NCBI GenBank assembly: GCA_964036665.1
Contig: OZ038533.1
Span: 12,918,413 to 12,982,412, forward strand
Origin: Gordius sp. MW1
Taxonomy: Eukaryota > Nematomorpha > Gordioida > Gordea > Gordiidae
Length of the DNA: 64,000 nucleotides
Direction: 5' to 3'
Positions 1 to 64,000 of the stretch are shown one piece after another; positions within the stretch are counted from its first letter, which is position 1; every line of letters starts with the position of its first letter. The notes under the pieces are model-generated. The model did not search any database. It saw nothing but the letters and a program-made list of their open reading frames with translations, and had not been told where the DNA came from. The position numbers and the translations under genes were made by a program.

Positions 1-1
1 G

Positions 2-259
2 CCAGGACCTCCGCAAGTGTCTGGAGCGGTTGAGGCGTTGGTCATTGCGGTAAGGGAGGTTTCATCGACTCCCAATAACCTAGGGAGTGGGGAGGAGCAG
101 AGTACGTGTGTATGGTCTTGGGAAATAGAGCGACGGGATAAGCGAGACCGGGCTCCCCCCTTCCTGCTTAAGCTGTCATTGCACGAGTTGGTGGGTAAGC
201 TAGGGTCGGGGTTGGCTGTTGATCCGGTGAGGTACAATAGGTTGCATAGCTTAAAGTAG
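2..259 (+). CDS. Partial reading frame open at the left edge, unknown product
   Basis: The frame is open from the window edge to a TAG at 257-259, so the start is not visible. This first 300 bases is clearly more GC-rich than the AT-rich DNA that follows, and the codons look used (many GAG, CTG, GTG, CGG). The peptide is charged in the middle (EIERRDKRDRAPP) and ends in a short leucine-rich stretch. I see no domain I can name. It could be the tail of a gene exon or of a retroelement gag-like frame. The composition supports coding; the family is unknown. Confidence 0.35.
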   Translation, partial: PGPPQVSGAVEALVIAVREVSSTPNNLGSGEEQSTCVWSWEIERRDKRDRAPPFLLKLSLHELVGKLGSGLAVDPVRYNRLHSLK

Positions 260-500
260 TCTGTGAGCAGGGATACGGCCACTGGCTCAACGTGGGTCAT
301 AGGCACTAACCCCCGATCACCGTTGGAGACCTGGGTTATTATTTCGAAAAATAGGGGAAAAAGTTTATTTGTAAGAAGACGAAGTCATATATATGTAAAC
401 ATATAACTTAAGTAAAGGGACATATTTGTCAATTCATTAACGTGATTGTTTTTTCGATATTGGCTTCAATATCTTAAACCTCTATTAATTCATGTCTGAC

Positions 501-668
501 CATGGGCGTAGCAAGCGTTGAGATTGGAGGGGTTAATAATGATTTAAAGAGGGGCAAAATGATCATTATTTGAAATTTCGCCAGAATTTTAATTAATGCA
601 ACAAACAATTTTGGATTTAAAGGGGGGCAGCCGCCCCTCCCTGCCCCCCCCCCTAGGCTACGCCCATG
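501..668. mobile_element. MITE with CATGGGCGTAGC ends
   Basis: The element starts CATGGGCGTAGC and ends GCTACGCCCATG. Its G-rich left half and C-rich right half can pair. The flanks TGTCTGAC and TGTCTGGC match at 7 of 8 bases, as an aged 8-bp target-site duplication. It is one of about ten copies in the window and carries no gene. Confidence 0.8.
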
Positions 669-803
669 TGTCTGGCGGTATATATAATAATTGGGGCCAG
701 GCAGAATTAAAGTTTGAGCGGGCGCGAACGGGCAATTTGATTTATAAAATCGGGCCCAGCTAGGCGGAGGCAGCAAAAATTGTAAAAATCTAACGCCTGA
801 ATA

Positions 804-3800
804 CTACATTAATACCTTCTCAAAGTAAGTTGCGTCCGGGGACACTATCTGTCCGGTATTTTCAGTTGGGGGTAGAGCGAATAAAAATTCTCCAACCCCG
901 ACAGCCATGTAGGGAAGGAGTGGGGATCCGGGCTGGGTAAGGGTTGGTGGAGGCACAAAATCCAATCGAGTTACGTAAATGGTTGCAGATCCATTGGTCG
1001 TTCCCATACTAGTTGTCGTAGCGCTTTGAACTGTGGTCGTAGAAATAACTGAAGGGGTTGTACATGTTGCCATTTTAGTGGCCGCGCTAGCATCTATGAG
1101 GATAAGTTTTTAGAGATTGTATAAAGATTTTGAAAATATGTGTGATATAGAATAATTGACTGCGCAACCACTTTCAAAGAAAGCTTCAAATTTTAACATC
1201 CATATCGATCCTGTAAACTAGATGATCAGGAAACTAATATTAATTTGATTAAACTATACAAACCATAGGATATTATGAAATTGAGCCTTTAAAATTGAAA
1301 TAGCAAGATAAAAAGGGAAACAATTCTATATCAAATTAACAATTAATTCTGCATAAATAATATGGTTTGAAGAATTTGCAAATAATGATAAAAATGGGGG
1401 TTGTAAAATATTATAAAATTTTTAATTATTGACCAATACAATCCATCGCAATATAAAAATTCTGTAGATGATAAAGATGGCTGTCATTTTTAACACCACT
1501 TTAGATGTCTAAATATATAGGGCTTGAACAGTCTATTAGTCTATGATCTGTGGTATAATTAAAGAAGTTTTATCTAATAACTCTCAATTTCCTAACAGGT
1601 AAAAAAGGGTCACAAAATAATTTAAAGGCATAAATATCAAGCATCATAGGTTTAATAAACTCGCACTTAAAGATTTATTTACTTATAGTACCAAAAATAT
1701 TGGCAAGATCTGCCGTTGCAGTGGTGGCAGTGGTGGATAAAGTAGAGGCGACGTGATTTGTTGTAGGAGGAACGATTGATATCGACATACGTGAAGGCGG
1801 AGTAGAAGTAGATGGCAATACACTGGGATTGCCTATAGTGGGGTCGAGATAGATTGGTCAACCATAGAAAATTATTAATTTAATGTAGCTTCGCGGATAC
1901 ATTGTCGAATATAAGTGTATAATATCCATACAAAAAGTAAAATTATGTTACAGTGGAACTTACGAGAAAGTACGATGAAATTTTGGGGAAAAACTGTACA
2001 AATACGTTAGTCTATAGTCGTGTTGTGTGTAGTGTAGTGCAATATGGATGCTTAATGAAACGTACCTAGTGAAGTGAGGAGAGGGTGGGAGTTGATGATT
2101 AAAACATGGGGACGTATATGGACAGAAATTAATTCAATCACGAACGTCGGGGGAAAAAAGAGTGGTCAAGAATGACAAAAAATTAGGAGGGAGAGAGCTG
2201 ATTATGGCCACGTTTGGGGGACTTGGAATAATAAATCGATAAATTTTGTAAGCCACACTACCTACAAACAACCCGTGAGTTTTACGGTGTGACTAGTCAA
2301 GGTAAACTTTAATGCTGGTGAGAATTATAAAATTGTAAGTCGAGTGCCAAGATAAACATCTCGAGTCTGGTGGGGCGGAAAGCGTAATGACCGAAATTTT
2401 TACCTTATTTTTATTCCAGATTTTTATTGAGGTACTTTCGACCTTTAGAAATAAAAACGAATTAAAATCAGGATTTCATTCAATGTCCTCTTGGGATTAA
2501 AAAATATTCGGGCCGAAAAATTTAAATTGAAAATAATTGAAATTTACAGACCCAAAAATTAATTTTTTCCTGGTATTCCAAATAAAATTTCAAAAGTAAC
2601 ATTGTTAGTGCAACAATTAAATCGTATATACAATGTATCCCCAACGTAAAACATTGATTACGACAAGAGTCAGTCAAAAAAGATATTTAACTTGCGTGAA
2701 AATGGTTTGATAAGCATACTCAAAATGCTAAAATATTAATTTTTGAAGGTATATTAATTACAAATACAAAAAAAATAAAAGTATGAAGTATATAAATGAG
2801 TAAATTTTAAAATTTAGAATAAATAGGTGATAAATGGAAATATAAACGAAAACAAATAAAAAAGAAGCATTTTTTATATAATTTTAAAAAGGTTAGTAAA
2901 CAGCTTTAAAAAATTTCCTATAATAAAAAAATAATTAATAATAAAAAATACATGGGGTAAAAATCAAGATAAATTTGTTAAAAATTAATATATCTAGGTA
3001 TTTTAGTATAAAACTAAATTGAGATATAACACTAGCATTTTACGTATATAAGGATAGATATTAGAATTGGAAAAAATCATTTTAATTTCGAACAAGGATA
3101 CTATCATTCATGGACCTAGCCAGGATTGTAACTAGGGGGGCATTTGGGATTTATGGAGGGGTAGAATGATAATTTTTTGAAATTCTAGCCATATTTAAAA
3201 AAATCCTAAATAATTTATGGATTTAGAGGGGGCAGCCGCCCCCCCCCCGCCTCCTCCTGGCTACGCCCATGCTATCATTGTAAAGTAATTATATAATTAA
3301 AGCGATATTCTCTTTTACTTTTTCAATAGAAAAATAAGGTAGAAAAGGAACAAGTTCATTAAAACCAGTTCACTTGACAGGTATGATAGCTTTATACTAG
3401 TATGTGATGCAAATCAGAGACCAGAAAAGCCCGGCCGACCGGCTGTTCCGCCAACGGACCGGGCAATATAAAACTTTCGGGCGGGCCCGGGCGGGCATTA
3501 TAAAAGATTGTGGCTTAATAAAATTTCTTTAAATGTGTAATATTTTGATTTGGTGTATTATTTTGTCACTTAATCGTAGGTCTTATCCAAGAAGTCCCTG
3601 AATTAAATTATAAATTTTTACTAGTATATAACAAACTTAATGGTAAAAATTTAAAAAAAATTGTATTTCGGACCGGATTTGGTAGGGTTCAGGCGGGCCA
3701 GGGCAGGCAATGAAAATTTAAACAAATCTGACCTCTGATGCAAATCACGAAAAGGTATCAATAAAGTGTAATATTGTTAAGTAAGAAGGCGTTTCAAAGT

Positions 3801-5142
3801 TGTAAATACAGGCAATTTTTAAAAATCGGAGTATAAATTTTGCAGTCCTTCATGTTTTAGATTTGTGAGCAAATGAGCTAAAAGATTTGGCAATTTAGTT
3901 GAAACCCTTTAAATATATTATACCCTACCAGGTATTATAGACATTTAGAACCACACCACGTGGAATGTCAGGCTATGAAACATTAGCTTATCGCGCACTA
4001 AAAGTGTGATTAGATTTACTTATAAATTTGTTCTTGATCACGTGTGCATTCGCATCAGAAGCCGCTAACACTAGAAAAGAGACTACATAACTCAAAAAAA
4101 TAAATTTTTAACCTATTTTCAAAACGCTTTAAACGGAATTAAACAAAATTTAAAATCTAAAACCCATTACTCCAAGCATGGGCGTAGCCGGAGGGGGGGG
4201 GGGCAGGGAGGCGAGGCTGCCTCCTTCTAAATCCAAGAATTTGTTCAACTGTCTTAAATTATGGCTAAAATTTCAAAAAATGTTCATTTTGCCCCTCCTT
4301 AAATCATATTTGCTCTCCTCTAACCCCCATGCTAGCTTGGCCCATGACTCCAAGATTCACCTTATTGACGCGATTAATAAATACGAGTCCGATAATATTA
4401 CATTATGAGTGACGCTCAAATTAATTACCTAATTGTTGAGAGGCAGATGATGTGATAGTTTTGTCTCCTGCGGTGCCAATGGGAAGATCGACGATGGTGA
4501 TCGGCTGTTGTAATTGGGAATCTAACCAAGCGCTAGCCTTAAATTTATAAAATTTAATTTTAGTATATATCTTATATGAAATTCTGAATTACGTTTGATT
4601 AAATTCAAATAACCACCTGATGTGAAAGTATAATTCAAATCTTTAAAAAAAATTGATCGAACGTTGTTTTAAAACAGTTTACACGAATTTAAGTTTATGT
4701 GAAAATTTGTAAAGAATTCTTGAAACAGTAAATTTAGTCAGAATGTTTATTGTTTTGAAATGTAAAACTTCCCTGAACCAATAATAAAAACATAAAGTTT
4801 TACAACTACACTATCTATGAGGTCTAAATAATTTTTAGCTAATTTAATACAAATGATGAAATATGATTAAATCAAATCCACAATCAAAAATAGTAAGGAC
4901 GAATTAATCTCATTATAAACTAAAATTTATAGCTTAATTTAAAAAATTGTTTGAAACTTAGTCATTAAAATTAATTTAACTTTTTAAGCATAGATATTTA
5001 GGATAAAAATTGTAAATCCATTATTTTTTACCTTGAGAGTTTCGAATTTACGAAGTTCTTCCTGCTTCTGATTCAGCGCTTCTAATGCTTCTCTATGTTC
5101 GTCCTCCAGCTTTTTCTGCCTTTCGTTCGTGCTATGCATATT
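804..5142 (-). CDS. 3' part of a spliced gene: coiled coil followed by a Thr/Ser/Pro-rich tail, unknown family
   Basis: Four minus-strand exons join in one frame: 5142-5032, 4504-4429, 1832-1683 and 1093-804. Together they give 208 aa and a TAG stop at 806-804. The first exon encodes a charged heptad-like helix (NERQKKLEDEHREALEALNQ) and ends CTCAAG|GTAAAA. The next reads PITIVDLPIGTAGDKTITSS and ends in phase 1. The third is Thr/Ser/Pro-rich and ends ATAA|GTAAAT. The last starts after CTCATAG. Phases agree at all three junctions, which is the main support. Upstream exons probably exist, because the first exon begins after a plausible CAG acceptor. The long intron 4428-1833 contains a hAT MITE and two CATGGGCG-type MITEs. 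A coiled coil plus low-complexity Thr tail suits a scaffold or transcription cofactor, but I do not recognise the family. Confidence 0.6.
1130..1548. repeat. Dispersed repeat copy (partner of 23161-23627)
   Basis: The segment around 1420-1545 shares several blocks with 23490-23640, including TTGACCAATAC and ATCCATCGC followed by AAAATTCT, and ends with CAGTCTATTAGTCTA. The left boundary is uncertain. It looks like a degenerate copy of the terminal-inverted-repeat element at 23.2-23.6 kb and sits in an intron of the coiled-coil gene. Confidence 0.45.
1862..3108. other. AT-rich intronic stretch
   Basis: No coding-like segment, RNA gene or clear repeat boundary was found here. The sequence is AT-rich with scattered homopolymers and lies within the inferred intron of the coiled-coil gene. 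Confidence 0.5.
3109..3271. mobile_element. MITE with CATGG/GCTACGCCCATG ends
   Basis: It has the CATGGRC-GTAGCC-type left end (here CATGGACCTAGCC) and the right end GGCTACGCCCATG. It is flanked by a perfect 8-bp direct repeat CTATCATT at 3101-3108 and 3272-3279. G-rich and C-rich halves are as in the other copies. Confidence 0.85.
3415..3737. mobile_element. hAT-like MITE with CAGAG termini
   Basis: The termini are CAGAGACCAGA on the left and TCTGACCTCTG on the right, imperfect inverted repeats that begin with the CAGAG typical of hAT elements. The 8-bp flanks ATGCAAAT at 3407-3414 and 3738-3745 are identical. The interior has GC-rich runs such as GGGCGGGCCCGGGCGGGC near 3480. No coding capacity is seen. 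Confidence 0.75.
4177..4346. mobile_element. MITE with CATGGGCGTAGCC ends
   Basis: It starts CATGGGCGTAGCC and ends GGCCCATG. It is flanked by a perfect 8-bp duplication ACTCCAAG at 4169-4176 and 4347-4354. The right inverted repeat is more diverged than in sister copies. Confidence 0.85.
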
Positions 5143-5449
5143 CTGACCCACGATTCAATCAACAACACATTATAGGAATTCAAAACAAATATATATTATA
5201 ACCATCCCCTCGCTAGCTATAAATATTTGAGACTATTTTATCGAATACAGGGCATAAATAAATAAAAATTAACCTCACAAACACCGGTTCTCAAAAATGT
5301 GTGTAGTAAACGATAAGCGATAATTCCTTCTCTCTACTCTACCCAATAAATAGTGATCACGTCTCGCTTCCCACATTAACAAACTCCTCGCGATAATCAT
5401 GATAATCTGAAATCCATCCACTTTCTCCAATATTAGTGATAGCCATGGA

Positions 5450-5581
5450 CATGGGCATAGCCAAGATTGGCATTAGAAGGGGAGGGGGGCAATTGTGATT
5501 TTGGGAGGGGCAAAATGACAATGTTTTAAATTTTTATATGAAATTTTTAAGAATTCATGGATTTAGAGAGCTACGCCCATG
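5450..5581. mobile_element. MITE with CATGGGC ends
   Basis: Left end CATGGGCATAGCC, right end GCTACGCCCATG. The flanks GCCATGGA and GCCATGTA match at 7 of 8 bases. The right half has lost its C-rich tract. Confidence 0.75.
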
Positions 5582-6450
5582 GCCATGTAAAACTTACCCA
5601 CTTCTCCATTCGACTAATTAAGCTTTTTAGCTATTTTTTGAAAATGCCAATATAAAATTTGTAAACTGGCTCGGTTAAAAATACATGGTGTCACAGATAT
5701 AGAATTAGAGATGTAAATCGTTAGTTAGCCTAACCCTTATATATTTGTGAACTCTTCGCCTCGCCTCAAGCTATATCCTTCCTAGACGCCCGAAATCAAT
5801 GATGGGTGAAATAAATTAAGAAAGGGTCGGGTTCGTTCGCTGGTGTTTCGGATTAAAAATTTCAAAATGCGCCCACAAGATGCATCATGTGTCAGTTACG
5901 GGGCCGATAATAATTTTTGATAAGGATCAAACGTGGAGAATAAATTAAATTTTGCCCCCAGTTAAACCTAGCCATAAAAACCGAAATTTTTGGCGGAACA
6001 AGTTATTTGCCATAAACCTATTTTAATTCAAAAATGTATTAACTCGTGCTATGGATGGAAAGAAGTTTAGAACAAATGATATATATAATAAGGGAAAAAG
6101 GAAAATTTGGTAAAATTATAAATTAGTCAAAAAATATTAGAGTATTATTTATTTTATCAATATATATATGGCAGGAGCCACAAAATTTATATATAAACCT
6201 AAATACAGAGACATTTCAAATCCCCTTTTTAATTATATTTTTTTGTGCCCAATGGACCAAATATTTTAGGGTCATGTTGTACCAATAATATAAGTGTGGT
6301 CCATTGTAGGCTTCTGCAAAACATCTCTGGCCACAGAAATCAAATGCTTTTTTAATTGTCCAACCAAACCAAATACTTACCGTGTATCATGAAAATTATG
6401 ATAAAGATTGCTCGACTTGAGTCATGGAGAGTGGATTAAGGAATGGCATA
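5582..6450. other. Intergenic AT-rich stretch
   Basis: No supported gene or repeat boundary is seen. Short GC-richer patches near 5760-5900 have frequent stops in all frames. Confidence 0.4.
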
Positions 6451-6452
6451 TA

Positions 6453-6775
6453 CAGTCAAAACCGTTTAATTGCAAAGCCTTGGTCCTGAAAAAGTTTCGC
6501 GATTAACCGATATTTCGCGATTAAACGATGGAAATAAAAGCATATGTACATTAAATTAAATATTCATTTCTTACGCTTCGCAATAAAACGATATTTTATA
6601 TAATTATCTCTATCTGGTTGATTTAAGGACTCGAAAATGTTTGTGAATTCCTATATTGTACTATTAAGCGATTTGTCAATAAACGATTGCTAATATTATC
6701 GTTTAAAAAACAAAATGGCGGTTAAATTCGCGATTTTCCGCGATAATCCTATTTGCGATTAAGAAGTTTCGACTG
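6453..6775. mobile_element. pogo/Tc1-mariner-type MITE
   Basis: The ends form inverted repeats: CAGTCAAAACCGTTTAATTG on the left, and on the right the reverse complement of CAGTCGAAACTTCTTAATCG. The element is flanked by TA on both sides (6451-6452 and 6776-6777). A TA duplication with CAGT-type ends is usual for pogo/Tigger elements. The interior repeats variants of CGATTAAACGAT and has no transposase frame. Confidence 0.75.
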
Positions 6776-6882
6776 TATATTTATACGTCATATTTATATA
6801 TCATTATTTCGGCAATCGTTTGCGCTAATGGGTTAAATTAAACAATAATTCCTGTCTTGAAAAGTTTTTTTTTTATAAAATC

Positions 6883-7750
6883 TAGGGGAGACCGGGGCTA
6901 GTAGTAGCCCGGGGTTACTTTTATCTTTTCGATAATTTTTAAAAATAATAATCATAAACATCAAAATTTAAACCATATGTGTATATTGTCATAAGGTATA
7001 AGTGAAAAAATTATATTTGGAAAAAATAAAAATTTTAATTTTATAAAGGAAAAACATTTTTTGGGGCTATTAGTAGCCCTGATAAACTTTTGTACTTTGC
7101 ACATTAAATTTTTTGATTGTTATTTTAGTCAAATTTAAGTTTTATCTAATGAAGGGATATTTTTTATATAAACAACCGCTACGCTTTTTATTTGCAGGTT
7201 CACATGTTGAATAATTAATTGTTTAAAAAATTGGGGTCGGGGCTAGTGCTAGCCAATTTTCCAAAGACAGATGAAAAAAGCAAAAATTTTGTCTAATAAT
7301 TGTACTTAATGTAATTTGGATATAAATAGACTATGATTATACATTAATAAACTATTAAAAGATTTTTCCCATTGCAGAATCTGTCTTATTATGGGTCCTT
7401 TGGACAAATTGTCAATCTTGACCATTTTTTATTTGTATTATGTAAAGTATAACCATATTACATTTGCATTTTTTATGTTTTTTATAAAATAACAATTTTT
7501 TTATTGATTGGAGTTAGCATACGCTAATGTAATAAGAAGTGAAAACATTAGGATTAATCCCTCGAAAGGGGCTACAAGCCCCGGGCATTTTTTAATTTTT
7601 GACTTAATTTATGAGAAAACTATTACTTTTTTCCCTCTAGATTTTTTTCCTATAATAAAAATCTTTAAAATACGTTTCAACAAAAAATTTGAAAAAATAA
7701 ATTTTATTCGATTTTATTTTTTATGGTTATTTAGTCCCCGGCCTCCCCTA
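6883..7750. mobile_element. Inverted-repeat element with GGGGAGACCGGGGCTAG-type ends
   Basis: The left end TAGGGGAGACCGGGGCTAG matches the reverse complement of the right end (TAGGGGAGGCCGGGGACTA). Internal copies of the motif GGGGCTA...TAGCCC recur at 6895-6915, 7062-7080, 7226-7245 and 7568-7590. I could not find a convincing target duplication. A short open frame near the right end is AT-biased low-complexity and I do not call it a gene. Confidence 0.5.
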
Positions 7751-8059
7751 TTTCTAAAAATCAAATTCTTCAAAGCAGATTTTTTTTGGAGAATCAACAT
7801 TGGCCTATAACAGTTTGTGCAAGATCTTACACATTAATTTATAATCATTCTCGAACAATCATAAATCTGCAAACTAATTGATATTTTACGATAATTTGTC
7901 GAAATTTGGTATTTCAAAGTAGGCACGCGTGTAGAGTTTAGAGTCTTTTCAATCATGTCATATTAATAAGACATTGAGTAAGAACAGCTGATCGTATCGC
8001 AATATAGGCACAGTCAATCAGCGCGTATTATTAAACAAGCTTCAAAAACCTCTGGCATT

Positions 8060-8453
8060 TCAATTAAATATCATATATCCTGCTCGGCCAGCTTCGCTAA
8101 TGACGATCCTTTAAATATCGCAAAAATGCCCTTCATACCGGATGGGAGTTTACCCAAACGAGTAATGTTGTTTCAATATAGACTCGTATTCGAATAGGAC
8201 CCAAGCAAAGATTTCACAAACCGTAGGAGTTAGGTGGGTTATCCTAACTTAGCCTTGGTAAATAGTTGTCAAAATCTTGCGGAATCCCTAATGCAGATTT
8301 TTTCTAAGATAGTCTTGTTGATCTTGATGAAAGTTTCGTCTTTCGGTATTTCGCTTAACATATCTTTCATCTCTGACAACATTCCTGCTAGAGTGACTCT
8401 ATAAAAAATTCGCCTGGCTATGATCGCTCTTGATAGTTCGCATGGTAAATCAC
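8060..8453 (-). pseudogene. Decayed or poorly resolved coding segment, unknown family
   Basis: On the minus strand 8450-8269 reads as a balanced-composition peptide (ELSRAIIARRIFYRVTLAGM, then SEIPKDETFIKINK) ending at TGA 8271-8269. Further along, the frames EIFAWVLFEYESILKQHYSFG and GKLPSGMKGIFAIFKGSSLA continue in different phases with no obvious splice sites between them. That pattern suits an old coding sequence broken by frameshifts, or exons whose boundaries I cannot place. CpG and codon content differ from the surrounding DNA. I do not recognise the family. Confidence 0.4.
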
Positions 8454-8487
8454 CTCAATTTGCAAAAAACCAAAAACAGATTTAAAC

Positions 8488-8571
8488 TAGTGTTGTAAAA
8501 ACGGCTGGGTTTTGTTTGGTCGACTAAAATCGAAGGTCGACCAAGCAAAACCCAGCCGTTTTACAACACTA
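8488..8571. mobile_element. Short palindromic hAT-like MITE
   Basis: The 84-bp sequence is nearly one long hairpin. The arm begins TAGTGTTGTAAAAACGGCTG and the opposite arm ends CAGCCGTTTTACAACACTA. TAGTG-type ends and 8-bp flanks ATTTAAAC/GCTTAAAC (6 of 8) fit hAT insertion. Related, longer copies are at 10381-10547, 47882-48060 and about 51427-51580. Confidence 0.75.
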
Positions 8572-9079
8572 GCTTAAACAAAGGAAGCTCGAAATTTCTA
8601 ATGTTGACGGTTAGATGAATTGTTCCTGTAGAGGACATGTTCGTCATTGTGGTCGATTATTATAGAGAGCAGCAAAATTTCACGTATTTAATCGCGTTTT
8701 CAAAGTTTATTTAACATACCCGATAAATATTTATTAAAAAAAGAACGAGAAATTTGGATGGGCCCATATGGCGATAAACTAAGCTGTTCCTCTAAATCAA
8801 TGTAAACTCTACGAGATATTGCCTCTTGTACAGTCATTCACGGGACTCAAAATTTGGATAATAAGATAATATTTAAAATTTTTTGCAAAGGGCTATTTAT
8901 AGGAAAAGGCTTTTCACTGGCAATGATGAATGAATATAAAAATAAACAATTAAAAATATTAATTTATATTTATTATAGCGATAACTATTTTATTTTAGAA
9001 ATCCTCAAACGTTTTCCATGCATTACACATATGTTTCCGAGTTATAAGATGTTTTGTCCAAATTATAAATAGTCATGTC

Positions 9080-10380
9080 CATGGCCAATCTAATCTTTAA
9101 AATTATACACACTCTATTACATGCCAATTTTTCCTTCCTTTAAATCAAAATCATGCTTAATCGAATCATGGCATTAAGCTCAGGGCCCGAGTCTACACCA
9201 ACTCGCTTCGAATTGCAGTCCCTACATGCAACCACTAGTTTCTTGTCCAAATATTACGTTCATAGATTAAAGAAAAAAACAACTTCTTCGGCTAGACCCG
9301 AGGGCAGCCCCTACCCCCCCCCCCTCCCTTTCTAGGATAATTTTTCAAATTTTTACTTTTAATTAATTATTTCATCACTCCGCTATAAATCACACCATCA
9401 AGTCTAAAACCTAATCTAATAGAGCTCTAAAGTAAAAAAATGATTTCGCTAAGGTTCATTTCTTGTGATTTAGTCTGGGACCACAGCAGCAGTCTAAAAT
9501 GGCCCATTCTTGATTCGATCGACCATAAAAAATCAGAAATCATAGATTTATACATTTTCGCGCTATAAATTACAATTTTTATATATTCCAAATGATTTTA
9601 TAAAAACTTGGATTATCCAACCAAAACACTCATGGCTACTTTGGTTATGGTCAATCCCGTCATAAAAAATTTTATTACACGATAAATAATTGAGGAAATG
9701 ATTAAACTTGTTAATATTTTAGTTTAGAGTATATTTTTAATAATTTCAAATTTTTTGCAAATGAATAAAACTTTAAATTTTTGCAATATCATACTTTATA
9801 TTAATTTGGTTTCATCAGCAATTAATGATTGGGGGGGGGGGGGGGGAGTAACATTCTGCCAGGCCTGAGAGTCAATAAGAGGAAGGGACGACCATGATTT
9901 AAGCGTTGCCAAGTATCGATCCAAAATCAATCAATATTTCTGCCAATAAATATTTCTTTATATGGTAGCGTCATGGAAGGGTGGGGAATGAATAATAATA
10001 ATTAATAGGGCGCCCGGTTTTGATGATAATACGGTATAGGCTTTACTCATCATCGACACTCAATGTGTGGAAGGTGACGCCAGAGGTGCAATTAATGAAT
10101 TCGGGACAAAGATGAAAATATTTTGCGAATAAGGCGAATTCTATAGTTGGTGGAGTGCGGTCGGATTAACGTAATTGCGCAAAAATCGATTATTCCTCGC
10201 GCATACTCCCGCAAAAATTGCAAGGGAAAACTAAAGTAACAAAAAAAACAAACCTCGGCTCGACTCCCTCTACCCACTGGAGTGGGGTTAACCGCTAGTC
10301 TAATCCACGGAGTCACTGTTGATGCACTTTATATTACGAGTTACTTAAAGTAATTTAATATTATGGGAGCTAGTTGGCAC
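9080..10380. other. Intergenic stretch with poly-G tract
   Basis: No supported gene. It includes a run of about 16 G at 9831-9846 and a C-rich run near 9316-9325. Short open frames here have no coding features. Confidence 0.4.
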
Positions 10381-10547
10381 TAGCGTCGTTAAAACGGCTG
10401 GGTTTTGTTTAGTCGACCTTTCGTTTTAGTCGAATAAACATTAGATGGACAAAGGGGTTTTGGGTGTATTTTTCTTAGTCTTGTTTATGTTTTGTTGACT
10501 AAAACGAAAAGTAGACCAAACGAAACCCAGCCGTTTATACAACACTA
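10381..10547. mobile_element. hAT-like MITE, longer relative of 8488-8571
   Basis: The ends TAGCGTCGTTAAAACGGCTG and GCCGTTTATACAACACTA are inverted and match the 84-bp palindrome family. The flanks GTTGGCAC and ATTGACAC agree at 6 of 8 positions. Inner blocks GTTTAGTCGACCTTTCG and GTTGACTAAAACGAAAAG also pair. Confidence 0.65.
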
Positions 10548-11417
10548 ATTGACACTACGTCAAAAATAAGTCTGTAGGAGTGATGAGACAATAAATATTA
10601 CATAAATCAGTTGTTAGAAACCTAAAGCAACCCGAATCGAACCCCCAAATAAACCAGACTTGATTAAACAATCATTCAAAGACAAAAAATTAAAAGTTGT
10701 TTGATACAACTTGATAATGGAAGCCGCAATAGACAAATATGTAACAAAGCGACTAAGCCCGGTCAAGTTAGTAATTTTGATTATTTTTGAATACATTCCA
10801 TGAATAAATATGAGATCGGGTTTGGAAATCAAATATGGGTCGGCACGAGTTGAGGAGCCCCTGACTTTTCAGGTCTAAAATATAATATGATCCAGTAGAG
10901 CAGTTTTTAAGATAAAAGACTGAAATTTCTATCATTCAGTCCAAACTCAACGCAACCTGCTTTGACCACTAGCTCAGGCTATCATTTATATATATAACGT
11001 ATAAAATAAATGGAAAGTTTAATCTTACTGCAAAAAAAAAACGATTGCCCAAACACATTTTAACTGATTTGGTAATTGAATTGACATGGATAGTCCAGAA
11101 GCCGAGAGTTATTCCATGCCTATGGACATGGGTCGAGTAAAAGATTGAGATAAAACCCGGCAAGGATCAAAAAAAATTGGTTATGTTAAGCTTCAACCTT
11201 GAATTTAATGTGGGCGAAAGGCGTTGAAATTAGATAAAATTAACAAATTCACCTAATTTACCCGCCTCTAATTTTTAAATGCATTTTTCCAACTGAAGAG
11301 TTAAAGCAGCCTATAAAAAAATTTGCCTCGATATATAATTGTTGAGGGATGATGTGACTAAGAGAAAAGCTGTACAAGTTAGTGGAAAAAATTTGTCGAC
11401 AATCGGTATAATAAATT

Positions 11418-11490
11418 ACAAGTTGGATAGGACGGGCGGACGGACAGGACGGACAAACAAAAGCGAGCCGATAAATTGCATAGCAAAGAA
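11418..11490. repeat. Dispersed repeat with GGACGGAC motif (copy 1 of 3)
   Basis: The block ACAAGTTGGATAGGACGGGC, then AAAAGCGAGCC and ATAAATTGCATAGCAA, recurs at about 18444-18515 and, partly, at 20430-20490. No boundaries or coding content can be assigned. Confidence 0.55.
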
Positions 11491-12008
11491 AAATATTACT
11501 TGAATCAAGGTATCGATGAGGGAGTCATGGCCTTTGCTATTGCCGCTGGTGGTCGATTGATGCATGGCGACTTTAAAATTATCGGAATTTTTTACAAATC
11601 CCATTGACTGATCAAAACCGAGATCATCATTTTCGCTAACCGGTGGCTGCTGGTACGACGGCTCTGAGCTTAACTAGGAGAAATGGCATTCAAAAACTTA
11701 AACGTGAGCAATTTGAATCTCTATCGTATAAAATTTAAAAATTAGTGTTAAAATACTGCGGTAGATGTTGCAGGAAAACGCATAGATGACCATAGTGCCG
11801 TAAAAACCGTAAGTGTTGTTAAGAAAAGGCCGGATTAATAGGGTTTTACCAAACATAAAATTCAAATTTTGACATGTTTAAGTGCTAAGAGAGAAGATTT
11901 TGTTGTGTATTTTATTTTCATATTTTGTCCTTGGCAATGGCAAAACTACTTAAGGTGTGAAATGGATGCAAGTCTCCAATGCTTTTATTAGTGGCAAATA
12001 GTAAAAAG

Positions 12009-12169
12009 CATGGGCGTAGCCAGCATTGGAATTAGAGAGGGGCAATAATGATTTAGGGAGGGGTAAAATGAACATTTTTTGAAATTTTAGCCATGATTTT
12101 AATAAACTATTATATTTAGAGGTGGGCAGCCACCTCTCCCTGCCCCCCCCCCCTTTGGTTACGCCCATG
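12009..12169. mobile_element. MITE with CATGGGCGTAGCCAGCATTG end
   Basis: The two ends CATGGGCGTAGCCAGCATTG and TTGGTTACGCCCATG form an inverted repeat. The G-rich and C-rich internal halves are as in sister copies. The flanks GTAAAAAG and AAGTAATA do not give a clean 8-bp duplication, so this may be an older or rearranged copy. Confidence 0.75.
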
Positions 12170-15100
12170 AAGTAATATATGAGTTACAAGAATTATGATT
12201 AGAGGATTTTAATCAGGCAAATGTGGATGCTAATATCCCCGAGAGCTAATAGCAAGATTTAGCCTCCAAAACGACAAACTGGCAAAGCCTTATAATCCAT
12301 TTTTGTTTAAATTAGATTTCGTCGAGGCTTGGCTAGCGATGTAAATTTTTAATAGGGAGGGACTTAATAGAAAATGTTAACAAATTTTGTTTATTTTAAA
12401 CTAAAACATTATTTTCAAAATAGAAGAATAAATTTAAGTTATTAAATTATAGGCATTTTAAAATTTTAACCCCCTCGGTAATCTTCGGTATGAGACTTGG
12501 TTAATGACCGAGCTAATATAAATTTCTTGGTAATTTTGTTCGCGAAACAAAGAACTTAGCACGCTAACCGATAAACGAAGGACCGGAATTTAGAAAAGGT
12601 TCGTCTTTTGTTTAAAATAAGATACAATGCCATGACTTCAAAACATCCTTTCAAGTCCGACAAATGGCCACATTTTAATCCACAAATAATGCACGATCTC
12701 GCCTCGCAAAGCAAATTTAAACGCAAATAAACCTGAACGGAATAACATATAAAGTATTACAAAGAGGAGTGCAAAGCACTAAAAGTGATGTTTTAATAAA
12801 AAGGAAACGCGTGAGGACTATGTAAAGTGTAGGTAAGGAATGAACAAATGGATTTTATATGTAATGTTTCCGCTCCTATGCACCTCCATAACAATTCGTT
12901 TAGGACGAGCACTTGATGGACAAAGGGGAAGGGTAGATAGGCGATGCAGCAATTTTTTTACCCTGCTCTTTATTCATAAGAGCACTGTGAGGTTAGGCTT
13001 TGAAGATCAATATAAATTAAGTGAAACACGGTTTACGAATAAAACCGCCACATTACAAATACAATACGCCTAATCAATAAAGGGCGCTAGATACCTACCT
13101 CTACGCGTGATTATGTTTCGTCAATCAAAGCTTTGGACAATCAAAATCTAAAGTTATATTGAACGCCATATAGATATTTGTTCAATTACTTAAACCATAT
13201 GTTGGCTACTACCGGAGCCGAAAATCTTTGTTTTATGAATCCATTGTGAAAATACGACAAATTTTTTACTCCAGCATATAGATTTTAGAGAAGATGGGGT
13301 TCCCCCACTTGTAATATAAACGTGCTCCGGGTTAAGTGCTAAAAATTAGATCCGTCATCTGTATAGCCATTTGAGACCATCATAATTTCCTTCAATCGTG
13401 AGCGATGTTATAAGCATCGTTTTTGCCCATTTTTTAAAATGAAAAACTAATGATTTTCCACGGCGGACAGTTTTTTGGGGCCGCAAGTTGTCATATTTAT
13501 GTTTAAAAAGACCTTTTTACGCAAATCTTAATTTGGATTTTTTTTATAAATAATAAATTTGTAAGAGGCAATTTATATAAACCCAGAGCAATCTTCTTTT
13601 TTTAAAAAAGACTTACGTTCTCTACAATGTTACGGGCAAAATGTGGATAAAAGTTAGTAAACTTATTACAAAAGATATTTGTACTCCAGTTTTTAATATT
13701 ATCACATCTCGATTTCTTATTGTATAATCTTCGCTCCTAAACATTTCCCTGCAAAATATCCAATTAATTCATTTCATTCCATGTTTAACATTTAATAATT
13801 AAAAAATTTCGATTTATTACTAATGCCGCCATCCGCGGTACAATTATAGACGACATAGTACATATGCTGTTCGTGTCATATGTTTCATATGATAAAATGT
13901 GTATCATGATATCCACCATTTTTAATTTAATTGTCTTTCATGTCTTTCTGCAGTGTACTTTTTTGTTACAACAGAAAAAGTGAGTTTATCTTCCTCGTTA
14001 TTTAGTAAATAAAAAAGAATGTTGATAAATGATTATTTAATCAAATGCAGATGGCACTAATTTGCTCTAACATCACATCCTCACTGTATTCTTTGTTTTT
14101 ATGGATTTTGTAAATGATATATAATTTAAAATGCTGTTTTTCATGTTTAACTAGTTCAATACTTTTTTACTACGTTTAAAAACACTTTAATTAACCAAAT
14201 CTATTAAAACCTATATGTCATTCCCTTATTTGTGCACATTTCAAAATGGCGAAAAAACGGTAAACCTATTTGAAGTGGATGAGCAGTCATTATGGTCTAT
14301 GGGTATAATTAAAACAGAATTGATACAGCCCAATTTTGGCTGAGTAAACATGATAATCGAAAGATCTAGGACAAGGTCATTTGAAACATCTAATAAAAAT
14401 GCGACTCCCTGGGGTCAGATTAACTCAACCTCATCTAAATTGGGTTAAACCCAAATTGATTTGACACATCATTTTGACAAGCGAGAAGGATCTAAACATA
14501 ATTAACGAAGATTAATTACAGAAAACTATTGAAATCCCCCCCCCATAATTAATTTAGTTACAATGATAAGAATTTTTGGATTGGGGGGGGGGGGGGGGAA
14601 GTGCCCCGCGCATCCTCTGGTTTAGGGTCATAATATTACGGAAACTTTTATGGTACCTATATATTGCTATTTTTTAATAGGGTATCCAGGCCTAAACACG
14701 GGGGCGGACCAGAAGGGCGAGAAAGGTCAAAAATTTCGAAAGGTCCGAGCTAAACACAGTGGATGACAAGTTTTAACAAGACGCACTCCATTATGGCCCA
14801 AATAAAATTGATGATTTATCAATTTTGAATGACCGCTTTCAAATATAATTAAAAAATTCTTAATTGTTTTACGTTAACAAAATTGCCAAACGTCAGGCCA
14901 ATAATAGAACCAACAAAAACGGGTCGGGTACGGGTCCAAAATTTTGTCATTCAAAAATTTCTAGTGTGATTATGAGCGGGAACAAATAGATGGCAATCCT
15001 AGACCACCATCTAACCTTATAAGAGGTAGCTAGGTTAGACGTCCTCCCACCACCCCCCCTCCCTCCCGTTATTATGTCAAAATGTATCGATCGATTTCGT

Positions 15101-15238
15101 TGCGATTCATTCGTACAATGGCGCGTTCAATGCAAGGGGCAGGGAGGAATGATTTTAATATTGGTGTGGCATAATTACACATCTATCTTAAAAAGCTGCC
15201 AAGAAAGTGAAAAGCTGAATTTTAAGGGTAAGGAAAGA
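12170..15238. other. Intergenic AT-rich stretch
   Basis: No supported gene. A poly-G run lies near 14583-14598 and a short C-rich run near 14529. Parts around 14275-14325 (GATGAGCAGTCATTATGGTC) resemble one end of the 23.2-kb inverted-repeat family. Confidence 0.4.
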
Positions 15239-15367
15239 TGGGCGTAGCCAAATCCAAAAAATTTGTTAACATATATTAAAATTATGGCTAAAATTTCAAA
15301 AAATTATTATTTTGCCCCTCCCTAAATCATTATTGCACCGCTCTAATCCCGATGCTGGCTACGCCCA
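15239..15367. mobile_element. MITE with TGGGCGTAGCC ends
   Basis: The left end TGGGCGTAGCC and right end GGCTACGCCCA are inverted. The flanks AGGAAAGA and CGGAAAGA match at 7 of 8 bases. The copy lacks the long G/C runs of its relatives. Confidence 0.7.
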
Positions 15368-15569
15368 CGGAAAGAATTAGTATTTCAAATGATTTTTTTT
15401 CTAGTTTTTTTTTTGGGGGGGGGGGGGGGAGAAAGGTTGGCAAGATTGTTAACCCCTTATCTCACTCACCTTCTATTTGGAGGGTGGAAAAAACAAAAGT
15501 TGTGTGTTACATTAATCCCCAATCTCCAGACCAAATCAATATCATGATTTGGAGGGGTTAGTGCGAGAC

Positions 15570-18440
15570 AGGCTATATACACGTAATTTATTCATCCCAC
15601 ACAAACATTTGAGCATATAATTTATAGGCATTGAGGCATAAATAATAAACCATATAATGGCTACATGTGAGTTAGGGCATGCCATTCTAAATTTAAAAAT
15701 ATATAAACTAAAACATTTTTCCTTTAAGCTAAAAAAGATTATTATTTTTTTTACTTCTCAATATTATAAATGTAATATTAAATATTACATATGCCCAAAT
15801 TAAAAATATTAGTTATAAAATATAGGAAAATTTAATTAAATGAGCTTGTAATATAATTTGTATTTAGTTATATAATTCAAATTAAATTTAAAATACTTGT
15901 GATTAAAATAGTGAACCACCCAAATTCAAATTATATAAGTTAGAGCTTTATTAATAGATAGATACAATTTTTTTTTAATTATAGGTATTCAAAAAATACA
16001 TCATGATAAAATAAATTATACATTAAGGGGCATAAGGTAGTAGCCCATTTATAATTTTACTATTTGTAGCTAAATCTTAATAAAGATAAGGAATGGCTGC
16101 AACACTTACCTTTAGATATGATTTATAATTATCTTCTTCTTTTTTATTCATACATCAAAAATGTGATTGTCCAATAAGAATGATTTTGTTGTTAAAATCT
16201 GTTTCCCTAGGGTTTAAAGATTTTATCTAACAGATTTGATGTATGCGATTTGAAAATAGTGATACAATCAGCCGCGAAATGAATTGAAGGTGTAACGTTA
16301 CGAAAGTTTGACATGAGCAACACAAGAGCAAATTACAGTTTTGAGTGACTTCACTTTAAATTAATCTAAATTTATTATAGGGCCACAATGTATGTATTAA
16401 ACTAATAAGATTTAATTCATAAATAGCAATCATGGTATAATTTTTTGTATTTATATTTGAAAAATATGTATTGATTTATTAGAATATGTTTTAAGCATCT
16501 AAACTCTCTACAAAATCGTTAAATTTTGGATTAGTATATCTATAAAAACAATTACATTGTGATATACATCAAACAATTATACAGATAAAGGTATCAAATT
16601 AGATTTAATTATGTGAAGGCCGAATTTTAATATCCCTCAAATAAAGAGGGGATAAAATGCGGGTATAATTTATATTCCTATCTCTGATGTCAATTTTAAA
16701 TACCAGCTTCTATTTTATATATCTTCCCTTATGCATGTTTTTAACAAATTTGCGTGAGCTTTACACTTTTAAGTCCATATTTTGGTAGTATATTATTTTT
16801 TAAGGAACAACTTTTTAATTCTAAAGAAAACGACGCAAAAAGTTAATTAGAGAAAGACTTCAAATTAATTTATAAGAAAATTATTTGCCCTAAATAGTAA
16901 GGTTGATGAAATAGTACCTTGCTCTAATTTAGTAACACTACAAATTGAATTGCTTTTTTATCAGAAAATATATATGAAGAAATTATTTGCAATTTTAAAC
17001 ACTCGCAACGCAAGAACGTTAAAAACATAAAAATTTTAATTTTACAAAAGTAGCTAATTTAATTGGGTGTTATTTAAATGCAATGTTAAAATCGCTCCTG
17101 CACACCTGCCTGGCAAAATGCACATAAAGCAAATTTAATAATATTAGGCAACAAATAATCCAAAGTTAAGCAACATATAATATTATTACTAAATTTTAAT
17201 TTTCTGTGAGGAATATAAAGAATTCTGTTTTGTATCATTGTCACTCTTAGGTTCTCCATTGTATACTTAAGCACACAAATTTTGTATAGGTTGGTTAATC
17301 TTTACTATATATTGCGATTATATAAAGAAAACTATTTCAAATAACATACCTATAGATAAGCACACTTTTTTGCAACTTTTTAGCCAATTGTGCATTTAGC
17401 CAGTTGTGCTGGATTCGTTAAAAATTCCATAATGCTCAGCAATTTGTGCTCAGTTTTTAATTCAACTTGACAAGATTCTTAAATAAAAATTTTAAGTTTT
17501 TTCTACGCTCAGATTTTAAAAAAAGTGCTCAGTTATTATAAAAAAACGTTTAGTAATTTTTAAATTTCAAAAATTGTTAAGTTTTTTTTTCAAATACGTT
17601 CAGTTTTTAAAAAAATTTAAACAGTTAGAATTTCCATTAGTTTATTTAAGAATGTTCAGTAGTTTTACCGAGGTAAAACTTTAATTGTTTATAAATATTA
17701 TCGAGTTGGGCAAACCCTAGAGACTTTATATTAAATTTACTCATTTTTGATAATTGGTTTATATTAAGTACTTCATTTTAATCTAAGTATATTAAAACAA
17801 AATAGAGCTTTATTTTTAAATAAAGTTATTTTTTTAATAAAATTTCTAACAACGTAATAATTTATTTACTTTACTTCATTAAATTATTGTAAAATTGAAG
17901 CATTTTCAACTTTTGACAATTGCCCTCTTTGTATTTTTTGAAAAATGCTAACATTTTTTTGCTTCTATACGAAGCTTGTATAGTTTAAGCTTTATTAAAA
18001 TTCCTATAACATGTTTACTTATATATTGCTTAAAAAATGCTGGACAATTACAAATTCCTTTACCCAATGGTGAGGAATGATTGGCATTTAACAATCCAAA
18101 ATTTTGAATTGATCTTTTGCTGTATAGCTATCTTGCTGGGTCAGCAAATTGGATGTAAGCAATGGTCAGCATTAATTTTCAGTGAATCATTTAGCCAGTT
18201 TTGCTATTTTCTGATATATAGCAACAACCTAGACAAGTTACCCAAAGAAATCCATTAATAAATGTAATCAGTCGGGCACACATACAATAAAAGGATTTAA
18301 GCTCGGACAAGGTCGAAAAAAGTAAAGCCAATCAGCAGTCATTAGCTAGTGTATTTGCGAAAGCAAAATTAAGTCTCTTACAGAAGTCTAAGTCCACAGC
18401 CATAAAAACCAGTATAAGTTTCCACGGCAATTATTCAAAA
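15570..18440. other. Long AT-rich stretch without a supported gene
   Basis: I read both strands and found only short frames without coding composition. A poly-G run (about 15410-15430) lies just outside to the left. Nothing else stands out except local A/T runs. Confidence 0.45.
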
Positions 18441-18443
18441 ATT

Positions 18444-18515
18444 ACAAGTTGGACAGGACGGACAGAACAGGACGGATGGACGGACAACCAAAAGCGAGCC
18501 CATAAATTCCATAGC
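18444..18515. repeat. Dispersed GGACGGAC-motif repeat (copy 2 of 3)
   Basis: It shares ACAAGTTGGACAGGACGGAC and the AAAAGCGAGCCCATAAATT block with 11418-11490 and 20430-20490. It is followed by runs of the form ATTAAAAATCTGA / AAAAACTTGGCAAATTGAAT that recur at 20490-20560. Confidence 0.55.
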
Positions 18516-19139
18516 AACTAATAAATCTCTGAGCAAATAATTAAAAATCTGAACATTCAATTAAAAACTTAACAATTAATAAAAAAAACTTGGCAAATTG
18601 AATAAAAAACTTGAAAAATTGAAGAGAGAACTTTGCACTTTTAATTAAAAATATGCAAAATAATTTGTTGCCTATTTAAATCTTAAAAACACTTTGCATA
18701 AACAAAAACTTTGCACGTGTTATAAATCTCTGAGCAAATAATTAAAAATCTGATTATTCAATAAATAGCCCCCAGGTCCCCGTGGGCTAGTCCCCAAAAC
18801 CCCCATCTCCTGGGGCTCCGCCCTCAGAACTTCGCTTAGCCAAGGGCAGTGCCTTCCTCACATATCTCTGGTTTATATTCTCATACACAACGGTTATTAC
18901 TCTTTTATACTACGTATAAACAAAGCACATTTGTTATGCAATTTATGATTATATTGAGAGGAGGATCGTGGAGAATTTAATATTGGAAAAGGAAGGGGTT
19001 GAACATGAGGTATATTCATGCCCGACTTGTGTGCAGTCCGGAATGCAGCAACAGTTGCTCAGTAAATCAATTGCTAGCCACCTCGCCCCTAACCTCACCC
19101 TGGGGGCTCCGTTTATACAAAAAACTTTATTTTATTCAC

Positions 19140-20165
19140 ACTTTGGAATGGTCACTTTTTCCATTGGTAAGTAGCCAGCAGACGGCCAAATAGCTATATT
19201 TATATAAGGGCTAAATATAGAAAAAATAAAAATTTGATTCACATTTTCGCCGGTGGTCATTTTTTTTATTGGTCAGCCGTCATCAGAAGGCCAAATAGCC
19301 TATAATTATAAATACATAAGGGCCAAATATAAAAAAAAATATAAAAATTTCGATTCACATTTGGCCAATGGTCATTTTTTCCATTGATCAGTAGCCAGCA
19401 ACGGTCAAATAGCCTAGATTTTAAATTCTGTTAACAAGAAAAAATATATTATCAATGCAACCCTTACCGGGTTCGAACTCATATTCGTGGAGGTAAAAGA
19501 CCCTCAAGGGGGGAGGGACGTTCAGAAATTTTACTACGTAGGTTTAAATAAGGTAAATGCAACAGGTGTTCAAATTGGCGTGAAAAAAACAAAAAAAAAT
19601 CGATTCACAATTTGGCCAGTGGTAATTTTTTCTTGTTGGTCAGCAATCAACAGACGGTCAAAAAGCCAATATTTAGGTTAATAATAAAAAAATAACAAAA
19701 AGCAAAAAAATGCCCTCATCGAGATTCGAACTCATATCAATAGAGGCATAGTTTATTGTAGGGGGGGGGGGGGGGGGTTTGCCACCAGGAAGGGGCAGAA
19801 AATTTCGGTTTGCATGAGGCAAATGCAACAAGTGTTCCAATAGACGGGGAAAAAACTAGAAAAAAAAATATCGCTTCACACTTTAGCCAATGATCATTTT
19901 TTCTATTGGTCAGCAGTCAGGAAACGGTCAAAAAGGGTATAAATACATAAAAGCCAAATATAGCGATTAATTAAAAAAAATAAAAAAGGTCAAATCACAC
20001 TTTGACCAATGGTCATTTTTTGCTTTGGTCAGCAGACAACCAAATAGCCTATGTTATTATTGTTATTAACAATAACAATATATTTTATCAATGTTAAGTT
20101 AATAATAAAAAAATAACAATAAGAAAATAATTTGCCCTCACCGAGATTCGAACTCATATGCATAT
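19140..20165 (-). repeat. Diverged tandem repeat array with tRNA-like B-box motifs
   Basis: The motif TTTGGCCAATGGTCATTTTT, then ATTGGTCAGCAG and ACGGTCAAATAGCC, recurs at about 19140, 19250, 19365, 19615, 19890 and 20005. On the minus strand GAGTTCGAATCTCG followed by GTGAGGGC or ATGAGGGC occurs near 20150 and 19725, with a weaker version near 19470. This resembles the TpsiC arm (pol III B box) of tRNA-derived SINEs. A complete tRNA fold was not found, so the SINE reading is inference. The array also contains a poly-G run near 19760. Confidence 0.45.
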
Positions 20166-20759
20166 CAAAAGAGGTATTGCCACCGGGTATCGTACTCAGG
20201 ATGGCTTAATCTAAATCCCAAGCGGTCGCAGTGGTAAACATGACGAAATATGACGTCAATTAGACGTAGGCATATCGGGGCAAAAGCAACTCGGCAATTA
20301 TTAAATAAAAAAACAAATTGGATCAACAAAACGGGCAGGAGGCCAAAATTTTCATTGGTCAACACATCACCCTCTCCGACTCAGCGAAGAGGGGCAAAAG
20401 CAAAAAAAGGGGGATAAAATTAATAAAAGTGGGGCGTGACAGGGCGTGAGTAAACAAATGCAAAGTGAGCCCATAAATTGCATAGCAATTAAAATAAAAA
20501 AGGCAAATTGAATAAAAAACTTGGCAAATAGCAAAAAAAAACTTTGCACTTTGAATTAAAAACTATGCATAATAATTTGTCGCCATTAAATTATTGCTTA
20601 CCTAAATACAACACTAACAAGTTATTTATTTTTAAGTTGTCCGTTCGGAAAAATACTATTGTTGGTAACAATGAGAGGAATGGACTTTTTACTCAAAACA
20701 TCTTCACCCCCTTAAATACTCCACTGATCATATATTTAACTGTAATCACATAGGGTAAG

Positions 20760-22330
20760 TTATGTGAATGGTCACTCTGCTTTGGCTGGTCCGAACAAGC
20801 ATCTTGAATTTTTAATCCCGGGCTGGCCCAGGCGAGACCCTTAACAAATCTGCAATTCGAAGAACTATTATACGAACCTTTTTTGTATTTTTTTGATTTT
20901 GTTTGATATTTAGCCTAAACTTTTCCATCTACATTTTTATCTTTGGTCATTTAATTTTTTATCAAAGTTATCAACAAAATGCGGAAAAAGATGGAATAAA
21001 TCAGATTTTCAAATTAGTCTGTAATATTATGATCATGAATTAGGGTTCTTTAATATTGCTAACTCAGTATAAATATGTCTTTAACGTAATGCTTATTTTA
21101 AATATTTATCTTGAATTATTTTAAGGCCTAGTTAATTCAAACTGTGCGCAATAATTGAGTCAGACCCTGGGCTAGAAGGCCAAGACCAACAGAGACCAAA
21201 CCGCCAAACCAAGGCTATGGTTAAACCGGTTAGTTAACACTGCAATCGCAAGAGATTGCGAATGGGAGAAAATGTTAGAGTGCAAAAAAAAGCACGTACC
21301 CCTTAAAATGGGCACTGACTATAGTAGTCTTAACCCTCACAAGGTCCGCAGCATCTATCTCTCAATAAAAGGACAAAATGTGCTATATCCATTTATTTGT
21401 GGATATAGCACAATATAACTGTAATCTGCACTATGTATATTTTGTATAATTTAATATTCAAAATAGTAATTTTAAAATGATCTTAAGAACTCAGCGCTCT
21501 AAATATTTTTTAAAATAAGCAGTGCGAAGCAAATTGCTTAATTAATTACCAATTATAGAATGTCAAAATTTTAGAGAGCAATAGATTTTTGTTTAATATA
21601 AAGGAGTAACACAACAGATTTTGGAGGCTAGAGGATTCTTTCACATAAACACTAAATGTGATTATTTACAGTGTAATTTTGCATATAAAGCATCCATAAA
21701 AATAAATTTTTTTAATTAAATTTGATATAATATAACATAGAGTAAAATAATGGTCGGTTTAAATAATACAAAGAGCTTTAAAATTAGCAGATCCCCACCT
21801 TCTTTTTACGCTGACAGGTTATATGCCTCTGGAATCTGCATGTTATCTTAGAAACCTCGTCTCCAAAAACACAAAATTAAAAGCATTGAGAGGCCTGTTT
21901 TGTTTTGCACTCATTTTCTTACCTTCTTTCGAGTTGCAACAGCATTACCCTAAGCTTTGGTGTTTGATAAATCTAGACAAAAGCGGCTTGAAGTCTATAT
22001 GCAAGAGGATTTATATCTTACAATATAGCCCGATGTCTCGGCTTCAAAAACACAAATGCATATCTTCGTAAAAAGGTGAGTTGCCAAGATGCAAGTTACC
22101 CGTTGCAGTTCTTCAGACATTTTTGACACTCTAAAGCAGCCCTTAAAGATACCCAACTTTTATCCATATTTGAACCTTTAAACCCTTACTTTGAAAGTCT
22201 AATGTGATGAAGCCATAGATTACTAATATATAACGCTCTTTTATATTAATAAGTTCCAATTGGAGTATTTTCAGCTAATTCAATTATAATCAGATATATA
22301 TCAATAAATTATCTTTTATTGAAAAAAATA
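20760..22330. other. Intergenic stretch with a small perfect hairpin
   Basis: No supported gene. At 21379-21412 TGTGCTATATCCA and its exact reverse complement are separated by 8 bases. An 82-codon open frame at 21823-22071 has no recognisable features and is not called. Confidence 0.4.
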
Positions 22331-22929
22331 GAATTTATTTAAAAAAATTAGGTGGAAACTAGGAGGTCGTGTGCTAATTTGTTAGAATGGTAAGGACTTG
22401 TTTGCCAATTGTGGCCTAATAGGATGCAACTCGATCTTCTAACTCGAAACATGGGTTTTCGCTGGAAGTAGCAAAAATTTATATGCAGGTAAAAACACAT
22501 ACCATAAACTCGACGTTGTTTTGTGAACAAGTGGTGTACTATTGGGGCGCATCCCTTCCAATGAAATATTGGGTGCCCTAAGAATAGGTGGAATCTAGCG
22601 CCGGACGTGTGGGAATTTGTTCCATTTGCAGTGGATGGGGTATAGATATTATAGATTGCTATCGTTGTTACAGTTTATATATTGATATCGTTTGCAGACC
22701 AAAAAGTCAATTTGGGATCGCAGAACAACATTCCATTGTATTTTTAAGGAGAGCCTTATGCCATTTATGAATGCTGTCTGGGGTTACAGCACATGAAAAT
22801 TTAGCGGAGCTTGATGTATTGGCTTAAAGTTTCAAGGAACGCAGTCACTGGTCTCCGGCTCAAATTGATAAGTAGTTAAAACTTTGTAACTAAATGGGTG
22901 ATTTGACAATCCTAGCATAAAAGGCTATA

Positions 22930-23110
22930 TTTATAGACACAAGAAAATTAGTGATACGGAAAAATCTCGATCTCGTCTCCTCTCGATAAACAAGACGAGA
23001 TGAGACGAGACTTTGATAATTCGGCCAAGAGATGATAGATATTTCATCAGAGGATCTCGGGCTTAAAATTCCTTTATTGGCCATCATTATCATACTAGAG
23101 TAAATTAACT
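22930..23110. repeat. hAT-related terminal fragment (GACGAGATGAGACGAGA motif)
   Basis: The sequence GACGAGATGAGACGAGAC followed about 60 bp on by GGATCTCG and CTTTATTGGCCATCAT is shared with 58840-58910, the left part of the hAT remnant. A third relative with CGAGACATCTCGG lies at about 26480-26620. I treat these as fragments of one hAT family. Confidence 0.5.
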
Positions 23111-23160
23111 TGTTTATTTTTGATTTTGTGATTGAAAGTTAGGATGTTAAATGCAAATTG

Positions 23161-23627
23161 CATAGACTAAATAGACTGCTCATCCACTTTTAAAAAGTGT
23201 TCCAAATTTTAGCATCCATTTTGAAAAGTGAATTGAATGGTTAGGTTTATACTTATAATGGTTTCGGTTATGCCTTATATATTTTTTTTGATATAAAAAT
23301 GTAAATTATTTTGAGTTTTATCAACATGAGCTTTTGAAAATTAAAATATTGGTATAATAATTATTTATAAATAATATTAACTTTTATAGCGCCATCTACA
23401 CTTAAACTTATTTTCTAACATGAATTTTGCCCAATTTATATGGTTTGATGAATTTTTAAAATGGCTATAATGATTAAAATGGGTTGTTTTATATTATAAG
23501 ATCAATGATTATTGACCAATACTATCCATCGCTATAAAAATTCTACGTCACTTTTCAAAATGGCGGTCGTTTTGGCAACACTTTTGATGCGTGAATATAA
23601 AAGAGATGAGCAGTCTATTAATCTAAG
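23161..23627. mobile_element. Terminal-inverted-repeat MITE
   Basis: The left end TAGACTAAATAGACTGCTCA is the inverse of the right end GATGAGCAGTCTATTAATCTA with few differences. The interior has no coding frame. Related sequence is at 1130-1548 and one end near 14280. The superfamily is not clear because I see no unambiguous target duplication. Confidence 0.6.
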
Positions 23628-23701
23628 GCAAATTGATATAATTAAAATACCTTAAAATTAGTAATATATTAATAAATTACTTTTAATTCATATCTATGTG
23701 T

Positions 23702-24888
23702 CGTATCCGGAGTTTAAACTCTCCCAACCCCCCATGTCCTCTTATACAAAAGCTAAGGATTTTTCCCCATCAGAAGTTTGAAATGTATAATTTTAATCGT
23801 ACGTATAAAGTGTTCAGACTTTGATTGTAAAAGATCAAATAGACGCCGCCGCGATCACTAGATTAAAGAAAGTTACACTCAACAATATTGAACTCCTAGA
23901 ACTCTATACACGTATTTCCTTTATATTTAATTTTACTTAGGCGTTTGTGTTATTGCCCCCCCCCTTCTACGCGCTTATACGTGCTTGTTAGTTCTTTCCC
24001 CCATATATGATTATTGATCAACATGAACACGCATCATTGATTTTTATACACAACGTACGGTATCGAGAGTTGTTTGATCATTCATAAAATAATTATATTT
24101 TTCTTCTTAGTTTTCTCGGATATAAATAAATAGATTATAATACCATGTAAAACGAAATTGGTTAATTAATAACGTGCAGGCGGCGGAGCATTGTTTTGTC
24201 CATGTCCGGCCGTCTCCCCTTATTCCTATTCCTCATGTCTTAAATCCCATCCTGCACAAATATAAAGAATTCATGATTGTTTAAAAATACAAAAATGTCT
24301 CGTATCCGGAGTTTAAATTCTCCCAACCCCCCATGTCCTCTTATACAAAAGCTAAGGATTCCCCCCCCACCAGATGTTTAAAATGTATAATTTTAATCGT
24401 ACGTATAAAGTGTTCAGGCTTTGATTGTTAAAGATCAAATAGACGCCGCCGCGATCACTAGATTAAAGAAAGTTACACTCAACAACATTGAACTCCTAGA
24501 ACTCTATACACGTCTTTTCCTTTACATTTAATTTTACTTACGCGTGTGTGTTATTGTCCCCCCCCCCTACGCGCTTATACATGATTTCTTTCTCCCATAT
24601 ATGATTATTGATCAACATGAACACGCATCATTGATTTTTATACACAACGCACGGTATCGATAGTTGTTTGATCATTCATAAAATAATTAAATTTTTCTTC
24701 TTAGTTTTCTCGGATATAAATAAATAGATTATAATACCATGTAAAGCGAAATGGGTTAATTAATACGTGCAGGCGGTGGAGCATTGTTTTGTCCACTGTC
24801 CGGCCGTCTCCCCTTATTCCTAATCCTCATATCTTAAGTCTCACCCTGCACAAATATAAAGAATTCATGTTTGTTTAAAAATAGAAAA
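23702..24888. repeat. Two-copy tandem duplication, 599-bp period
   Basis: The block starting CGTATCCGGAGTTTAAA at 23702 restarts at 24301 and runs to about 24888, with scattered substitutions and small length changes in the C-runs. Both copies include TAGACGCCGCCGCGATCACT and the C-rich tracts. I see no coding frame spanning either copy. It could be a local duplication or two terminal repeats of an unidentified element with no interior. Confidence 0.85.
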
Positions 24889-24889
24889 C

Positions 24890-25990
24890 TATGTTAAAGA
24901 TAAAAATTAATTTATTGATATATACGCTATAGTATATAATGCGGCATAAATGATATAAATAGCACAGACATAAAAATAGAGAGATGAATGGAATAAGCGA
25001 AGATATATAAACATAACGTTGGCACGGTGCCTGTCATAGCCTCAAAAACAATAGGCACGTGGATTACCACAATTAGGTAATTTACACACTCAAGTAGCGT
25101 TGTAAAATTTAAGAATTGTAAACAATTTTTAAGTTTTTGTGTATCCTTAGAACTAGATTTGCTCTGGTGAACTCAACAATTACATTGACCTGTCTGATGT
25201 GATGATATCTTGAATCGGTGGTTAATTTATCAAAATAATCTTATAAATTTGGTTACAATGGTTAAGATCTTTTGAGCATCCCATTGTTTTCAAAAGCATT
25301 AGATATAATTATGGATCTAGTAGAGTTTCTTATGCTTAAATTCATGAATGCTATAAGTCTGAAATTGTTAAGTTATAGATCACTTTATGCATATATTTTT
25401 ATATTTAAATTAACTTTTACATAATAACGGTAGGGTTGGCAGGTAAACGCTAATCCATTTAATTTTCTGTACGATTTTGCACTACAATTAAATATTTGCG
25501 CATAATTTTATATAAAAGAATATCTTATGTGGAAATTATTTGTAAAATGTATCAGGTATAATTTTGCAACATAAAATGGGGTGGGAAACTATTATCTTTT
25601 ATTTCCTGACTGTAAAAATATTTGTTATAAAATTTATATGCAATCTATTAAAAACCGGGAGAATTTTACATTCCTATTTTAATATGAATGCTATTTTCAT
25701 TAGCGTTTTTACAATGTTGTAATGTGCAACTAAGTACTTATGTTATTAAAAATTATAAGAAGTATTTAACATTTCAGGTATGATAAATATGCGATAGATA
25801 CTTGATAAAATGGTGACCTTTATATTAAAGGGCTAAAGCTCATGTCTTCAATTATTTATCTAAAAGCATTACTTATATTTGACGATGCTAATTACAGGTC
25901 CCAGCTAGTTAAAATATGTAAATGACGTCTATAAAGGTCTCTGAATTAAAAAGTGTTGGCCATTTAATATTTTGAAACTCTATTTATACA
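24890..25990. other. AT-rich stretch without a supported gene
   Basis: No coding-like segment or repeat boundary was found on either strand. Confidence 0.45.
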
Positions 25991-25999
25991 GTTTTTTTC

Positions 26000-26260
26000 C
26001 TATAGCTGTTTGGCACACTTAGTGGTCAGCTCCTTCAAGTAGGTTCTCCATGTATTCGTGCACTTACACCAGCTTTGCTTTAGCTCGTACATTCTCAAGT
26101 CCATATCTACTTTATGTTTCCATGTCAGTTTAGACCTCCCTCTCTTTCGATTACCTTCGACTTGCACTTTCTTGATACGATTAGCTAGGTGACTTTCCTC
26201 CCATCTCTCCAAATGGCCATACCATCTCAATTACTTTCATTATTCTCAACTCTCATACAG
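26000..26260 (-). pseudogene. LINE ORF2 C-terminal fragment
   Basis: The minus-strand frame starts with RWYGHLERWEESHLANRI, then VEGNRKRGRSKLTWKHKVDMD. This matches the signature found after the reverse transcriptase in many metazoan LINE-like ORF2 proteins (RWYGHV-R-, then GRR-RGRPKKTW). The match runs to a stop at 26000-26002. Upstream in the same frame there is a stop near 26230 and no reverse transcriptase, so this is a 5'-truncated insertion, the normal result of abortive target-primed reverse transcription. Confidence 0.75.
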
Positions 26261-26334
26261 CACTTGGATCAGGGGTAACGCTCGACTATCCAGGCCTGAC
26301 AGCCGTGTTGACGATGTGATATATTTTTTAATCT

Positions 26335-26432
26335 TTGAAAGAAGTGCTGAAGGTGGTATCGAACCTGCAAGCTCTTGCTTTAAATGCCTAAACATATACC
26401 CACTACACCACCACGCACCCTATTTATACAAT
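26335..26432 (-). repeat. tRNA-derived SINE-like unit
   Basis: On the minus strand the order is GTGGTGTAGTGGGTATATG (A-box-like), a middle arm GCAAGAGCTTGC, and GCAGGTTCGATACC (B-box-like). Spacing is about that of a tRNA. It does not fold into a complete cloverleaf that I can confirm, so I call it tRNA-derived rather than a tRNA gene. It lies about 100 bp upstream, on the same strand, of the LINE fragment. Confidence 0.5.
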
Positions 26433-26663
26433 AAGTTAAATAAAAAGAGCAAAAGTCTTAATAGTAAAAAATATTTCAAAGTCGAGACATCTCGGGATTT
26501 CTTGTCAAGATGAGACATGTATTTTCTAGATACAAACGAGGCGAGACCGAGAGTCTCATAATGGCACTCGAGACGATACGAAATTTTGCTTTCGCTACCA
26601 AGATGAGATCAAAGCACTATAGGAAATAGGCTAAAATGAATAAATTTGGTGGTTTAACATTTC

Positions 26664-26668
26664 CCTTT
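26664..26668. repeat. Target-site duplication, left copy (CCTTT)
   Basis: The five bases CCTTT directly precede the TGTGGCATAAGG start of the left LTR and recur right after the 3' LTR at 29048-29052. Confidence 0.65.
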
Positions 26669-27331
26669 TGTGGCATAAGGCCAAATTTGGATTTTTTATT
26701 TGTCACCCGTTTCAATAAATGTTAATGGTGTATCTACTCCGTTTCCCCCTCCCCTTCCCCCGTTTAAGGATTAGTTTTATTATAGGTCTATTCTGTATTA
26801 CTAGTTTTAGCCGCCTATGGCGGGTTTTAATCGTTTATGATTAATATTTAATTTACCCCTCCCCTTTCTAGTTTTATTACCCTTCAAGTTAAAGAAAGAA
26901 GTTATTGCTTGTCACGCAGTCCCTCTTTCTATCTCCCCATATTATTGTTGTCAGCGCGTTATACGATGATCGCGTTGGTTTGATATAATTCCCCTCCCCG
27001 ATCGAGATGGTATCGTTGATATATGTTTATCTCCCCATTATTGTTGTTTACATCGTCAATCCCCCCCCCCTCTATCATGATTGTATTATTTACCACCTTA
27101 TCACTATTATGGTGTGTAATCAACGCGCGGTACAATACTATTGACTCACGTCTTCAATTCCCCCCCCCCCGATCATTATTGTTATTGATATCTCATCACT
27201 ATTTAAATGGAAACATTCACACTTATTTATTGATAAATTATTCACAGATTTTGATTCAGATTAAATAAATCAGTATTTAGCATGTAAAGATTAGGCGTGA
27301 AAAAATTTCATGTCCCTCCTGGGACATGATA
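26669..27331 (+). repeat. 5' LTR
   Basis: It begins TGTGGCATAAGGCCAAATTT and ends GGGACATGATA. Within it is a small inverted repeat, TGTCCC...GGGACA, at the 3' end. The two poly-C runs (27061-27070, 27162-27171) are longer in the 3' copy. Confidence 0.75.
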
Positions 27332-28146
27332 AATGGTGTCAGAAAAATTATAGGCTCCAGTCCTGACTCCAATTTCATGGGTTCTTTCCTTTACCACATA
27401 CTCCTTTTAATGCGGAACAAAACGGAGGTTAGTGAGCAGTTGTGGATCTTTTTAGACGCGTTGATTCAACAAAAAAAAACTATAAATTCCGAGCAGGATC
27501 TCTATCCCCAAGTCAATTTACACGCTCAAATTTCGCAATTTTTACGCAGGTGTCTCTGGACATAGCAGACCTCGGTGAACTAAAATTTCTAATTAATTCT
27601 TTGGAATCGTTTCTCAATTCATTCGAACAATGGGCAACCAAATTTTAAACCGCAAACACAATATAGGGGAAATTCCTAAAACCAGTAATTATATATTAAA
27701 AAATTCCGAAAGATGGGTAAACCAACATATACTTCTTATCCATGAAGTGGTTCAAGGGTTCAAGAGATATACGTCAATATTCCACAGATGAAAGTCAATG
27801 AAGGAATTATTCTAATATGAACACTGTAAACAAATAATCTAAAAGAAGCAAAAATTCGTATTATGTTACGTAAATTTGATGATTATATTGTTAATAATCG
27901 ATATTATACCAAACCCCCCCCCCCTCCCCTTTTATTTGAACATTTTTGGGCGATTTTTTTTGTCGAGGGAAAAACAGTTTTTTTTAGTAGAGTATGGCGA
28001 GGAAAAGGTCTAATTTTGATGGAAACTTGTAATAAGGGTTATGTTAAATTTTTGAATGCCAATTTTGTTGGAACTCTTAATATGATTTATATTAATTTTG
28101 GTTACGAAAAAAGGCCAGTAATTTGTTTTAAAGTTAAAGCTACGGA

Positions 28147-28262
28147 TATTTTTGAGGCTCTGAACTCTATGAGTTATCCTCATGTTGAATTTTGAGGCTC
28201 TGAACTCTAGGAGTTATCCTCGTATGTTTTGAGGCTCTGAACTCTTTGAGTTATCCTCAGTG
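28147..28262. repeat. Three tandem TTTGAGGCTCTGAACTCT units
   Basis: The unit TTTTGAGGCTCTGAACTCT, two or three variable bases, GAGTTATCCTC occurs three times with a period of about 38-40 bp, inside the LTR element just before its 3' LTR. Each unit can form a small GAG/CTC stem. Function is unknown. Confidence 0.7.
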
Positions 28263-28374
28263 TTTTTATAAAGTAGCATTAGTGATAAATTTAATTGGTG
28301 GCCTGATTGAAAATGATCAAAAGTAAATATGTCGTTTAAGTGATATGTTGTTTCTGTGAAGGTCAAGTTTATTT

Positions 28375-29047
28375 TGGGTAAAGGGTCAAATTTGGATTTT
28401 TTATTTGTCACCCGTTTCAATAAATGTTAATGGTGTATCTACTCCGTTTCCCCCTCCCCTTCCCCCGTTTAAGGATTAGTTTTATTATAGGTCTATTCTG
28501 TATTACTAGTTTTAGCCGCCTATGGCGGGTTTTAATCGTTTATGATAAATATTTAATTTACCCCTCCCCTTTCTAGTTTTATTACCCTTCGAGTTAAAGA
28601 AAGAAGTTATTGCTTGTCACGCAGTCCCTCTTTCTATCTCCCCATATTATTGTTGTCAGCGCGTTATACGATGATCGCGTTGGTTTGATATAATTCCCCT
28701 CCCCGATCGAGATGGTATCGTTGATATATGTTTATCTCCCCATTATTGTTGTTTACATCGTCAATCCCCCCCCCCCCCCCCCCCTCTATCATGATTGTAT
28801 TATTTACCACCTTATCACTATTATGGTGTGTAATCAACGCGCGGTACAATACTATTGACTCACGTCTTCAATTCCCCCCCCCCCCCGATCATTATTGTTA
28901 TTGATATCTCATCACTATTTAAATGGAAACATTCACACTTATTTATTGATAAATTATTCACAGATTTTGATTCAGATTAAATAAATCAGTATTTAGCATG
29001 TAAAGATTAGGCGTGAAAAAATTTCATGTCCCTCCTGGGACATGATA
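28375..29047 (+). repeat. 3' LTR
   Basis: From CAAATTTGGATTTTTTATTT at 28387 to CATGATA at 29047 it matches the 5' LTR closely. Upstream of 28387 the two copies differ (TTTGGGTAAAGGGT here, TGTGGCATAAGGC there), so the precise start is uncertain. Confidence 0.7.
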
Positions 29048-29384
29048 CCTTTTAACTTCGTTTAAGGAGAAATTCAGGCCAAAGCCAAAATCATTAGTAA
29101 TATGCATAGTCGCTTAAACACCTTCTGGACTGCGCGAAAGAGTAACACGTCAAGGTTCCAAAGCCAAACATATAAGGATAGTTTTAATTGTCAATTATTG
29201 GCCTTAAGTAGTTTTTATTAACGTACCATTTTAAAAGCCTTCAGAAGAAAAATAGGATGAGGCACATAAAAGTGAGGTATTCAAATTATAACATATTTAA
29301 AAAACTGGAATAACCAAGGTAAGTATCCAAAATGGAAACAATAAATTTTTCGAATTAAACGTATACTAGCTCCTTGTTCATATC

Positions 29385-29853
29385 TGTGGCATAACGCCAA
29401 TCCCCTCTTAATTTTGGTTTTATCCAGTTTTGGTTGCTTAGTTCTAGTTTTATGATATAGCTATTTTTCTCCCCCCCCCTTTCGTGTTTTAATTACTATT
29501 CTTGGCTTGTTCAATTACCCCTTTAGTTTTATTACCCTCCCCTTGCTAGTTGTATGACTATTCAAATTTATTGTCACGCACTAACGCGTTTGTTTGTTAT
29601 AATCCCCCTCCCCGATCGTGATGGTGTTGTTTACATATTTTCATCTTCAATCAACCCCCGATCGTTATTGTATGGTTTACCTATTTACATCAACCATCAT
29701 CATTATTATTCCTGCTATTTAAAGTACGAATTGTTTGTAAAAGGCAGTTATATATATTTTTGGTATTATTGTTAGTGTAGATATTAATCATTAATAAATT
29801 CGTGTATTGGAATTAAATTAATAAATTGAGCCCTCCCTTTTGGGGGGACAACA
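29385..29853 (+). repeat. Diverged solo LTR of the same family
   Basis: It starts TGTGGCATAACGCCAATCCC and keeps the order of C-rich tracts, TGTCACGCACTAACGCGTTT and CCGATCGTGATGG seen in the LTRs of 26669-29047. It ends near GGGGGGACAACA. No interior or partner LTR is present and I see no target duplication. It helped place the start of the 5' LTR. Confidence 0.55.
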
Positions 29854-30211
29854 AGAAAACAAATTATTTTTATAACAATCATTCGAGAAATAAAATAAAA
29901 AGAAATTCTATATTTATTAAAGTATAGAAAAATATCATAATGAATAAATTCTATAAATTTGTTCCAAATACAATTTATAAGGGGCTTTCCGCGCTCGATA
30001 TGTGGTGGGTTTCTTTTCTACAGACTATATAACTTACTAAATTTGATAAATAACTGTTCAACAATTTACAGAATGGAAATCAGTGATTTAATCTTAGCAG
30101 TGTGCAATGTCATTGCGCGTTTTGTTCGAGTTGTACTGGTATTTTAAGGAGTACAGTACGATACAATATTTTTCATATACGCTGCTAATTGATAAGCCTC
30201 ATAGGCGGAGT

Positions 30212-30220
30212 ATAAACTCA
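30212..30220. repeat. 9-bp target-site duplication, left copy (ATAAACTCA)
   Basis: ATAAACTCA directly precedes the left end of the foldback element. An identical copy directly follows its right end at 34334-34342. Confidence 0.9.
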
Positions 30221-30324
30221 GGCCTAGGCTATGTATTCTCGATTCAGCGTGATAAATAACAAAATGTAAAAACGCATTTATTAAACGTTCCATTCCCGAG
30301 CGCAATCATCGCGTTCGTTAATTT

Positions 30325-30352
30325 GTGTGTTATTGTTTGTAAACAATAACAC
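30325..30352. promoter_or_regulatory. Palindrome within the foldback terminal arm
   Basis: GTGTTATTGTTT and AAACAATAACAC are separated by two bases, and the same palindrome is in the right arm (34204-34230). A symmetric site repeated at both termini could bind a transposase dimer; that role is inference. Confidence 0.4.
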
Positions 30353-30411
30353 GCTTCCACTTCATTTTTTAAATTCGCGATTTTTGCTTGTTTTAATCCA
30401 TATGGTAACAA

Positions 30412-31295
30412 CAACATTTTGTGGCAATATAAAGGTATGATAAATAGATATATTAACTTTTTTCCTAGATAAATCATTTGGAATTTTTAATCTCTTCAAA
30501 CAAGATTTGTTAATCCAACATTTTGTGGCAATATAAAGGTATGATAAATAGATATATTAACTTTTTTTCCTAGATAAATCATTTGGAATTTTTAATCTCT
30601 TCAAACAAGATTTGTTAATTCAACATTTTGTGGCAATATAAAGGTATGATAAATAGATATATTAACTTTTTTCCTAGATAAATCATTTGGAATTTTTAAT
30701 CTCTTCAAACAAGATTTGTTAATTCAACATTTTGTGGCAATATAAAGGTAGGATAAATAGATATATTAACTTTTTTCCTAGATAAATCATTTGGAATTTT
30801 TAATCTCTTCAAACAAGATTTGTTAATTCAACATTTTGTGGCAATATAAATGTATGATAAATAGATATATTAACTTTTTTCCTAGATAAATCATTTCGGA
30901 ATTTTTAATCTCTTCAAACAAGATTTGTTAATTCAACATTTTGTGGCAATATAAAGGTATGATAAATAGATATATTAACTTTTTTCCTAGATAAATCATT
31001 TGGAATTTTTAATCTCTTCAAACAAGATTTGTTAATTCAACATTTTGAGGCAATATAAAGGTATGATAAATAGATATATTAACTTTTTTCCTAGATAAAT
31101 CATTTAGAATTTTTAATCTCTTCAAACAAGATTTGTTAATTCAACATTTTGTGGCAATATAAAGGTATGATAAATAGATATATTAACTTTTTTCCTAGAT
31201 AAATCATTTGGAATTTTTAACTCTTCAAACAAAATTTGTTAATTCAACATTTTGTGGCAATATAAAGGTATGATAAATAGATATATTAACTTTTT
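30412..31295. repeat. Left array of 104-bp subrepeats
   Basis: The unit begins CAACATTTTGTGGCAATATA and contains TTTTTTCCTAGATAAATCAT and CTCTTCAAACAAGATTTGTT. Eight full copies plus a partial ninth run head to tail with only a few substitutions between copies, which points to homogenisation or recent expansion. Confidence 0.9.
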
Positions 31296-31317
31296 TTTTG
31301 ATTTACCATTTGAAAAT

Positions 31318-31590
31318 TATGATACTTTTTATCAATTCATGACTTTATTTTCAGTTGTTAAATGATACTTTTTATCTATTCATTTTATTTTCAGTTATTA
31401 AATGACACTTTTTATCTATTCATGACTTTATTTACAGTTGTTAAATGATACTTTTTATCTATTTGTGATTTTATTTTCAGTTATTAAATGACACTTTTTA
31501 TCTATTCATGACTTTATTTTCAGTTGTTAAATGATACTTTTTATCTATTCATTTTATTTTCAGTTGTTAAATGATACTTTTTATAATAGA
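31318..31590. repeat. Left inner array of about 43-bp subrepeats
   Basis: The unit TTAAATGATACTTTTTATCT, then ATTCATGACTTTATTTTCAG, repeats about six times. Some copies lack six bases (ATGACT). The mirror array is at 33155-33450. Confidence 0.85.
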
Positions 31591-33154
31591 ATAGAAATTA
31601 TTACAAAACAAAATGATTTTAATTTCATTTTGCCATTTATTTAGGTTGCTCATCATTAGCAAGTATCAAGCCATCCCTTTCATGGAATTCTTTTCAATTA
31701 TGCACAAGTATATAACACTTATTAAGATGAAGTAATTTTATTTTAGATACTCAAACAAATTTGCCCGAAAAGGAGATGGCGAAGAAAATTCTACCACCTG
31801 TATTAAATTTTAATTTAAAAAAATGATTATTATATTTATTTTTGTTATATATATACAATAAAATTGCTAAATAAATTTTTCTAGTAACTTCCAAAAGGAA
31901 AATATCATGTTTTTAAATTTACAAGTTAATTTTTGTTGAAATGATTAGGTATCATAAATAATTTATTAGCTCTTTTGCAAACTTCCTTCTTACAAATCAT
32001 AAGCTTAGTTTGTGATAATGTAGTGTAACAAAATAAAATATTAATTTGCTAAGTGTAGATTTTTTATTTTCATATTTAATTTTATACAGTTAACACTTTG
32101 TAGGTCAAGTGGGGTGATAATGACCCCGAGCCGTTTAAAAATTCTGTATGAAATAAATTAGTGAATATTACAATTTTATTTTTTCAGTAGCTTAATATAA
32201 TATATCTTTTTGTGTATGAAGCAAAATAGTCATTAGGGGAAAAATTTTGGGGGTCGTTCTAAATATAGATATAAAATTTTAACCACTTGATCAAATAGCC
32301 AAATTTATATATTAATTAACGTATAGAGTGGAAATATTTTTCTTGCAAATTTTGGCAACTAAGTTATAGCTATTTAATGCTTAGGTTTATAATGACCCCA
32401 AATCTGTGTTAGGATTTATAACCCAACCAACGAAGGGTTAAATTTAATTTTGATAATAAAGGTTGGAATTTATTGAATTGATAAAAAACATTTAAAGTAT
32501 TTGTCTCAGCAATTTCTCTGAAATTAATGATAAAAATCCTAAGACATAATAAACGAATGTCAGCTTCAGTTTATTATTTTTAAACAATAAGATACAATGG
32601 TGAATATGAATGTCATTGTATAAAATCAGTGGATTTGGATTGATAGCGTAGGTAGAGGAAAATGTAAAGCGATATTTTGGACACTAATGGTCCATCTTCT
32701 GGGAAAAAAAGGAGAAGATTAAGTTTCATAAAATAAAAACGAAGTAAAGTGATTATGACAACGATGATATAGATAAAAAATATTACAAAAACTGGTTATA
32801 GCGAGAAATTAACAATAGCGATTGTAGGGATGGATGTTTATATAAGAATTTAGTCGTTGATTTTGTTTTTTGGGCTTGACGCGGTCGATTAAAACGGTTT
32901 CTATGAACTTCCTTTGTTGTATCGCACTATTTGAATGGAAGTCGGGTGGTCAAAATCTGCAATGTTGAATCTTTAAACATAGTTAGGCTAAGGCGGAGTA
33001 GGTCGCGCATTTTTGCACCTTTATGTCAATGTTCTTTTTTGTTGTTGTTTCTCCAAGTCTAAAAAATGATAGTAATCGATACAGGAGAATATATAAATTA
33101 AAATTCGAGTATTATCTGTTATGATATTATAAAGGTGTAATACAACAAAAGGTT

Positions 33155-33450
33155 AATAACTGAAAATAAAATCACGAATAGATAAAAAGTATCATTTAAT
33201 AACTGAAAATAAAATGAATAGATAAAAAGTATCATTTAACAACTGAAAATAAAATGAATAGATAAAAAGTATCATTTAACAACTGAAAATAAAGTCATGA
33301 ATAGATAAAAAGTGTCATTTAATAACTGAAAATAAAATCACGAATAGATAAAAAGTATCATTTAACAACTGTAAATAAAGTCATGAATAGATAAAAAGTA
33401 TCATTTAACAACTGAAAATAAAGTCATGAATTGATAAAAAGTATCATAAT
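33155..33450. repeat. Right inner array of about 43-bp subrepeats
   Basis: Inverse of the left inner array, reading AACTGAAAATAAAGTCATGA then ATAGATAAAAAGTATCATTT, about six to seven copies. Confidence 0.85.
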
Positions 33451-33452
33451 TT

Positions 33453-34145
33453 TCAAATGGTAAATCAAAAAAATAGTTAATATATCTATTTAATACCTTT
33501 ATATTGCCACAAAATGTTGAATTAACAAATCTTGTTTGAAGAGTTAAAAATTCCAAATGATTTATCTAGGAAAAAAGTTAATATATCTATTTATCATACC
33601 TTTATATTGCCACAAAATGTTGAATTAACAAATCTTGTGTGAAGAGATTAAAAATTCCAAATGATTTATCTAGGAAAAAAGTTAATATATCTATTTATCA
33701 TACCTTTATATTGCCACAAAATGTTGAATTAACAAATCTTGTTTGAAGAGATTAAAAATTCCAAATGATTTATCTAGGAAAAAAGTTAATATATCTATTT
33801 ATCATACCTTTATATTGCCACAAAATGTTGGATTAACAAATCTTGTTTGAAGAGATTAAAAATTCCAAATGATTTATCTAGGAAAAAAGTTAATATATCT
33901 ATTTATCATACCTTTATATTGCCACAAAATGTTGAATTAACAAATCTTGTTTGAAGAGATTAAAAATTCCAAATGATTTATCTAGGAAAAAAGTTAATAT
34001 ATCTATTTATCATACCTTTATATTGCCACAAAATGTTGAATTAACAAATCTTGTTTGAAGAGATTAAAAATTCCAAATGATTTATCTAGGAAAAAAGTTA
34101 ATATATCTATTTATCATACCTTTATATTGCCACAAAATGTTGTTG
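33453..34145. repeat. Right array of 104-bp subrepeats
   Basis: Inverse of the left 104-bp array with six full copies and a partial copy. The innermost copy is diverged at TTTAATACC, near where the left array also changes. Confidence 0.9.
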
Positions 34146-34333
34146 TTACCATATGGATTAAAACAAGCAAAAATCGCGAATTTAAAAAATGAAGTGGAAG
34201 CGTGTTATTGTTTGTAAACAATAACACACAAATTAACGAACGCGATGATTGCGCTCGGGAATGGAACGTTTAATAAATGCGTTTTTACATTTTGTTATTT
34301 ATCACGCTGAATCGAGAATACATAGCCTAGGCC

Positions 34334-34342
34334 ATAAACTCA
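34334..34342. repeat. 9-bp target-site duplication, right copy (ATAAACTCA)
   Basis: Identical to 30212-30220. Confidence 0.9.
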
Positions 34343-34909
34343 ATTCTGTATTCAAAGTATTTATAATCTATACATTTTTTTATTTTTTTTTCTTGCAAAC
34401 TTTATTTGATATTGTTACAATTTAGTATATTTGTAGTAATATACTATCTTTTACTTAGAAAACTTATTTTAAATTTTTTTTTTAAAGCTAAATTAAGCTT
34501 GTATGTATTATAAATTTAAATAGGCAATTAGTTTACTAAGACTTTGATTATAAAAAAATGGTATGGTATACTTTTTTTAGATAAATTTCTGATAAATGTT
34601 AACTTTTTTATTTATTCCCAAAAAGGGGTGTTTTACCCCTCTGATTCACCTTAAGTCACACTTTAATTTGTCATAAAATTTATTGCCACTTGATTAAATG
34701 AGAAAAATTTTGGCCTTTTCTCTTATAAATATTTCCCCTTTATTCTAGTAGACATTTGCAAAGTTTCTAATCTTAAAAAGCTTAACATATTTTATAAAAA
34801 TTTTCAAATGACTTTAGGTAAAAAAGCATAAACTATCATAGTTAAAGAACTAAACATATTTTCCTATGAGGGAATCTTTAAATTAATTTTGAATTAATTG
34901 ACCTGCTTA

Positions 34910-35143
34910 CATGGGTGTAGCCAGCTTTTGGATTAGGGGGGGGGGCGAGCAAAAAATATTCGCCAAGACTAAGTGAGAGCAAAAAAAAAGAAAAAAGAAA
35001 AGTTGCCAATTTCAATTGAGGGGGGGGGGGGGCGAAACACTAATTTTTTCCAATTTTTACAAAAATTTACATTAAAAAAAAGAAAAATTCTTATTTAAGG
35101 GGGGCCCCCCCCTCTGCCCCCCCCCCCCCCGCCTACGCCCATG
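34910..35143. mobile_element. MITE with CATGGGTGTAGCC ends
   Basis: The ends CATGGGTGTAGCCAGC and GCCTACGCCCATG are inverted. It is flanked by a perfect 8-bp duplication CCTGCTTA (34902-34909 and 35144-35151). It has the longest G- and C-runs of the family and an internal GGGGGCGA motif repeated twice. Confidence 0.85.
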
Positions 35144-35151
35144 CCTGCTTA

Positions 35152-36250
35152 ATCACTTATGAAACATTCTAATATATGATTTGAAATATATTATTTTCAC
35201 TAAAGAAAGATTTTCTTTAGCATTCTTTACTAACCTCTCACTTTTGATTTTTAAAGTTATAGATTCTTTAATATCTCAATGGAGATATTTATTGTTAACC
35301 TCTATATTTCCCTCATTTTTATTAATATCTTTCAGATTAATTTATATTTTCAAGATACTAAGGGACTAATGAGCAAAAATATAAATAGAATAGTAGAGGT
35401 ATTTGGTTAGAAACTCGTGTTAACAGTGACAATTTATCTTGAATTATGCTGAATTTATTCTTTTATAACTTAAAATTTATAAAATGCAAAAAACTTACAT
35501 CAAAAATATTTTGTTTTTCCCTAAGTTTATGCAAATATTTATTTGGTTTGATCAAATATAAAGATGTAAAATAAAAGTTGCCCCAACTATACACTTCCAT
35601 ATTACTTCTTTAAGCAGCCATCAAAGTCATTAATAAATATCGACCACAAAAGCTTTTAAATCAAATGCGGGCAATGGGACTGGCATTAAATGTGAATACA
35701 CATAAGCAATCAAGGCCGTTCATTGTTATCATTTAGGGTAGTAGTAACGATTTCTAAATCGATTTTATTTCCATTGCACTCTTCTTTCGAATATGCGGAT
35801 CAAGTTAAATGAAAACTTTTCGTAGTTTTAATTTCACAAAAAAATAAAAATTTTATGTGCTACGCCCGTGTAACTCTTTTAGTTTTTGTTTATTTTAAGA
35901 TCGTGGACTGATTTTGCAAAGCGTATTTTTATTGCGACACTCCATATTTGGAATCAAATTAAGACTGCAAGTTTCATTTATGTTTCTAGTGGAGAGTGCC
36001 GCTTAGTCCTTCGCCCCCGACTTAATGACAATTTAATACTTTTATCGTATAAATAAATTTTTAAATTATTACTAATAGTATTAATCCATTTCCAAAGCAA
36101 AAATTTCCATGTTATACGCCAAAATTCTTTAACCTAAAATTATGCCCAAATAGCCGAGATCGAAAGTAAAATCATTTTCCTTTAGGTTTGTAAATATTGC
36201 AATTGAAAAACCACTCGTTAATTGTTAAGGTATTTAACTAATTTATTAAG
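35152..36250. other. AT-rich stretch without a supported gene
   Basis: No coding-like segment seen. A lone GCTACGCCCGTG at 35859-35870 is a relict right end of the CATGGGCG MITE family. Confidence 0.45.
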
Positions 36251-36256
36251 GCACCC

Positions 36257-36485
36257 GGTCAAAGTAGCAGAAAAATAGCAGCCAAATTGGTCAGAGCTGA
36301 TCAAGATTAATCAGAACTGATCAAAATTGGTCAGGACTTAACATATTCAGGAGGGTTAAGGTTAGTGTTTTAGGTTGGCGTTTTAGGTTAGGGTTAGGGT
36401 TATTTGCACATCAAATTCCCTCCCATTTGAGATTTAATTCTAATATATTGAAAATCTAAAAAAATATTTTTCTGCTACTTTGACC
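36257..36485. mobile_element. MITE with 21-bp inverted ends and a TTAGGG-like core
   Basis: The left end GGTCAAAGTAGCAGAAAAAT and right end ATTTTTCTGCTACTTTGACC are exact inverses. The interior has GATCAGAACTGATC-like repeats and TTTTAGGTTAGGGTTAGGGTT at about 36380-36400. Right of it the last 14 bp of the end are partly duplicated (ATACTTTGACCCCGAT). Confidence 0.65.
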
Positions 36486-36528
36486 CCGATACTTTGACCC
36501 CGATTCTTTATTAACATAGTCAGGATGA

Positions 36529-36650
36529 CATGGGCGTAGCCAAGGGCCTCTAAATCCAAAAAATTAATAAAATTAGGGCTAAAATTTGAAAAAATGATCC
36601 TGTTGCTCCTTCCTAAATCATTATTGCCCCTCCCCCTTTAATTTATTATT
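36529..36650. mobile_element. Truncated CATGGGCGTAGCC MITE
   Basis: The left end CATGGGCGTAGCCAAGG and the family's interior (AAATCCAAAAAATTAATAAA then TTGCCCCTCCC) are present but no right end was found. Confidence 0.6.
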
Positions 36651-37084
36651 TTCCCTAAATCAAAGGGTATTAATTTAACCCCTGGAAACTTTTGCCTTAT
36701 TTATATTTATTAATGGAATCATGTGTTTTTTAATTTTCAAATAAGATTGCTTTTGATTACACACATTTGCCCGTTTTTTATTAGGTCAACGAATTGTATT
36801 AAAGCCCATTACCCTTTATTCTATTTTTTTGCTTAAAGCCCCCGCCTTCATCAATAAATTAAAATGCCTTCACAACTGTTTATTAAAGCGCAATTATCAC
36901 ATAAAAAATATCTCAAAAATCCTTCAGATTTAACCTAACGCAAAAAATGCATTAAGCGCTGCAATTACTAACCTAATGACGGCCCCTAAAAGTTTGCGTT
37001 GCATTAATTTTTGCCAAAAAAATGAATTAATTCACCCCGAAGTATTTAACAATTTTATCTTGGCCCCTATCCATAATGTAAAAA

Positions 37085-37247
37085 CATGGGCGTGGCCAGC
37101 ATTTGAATTAGAGGGGGGGTGATTTGGGGAGGGGCAAAATGATCATTTATTGAAATTTTAGCCATAATTTTCCAAAAATTTCATCAAATTTTTGGATTTA
37201 AGGGGACCAGCCGCCCCTCCCTGCCCCCCTCCTTGGCTACGCCCATG
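37085..37247. mobile_element. MITE with CATGGGCGTGGCC ends
   Basis: Inverted ends CATGGGCGTGGCCAGC and TTGGCTACGCCCATG. The flanks TGTAAAAA and TGTGAAAG match at 6 of 8 bases. It lies about 640 bp upstream of the start of the 913-aa gene. Confidence 0.75.
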
Positions 37248-37885
37248 TGTGAAAGAACTGTGCGTTGTGTATAACATTCTTTATTAAATAGATGCGTGGC
37301 CTTAGCACGTGTGGCCTCTCTCCTCTGCATTCTGCAAAGAGTAAACGTAGAAATGAAATGAATGAGTGTGGAAAGGAAAGCCACAGGAAGGGTCATTAGA
37401 ACTTCTTCACCCATCTATGCTCCCCCCCTACTCTCCCTCACTTTTAGTTTATTTGTTATCGTGTAGGTTTTCAAGCTATACCATACTACTATTACCAACC
37501 ACAGAATCGCCTACTAACCCATATTAAGATCGCTTTACCATAGTCAGAGCCAGCTTACCCCCTCCCCCCCTCCCCTTTAATCTATCTCATCGACCTCCCT
37601 CCCTCCCCTATCTTCTCGTTGCTTTTACACTAGTTGCATTGCATTTGCACCATTCCTTATCTCCTCTACCATCACTACAAATCCACGAATTATATTTCCC
37701 TCTTTTTTTCCATGAAATTCTAACTTATGTAGGGGAGGGGTGATTAACGAAATTTGTTCTTCACTAAGCAATGCTATATAATTAATAAGCAATTTTACTA
37801 AATTACTGAGCAATTTTAATCGATTGATTATATTTGTAACCTTAGGTAAAGCTAGCTCCAGTATTTCCGACAAACATTTCTGAAA

Positions 37886-40800
37886 ATGGTCGGCACCGAC
37901 CTGCTATACATGCCATCCTCTTACGGGACCACCGATCATAAGTACGACGCCTGCCTCGACAATTTCGTACTAGAGACGCGTTTTGAACCCCAGGGAGCCA
38001 GTAACGAAAACTCTCCTACCGACTGCCTTAACAAATTCGGCAACAAAAACATCTCCCTCAATAACACCTTCGATTCCCGTGATAAAAATAACGAACGAAT
38101 GGCCCAGTACACTGCCGCCGTGAGGGCTCTGTACGAAACGAGTTCGGACGAAAGTGAAATCACAAGTGTTCTCGACCCGAGCGCTCCTAAGGCGGTCAAG
38201 CCAAAGTTTTGGTTAGGCGCCGCTAGTCCCGAACCGGCCCAACATTACGCTTGCACCACCCTATACGGGGACGGCGGGGAGCGCAGGAGACGTAAAAAGA
38301 CGGTTGGCTGTAAGAACTCGACGGCAGCCCATGAAGCTCTAGAAGGGAGCACTTCTAGCGGTTGTAGTAGCGACGAAAAACACCACGGTCCCAAAGAGCA
38401 TGATGCTGTGGTAGTAGTGAAAGAGGCTAGCTTAGCTCCTATTAATAGGTGTGCCGCGATGTGGGATTTGAAACGATTGTGTAAAAATCTTCCCCCCGTC
38501 GCCTGCCATTCTACGCAAAAACCGAATCGGTCCGGTCATCATCATAGATTATTCTCGCATAAGCGGAGCTCTAGCTTGAACCAAAACGAAAACAAGCTCG
38601 CCCCGGTTCAAATGGGTTTGGAACCGGGATGCGATATCAACGTTGTGAATCCATTATACGTCAAAGGGCGATCTCTCTCGTTGTCAACGCAACCCGCCCC
38701 AACCCTACTGAATATGAATATTGTCTCGGCGTCATTAGAAAATGAAAAAACCAGTAAAAACGTTAATATCTCCACATTTAGATCTTCGTCCTATGGTGCC
38801 ATCGAAAAATCGAAAGACCCCCCACCCGAACCTAATAACGCTAATGGGCCCCGAGTCGTTGTAGTTACTCAAGAAGCCGAATTGTATCGTTCACCTTGGC
38901 TGAGAGCTATTGCTATGGAAGAAGAGAATCCGAAAAAATCGCTTAAAAGTAACGCGCCCAAATTACCTTATTACCGTCGCCCGGACGAACTGACCGAGAA
39001 TAAGGCAATCACAGTATTAGAAAATTCGGTGAAATCGCATGTAAATTATCCAACTAAACTGTTTTATAACCGGAGCGCTGAAATAGCTGTTCCTTATTCG
39101 CGCGTTTCGAATGCTAAGCCATTTTCAAACACGTTGTGGGAGCCTAACAAATTTTGTGACGATTTACGCACGGTTAAAACGCCGATCAAACACACCCCCT
39201 CCCCATTTTCCAGCTTGAGAGTCGGAGGATCGTCCTCCAAAATGACCAATGGCAGAGCTAGCATTTTGCACGCCCGCACTTTACCAACTACCACTACCTG
39301 TACCCCTAATATAACTAGGATTTCGCGTCTGATTCACTCTCAAATTCCGGATCTCAAAGGAAATAAAGTCCAAACTACTATGGCCGAGAAAGGGGGAATA
39401 CCCTCAGCTGACATGTCAACTCCCGAATTAGATTTGAATGACATTTTCGATAATTTGGACACTGTGCTTCAAAATACGCTGGATACCATAGCTAATACCA
39501 GGGCGACAGCACGTTCTACCAAGACAACGCCCCGTGCCCCGACTGTTCGTTCGCATTCGGTGTCCGTTTTTGAGAATTTTGATAACGAATATGATGATAA
39601 TTCCAAGCCTATAATCGCCCCAAACTTCATTAATAATTTCAACAAATATAGTCATAATTGCGAAACCCTCCCTGCTCAGGATGTCAAAATCGTGGACGAA
39701 AGCTTGAAGCGAGGCCACCTCAATATGCCATCATTTGGTGAAACTGCATGTCATATTGGTCGGTGCGCCCGATTTTCTTTCGCAACATATCGTGATTTTC
39801 CGTCATTCAATCGTCTCGAAAATTTTGTGCCCCCTAAGACAATGATCGCCGATTTCGATGGGAACAGTAAAACGTGTAAACCCGAAAATGTAGACATTGC
39901 TATTAACGAGGATTGTCCTCCCTTACCAAAAGTTTCGGATGTCACTTCCTCAGAATTACGTGATTTAACGATACAACCTCCAAAACGTTCTTTGGAGCCC
40001 CTTTTAATTAAGGCTTTAAAGCAAGGTAGGTTATTATATTTTTAAACACTATTTTATAAGTGCAATAGGAAAAATCAGTAATCAATTTTGTGATTCAAAT
40101 TTTAATCGTACCGCTTTAAGGACATGAATCTACAAAATTAGGTGAAAAATGTGGCGATCGGTTTATCCAATGATTTTAATAAAAAATTGGAGGATGATCG
40201 ATTGTTGGTTCAAACAATGTATTTTAATTTATAAAATTGCTATAACAGTAATATAGCACTAAAGCCACCCACCCCTTAAGTAATTTTAAATGGCTATCGA
40301 TAATGGAACGCTTAACGGCTGTGTTTAAACAATCCAGCCCCTACGGTTAATTTATCTTTCTCCAACGATTTTTTCCCATGAAACTATCTTTTCTAGGGAC
40401 TAAGCACCTAAGCTTTAAGTAGAATTCTTAATAAATTATATTAAATAGGTTTTAAATCGTCCTTCCCCACTAGAACGAAACTTAGATTTCAGACTTGATC
40501 CAAGAATTATTAAAGCTAGAAATAAGACTTTTAAATTTAGGGTCTCGCCAAACATCTTACCTAGATGCCGATTATATGATTATCAATTATCATAATGGTT
40601 TATATTTTGGGTCGCCCCTTTACCATCAACACCCGCGCTAACATGGTTTAGTTGACGAAGACAAACCCATGGTCGAAGCCACTCCTTTCTGCTGCGAGCC
40701 CAAAATTATCACTCCTAAAGCCGTGGCGGCGACTACGAGTCTGGCTGAGAAAATAGAGCCGCCCCGACATCATTACACATTTTCCACCATTTGCACGACA

Positions 40801-41608
40801 TCGGGAAATGCAATCGATCCCACCTCAAAGCAGGAGCAATCATTTAGCGCCCCTTGGAGAAGATCGGATAAGAGACCGGCTTGGTATTCTCAATACATCT
40901 CTAGTACCCTTATGGGCGGTAATCGAAAAGCGAAAAAGTCTTTGGGGCCTCTTTCCAACATTGACTCGATTTTTTCAACACTACCAACTTCTAAGCCTAT
41001 TACTACTACTGTTCAAGATAGTTTTGAAAAAGTTAACTATGGAATTGCAGGGCGACAGCATAATAATTCATCCCCGCTAAAATGTGAGGGAAACGTCCAG
41101 GAAAGCAATTCCCACACTTATCAGGTTTTTATAAAACTTGACAATGTAAGTTTAATTAAAATTATCAATAAATAATATGTAACAAAAAAACGCGATTCTT
41201 ATTCAAACTAAAAGCGGATCATTTCAAAAGCCAAGCAAATCTAATTGAGAACCCTAACCCTTGCCCTATCAACCCTGACCCCACAAGACATCAAGCATTT
41301 TATATTAGTTTATGAAATGAACAGCTTTTAGTTTGAACAGAAACGAAAAACGCTTAGCAACCGATTGGGGAATATTATTTTACCAGGCTAAATTTTATTA
41401 TTGTTTGTTATTTAAGTCATATATTTTGTACATTAGATATTTACCTATTTGGGGTATTCAAGAATACTTTTGTGTAATTTAATTTATCACAACGCTACAG
41501 TATTTCGACGATCGGATTCCAATCCCCAAAAAACGGAGCCATTTTTCTCTTTCACTCAGTATGACCGAAAGAGATTGGCCCCCTCCTCCTTCATTTCCAC
41601 CAACATAG
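37886..41608 (+). CDS. 913-aa, largely disordered protein, three exons, unknown family
   Basis: Exon 1 runs 37886-40025 (ends CAAG|GTAGGT, phase 1). Exon 2 is 40652-41145 (starts after GGTTTAG, ends GACAAT|GTAAGT, phase 0). Exon 3 is 41501-41608 (starts after GCTACAG, TAG stop). Both junctions keep frame and the total is 914 codons. Codon use and CpG content contrast sharply with the flanks, strong evidence for a real gene. ATG 37886 has context AAAATGG and an in-frame TAG about 35 bases upstream. The protein is rich in Ser, Asn, Pro and charged residues, with SSSDE-like acidic patches, RRRRKK near residue 130, a His cluster near residue 220 and a Pro-rich C-terminus (ERDWPPPPSFPPT). I see no signal peptide, membrane segment or folded domain. 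It looks like a scaffold, cytoskeletal adaptor or nuclear protein. AATAAA occurs at 41962-41967. Confidence 0.8.
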
Positions 41609-42053
41609 CACTGTGCACGTCTCTAACCAAAAAGCTAAGCTGAAAACCCTTAGAATGACCATTAATATCATGAAAATTTCTTTATTATGGCACATCCTTC
41701 AAGTAGTATTAAGAAGCATGTATACGCATTTTTTATTTATACGATTATTAATTTATTTATATAACATTTTTTTTTACACGGTATTTCCACACCCACGCAT
41801 TTATAATTTTGGAGCATAATGCTTACATTTTTATAGATTTTGGTTTGGATTCGAAATGTCAAACACTATTTTAATCCTTACGCATTTATTATTGTAGTCC
41901 ATTTTTCTTCGACAATTTGTTTAGGATATGAATGCTTTTAGCTTACATATATTATGACGAAAATAAATTATATAATGATCTGGAACGGAGAATTATTTCA
42001 ACCCTCATTGCGAAAATTTAATATTTTCAAATAGTTGTGCTAAAGCATGATGG

Positions 42054-42162
42054 GATGGGCGTAGGCAGGATTGAAAGAGGCGGGCAAAATTAGTAAAGCC
42101 ATAAATATATTGAAATTTAAAGAATTTCTTGATTTAGAGGGGGGAAGCCGTACGCCCATGTG
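42054..42162. mobile_element. Degenerate CATGGGCG-family MITE
   Basis: ATGGGCGTAGGCAGGATTG on the left and CCGTACGCCCATG on the right remain. The G-run is short. The probable 8-bp flanks TGCTAAAG (42039-42046) and TGCTAGTG (after 42162) match at 6 of 8. Confidence 0.55.
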
Positions 42163-42212
42163 CTAGTGCTAACTAATTGTACTATGAGATAAGTCAATGA
42201 ACGGTTCAATAT

Positions 42213-42533
42213 TTAAATCAGTGTAAGTAAACAACCTAATTTATGGTAATTCTCTAAATGTTCAGAATAATATGATCGCGCACGTATTAAATAATTCATA
42301 TCCTGTTTGTGTGCGTGTTGGAAGGAAGGTATAATGGATTTGCTTTGATCATCGAATCTCAACGCATCTTTTATTTCCTCGGATACGTTAAATTTGACGA
42401 TTTTACAATCTATCGATGAAAAAACGTTTTTAACAGTAGGTTTTTTAAACGTTAAATGCAAAACAAACGCCTTTTTCGAAAAATCGTTAAAAGTTAAATG
42501 ACCGTCCTGTCTGGACAATTTGAATTCCAACAT
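42213..42533 (-). CDS. Coding-like minus-strand segment, unknown family
   Basis: A 106-codon frame runs from ATG 42533 to TAA 42213. It is CpG-richer and less AT-biased than its surroundings, like the two neighbouring gene loci. The peptide is soluble-looking (EEIKDALRFDDQSKSIIPSF, then MNYLIRARSYYSEHLENYHKL). It may be a first exon, a last exon after an acceptor such as TTGTCCAG, or a single-exon gene. No splice partner is certain. It is not the missing end of the SOCS gene, whose stop lies at 45919. Family unknown. Confidence 0.45.
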   Translation of the reverse strand: MLEFKLSRQDGHLTFNDFSKKAFVLHLTFKKPTVKNVFSSIDCKIVKFNVSEEIKDALRFDDQSKSIIPSFQHAHKQDMNYLIRARSYYSEHLENYHKLGCLLTLI

Positions 42534-42549
42534 CAGATTGGATAAGAAA

Positions 42550-43300
42550 TTAAAATTTTAATTGAGTTGTGTGAGAATTTTAATATATATAATTAATATT
42601 AATTTCACTTAGAAATGTCTTTGTTGTGCAAATCTTGCTACTGAATTTTTTGGAAATAATGAAAAGTTTCGACAAAAGTACATTTTAATTAAAATTTAAG
42701 TTGTATAATTGAAAAAAGGTTTAAAACTTATAAATATAATAATAGAGTTTTAGAAATTACTAAATGGCCAACTTCACATGCAGGAATATTCTTAATAAAA
42801 CAAATATTAATATCACAATTTGTTAGCCATTGTATATTAAGGTTTATGTTAATTGAAGATGTTGATGGGTTCTAAATTTAAACTAATCATTAACATTATA
42901 TTAATCTCATTTTTAAAACTTTGAATCCAGTTTAACAATCACTTAGGATAATAAATAGTCGCGACTACAAATTATTACAAATGCCATTATCAAATGAATT
43001 TTTTATCTAAAAAAATTTACCTCCTGATAATGTTCGTACCACCATATATAATGTGAATTTATTTACCGAATTCTGGAAAAAATATTTTTATTGGATTAAA
43101 ATCTAACTTAAAAATGAGAGATATAATTGATAGTTTATTATATCGGCATCTCTATGGGCCTAGCTTGGATAAAGGGAAGTGGTCAAAAATTTGTTATATT
43201 TGGGAAGGGCGTTTTGGCACGTCAAAAATAAAAACCCCTATTAAAATAATTGCTGTGTGATCTTCTGCATGCCTTACATCAAAATTTGAATGGAAAGTAT
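42550..43300. other. AT-rich stretch
   Basis: No gene or clear repeat boundary seen on either strand. Confidence 0.4.
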
Positions 43301-43308
43301 TGTAACAT

Positions 43309-43387
43309 GCCCTATCAACTCGCCGAAGACCATCTCGCCGAATTTGACATTAAATTCGGCGAGATGGTTTTCGGCAGGTTGACGGGC
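43309..43387. repeat. GC-rich perfect-stem hairpin, 79 bp
   Basis: GAAGACCATCTCGCCGAATT on the left pairs with AATTCGGCGAGATGGTTTTC on the right around a loop of about 4-6 bases. Outer parts GCCCTATCAACTCGCC and TGCCGAAAACC-side sequence also pair. The stem is about 38 bp, in strong contrast with the AT-rich surroundings. It could be a small palindromic MITE or a hairpin RNA precursor; no flanking duplication is obvious. Confidence 0.7.
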
Positions 43388-44269
43388 CACCGTAACATTT
43401 TAACCCTTTAAAAAATTAATTTGGATATACGCGGATGTGATACTTTGAGAAAGAATTGTTTAAGAAAAAAAAATTTATAACTTATATTTTTGTTGTAACT
43501 TTAATATTACGTATTATTTTACTCATTGTATCACTCTCTATTCTATACGCTATAAAAGAATTATTTTAATTGACTATTTTTAAAAGGGCAACTTAACAAA
43601 TATTTAGCCATTTTAAGAAATAAATAAAGTCAAAAACATATTTTACAAAGAAGAGAAATTAACTCTTTATGTCTATGAATGATTTATAATTGTTATAATA
43701 TAGGCTAAAAAATATTTTATATGATGCAATTATTTCTCTCGCACAGAAAAAGCTTCTATTTTTAGTATTACATTTTTACACCTGATTGATCGGTTTGATA
43801 ACTGGAAAAGCAAGTTAGGGAAAATCGAAATTTTTAAAATATTAAATCTTTGAGTTTTATCAATAATTCAAGTTTAAATAAAAGTTTTATCTACTTTTAC
43901 ACAATAATCAAACAATTTCATTTTTAATAAATTAAAAAAGATACAAATTTTGTCACATTTATTTATCAAGATTATAAGAGCATTCGATTAATTGCAAAAT
44001 AGGATTAGCTGATAAAACAAACCCGAGGTCTTACCCATGTTATATTGTTATAAAATTTAAAACATCACTCATATAAAACTTTAGCATTTGTATTATAAAT
44101 ATAAAACTTTTTATCTTGTATACCATGCTGCTTGAGATGATGGATGGTATGCTTTTTCTACAAATATGCCAGTGAAGGTCAAACAATTTTAAATAAAATA
44201 CGCTTTTTGCTAAAAACTTTTAGATGTAGTGTATGATTTATTCAAATATATCTTATTGTCCTCTTTAGG

Positions 44270-45061
44270 TCAAGCCACAACGACGTTAAGGGAAGCTACC
44301 CACTTCAACTCGCTTGAACCTTAAGGCATGTTTTGGTAATTCATCGAGCAACGATGATAGCCAGCATTACAACCTTACAGGTCCCTCGCTTTTGATGGTT
44401 CCGGTCACGAGTGGCTTGAAGCCTATCCCAGCAAACTTTTGGGAATGCTGCTTGAAGACTTTGAGCTATCATATTCCATAGCTTTAAGGTTGGGGATAAG
44501 TTAGAGCAGAGAATTCAATTGACCATTGTAGACGAATATGCTAGGCACCCTCTACACTGCTTAGCAAACAAATATAATTATGTTAGGCACACTAAAGCTA
44601 ATTTATTAATTCAAGCTGTCCTTAAAAAGGTGAAAATCCCCTCAATCCTTGAGCCGTCAGATCCCTCGCTTGAAGGTAGGATGCGCCCTGACGGCTCTTC
44701 TCTAGTCCCCTGGCAAAATGGGCTATCCCTCAAATGGGATTTTACTTGTATTGACCTATTTGCCCCTTCCCATTTTAATTACGACCCTATCGCTACAGCA
44801 GAAGGGCGTAAAACTACAAAATACTCTGCCCTTTTGGCTCCAATATTTTTATCCCTGTCGTTGCCTCGTGCTCCGGTTCCTTCGGTAAACAGGCAATGGG
44901 GTTTTTTAAAGAATTCGGAAAACGCTCACCGAAATCTAAAATTTCTGCGTCCTTTTACTCAGGCAAAACAACTAGGGATTCTTGTTGTGCGATACAACTT
45001 TAAATCCTTCGCCAAATCATGGCCCGTTTTAGAAGATAATGACATAGATCTTTGTATTTAA
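44270..45061 (+). pseudogene. Mobile-element-associated domain fragment (RPDG...VPW...WD.T..D.FAPS family)
   Basis: The frame 44519-45061 includes ANLLIQAVLKKVKIPSILEP, then GRMRPDGSSLVPWQNGLSLK and WDFTCIDLFAPSHFNY, and a charged RKTTKYSAL helix. This pattern (RPDG-(S/V)-x2-VPW, WD-x-T-x2-D-x-FAPS) is familiar from the C-terminal part of reverse-transcriptase-linked or orphan mobile-element proteins widespread in invertebrate genomes. The segment just upstream (44400-44520) continues the family pattern in a different frame (ALRLGI), so it is frameshifted. The start of the element is lost. A domesticated role cannot be excluded but is not supported. Confidence 0.6.
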
Positions 45062-45168
45062 TCAATATGTCTTATTATTTTTATATTTCGCTTATCTATG
45101 TAATTTATTTCGTGAAAATAAACTTTTTAAGCATATAATTCTGGGAGTAATTTTTTTATCCTAAATAT

Positions 45169-45280
45169 CATGGGCCACAGCCCCCGCCCCTTAAAATCTA
45201 AAAATTTAATAAAATTATTATTTAGCCCCTCCCTAAAGCATTATTGCTCCCCTCTAGTTCCAATCCTGGCTACGCCCATG
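45169..45280. mobile_element. Short CATGGGC-family MITE
   Basis: Left end CATGGGCCACAGCC, right end CCTGGCTACGCCCATG. A perfect 8-bp duplication CTAAATAT at 45161-45168 and 45281-45288. The left half is shortened. Confidence 0.85.
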
Positions 45281-45918
45281 CTAAATATGTTTTAAAATCG
45301 ACTGTCCAACATAATAAGCATCTTTTTAAAAATGTGTTTTGTTGTTTAGTCGACATTAATTTAAGCAGGACTATGCATGTTATTATGCTTAAATAGTTTA
45401 AGGAGAGAATTCTATTTAATTTCAAATAATATAGCTAAGAAATTTTCATATGGAGATAAACTTTTCTTGGTTATTTCTAATTTGTAGTATTATAAAGTTA
45501 TAAAATCAAAATTCTTTAATTATAAATTCACATTTAGATATCAACGTTTAACAAGAAAACGCAAAAAAGTTTAAAAGTTTAAACTTCACCATTTATAAGT
45601 GTCTTGCAAAGTCATGATACCGCACTCCTAAAACAAATTTTAAACCATTAATTTATTTAAAAAACTAAATTCGAGATTTCTTTAATATTTTTTCCACTTT
45701 AAAAATCGGCGACCAGTATTAATTTAATATATATAAATACATATAGATTACATTCGCACATATACGTCTCTAGCATTTAACCCGATTTAACATGTGAAAA
45801 TACAGGCTCAATCGCAACAATTTGAGAAGGGAATGCATTTGCAATTTAAACATCAATAACAAGAGTAGGCGGTGGGTGATAAATATTAAAAATAAATAAA
45901 AAAATATTTTCTCCAAAG

Positions 45919-48612
45919 CTACGTAGTTTCCGGACTTTCAATCAAGTATCGAGGTTCTCTCAAGTATGATTTTAAGGGTTCAGGAACGGGCAATAGTTCA
46001 ATCGATTGTCGAGGTATGAGGGTTAAAATTGAGTATCTAAATAATATAAGTTGTAAAATTACACCTGATGACCGCGGCAAACGATGGGAAGATTTTTTAA
46101 AATAATAGTTTGCGGGCGACTTCTTTACTCTTATAGTAAAAAATCACTATTAACTGAAGATACCTCAAACGTTTAATAAGATTTAAAATATAGTGTCTCT
46201 CTCGAAATCAAAAATTAGGCAACTTCGATCACTGAAAATTCATCGTAAAATTAAAAATTAAAAAAAAATTAATATTGTTTCACCAAAAACATTTTTGCCT
46301 ATAAGTACAAGACAATCTAACGAACGCCGTCTTATTATCTTTAACGCCTAAACTCATTTTTACCCGTCTAAATGTATAAGCCGTTACACAATGAAACTAT
46401 AAGAACATACTCTATTAAAAATTTAAAAGAACCGTCAATTAGTATGCTATGTCGGCGATAAAAGAACATAAAACAAAGTGGTTTTAACTAGAGATTGATT
46501 TATTTTCTTATAAGATTATCGATATCACTCAACAACATCATTGAAATAAGTTCACGTAAGATTAGAAGGAAATTTTTTTATTAATTGCTATGCAATTTAT
46601 GTTTTAGGTTAATTATCCAAATATTTGTATATCCAATAAAATGTAAACGCGATATGATGAGATTTTAAAAATTTTGCCGCTTCACCATTCATATAAATGA
46701 GCAATTTAAAAAAAGTAAAATACCAAAATCAGATTTTCATAATTTAAAACACCACCTGCATAAATGCTTGAGGGAATTCATGTTGCAAAATCGGTTTAGG
46801 GGCACGAGTAATTGTAGCTCGACCGGGATGGAATTTGGCCGACGACCCGCATAAAAATCGGCCCCATCCAATCGATTCCCGAAATGTGGTTTGTGAAAGA
46901 GGTAACTGCTATGACCTTCCCTGCATGACGACATGGCCATGTCTATGAAAGCTTCGCACGAATCGGCCCCCAACGAATCGAAAAAGATAAATTTTCCTAC
47001 GATAATTGTGTCATAGTAATAATATGTATTTCACAAAACGTAGGCAAAGTAAATGAGGGTCCTGCTTCAGGAATGACTCAAAAATCCGACCCCAAGTTCT
47101 AAAACTTAAGATCTGGTCGGATGCGTATTAAGGCATCAATTTATCATGTTTGTTTCGATAACCATTATTTTAAAAATGAAGTTTACAAATTAAAATTGCG
47201 GCATGGGTTAGAATTTATGTAACAATATTTAGGTATCGGAAGTATATTAAAAAAAATTTTGATCGAAAGTGTTTTAAAGTTTCTAGGTCGAGTATATGTT
47301 TTTAAAAACAAATTCGTGTTGCATAATAATGGCTAAGCTATGGTTAGGTTAGGTAGGTACTGAGATAGAGTGATTTACTGTTGGGGTGATCTGTCTGAAT
47401 TCGTCCGTTTATCGTTTTGCAGAGAATATTAACTAAATTTTTGAACTTTTCTTAAAAAAGCGAAAGGTTTAAATACAATTATAGGCTTAATAAAATTTTA
47501 CCCACTAGAAATCGACAAATAGCGATAATCATTAAACATTTGATAAGTGGCCATTATAAACTTTGGTATCATATAACTCAAATTTGCAATCAATTAAAAT
47601 GTATTCGTTTATAAACAAGTGGGGTGGGACATTTGTTTTTAGGGAGAGAATTATGGATAAATTAATAAATAGTTGACCACACTTGCCAGGCTTAAAATCA
47701 AATTAAACTTTTTGTCTTAAAATAGTTTTAAAGCCAAAGAAATATATGAAAAACTGACTAATTTATTTCTTATTCAATGTCTTTTTATTTTTCACATATT
47801 GAACAGAGATTTAAAGGGCTTAGAAATAAAATTAAAACAAGTTTTACTCCAGGTGGCTTAGATAAATTTAACCAGACAAACTAATGTTGTAAACTGGTTT
47901 TGTTTGGTCGACTGGTTCAACTCGACTAACCGTCGATTCGGGTCAGTTTTTCAAATTTCGACTATACCTAGTAATCAACTAAGAAAAACGGAACATAAAA
48001 CATTTGGTCTGGTTATGTTTAGTCGGCTAAAACCAAAGATCGGCCAAACAAAACCCATGTCATTTTATTTTTTCACAGTTTTTTCGATTTGTTCTCTCCA
48101 TATACACCTCAAAAAAGGGGCAAGAAAGCTCATTTTCGCAACTTTGAACTGAATCATTTCAAAAACTTGACGTATAGGTTAAAAACAGCAAACAGATCGA
48201 AAATAATAGAATGCACATAGATATATTTTGTTCCCAACAATAAAAAAAATATATTAAAATCTCCCTAAAACAATAAAATAAAAGTCTCTTAACCGCTTTT
48301 CGGTTGATTATTTTTTTGAAGACCTGTGTTATCAATGATATCGTTTCCCGTACCTCGATTAGAGTTGAAGCGAAAATGGCAGGTTTTGCCTTGAGATCTA
48401 AAACTCAAAGTGAGTAGATGATTGTCGTCCGTGCTATCGCGTACTAAGAACGAACCATCGGGTTTGCCGGCAAGTCTTTCCTCCGATTCCAACCAACTCA
48501 AGGGTCCCCAATACCAACAATACTTGGCATAAAAATTCCATAAATTTTGGTAAAAATCAATGAAAGCGCATTTAAAAACATACGAGCCTAAATCACTCAA
48601 AGAACTAGAAAT
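45919..48612 (-). CDS. SOCS6/SOCS7-like suppressor of cytokine signalling, C-terminal exons (SH2 + SOCS box)
   Basis: Three minus-strand exons join in frame: 48612-48354 (ends CGAG|GTACGG), 46996-46756 (starts after CGTAG, ends TGCAG|GTGGTG) and 46036-45919 (starts after TATTTAG, TAG stop). They encode 205 aa. An SH2 domain begins CWYWGPLSWLESEERL and holds GSFLVRD with the phosphotyrosine-binding Arg, then LSFRSQGKTCHFRF. It continues across exon 2 to LKHLCR. A SOCS box follows (RQSIELLPVPEPLKSYL). The WYWGP start, LSFRSQGKT and LP-P--L--YL tail are those of the SOCS6/7 (Drosophila Socs16D) group. Such proteins use SH2 to bind phosphotyrosine and the SOCS box to recruit elongin B/C-cullin 5 for ubiquitination. 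The N-terminal exons lie at higher coordinates and were not identified; the 48612 boundary is uncertain. Confidence 0.88.
47882..48060. mobile_element. Diverged hAT-like MITE (8488-8571 family)
   Basis: TAATGTTGTAAACTGG and GTTTTGTTTGGTCGACTGG on the left, and CCAAACAAAACCCATG on the right, match the family arms. Inner GTCGACT blocks pair. It lies in an intron of the SOCS gene. Confidence 0.5.
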
Positions 48613-48639
48613 CTATCTGACAAAGGGAGAGACAGAAGT

Positions 48640-49180
48640 TGGTAAAAATAACCGAAGTTATTTGAAATTTTTAAATATTTTTAAAACTAATAATAATAAT
48701 AACAATAAATTAAATAAGGATCTTATCGCAAGGTTATAGATAAAAAAAATATTTAAAAAAACATTTTTGCAAAATATTTGATAATATTAGCTTGAAAACT
48801 TTTGTCTGGTGTTGTATACTATGAGCCAATTTAAGTTTTATCATCTAAAGGGAAATTTTATATCTTTGCAAAGGTAAGCAAAGAAAATCGATGGGGGGGG
48901 GGATTATCTTTTTATTTTTATTGCACACTTTTGTAATATTTTCCATGTATCTTAAATATAGAAAATATGTACGTGCACATGAATTAAAAAGAGAAGTGGT
49001 GATATCAAAAAAGGCTACTGCTTCCCTAAATTGAGCTAAAACATGCTTAAACTCTAAAATGACCACTTTGCTTTTTTACATAAATTTATTAAACAACTAA
49101 CACATATTCATAAAGAATATATCTAGACTTCAAACTGTAACAAATGTTCGTTATTCTTTAGGCATTTTGTATGTTTCATG
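48640..49180. other. AT-rich stretch upstream of the SH2 exon
   Basis: This is inferred intron of the SOCS gene. No further exon could be assigned. A nine-G run lies near 48893-48902. Confidence 0.4.
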
Positions 49181-49188
49181 GCTACGCG

Positions 49189-49497
49189 TAGAGCCCTGCA
49201 TCGGCCCCCCTCAGACTTGGGACTGCCTAATGGACCAGTCCGACCCGAGGCCTGAAGCTAACCTAAATTTTTATAAATCGGGTGGAAAGGAGACTGGAGT
49301 TTAAAAGCTATATTAAGTAGGTACGAAGGTATTGGTTTGTATCGAGTTGGGTTTGTTTAAATCATTTATAAATGGTATCGCTTGAATTTAATCCGGACCG
49401 GGCAGATCTCAAACTTCCCCATCTATTTTATTGAATTTTGCCCGAACCAGCTATCTCGAGCCAGGCTCGGGCTTGAGGCGGCTCGTGCAGGGCCCTA
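49189..49497. mobile_element. hAT-like MITE with TAGAGCCCTGCA ends
   Basis: The left end TAGAGCCCTGCATCGGCCC and right end GGCTCGTGCAGGGCCCTA form an inverted repeat. The interior is GC-rich at both ends (GGCTCGGGC, CCCGAGGCC). Flanks do not give a clear 8-bp duplication. No transposase frame. Confidence 0.6.
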
Positions 49498-50101
49498 ACT
49501 ATAACCCATTTGTTATCGCAATGTATTTATAAGGCAGAAATAATTTCCAAGTATGATTTAAATTAAAATTAAAATCTTACGCCATCATTACAAAGTTGGA
49601 TAAAATAGGTCTTATTTCACTCAAAATTAATTAGACCTAATATAGCATATATTATATCCTATGATTATATCCTATGATGAGGGATTGACATAATTAGGTT
49701 ATATTAGCCATGGGCAGGGCATAATAAAATTATAGAGGAAAATTATCTTAAAAAGATCCTTAGGCTATGATTAAGGTGATAGATAACATATTGTTGGCCT
49801 ATTTGATTGTATATTTTATCAATTTTTATATGGAAACTCACATAAAAAAGAAATTGGTAATTTTCAATGCAGAGGCGTAGCGGGGGGGGGGACAATAACA
49901 ATATTAAGAAAATTAAAGTAATTATTTTGAAAATTTAATAGGGACGACTAGTTCCCCCATGCGATAATATTTTTAGCCCTGTTTTATAGAGAATAGCGAG
50001 ATGGGGTCGAGTAGATAAAAACTTAATAAATATAAGTCCCATTTTATATATAAAATTCTGATTTGATTTAAATAAATAAAAATCTTAGAATTAAGTTAAA
50101 T

Positions 50102-50251
50102 GAGAGACGGCCAAATATAAACGAAAGTATTAAGGGTTGTCCCTCTGGTCGCGAGCAAAAAAGCAACGTTCTCTTTAAAGTGCCTAAAGCGGGAAATCCG
50201 ATATTTGAAAAGTGGGGAAAAAACCCACATTTCCTACAGTCTAAAAAATAA
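50102..50251 (+). pseudogene. THAP-domain remnant
   Basis: The frame reads GCPSGREQKSNVLFKVPKAG then NPIFEKWGK and stops at TAA 50249-50251. The order C-x-SG...LFKVPK...KW is the first half of a THAP zinc finger (C2CH with the FP/FK-P-K and W positions). The second half (C-x2-H, AVPTIF) is not present, so this is a truncated copy, perhaps of a P-element-like transposase or a THAP gene. Confidence 0.5.
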
Positions 50252-51426
50252 ATTACTTTTAAAAATCATAATTTTTCATGATTTCTTTTTAGGGCGGACA
50301 TGGCCAAACAAGGGGCTAAAGGAAGGAGAGTTCCTTATATAATATATTGATAAAGTTATTTTCACCAATTCTACTAAGCATCATTTTACCGCCTCGACTT
50401 CAATTCCTGGCTACACCATTAAACCTAGTCTCCCATCCAATTAAAGCCGATCTAATAGAGTTGAAAACGGTCAAAGCCCCTGAAACTCTCATTCTCATAT
50501 AAGTTTTAACCCCATTTTTTGCCAGAATTTCAAATTTTGAAATAAGCCGACATTAAAAACTATTCGTTAGGAGCTGAATAAGTCTTTAAAACTCAGCTAA
50601 ATATTATAAATTTAAATAAATTAAATGTAATGATATTTAAAAAAAAATTCCGGCAGATTAGAAAACCATGTGACAGTAACCTCGAGTTTTTTGGACGATT
50701 CCGAAAAAAGGTTTCTTCCAACAAAATGCAACCTTAAGTAGGAAAAAAAAGTATACCATAACCTGGACAGATAACTTTTTCCTTTAAGTTGATGGCATGC
50801 ATGGCGTTCAAATTGGGCAAAGGTGAAATCTATGATATGGACTTGCCTCAAAACTTAACCTATTTTCTTATCTACAAAAACCACGTTTTAAAACCGTCGA
50901 TAATATGAAGTCGACAAATATTTTGGAGCAATTACTTGCCCATCCAATTACAAATTGATTATGTGTTTCATTTAAGCAGGACCAACAAATATTTGTAAAA
51001 CTCATTATCATCATTAGTATTGGATTATGCAGGATTTTTTGCTTAAATATAAAACTATATTATTACACATTCGAACGATAACAACGTAAAGGTGCTCAAT
51101 AAAACGACTTTAAAGAAAAACAAAACAAAATCAAGTTTTTGTTGTCATTTGTTGTTAGGCGCAATCCTTGTATATTAACATTTAGTAGATAGCCAATATA
51201 TATGGATGGGCAGAGTCAGGATTTGCACTGAAAAGGGATAATTGAGGAAATTTTATAATTTAACGATAAAAATTAAAACTTTTAAATTTAGAGAGGTTAT
51301 CTGTCGAACATTTTAAAAATATTTTAAAACAAATATTAAGGTATTATCGTCAAACTAATATCGATGAGTGTACAATTATTACCCCAATTAAGATTTAAAG
51401 TGAAAATGTATATAAATCTGCAATGG

Positions 51427-51582
51427 CGTATAAAAAAGGGTGGGAGCAGTCGACTCTGGCCATTTTTTTGTAATTTCGACTAAGCCTAGTGGTCGACTAA
51501 GAAAAATAGACCAAAAAATGTTTAGTCGACTAAAACCAAACCCAGACCAAACAAAACACAGCCGTTTCTACAACACCAATCT
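51427..51582. mobile_element. Diverged hAT-like MITE (8488-8571 family), right end best preserved
   Basis: GCCGTTTCTACAACACCAAT near 51580 and CCAGACCAAACAAAACACAG match the right arm. Several GTCGACTAA blocks are inside. The left end is poorly preserved. Confidence 0.5.
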
Positions 51583-51649
51583 GCAATATGTAATTAAGTT
51601 AAGAGCAATATTGCGAAACACTGGGAGCGTTTGAAAATAGCATCCAAGT

Positions 51650-54340
51650 GTAAAAAGATATACAAATAAATATGAATCTCGTTAAGATCTTAAAGAAGTG
51701 CTTCAGGAATTTTCATATTTAAACAAGCATTTGTCATATTATTATACTGTGTTGAGAGTTTAGATAAACTACTTCACCCCTTTTCAAAAGTGAAATAAAG
51801 AATGCAATGCACTATAATTTTGGCAAAAATGCTTTAAAAATAGTTCTGACATTGATTCAGGATATCCTCCCCCATCATATATTATATTTTGATCAAACAA
51901 ATAAATCTTTCTTCTATGCTGCAAACAATAAATTTAAGAATTTTCTTATGTGGAGAAAATATTGAATGTTAAAATTAAAATACTTTAAATCATATCCTTA
52001 ACAAATATATAAAATGATTGTGATTTCCTAGTAAGAGGGTACACATTAAATAAAAATAAAATTTTATGGTTAACCCTAATACAATTATATGGGTAGAGCT
52101 CTATGTTATACCTAAAGCAATTGCCTTAATAGAATAATTACATATTAAAAAACATATTATAGTTTCCTTACTTAAAAACATTTATAATATATATTTTTAT
52201 GCAGTTCTATTAAATACTTGAAAATAAATATAGCATAAACTCATCTAAAAACTTTATTAATCTTTTTATAATCAAATGTATACAAAATTTTATAGGCAAA
52301 CACCAGCCATTAATATTTAGATTACATTAGCAAAATTTTTCTCTTAGAGTAAATAATAAAGAATAGACTCTTAGAAGTATTTAATAGTACTTCCAAAAAA
52401 TTTTGCGGTACTTATGCCAAATAAGATGTAAAAATATAATAAAAGTTCATTTAAAAATAATCACTATATATATAAAAATCAAACTTTGTCAAGCTTTTTG
52501 ATAGAGATAGGGTTTGGAAGAGAGTGATCTCTGACATAACGTTCACAATCTAATAAAATATTATTATTTTAATTTAGCACATTTAAAATAAAATATAAAT
52601 ATGACTATACAAACAAAATTTAGATAGAATCGACCTGAATAAGTGTGAGTAAAGCTTGAAGTATTTGAAGTTTTATTAAAGCATAGATATCGAGATTGCA
52701 AAAGGCGATGCCAAAACTTTTTGCATTTACCTTTTTTTGCCATTACAAATGCAATTTTTTATCAAACATAAATCAGCTGTAAGTGTCTTTTGTCACTTCC
52801 ATAGACTAATAATAAACACAGATTCCAGTCGAAAAGACAAAGCTGTAAAAGGCAAAGTAAATGTACGTATCACACTATATATTAAAAATATCATATGATT
52901 TTATTAAGTATGAACAATAAAACTATTAAAAAGGTATACATTTATATTTTATTATTATATTAGTTAAAATAAATATAATAAATTTGCTATGTGTACTATT
53001 GTATATAATTATTTAAGTTAACATTATAGATTATTGTTAAAATCGCAAAAACACGTTCATAATATTACGATATTCTATCATGCTATAGTTTATGAAGTAA
53101 TAGTATGTTATCTTGTTCCATTCCTTAGTTAAAAAAGGTAAGAGGAGCCTTTTAATGTAAAGCACAATGCCATGGAAAAAAGTGGTGGAAGCCAACTTTT
53201 TTCACTAAGCATTGATTAATAGATTGCTCACTAGACTACTCTGCCTTATAAAAGCACGTCTGCTATTTATAAAACAAATAAATTTTAACATTTTTATTAT
53301 TTTAAGACTAAATATACATAATATAATTTAAAAGCATTATTTAATTAGAAATTGTTAGAAGCTAATCGCACAATCTTAGGAAATAGTTTTAAAAAACATT
53401 ACTTGAATAAAACAATTGATAAACCTTCACTAGCAAATACTTTTTTTACATTCATAATTTTTTTTATTGTGAAATAGAGGTTTATTTCCTAATAATATAT
53501 AAATTTAGAAAAAAAATTTGAATGAATAATATTGTTAATTGAAACTACAAATTAGCATAAATAAAATGTTATTGATTTAAAATAAGATATCTTTAGTTAA
53601 TTTATGCAAATACATTTTAAAGTTTTATTTGAAACATTAAAATTCAAGGTATTTGACTATAACATTGGATTTATATACAAGAATCACACCTGTTTAACAT
53701 ATCTAATGGTCAATTGTCCACCCCTACCTTCTATATTAACTCATTCCAATCAGCTAAACTTAGATCTTCCCTCTTTCTCACTTACTCTTTAAGTTAGCTA
53801 ATATACTCCTTTAAATGAATTGCATATTTTAAATAACAATGACATTATGTTCAAAACAACTACCTTAAGGCTATAAAATTATTAATGGCACATTAAATTT
53901 ATACATGGTTTTTAACAGTATTAAATAGAAAAGGTTAATTAACAATAAAATATAAAAAATGGGCAAAATCATTATTCATGTTAATTTGCCATCTTTTTTT
54001 TCTGACTGACGAGCCAAGTATAGGTTTAAACTACAATACTGATTTTGATTAAAAACAATAAACATTTGGTCAAAAATTTTAATTTTCACAAGGCTCTTTA
54101 TTAATGAATCAAATAAGTTATGCTAAAATTAATCATTTCATATTTTCTGTTCCTGTAACAGACTTATTTTCCTTGATTAATATGTACCATATTAATATTC
54201 ATCATTTTTTGTAGGGCTCATAGTTGCTAATAAAACAATGAGTATTTACAAAATATAAAATAAGTTACAATGGTCTGTTCCTTGTACGCTGTGGCAAGCA
54301 TCTAACATAAGTTGTGCATCATTTAGAGAACTTTAAAGAT
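51650..54340. other. Long AT-rich stretch without a supported gene
   Basis: Both strands were read. Only short A/T-biased frames were found. No repeat family with clear boundaries was recognised. Confidence 0.45.
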
Positions 54341-54374
54341 GTTTTTAAACATTCAAAAAAATAACTTTGGGGCA

Positions 54375-54850
54375 TATGCATACTGGCTGGCACAGATATA
54401 TTAGAGGCCCAAACCTCGCCTCACACAATCAATATAAATCTAATATAAAGTTACATAAGGGAGTATATATCTGGGATTGCACAGGTATATTAGAGGTAAA
54501 AACATCACCTAATACAGCAATCAATATAATTATGACATAAAGTTACTTGACAACATTCTACTATTTTTGAGCATTGATCTAAAATTATCAATAGGACTAC
54601 AAAGATTTATAATGTGATTAAATTGACAAAAAATTACTTTGAATATTTGACCAATTTGCATAATATTTACTTGGAATGGATGAGATATATGAGGTGAAAT
54701 GGGATGCCAAGATTGAACTATTAGCATCTTCACTTGTTTGATGTGGTATTTGTATTTACAACTATAAAATTTAAACCAATGTGCATAATATTTACTTGAA
54801 ATGGATGAGATATATGAGGTGGAATGGGATGCCAAGATTGAACTATTAGC
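54375..54850. repeat. Two pairs of direct repeats
   Basis: TTACTTGGAATGGATGAGAT, then ATATGAGGTGAAATGGGATG, at 54668-54725 repeats with few changes at 54790-54850. ACAGATATATTAGAGG (54394) and ACAGGTATATTAGAGG (54481) form a second pair. The segment lies just downstream of the minus-strand FLYWCH segment and may be non-coding remains of the same element. Confidence 0.6.
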
Positions 54851-54853
54851 ATA

Positions 54854-55084
54854 TTAACGAATATTAGAGATGTCATTCAATATACTTTGATGTGGTATAT
54901 TGAGATGCTCTTTGGTCACCAAAAATGAATTTGCATATTTTATAGCCCTCCCAGGACATTTTTTATTTTTACAACGCAGGTAAATTTGAGAATTTTTTCC
55001 TGTTTTATATTTGGTGTAATGATAATTATTAAAACTATAAATAGGTTGATTTTTTTCACTTCGACGCAAAATGTGGAAAGCTAG
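54854..55084 (-). CDS. FLYWCH-type zinc finger exon or fragment
   Basis: The minus-strand frame includes LRRSEKNQPIYSFNNYHYTK, then YLRCKNKKCPGRAIKYANSF and a terminal HLNIPH, and stops at TAA 54854. A FLYWCH finger needs F/Y--Y-(L/W)-C-x4-C-(RA)...H-x-H; here C-KNKK-C-PGRA is present, but the last pair is H-x4-H. No ATG opens the frame (the first codons follow a TTTCTAG acceptor-like site), so this is an internal exon or a broken copy. It is head to head with the MULE gene at 55261 but much diverged from that gene's own FLYWCH finger. Confidence 0.5.
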   Translation of the reverse strand, partial: LAFHILRRSEKNQPIYSFNNYHYTKYKTGKNSQIYLRCKNKKCPGRAIKYANSFLVTKEHLNIPHQSILNDISNIR

Positions 55085-55260
55085 AAATACGGAAAACTAA
55101 TCAAATTCATTGGCAATTTCGCAGGATATGTGACATAACAACTAATATTATTAACGCTAAATCATACCAATTTCGAATTTTAATTATTAAAATTTAGTTA
55201 CAATCTAGACTAATTATTGTATCTTTCATTTTAAGATTTTACTATATATCAATCCTAATT

Positions 55261-58200
55261 ATGAATAGGAGTGAGCAATTTTTTTTTGAAACTTCTGGAA
55301 AGAGGCCTATAAGTAATATAATTTACTTTTTAAAATCATTGAATTATAAATATCTTTTAGGTCTTCCAACTAATCAAAGTGCCAATGTTGCCCAGCCTAT
55401 AATTCAGACTAGGCCTAACTTAAGATCTGGTAAATATTTTTTTACACTATATATTTTTAGGTTATAATCAAAGTCCCAATGTTGCCCAGCCTATGATTTT
55501 AACTAGGCCTAACTTACCATCTGGTAAATATTTTTTTACACTATATATTTTTAGGTTTTAATCAAAGTCCCAATGTTGCCCAGCCTATGATTTTAACTAG
55601 GCCTAACTTAAGATCTGGTAAATATTTTTTTACACTTTATATTTTTAGGTTATAATCAAAGTCCCAATGTTGCCCAGCCTATAATTTTAACTAGGCCTAA
55701 CTTAAGATCTGGTAAATATTTTTTTACACTATATATTTTTAGGTTATAATCAAAGTCCCAATGTTGCCCAGCCTATGATTTTAACTAGGCCTAACTTAAG
55801 ATCTGGTAAATATTTTTTTACACTATATATTTTTAGGTTATAATCAAAGTCCCAATGTTGCCCAGCCTATAATTTTAACTAGGCCTAACTTAAGATCTGG
55901 TAAATATTTTTTTACACTATATATTTTTAGGTTATAATCAAAGTCCCAATGTTGCCCAGCCTATAATTTTAACTAGGCCTAACTTAAGATCTGGTAAATA
56001 TTTTTTTACACTATATATTTTTAGGTTATAATCAAAGTCCCAATGTTGCCCAGCCTATGATTTTAACTAGGCCTAACTTACCATCTGGTAAATATTTTTT
56101 TACACTATATATTTTTAGGTTATAATCAAAGTCCCAATGTTGCCCAGCCTATGATTTTAACTAGGCCTAACTTACCATCTGGTAAATATTTTTTTACACT
56201 ATATATTTTTAGGTTATAATCAAAGTCCCAATGTTGCCCAGCCTATGATTTTAACTAGGCCTAACTTAAGATCTGGTAAATATTTTTTTACACTATATAT
56301 TTTTAGGTTTTAATCAAAGTCCCAATGTTGCCCAGCCTATGATTTTAACTAGGCCTAACTTAAGATCTGGTAAATATTTTTTTACACTATATATTTTTAG
56401 GTTTTAATCAAAGTCCCAATGTTGCCCAGCCTATGATTTTAACTAGGCCTAACTTAAGATCTGGTAAATATTTTTTTACACTATATATTTTTAGGTTATA
56501 ATCAAAGTCCCAATGTTGCCCAGCCTATGATTTTAACTAGGCCTAACTTAAGATCTGGTAAATATTTTTTTACACTATATATTTTTAGGTTATAATCAAA
56601 GTCCCAACGTTGCCCAGCCTATGATTTTAACTAGGCCTAACTTAAGATCTGGTAAATATTTTTTTACACTATATATTTTTAGGTTTTAATCAAAGTCCCA
56701 ATGTTGCCCAGCCTATAATTTTAACTAGGCCTAACTTACCACCTGGTAAATAATTTTTATTTTATACATTTAAAATTCATTAGGTCTACCTTCCAGCCTA
56801 GTTCCGGTGTCTCTCCCTTCAAGTAATAAAACAACATATACGTTTGCGAAAAATATTTGTTGCTTGACATAATAATGTTTTTAACAAATTTCGATTTAGA
56901 TGGTGCCTTAGTAGAGGATGCCTTGCTCCTCGTAGAAACCACAAATCAAATGAGCAGAGGTATGTTTTATTTAAAACTTCTATAATTATTCTAGTGGGCC
57001 CGGAATATCTCACGTCCCAGAAAGGGGGATTAATTTTGTATTACCAATCCCACTTATATCTAACGAGCAAGAAGACACCTCAAAAGGTATACTTTAAATG
57101 TAGAAACGATTCTTGCCCTGCAACAGCTTCGGAGTCTCATGGTCAAATAGTAACCAGACATCGTCATAACCATGAGCCTCCGAGGGAGGAATATGAGGCC
57201 TTGGTGACAAGGCGGGAGCTCAAAAATGCTGTGGCTGCGAATCCGACTATGAAATTTAGTCGGGTTTATAATCAGACTTTGAGCTCCCGACTCCGCAACG
57301 TTCCCGATTTGCGGGATTTTCCTATGGCCCTTCCATCTTTCAAGGCCGTAAAGGATTCGATGAAGAGGTCGGTTGCGGATAGGCAAACGATCCCCAAGGA
57401 TAGAAGTCAGATTCGCCTGACTGACGCGCAGAGTCTAACTCCCAATAATGAGCAATTCCTCTTATGGAATGACAATAATGAGTTGCTTATTTTTGGGACG
57501 CCTTCGCTCTTAAAGGTCCTGTGCGACGTGGCTTCTATCTATATGGATGGAACATTTAAAGTATGCCCCAAGTTGTATTATCAAGTAAATAATAGTATGT
57601 ATTACTCAATATATATATATATATGACTTTAGCTCTACACCATCCATGCATACTACAAAAACCATATGGTCCCTGTAGTATATGTTTTTATGGCTGATAG
57701 GAAGCGTGAAACATATCGCAGGGTGTTTGATCGGCTTAAAAATATATGTGTTGGTTTTAATTTACGGTTAAACCCAACCTATATTCAAATCGATTTTGAG
57801 CGGGCTGCGAAAGGCGCTCTTCAAATATGTTTTCCCCATGCGACGATAAAAGGTAATCATATTATAATTAATTTAATTTTTTTATTTTTAGGGTGTCTCT
57901 TTCACTTTGCCAAAGCCATGCTAAGGAGGATCGAGAGACTTGAATTTAGGGCGGAATATTCGAGGGATCCCCTTATACGGAAGATGGTACGGCGTGTGTC
58001 CGGATATCCATTTTTGCGACGCGAGGACGTCGACTTCGTTTACACAACGTGTTGGGAAGACCCTATTGTCTCCCAACACCCAAAACTTCGCGCGTTTTAT
58101 GAATATGTTTTTAAAACCTGGGTGCGCCCCTCTGCCACATTTCCTTATGAAATGTGGCAGAGGTATGAGGCTGTTGGTCCCAGGACTAACAATCACCTTG

Positions 58201-58586
58201 AGGGCTATCATAATGCCCTTAAGGTCCTCATGGGTCAGGCCCACCCAGATATATATACATGTATATCCTTTATTATTGAAAATAATGCCAAAACCGAGAT
58301 CAATCTCATACAGATTGATCTCGGTAAGGTTCTATATAATACTAATAGACGCGTACGCTCAAAAAATCTACATATACGCACGCTTATAAATTTATACGCG
58401 GATTCTTCGCGTAATTACGACGTTTTTAATTATATTGATAACATTACCAAATCCTTATCATATAACTTTAATTCGCGTAATTGGAATTTTATTCATACTC
58501 CAAATTCGCGTTTTTATAATGACTCGACGGATGTAAATAATATACAAGAAAGAGTCACTAGTGACTTCACTAGTGACTCCGAATAA
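55261..58586 (+). CDS. FLYWCH + MULE transposase gene, 21 exons, 868 aa, with a 14-exon tandem array
   Basis: Exons: 55261-55312, 55361-55429, fourteen 63-nt exons from 55461 every 94 bp to 56683-56745, then 56784-56822, 56900-56959, 56995-57584, 57633-57852, 57892-58586. The sum is 2607 nt, an unbroken 868-aa frame. Residues 1-367 are mostly repeats of NQSPNVAQPMILTRPNLRS. A FLYWCH finger follows (YFKCRNDSCPATA, HRHNH). The MULE transposase has D552 (YMDGTF), D618 (QIDFE) and E741 (NHLEGY), the expected catalytic triad, so the protein could bind DNA and cut and paste it. All introns are phase 1 except the one after residue 564. Intron sizes are 31-77 nt. AATAAA at 58582-58587 overlaps the stop. 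I see no terminal inverted repeats around it, so it could be an autonomous element with unseen ends or a domesticated gene. Confidence 0.85.
55430..56783 (+). repeat. Tandem exon-intron array, 94-bp unit
   Basis: Each unit is a 63-nt exon plus a 31-nt intron that starts GTAAATATTTTTTTACAC and ends TATATTTTTAG. Fourteen exon copies differ at few positions: TTATAA/TTTTAA near the start, ATGATT/ATAATT, and TTAAGATCTG/TTACCATCTG at the end. None changes length or the splice dinucleotides. If left unspliced, each unit hits TAA at once. The closing intron (56746-56783, 38 nt) is diverged. Confidence 0.9.
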
Positions 58587-58675
58587 AAATACTTTTTCAT
58601 TTTTTTTGAGGGATACCTTAAAAGTCTCAGCCATACGGCGTTTGCTGAGCTTAGACATACGTTTAAAATCTATTA

Positions 58676-58681
58676 ATAAAG
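58676..58681 (+). terminator. Second polyadenylation signal
   Basis: AATAAA lies 90 bases after the MULE gene stop, in addition to the one overlapping the stop. Confidence 0.4.
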
Positions 58682-58789
58682 CACCTTATGTGGGTTGGTA
58701 AGTATTATATTTCTCCTCAAAAAGTGCTAATATTGAGTTGTGTATTCATCCTTTTGTATATGTAATCTAGGTGATAAAGGAGATAAATG

Positions 58790-59465
58790 AGTAGTGATTC
58801 GGAAAACCCAAGAAAATCTCGGAGATGAGAATTTTAACTCGAGACGAGATGGAACGAGATTTTATAGTAGGGATCTCGACTTTAAATTTTCTTTATTGGC
58901 CATCATAATTATTTATATTTACTAAATTAAGTTTATATTTCGTTTTTATGATCTAATATAATTGGGATTTCTCTATTTAGATATTGTACACACCAAAGTT
59001 ATATTAGATTTATAGCCCCTGTAGTATATTTATATGCTGAATAAGATATTAATTTTAATTGATTTTCCTACTTTTCTTATTTTATCTTAATCTTTGTCGA
59101 ATCATCCTTTAAAGCAGTAAAAATGACTGATAGCAATACTTCAGGTCTCCAACGACATCTTAAACGTTACCATCATAAGGATTACTATAACCTTTACCCT
59201 ACTTTTTAAAAAATCTAAGCATTTAACACTATTATATATCAAACTTATTCTTCAAAAATGATTTAAGAATAATATATATTATGTAATTAGTTGATTAACA
59301 AATATAATTATCCCAATTTTGCAGCAATGGCTAGTGATTTTCAGAGCACTCCGGCCTGCCGAAAGATTGTTCTCGAAGGCGTCTCTGACTATTCGAAAAC
59401 ATCGTAATAGATTAACTCATGAATCTGCCAGGAGCTTGCTATGCCTAAATCATGGCACACCTTAA
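58790..59465 (+). pseudogene. Internally deleted hAT transposase (BED finger end + dimerisation domain)
   Basis: 59117-59209 reads TDSNTSGLQRHLKRYHH, the second half of a BED zinc finger. 59325-59465, after a TTTTGCAG acceptor-like site, reads LRPAERLFSKASLTIRKHRN then LTHESARSLLCLNHG and a stop. This is the C-terminal hAT dimerisation signature (ERLFS-AG/S...RN-L--E----L--LN). The catalytic centre between is missing. Left flank 58840-58910 carries the GAGACGAGAT...GGATCTCG...TTATTGGCCATCAT motif shared with 22930-23110. It cannot encode an active transposase but could compete or be mobilised. Confidence 0.7.
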
Positions 59466-59599
59466 CAATTTTCAACCTATCGCATTCATAACATTTTGGG
59501 TCAAAATGTGGGCTTGGCAGATGCATTCAAATTCACTGAAGTCTTTGCAAAGTGCTGCAATTTATCAATAAATTAAAATATATGAACAAAGGTTTGATT

Positions 59600-60850
59600 A
59601 GTAGATAATTATTTTATGAAAAAAATTAATAAACAATGGATTAACTAAATACTTTGTTATGTATAATGGGATGTCACACTATAATAGAATTATCAAATAT
59701 TGAACATAGATATAAAGGGTTTACTTATTTTTTAGGTATATTGTCATAGAAACCACAAAGGTGCGTATGTATAGTCATTATATATATTAGTAATTAGTTG
59801 TACACATTACAAATATTACACTTTATATATTTAAATTTATTGAATGTTTGTTTATATTCATTTAACACCCGTATTATATATAATCATATACATATGCATG
59901 AGATTAAGGACGTGACATTTTATTTACTTAATTATATTATATTTTTAAACTTATTTGTATTTATTAATCAATTTAAATATTTTGTATAATAATTAAATAT
60001 GACTTGTTTTATAATAGATCTATTAAATTGTATGATATTAAGTAGATATAATGCATTTCGAATATATATGTATACAAGTATATGCATAGTACATAAATAT
60101 TAATAATACAATATAGATATGTATATATAAGTATAAATATATATCGTGCCTATATGTACAAGTATAAATATATAATGAATAATTATCAAATATATGTACA
60201 TATGTAAGTATAAATATATAGTATTACAATGTATTTTACTTATAATAAATATAGTTTCAAACTTTTATAGCTATTATTAACATATATATATCTTTAATAT
60301 TATTATTTATATTATGAATACGTATGTATATCTATAATTATTCACATATATTGTATTTATATAATTGTAAATGTATATATGTAGTGCATATATACTTTTG
60401 AATACATAGATGGCTGTAAATATATGTAATAACGATATAATTATGGTATATTATAATGTATGTAATATACAGCACATATTTATATATATAATATATTATA
60501 TATATTGTATATATTTATTTATGTAATTAACTCTTTTTAATTTGATATTTTAGATCAATATCTTGTTTGTAAGTACTTTCGTTTTAAAAACTTTGCCTTT
60601 ACAAACGAAACGATAAACACAGCTGTTTTTCTGTATCTGAATAGCTTACGCTAAATTCAGCCAATTTTAACGCTTCGTCCGCCATTTTAAAATAGGAAAG
60701 TATATCAAGTAATATATCCATTAGGAATACGTCATCTAAGCTACGTCCCCCTTTTTATAATTAACTACCACCAGCCATTTTTCAAGTTAGTTACGTTTAA
60801 TTAGATTTTCTCATTATATTTAACAATAATTTATCCCCATGTTTTACATA
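59600..60850. other. Very AT-rich stretch with TATA-type microsatellite character
   Basis: From about 59780 to 60530 the sequence is dominated by ATATAT/GTATAT runs. No gene seen. Near 60540-60850 it becomes mixed and leads into the THAP gene. Confidence 0.5.
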
Positions 60851-60857
60851 TAAATAG

Positions 60858-61651
60858 ATGAAGCATTGCAGTCTATGCCATTTGTATATAGGATCTAGTC
60901 GAAACATAGGATTTCACAAGTGATATATTGTTTTAATATTAATTTTTAATTTAGATTTCCTGTGAAGAATAAAAATTTGGTAGAAAAATGGATACAAGTT
61001 ATGGGTCCACAATTTATTTTAAAGAAGAACTCCCTTATATGCTCAAACAATTTCGAGCAGAAAGACTATTATCCTTCGAAGTTAAATAATAGGCTTCGGG
61101 AGACGGTTGTCCCCAAAATTCATGTAAATAGCAAAACTTCAGAAAAAGCTCTTCAAGATATTACAAACACCCATGATACCCAAAATAAGGTAATATTGCT
61201 TTATCCATATGCAAATATGATTTAATAACATGCCTTCTTAAAACCTTATTAGAGGATAAGACCATCACCTCCTGCCCACAACCAACCACCACCAGCCGTA
61301 TGTCAGGTTAGTTATGTTCAATATAATCTTCTCTGTGTTTTCAAGATTGCTTAACATGCCTTCTTAAAACCTTTTTAGAGAATAAGACCATCACCTCCTG
61401 CCCACAACCAACCACCACCAGCCGTATGTCAGGTTAGTTATGTTCAATATAATCTTCTCTGTGTTTTCAAGATTGCTTAACATGCCTTCTTAAAACCTTT
61501 TTAGAGGATAAGACCATCACCTCCTGCCCACAACCAACCACCACCAGCCGTATGTCAGGTTAGTTATATTCAATATAATCTTCTCTGTGTTTTCAAGATT
61601 GCTTAACATGCCTTCTTAAAACCTTTTTAGAGGATAAGACCATCTAGGTAG
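60858..61651 (+). CDS. THAP-domain protein with tandem exon repeats, six exons, 159 aa
   Basis: Exons: 60858-60919 (ATG; ends CACAA|GTGATA, phase 2), 60955-61189 (ends AATAAG|GTAATA), 61253-61306, 61379-61432, 61505-61558 (three 54-nt copies, phase 0) and 61631-61651 (TAG). The frame is unbroken. Residues 1-77 are a THAP zinc finger: MKHCSLCH at the N-terminus, FHKFP, EKWIQ, LICSNNF and a VVPKI end. The usual final C-x2-H reads C-x2-N, so one zinc ligand may be lost or aligned differently. THAP fingers bind DNA and occur in P-element transposases and many domesticated proteins. The tail is three copies of RIRPSPPAHNQPPPAVCQ, a Pro-rich SH3/EVH1-like ligand. Introns are 35, 63, 72, 72 and 72 nt. 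AATAAA at 61718-61723 may end the transcript. Confidence 0.8.
61253..61651 (+). repeat. Tandem exon-intron array, 126-bp unit
   Basis: The unit is a 54-nt exon (AGGATAAGACCATCACCTCC start, GTATGTCAG end) and a 72-nt intron (GTTAGTTATGTTC start, ACCTTTTTAG end). Three full copies; a fourth exon begins identically then diverges after ACCATCT and stops. The upstream intron's last 25 bases are also the unit's intron end, so the array began by duplication reaching into that intron. Confidence 0.9.
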
Positions 61652-61806
61652 ATTTATTACACCTTCTCTACTAAATCTGTAATTAAAAAAATTGTAAAGT
61701 TTTCTGTTATATTTTTAAATAAAAGATTAGCTCCTGGAAATTTCTATCATATTATATTTATATACATAGACAATAGTAAAATTAATTGTAAACTACTTGT
61801 CATATA

Positions 61807-62150
61807 TGTCATATATATGAGTTTGGGGAAAGAGTCGTTGAAGACTGGCAATCAGAGGCATGGGGGTAATTACCAGATGCTGGACGATAGTAAGCGGGGA
61901 ACAAAGGAAATATAACAACTGGCGCAGTAACGTAAAAGACTCGAGGGATAATAACAACTGGCGCAAGACATAGAAAGGAAGAGATTCGTATCAGAGACAA
62001 AGGAGTTAATATCATCGAATATAATCATTAATTAATTTCCCTACAAACGATATACTATTTTTGTATTATGTGAACAACGCAATTTGAATTTGATTTGTAT
62101 TGGAGTTTGAATAAAGGGAATAGTTCATAAATATATTTGGAGATATAATA
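61807..62150 (+). repeat. Probable 5' LTR of a Ty3/gypsy-type element
   Basis: It begins TGTCATATATATGAG and ends GGAGATATAATA directly before a primer-binding-site-like TGGCGCCCAACG at 62152. It contains AATAAA near 62110 and a repeated ATAACAACTGGCGCA. The matching 3' LTR is not in the window, so the left boundary is inferred. Confidence 0.5.
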
Positions 62151-62151
62151 T

Positions 62152-62163
62152 TGGCGCCCAACG
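62152..62163 (+). promoter_or_regulatory. Primer-binding-site-like motif
   Basis: TGGCGCCCAACG right after the LTR-like end resembles the TGGCGCCC-type primer sites used with tRNA-Lys or similar tRNAs. Confidence 0.5.
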
Positions 62164-62210
62164 TAAGTTGAACCCCCCCTAACCACTGTTGATATTTGGA
62201 ATATTCTAAG

Positions 62211-62402
62211 ACACAAAGTTGGTCAAAAGTGGGAAAGAAGTATAATAACGCGGCAATTTGGGACAAGTGTGATTATTCGGTGACCTCAAAAGTGGGAAAG
62301 AAGTATAATAACTCTGCAAATTGGGACAAGTGTGATTATTCGGCGGTGACCTCAAAAGTGGGAAAGAAGTATAATAACGCGGAAAAGGGACAAGTGTGAT
62401 TA
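62211..62402 (+). repeat. Three tandem repeats in the LTR element leader
   Basis: The unit CAAAAGTGGGAAAGAAGTAT, then AATAAC, a variable part and GGGACAAGTGTGATTATT occurs three times about 63-65 bp apart. It lies between the primer site and the zinc-knuckle frame. Confidence 0.7.
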
Positions 62403-62652
62403 TTTTGTGACCTTGAAATTGGAAAAGTTGTTACTCAGTCGAGGAAACGAGTTACGATTAGGTAAGTGTATGATAAAAATTGTGAGTGTTGTAATAATAA
62501 TTATTGTATATATATATTGGGGTGAAATAAAAGAAGATTGTGTAAAATATTATTAAGCATTATCATTATCTCATCAACAATGTATATTAAGCGGGAATAT
62601 GTGTTAGATTATTATGTATATTTAATTGTTTTTTGTGTAGGGTTTTTATTTA

Positions 62653-62868
62653 ATGTATGCATATCTTGTATTATGGCTGGTTTTAAAAAAATGTGCAACG
62701 TGTGAAGGGCGAAAGCTGGGTAATAGCAACAATTTAAAATGTTACAAATGTGTGGAGTTAGGGCATGGAATGAGGTCATGTCCGAGAGTTAACCAAGAAC
62801 TTATATGTTTTATTTGTCGAGGAGAAGGGCATAGGTCGAGAGAATGCCCTAGGCGCGTTGGGGCATGA
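62653..62868 (+). pseudogene. Gag-like fragment with two CCHC zinc knuckles
   Basis: The frame has CYKCVELGHGMRSCP and CFICRGEGHRSRECP, both fitting C-x2-C-x4-H-x4-C, the nucleocapsid knuckle that binds RNA. The capsid part upstream is missing in any frame, so this is a remnant of a retroelement gag. Confidence 0.7.
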
Positions 62869-63129
62869 CTAAAGGAAGGGGGAACTATATTTTTGCATGC
62901 TGTTAATTGGTTTTTTATTTTGTATATAAAACTATATAAATTAGTTCTAATATTATAAAAGTAGTAATTCTTTATATTTCATGTATGTATTGCTTATTAC
63001 GTGGGCTAGTGCAAACTTATTTTTATTTAATTGGATTAGAATTAAACTTGTATTATTTTATATGGCGCATTAGCCTTAAATGTTCGAGAAAAACAGTAAG
63101 GGCGACGTGTTTATTTAAAATTGGGTACG

Positions 63130-63480
63130 GCTTAATAGAAGGGACGTGGGAATAGATCGATACATGGTCGAAGGAATTTAACTGGGGGGCTTTGGTGAGG
63201 AAGGGGGATGTTGAGAAATTAAGATTATGCATGAATTTTCGGTTAACTCTTGACCAGTGCGTAAATGATGTTAAGTATTCCCGGCTCCGGTTCAAGGAAA
63301 TTGTAGCACAGTTGGGTGGCTGTCGATGGTATTCGAAGATCGATTTGGGCCAGTGCTTATGTACAATTGCCTGTTTCCGGGAGGACCAGTGGTTATTTAA
63401 CCATCGACACATACAAGGGGTCATTTGCTTATCTTCGGCTGCCATTTGGGCTCAGTGGGTCGGAGGCAATAAACAAGTGC
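63130..63480 (+). pseudogene. Frameshifted reverse transcriptase fragment
   Basis: 63192-63360 contains RLCMNFRLTLDQCVN and WYSKIDLG, the start of a Ty3/gypsy-type reverse transcriptase. The reading then shifts to another frame: YVQLPVSG, YLTIDTYKGSFAYLRLPFGL. The catalytic YxDD region, RNase H and integrase are absent. Together with the knuckles and LTR-like segment this is an internally deleted, dead element. Confidence 0.75.
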
Positions 63481-63692
63481 AAAAAAGGGGAGCATGTGGA
63501 GATGAGGGTATTTATTGCTAAAGTCAAATGGACCCCAAGGATAGTGCGGAAAGCTGATAATTGCAAGATGTGGATAAGACATGTTTGGACAGGACTGAAG
63601 ATTTTACTTAATATAGCTTAGTCTTTGTATACCATGTCGACACTATTGTATTATATATATGTTACATGTTATTCTAAATTTATTATACTATA

Positions 63693-63812
63693 ATCAATGA
63701 TAAAAAAAAAAATTAAAAAAAAAAAATAAAATAAATAAAGTATTAAAAAAAAAAAAATAATAATAAAAAAAAAAAAATAAACAAATAAAAAAAAATAAAA
63801 AAATAAAAAAAA
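63693..63812. repeat. A-rich low-complexity tract
   Basis: Runs of A broken by single T or TA (AATAAAAAAA-type) for about 120 bases. It could be a degenerate poly(A) tail or simple repeat. Confidence 0.7.
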
Positions 63813-64000
63813 CGGGGAGAGAAAGTGGAGAAATTGTATTTCTCATGTTTGTTTTGGAAATTGATTGTATATGTGGATAAAGTGTATTATGGATAAAGTG
63901 TATTAAGTTTTGTATTGTATTGTATATCTGTGAAATTGTATTGCGTTTGCGAAATTAAGTGTGTATGTGCTTTGGAATATAAAATGGTATTGTATATCTC

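Follow-up and report, generated by a model that had tools for sequence, protein, structure and literature searches.

The window, the whole 64,000-nt stretch of Gordius sp. MW1 DNA that was analyzed, carries on its plus strand a gene which, as judged from its predicted protein, is a Phantom-type (FLYWCH plus MULE) Mutator transposase gene with an array of tandem 94-bp units in its 5' part. The spliced model runs from an ATG at 55261 to a stop at 58586 and encodes 868 amino acids in 21 exons separated by 20 introns (48, 14 x 31, 38, 77, 35, 48 and 39 nt), five of which lie outside the array, one of 48 nt upstream and four of 77, 35, 48 and 39 nt downstream of it. This bears out the unbroken spliced frame, from this ATG to the transposase stop, that had been claimed in the preliminary description of the locus.

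The transposase and the ends of the element

Pfam recognized PF04500 (FLYWCH) at residues 372 to 427 and PF10551 (MULE) at residues 549 to 645 of the 868, both above the cut-off, which places the FLYWCH zinc finger N-terminal to the catalytic domain. The name Phantom for this type follows excerpts of PMC3169594. In the 534-residue C-terminal part of the protein, D218, D284, E407, C305 and H308 are invariant in all nine aligned proteins, window included, and by analogy with the excerpted text of PMC5225508 these residues would represent the DDE triad and the C..H of the MULE fold. The transposase core therefore looks intact. Its closest named relatives among the matches listed are uncharacterized MULE proteins (P0002 to P0007) of Gordionus sp. 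(Nematomorpha), with 33 to 38% identity.

The element starts at 55056/55057 inside another multicopy repeat (91 to 100% identity), of which the part on the left of the element ends at 55056; in the 10 loci compared, this repeat has a different continuation at the junction. Its left end (55057 to 55145, plus strand) is a multicopy, terminal-repeat-like sequence that recurs with 82 to 92% identity in 9 of 20 loci compared, in seven of these nine oriented opposite to a unit-like exon. No inverted counterpart of this sequence was found in 54900 to 60499, and searches for a right end, a terminal inverted repeat and a target site duplication of 8 to 9 bp of the window element found none. Apart from a match of 30 to 33 bp at 60583, the window did not contain the second half of the interrupted repeat beside the element. 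A relative on C1, an inverted pair of ~95% identity, matches the window up to 60491 on one arm and up to 59772 on the other.

Structure of the array and of the gene around it

The array (55430 to 56745, plus strand) comprises 14 head-to-tail units of 94 bp, each consisting of a 31-nt GT..AG intron and a 63-nt exon. TRF reported a period of 94 with 14.8 copies, 97% matches and 0% indels over 55371 to 56758, and there is no doubt that the tandem repeat itself is real and not due to chance. All 14 introns are exactly 31 nt long and have GTAAAT..TTTTAG ends, 13 of them being identical and one carrying a single substitution; all 14 exons are exactly 63 nt long, fall into six distinct sequences and encode a peptide that approximates GYNQSPNVAQPMILTRPNLRS. 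The array is preceded by exon 2 (55361 to 55429), a diverged 69-nt first copy of the repeat exon, and is closed by a 38-nt intron (56746 to 56783), which has the length of both array introns of L041, a related fragment described below. In the sequence model, 15 of 15 array introns have GT..AG ends and restore the frame upon predicted removal.

These results uphold two earlier claims, namely 14 units of 94 bp with 31-nt introns inside a transposase gene (unit split and TRF), and phase-1 exons of 63 nt that keep their length and GT/AG in every copy (unit listing). The count of 14 array exons holds for the units of identical length, the total being 15 with the diverged 69-nt copy. It had also been stated that each unit, if unspliced, stops at once, which is nearly right: the 31-nt intron itself is open in the exon frame, and since its length is not divisible by three, the stop would be reached soon after the start of the following unit.

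Upstream of the array, the model places exon 1 (55261 to 55312; 52 nt), which contains the ATG and is matched by an equally long exon in L041, and intron 1 (55313 to 55360; 48 nt), which is in frame and open, such that its retention would add 16 residues. Downstream follow a 39-nt linker exon that lacks Met (56784 to 56822), a 77-nt intron (56823 to 56899), part of which is tandemly repeated in related degenerate elements, and the exon for a DALLLVxxTNQM stretch that is conserved in paralogues (56900 to 56959). After a 35-nt intron (56960 to 56994), a 590-nt exon encodes the FLYWCH domain and the start of the catalytic domain as located with Pfam (56995 to 57584), and the rest, placed with the aid of the alignment, consists of a 48-nt intron (57585 to 57632), a 220-nt MULE catalytic exon (57633 to 57852), a 39-nt intron (57853 to 57891) and a last exon of 695 nt with the catalytic Glu and the stop codon (57892 to 58586). 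In the degenerate relatives L042 to L054 we observed a unit-like exon and, in most of them, tandem copies of the region of the 77-nt intron; in L046 (3602 to 4083) and others of this group, the sequence of 56814 to 56882 is tandemly repeated with a spacing of ~103 bp.

The last three introns occupy conserved positions in the window gene and in the spliced models of two paralogues, L060 and L058, where their lengths are 35/33/36, 48/41/38 and 39/35/42 nt, respectively. These conserved introns of 33 to 48 nt, located in or next to the domains, suggest that members of this family cope with very small introns. Against the host myosin genes, 31 nt is very short for an intron: 39 of 47 estimated myosin introns measured 116 to 1400 nt, three exceeded 1400 nt and five were below 100 nt, some of the latter not being real. 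Eight of 85 listed myosin matches contained an excess of 36 to 84 nt, which may represent short introns.

The transposase ORF also contains three perfect coding hairpins (58129 to 58163, 58293 to 58325 and 58552 to 58579, with arms of 15, 14 and 13), compared with an average of 0.02 over 60 shuffles. Two such hairpins occur in L060 and two in L058, of which one is common to both and none is the same as in the window, and four more hairpins of this kind lie elsewhere in the 64 kb. Coding palindromes are known from nematomorph mitochondrial genes (PMC6649704), and the text of that paper never uses the term "nuclear"; nuclear coding palindromes in Nematomorpha could make a separate finding. We also noted copies of COX1 in nuclear chromosomes, e.g. 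at C8:2829490-2830827, one of them nearly full length, which are probably mitochondrial insertions; COX1 is also present on a 14,798-base contig of the same genome. The protein encoded there shares 97% identity with that of Gordius sp. VVA-2019 and 92% with that of Gordionus alpestris, which identifies the host as a horsehair worm (Nematomorpha).

Paralogous arrays in the same genome

A search of the organism's own genome (211.8 Mb, 12 contigs) with the transposase gave at least 50 matches, with 40 of 121 candidates scored, and 20 regions, plus smaller pieces taken later, were used for comparison. Among the six transposase-bearing regions L055 to L060, three (L057, L058 and L060) have an array just before FLYWCH; tandem-repeat scans of L056, L059 and L055, in which that part is missing, found none ahead of the gene.

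The L060 array has a 144-bp unit (105 + 39) in 12.8 copies, with all 12 internal exons 105 nt long, and the modelled spliced frame, which starts from a 13-nt exon with an ATG, is intact and encodes 969 amino acids. L057 and L058 have arrays of a 125-bp unit (78 + 47) in 16.9 and 18.3 copies, respectively, and are the two arms of one palindrome (C4:18003000-18019000), i.e., head-to-head twin genes with arms of 6.5 kb that are 98.3% alike and an array in each arm; L055 is also a head-to-head twin copy, a palindrome of divergent transposase genes. In L058, 16 of 17 exons are 78 nt long and open, one is 77 nt long and contains a stop, and the introns are 47 or 41 nt. Of the 14 exons recognized in L057, 13 measure 78 nt, one of these containing a stop, and the last measures 74 nt; 12 are thus sound, and an acceptor is lost upstream. 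Altogether, broken exons number one of 17 in L058 and two of 14 in L057, with at least one acceptor lost, as counted with an exon pattern that misses units with mutated splice sites. The sole long-enough ATG frame between both arrays of this pair hits a stop before the array. L062/L063 is a fourth lineage, with a 110-bp unit; all seven exons of L062 are 69 or 123 nt, the longer exon having two extra 27-nt (9-codon) repeats, and its introns are 41 nt, with an in-frame acceptor 9 nt upstream that would also permit a 32-nt intron. L041 is a 5' fragment followed by unrelated sequence, with exons of 69, 63 and 57 nt and introns of 38 nt. The 94-bp family itself yielded one full array, one three-exon relative and otherwise single unit-like matches.

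In L060, L058/L057, L062 and L041 the array exons are all phase 1, and in four paralogous arrays the unit exons have lengths divisible by three. Between lineages the unit peptides are very different, with short motifs such as QPI and RP recurring by eye. Thus the trait, which had been noticed in the window gene alone, is broader: to judge by the sequence comparison, an array at the same position of the gene is a trait of the family, with a unit of its own in each lineage. The evidential weight rests on these paralogous arrays, because the 14 window units are copies of one event; treating them as 14 independent pieces of evidence was rejected.

The comparison also bears on whether the array might be translated unspliced, with the "introns" as part of the repeat. 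This would work for L060, where the 144-bp unit amounts to 48 open codons and the 39-nt "intron" is in frame, open and has a GTAC donor, so the L060 array need not be spliced. The same reading fails for the window (94 bp), L058 (125 bp), L062 (110 bp) and L041, i.e., for four of the five array types, in which the intron carries or causes a stop when retained. It is thereby refuted for the window, and we regard it as scarcely credible overall.

Variation in array length

The 110-bp family permitted a comparison of many closely similar copies. Its 3' anchor is 99 to 100% identical at 25 places and its 5' anchor 97 to 100% at 24, counting partial 5' matches of at least 92 bases and leaving out shorter ones; one 3' anchor without such a 5' partner was left out, and some of the pairs belong to opposite arms of a single palindrome. 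The family is, by this sequence identity, young. The spans between the fixed anchors, taken whole with any insertions within them, were 728 to 2803 nt in 22 of 24 pairs, with 20 distinct values, and 4895 and 13974 nt in the other two; both arms at C3:21129277/21130038 have a span of 2803. Because these spans differ among near-identical copies, array length appears to change fast. The spans could be decomposed into units of 110 plus 27 for 13 of the 24 copies, so the unit numbers of ~6 to 25 (span divided by 110) are rough. Twin copies of this family, with 5' anchors 0 to ~320 bp apart, were observed at C8:22141633, C7:6438456, C4:19171871, C2:6417581, C1:18496937 and C3:21129277.

Spacings among 150 of the 606 unit matches were mostly 110 or 274, with 247 (27 less) also present and larger gaps reflecting units outside these 150. 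The rare values 109, 112 and 273 correspond to indels of 1 to 2 nt in exon or intron. Entire exon-intron units thus appear to be gained and lost, accompanied now and then by small indels. The proposal that protein length changes by whole-exon steps agrees, as far as spans tell, with the 110-bp family, for which it was not originally made; the 94-bp family is represented by a single full array.

Tandem arrays are hard to assemble, and a false expansion of the array by the assembly was considered. We judge such an artefact to be very improbable, since diverged copies form both ends of the window array, and units of the 110-bp family occur at roughly two dozen sites, in arrays of unequal length.

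Evidence for splicing and translation

Downstream of their arrays, the window gene, L058 and L060 share a conserved DALLLVxxTNQM peptide. Differences in this exon at first, second and third codon positions were 1, 0, 5 (window and L058), 5, 1, 5 (window and L060) and 4, 1, 8 (L058 and L060); comparisons with L056, in which the motif is lost after ten residues, were not clean (4, 2, 5; 3, 2, 4; 3, 3, 9). In the window, the nearest Met before the own Met of this exon is residue 304, which lies inside the array, and in L062 the last array exon runs directly into FLYWCH with no Met between. Since the peptide after the array is conserved and no nearer Met exists, ribosomes probably enter from the array or upstream of it, and the array is probably translated.

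These data weigh on the alternative in which the array is a minisatellite without coding function, close to the 5' end, and transcripts skip it or start downstream, e.g. at the Met before FLYWCH, to give a protein of ~500 amino acids like Muta1 of Aedes aegypti, which has 504 amino acids and FLYWCH at 24 to 92 in the excerpted text of PMC5225508. Skipping would be tolerated by the frame, as the exons are symmetric and joining exon 1 to a later exon is frame-neutral. In addition, 46 relatives among the matches listed have 303 to 695 amino acids (the search admits 0.55 to 1.75 times the 534 residues of the query), none of nine relatives with inspected sequence (one of them partial) has an array, and selection on the array residues is not seen. 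However, the window gene, L058 and L060 show protein-level conservation of residues upstream of the FLYWCH-adjacent Met, L062 offers no Met in this interval, and unit exons have lengths divisible by three in four paralogous arrays. We therefore consider a non-coding array improbable.

With respect to selection, no purifying selection on array residues was visible in the comparison of the window with L041. Differences by codon position were 3, 3, 4 in exon 2 and 3, 4, 3 in the unit; by segment, they amounted to 7 of 48 in intron 1, 10 of 69 in exon 2, 10 of 63 in the unit exon and 4 of 52 in exon 1. One of five variable codons in the window array is synonymous. A coding test based on conserved exons beside unconserved introns was unsupported, as the window and L041 differ about equally in both. 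In favor of translation, exon lengths among the start-bearing arrays (window, L041 and L062) differ by 6, 6, 6 and 54 nt, and the array introns of the window and L041 (31 and 38 nt) by 7.

Shuffled units were used as a control. A strict solution, i.e., a phase-1 split with good splice signals, was found in 134 of 2000 shuffles of the window unit, 43 of 2000 for L058 and 86 of 2000 for L062; L060 has no strict solution, and 75 of 2000 of its shuffles have one. These fractions are a guide and not a p-value, as the strict criteria were set after the sequences had been seen. Under loose criteria 753 of 2000 window shuffles passed (419 to 820 of 2000 over the units), and the real window unit allows three splits. 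Seven further tandem units from the window, among them a 40-bp unit that is too short to hold one, gave no strict phase-1 solution on either strand; w33470, when reversed, gave one strict solution in another phase. The window also contains a Foldback-like structure at 30412 to 31584 and 33153 to 34142, in which two tandem arrays (104-bp and 43-bp units) are repeated in inverted form, and the tested units of these arrays gave no strict phase-1 splice-and-frame solution.

Discussion

On the sequence evidence, we think it quite probable that symmetric phase-1 mini-exons with minimal introns encode the N-terminus of this Phantom-type transposase and are translated as a variable tail. Transcription would start from the left end of the element and translation at the ATG at 55261, the 31-nt introns would be removed constitutively, and translation of all repeats would yield a tail of low complexity, probably disordered, that precedes the DNA-binding finger. 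Unequal exchange or slippage may add and delete units and homogenize them, and because each unit has its own splice sites and whole codons, units could be added or lost without breaking the frame. Each transposase lineage may thereby have acquired its own unit. The repeat would be tolerated rather than selected for its sequence: if symmetric units are gained and lost harmlessly, their retention, homogeneity and turnover are explained without a function of the sequence.

The repeats might instead be kept for a job at the DNA level, as transposase-binding subterminal repeats of the Foldback type, with coding as a condition of their being tolerated, a reading that is compatible with translation as a variable tail. 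Tandem subterminal repeats are described in Foldback and Mutator relatives, namely Tm1 (excerpts of PMC3169594) and Muta1 and others (excerpts of PMC5225508); moreover, twin copies arranged as palindromes occur here, and the array residues look unconstrained. However, the subterminal repeats described in these excerpts are 9 to 15 bp and lie in terminal repeats, whereas the present units are 94 to 144 bp, sit between the ATG and FLYWCH and differ in sequence among lineages. The terminal-repeat-like sequence at 55057 to 55145 also lacks an inverted counterpart in the interval searched. Composite ends of the Foldback type would have tandem repeats within the terminal inverted repeats at both ends; the window array is confined to one side, within the gene, and palindromic twins elsewhere carry one array per arm. 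We hold a DNA-level role to be unlikely.

A more speculative proposal is that the array acts as a built-in splicing governor. Each unit adds one minimal intron, the retention of which would, in four of the five array types, lead to a premature stop, and the yield of full-length transposase would thus fall as unit number rises. Elements could then adjust how active they are, and escape or accommodate silencing by the host, through changes in array length, accompanied by frequent turnover of unit sequence. We consider this doubtful; if true, the governor would be a self-dosing device made of exons, for which we found no match in titles and abstract beginnings of the open-licence literature.

For the favored explanation, a coding array translated as a variable tail, the system would show exon duplication caught in the act, since a single gene family holds roughly two dozen copies, recently dispersed, whose arrays differ in length, as well as four paralogous lineages that differ in their units. 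How symmetric exons multiply, usually seen as fossils only, would become testable now, as would the minimum length of animal introns in rows and array length as a control of transposase output. For annotation, the case is a warning that such genes may be called a minisatellite plus a truncated transposase.

Among known systems, Phantom-like Mutator elements including Muta1 (excerpts of PMC5225508) share the N-terminal FLYWCH, the DDE domain, a core of ~500 amino acids and few introns; Muta1 differs in having two predicted exons and 12-bp tandem repeats in its terminal repeats, with no exon array described in these excerpts. The Tm1 Mutator/Foldback elements of root-knot nematodes (excerpts of PMC3169594) likewise combine a Phantom-type transposase with composite ends that contain tandem repeats, in a worm genome, and differ in that their ~14-bp repeats lie in terminal inverted repeats and are not exons. 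No array was found in the predicted Gordionus proteins P0002, P0003 and P0006 (three sequences). When long MULE proteins were sought elsewhere, with a filter that also missed the known P0002, a single match resulted, the sequence of which has no array. Titles and abstract beginnings of the open-licence literature gave no match for tandem exon arrays in transposases, and those on nematomorph genomes gave no account of introns or transposons.

Collagens, nebulin and the schistosome micro-exon genes also have exons of whole codons and introns of one phase that were amplified by duplication, and the tandem symmetric exons of these host genes are old and diverged. In contrast, the copies in the window are ~97% alike, the introns here are 31 to 47 nt, array length varies among transposon copies, and the unit is replaced among lineages.
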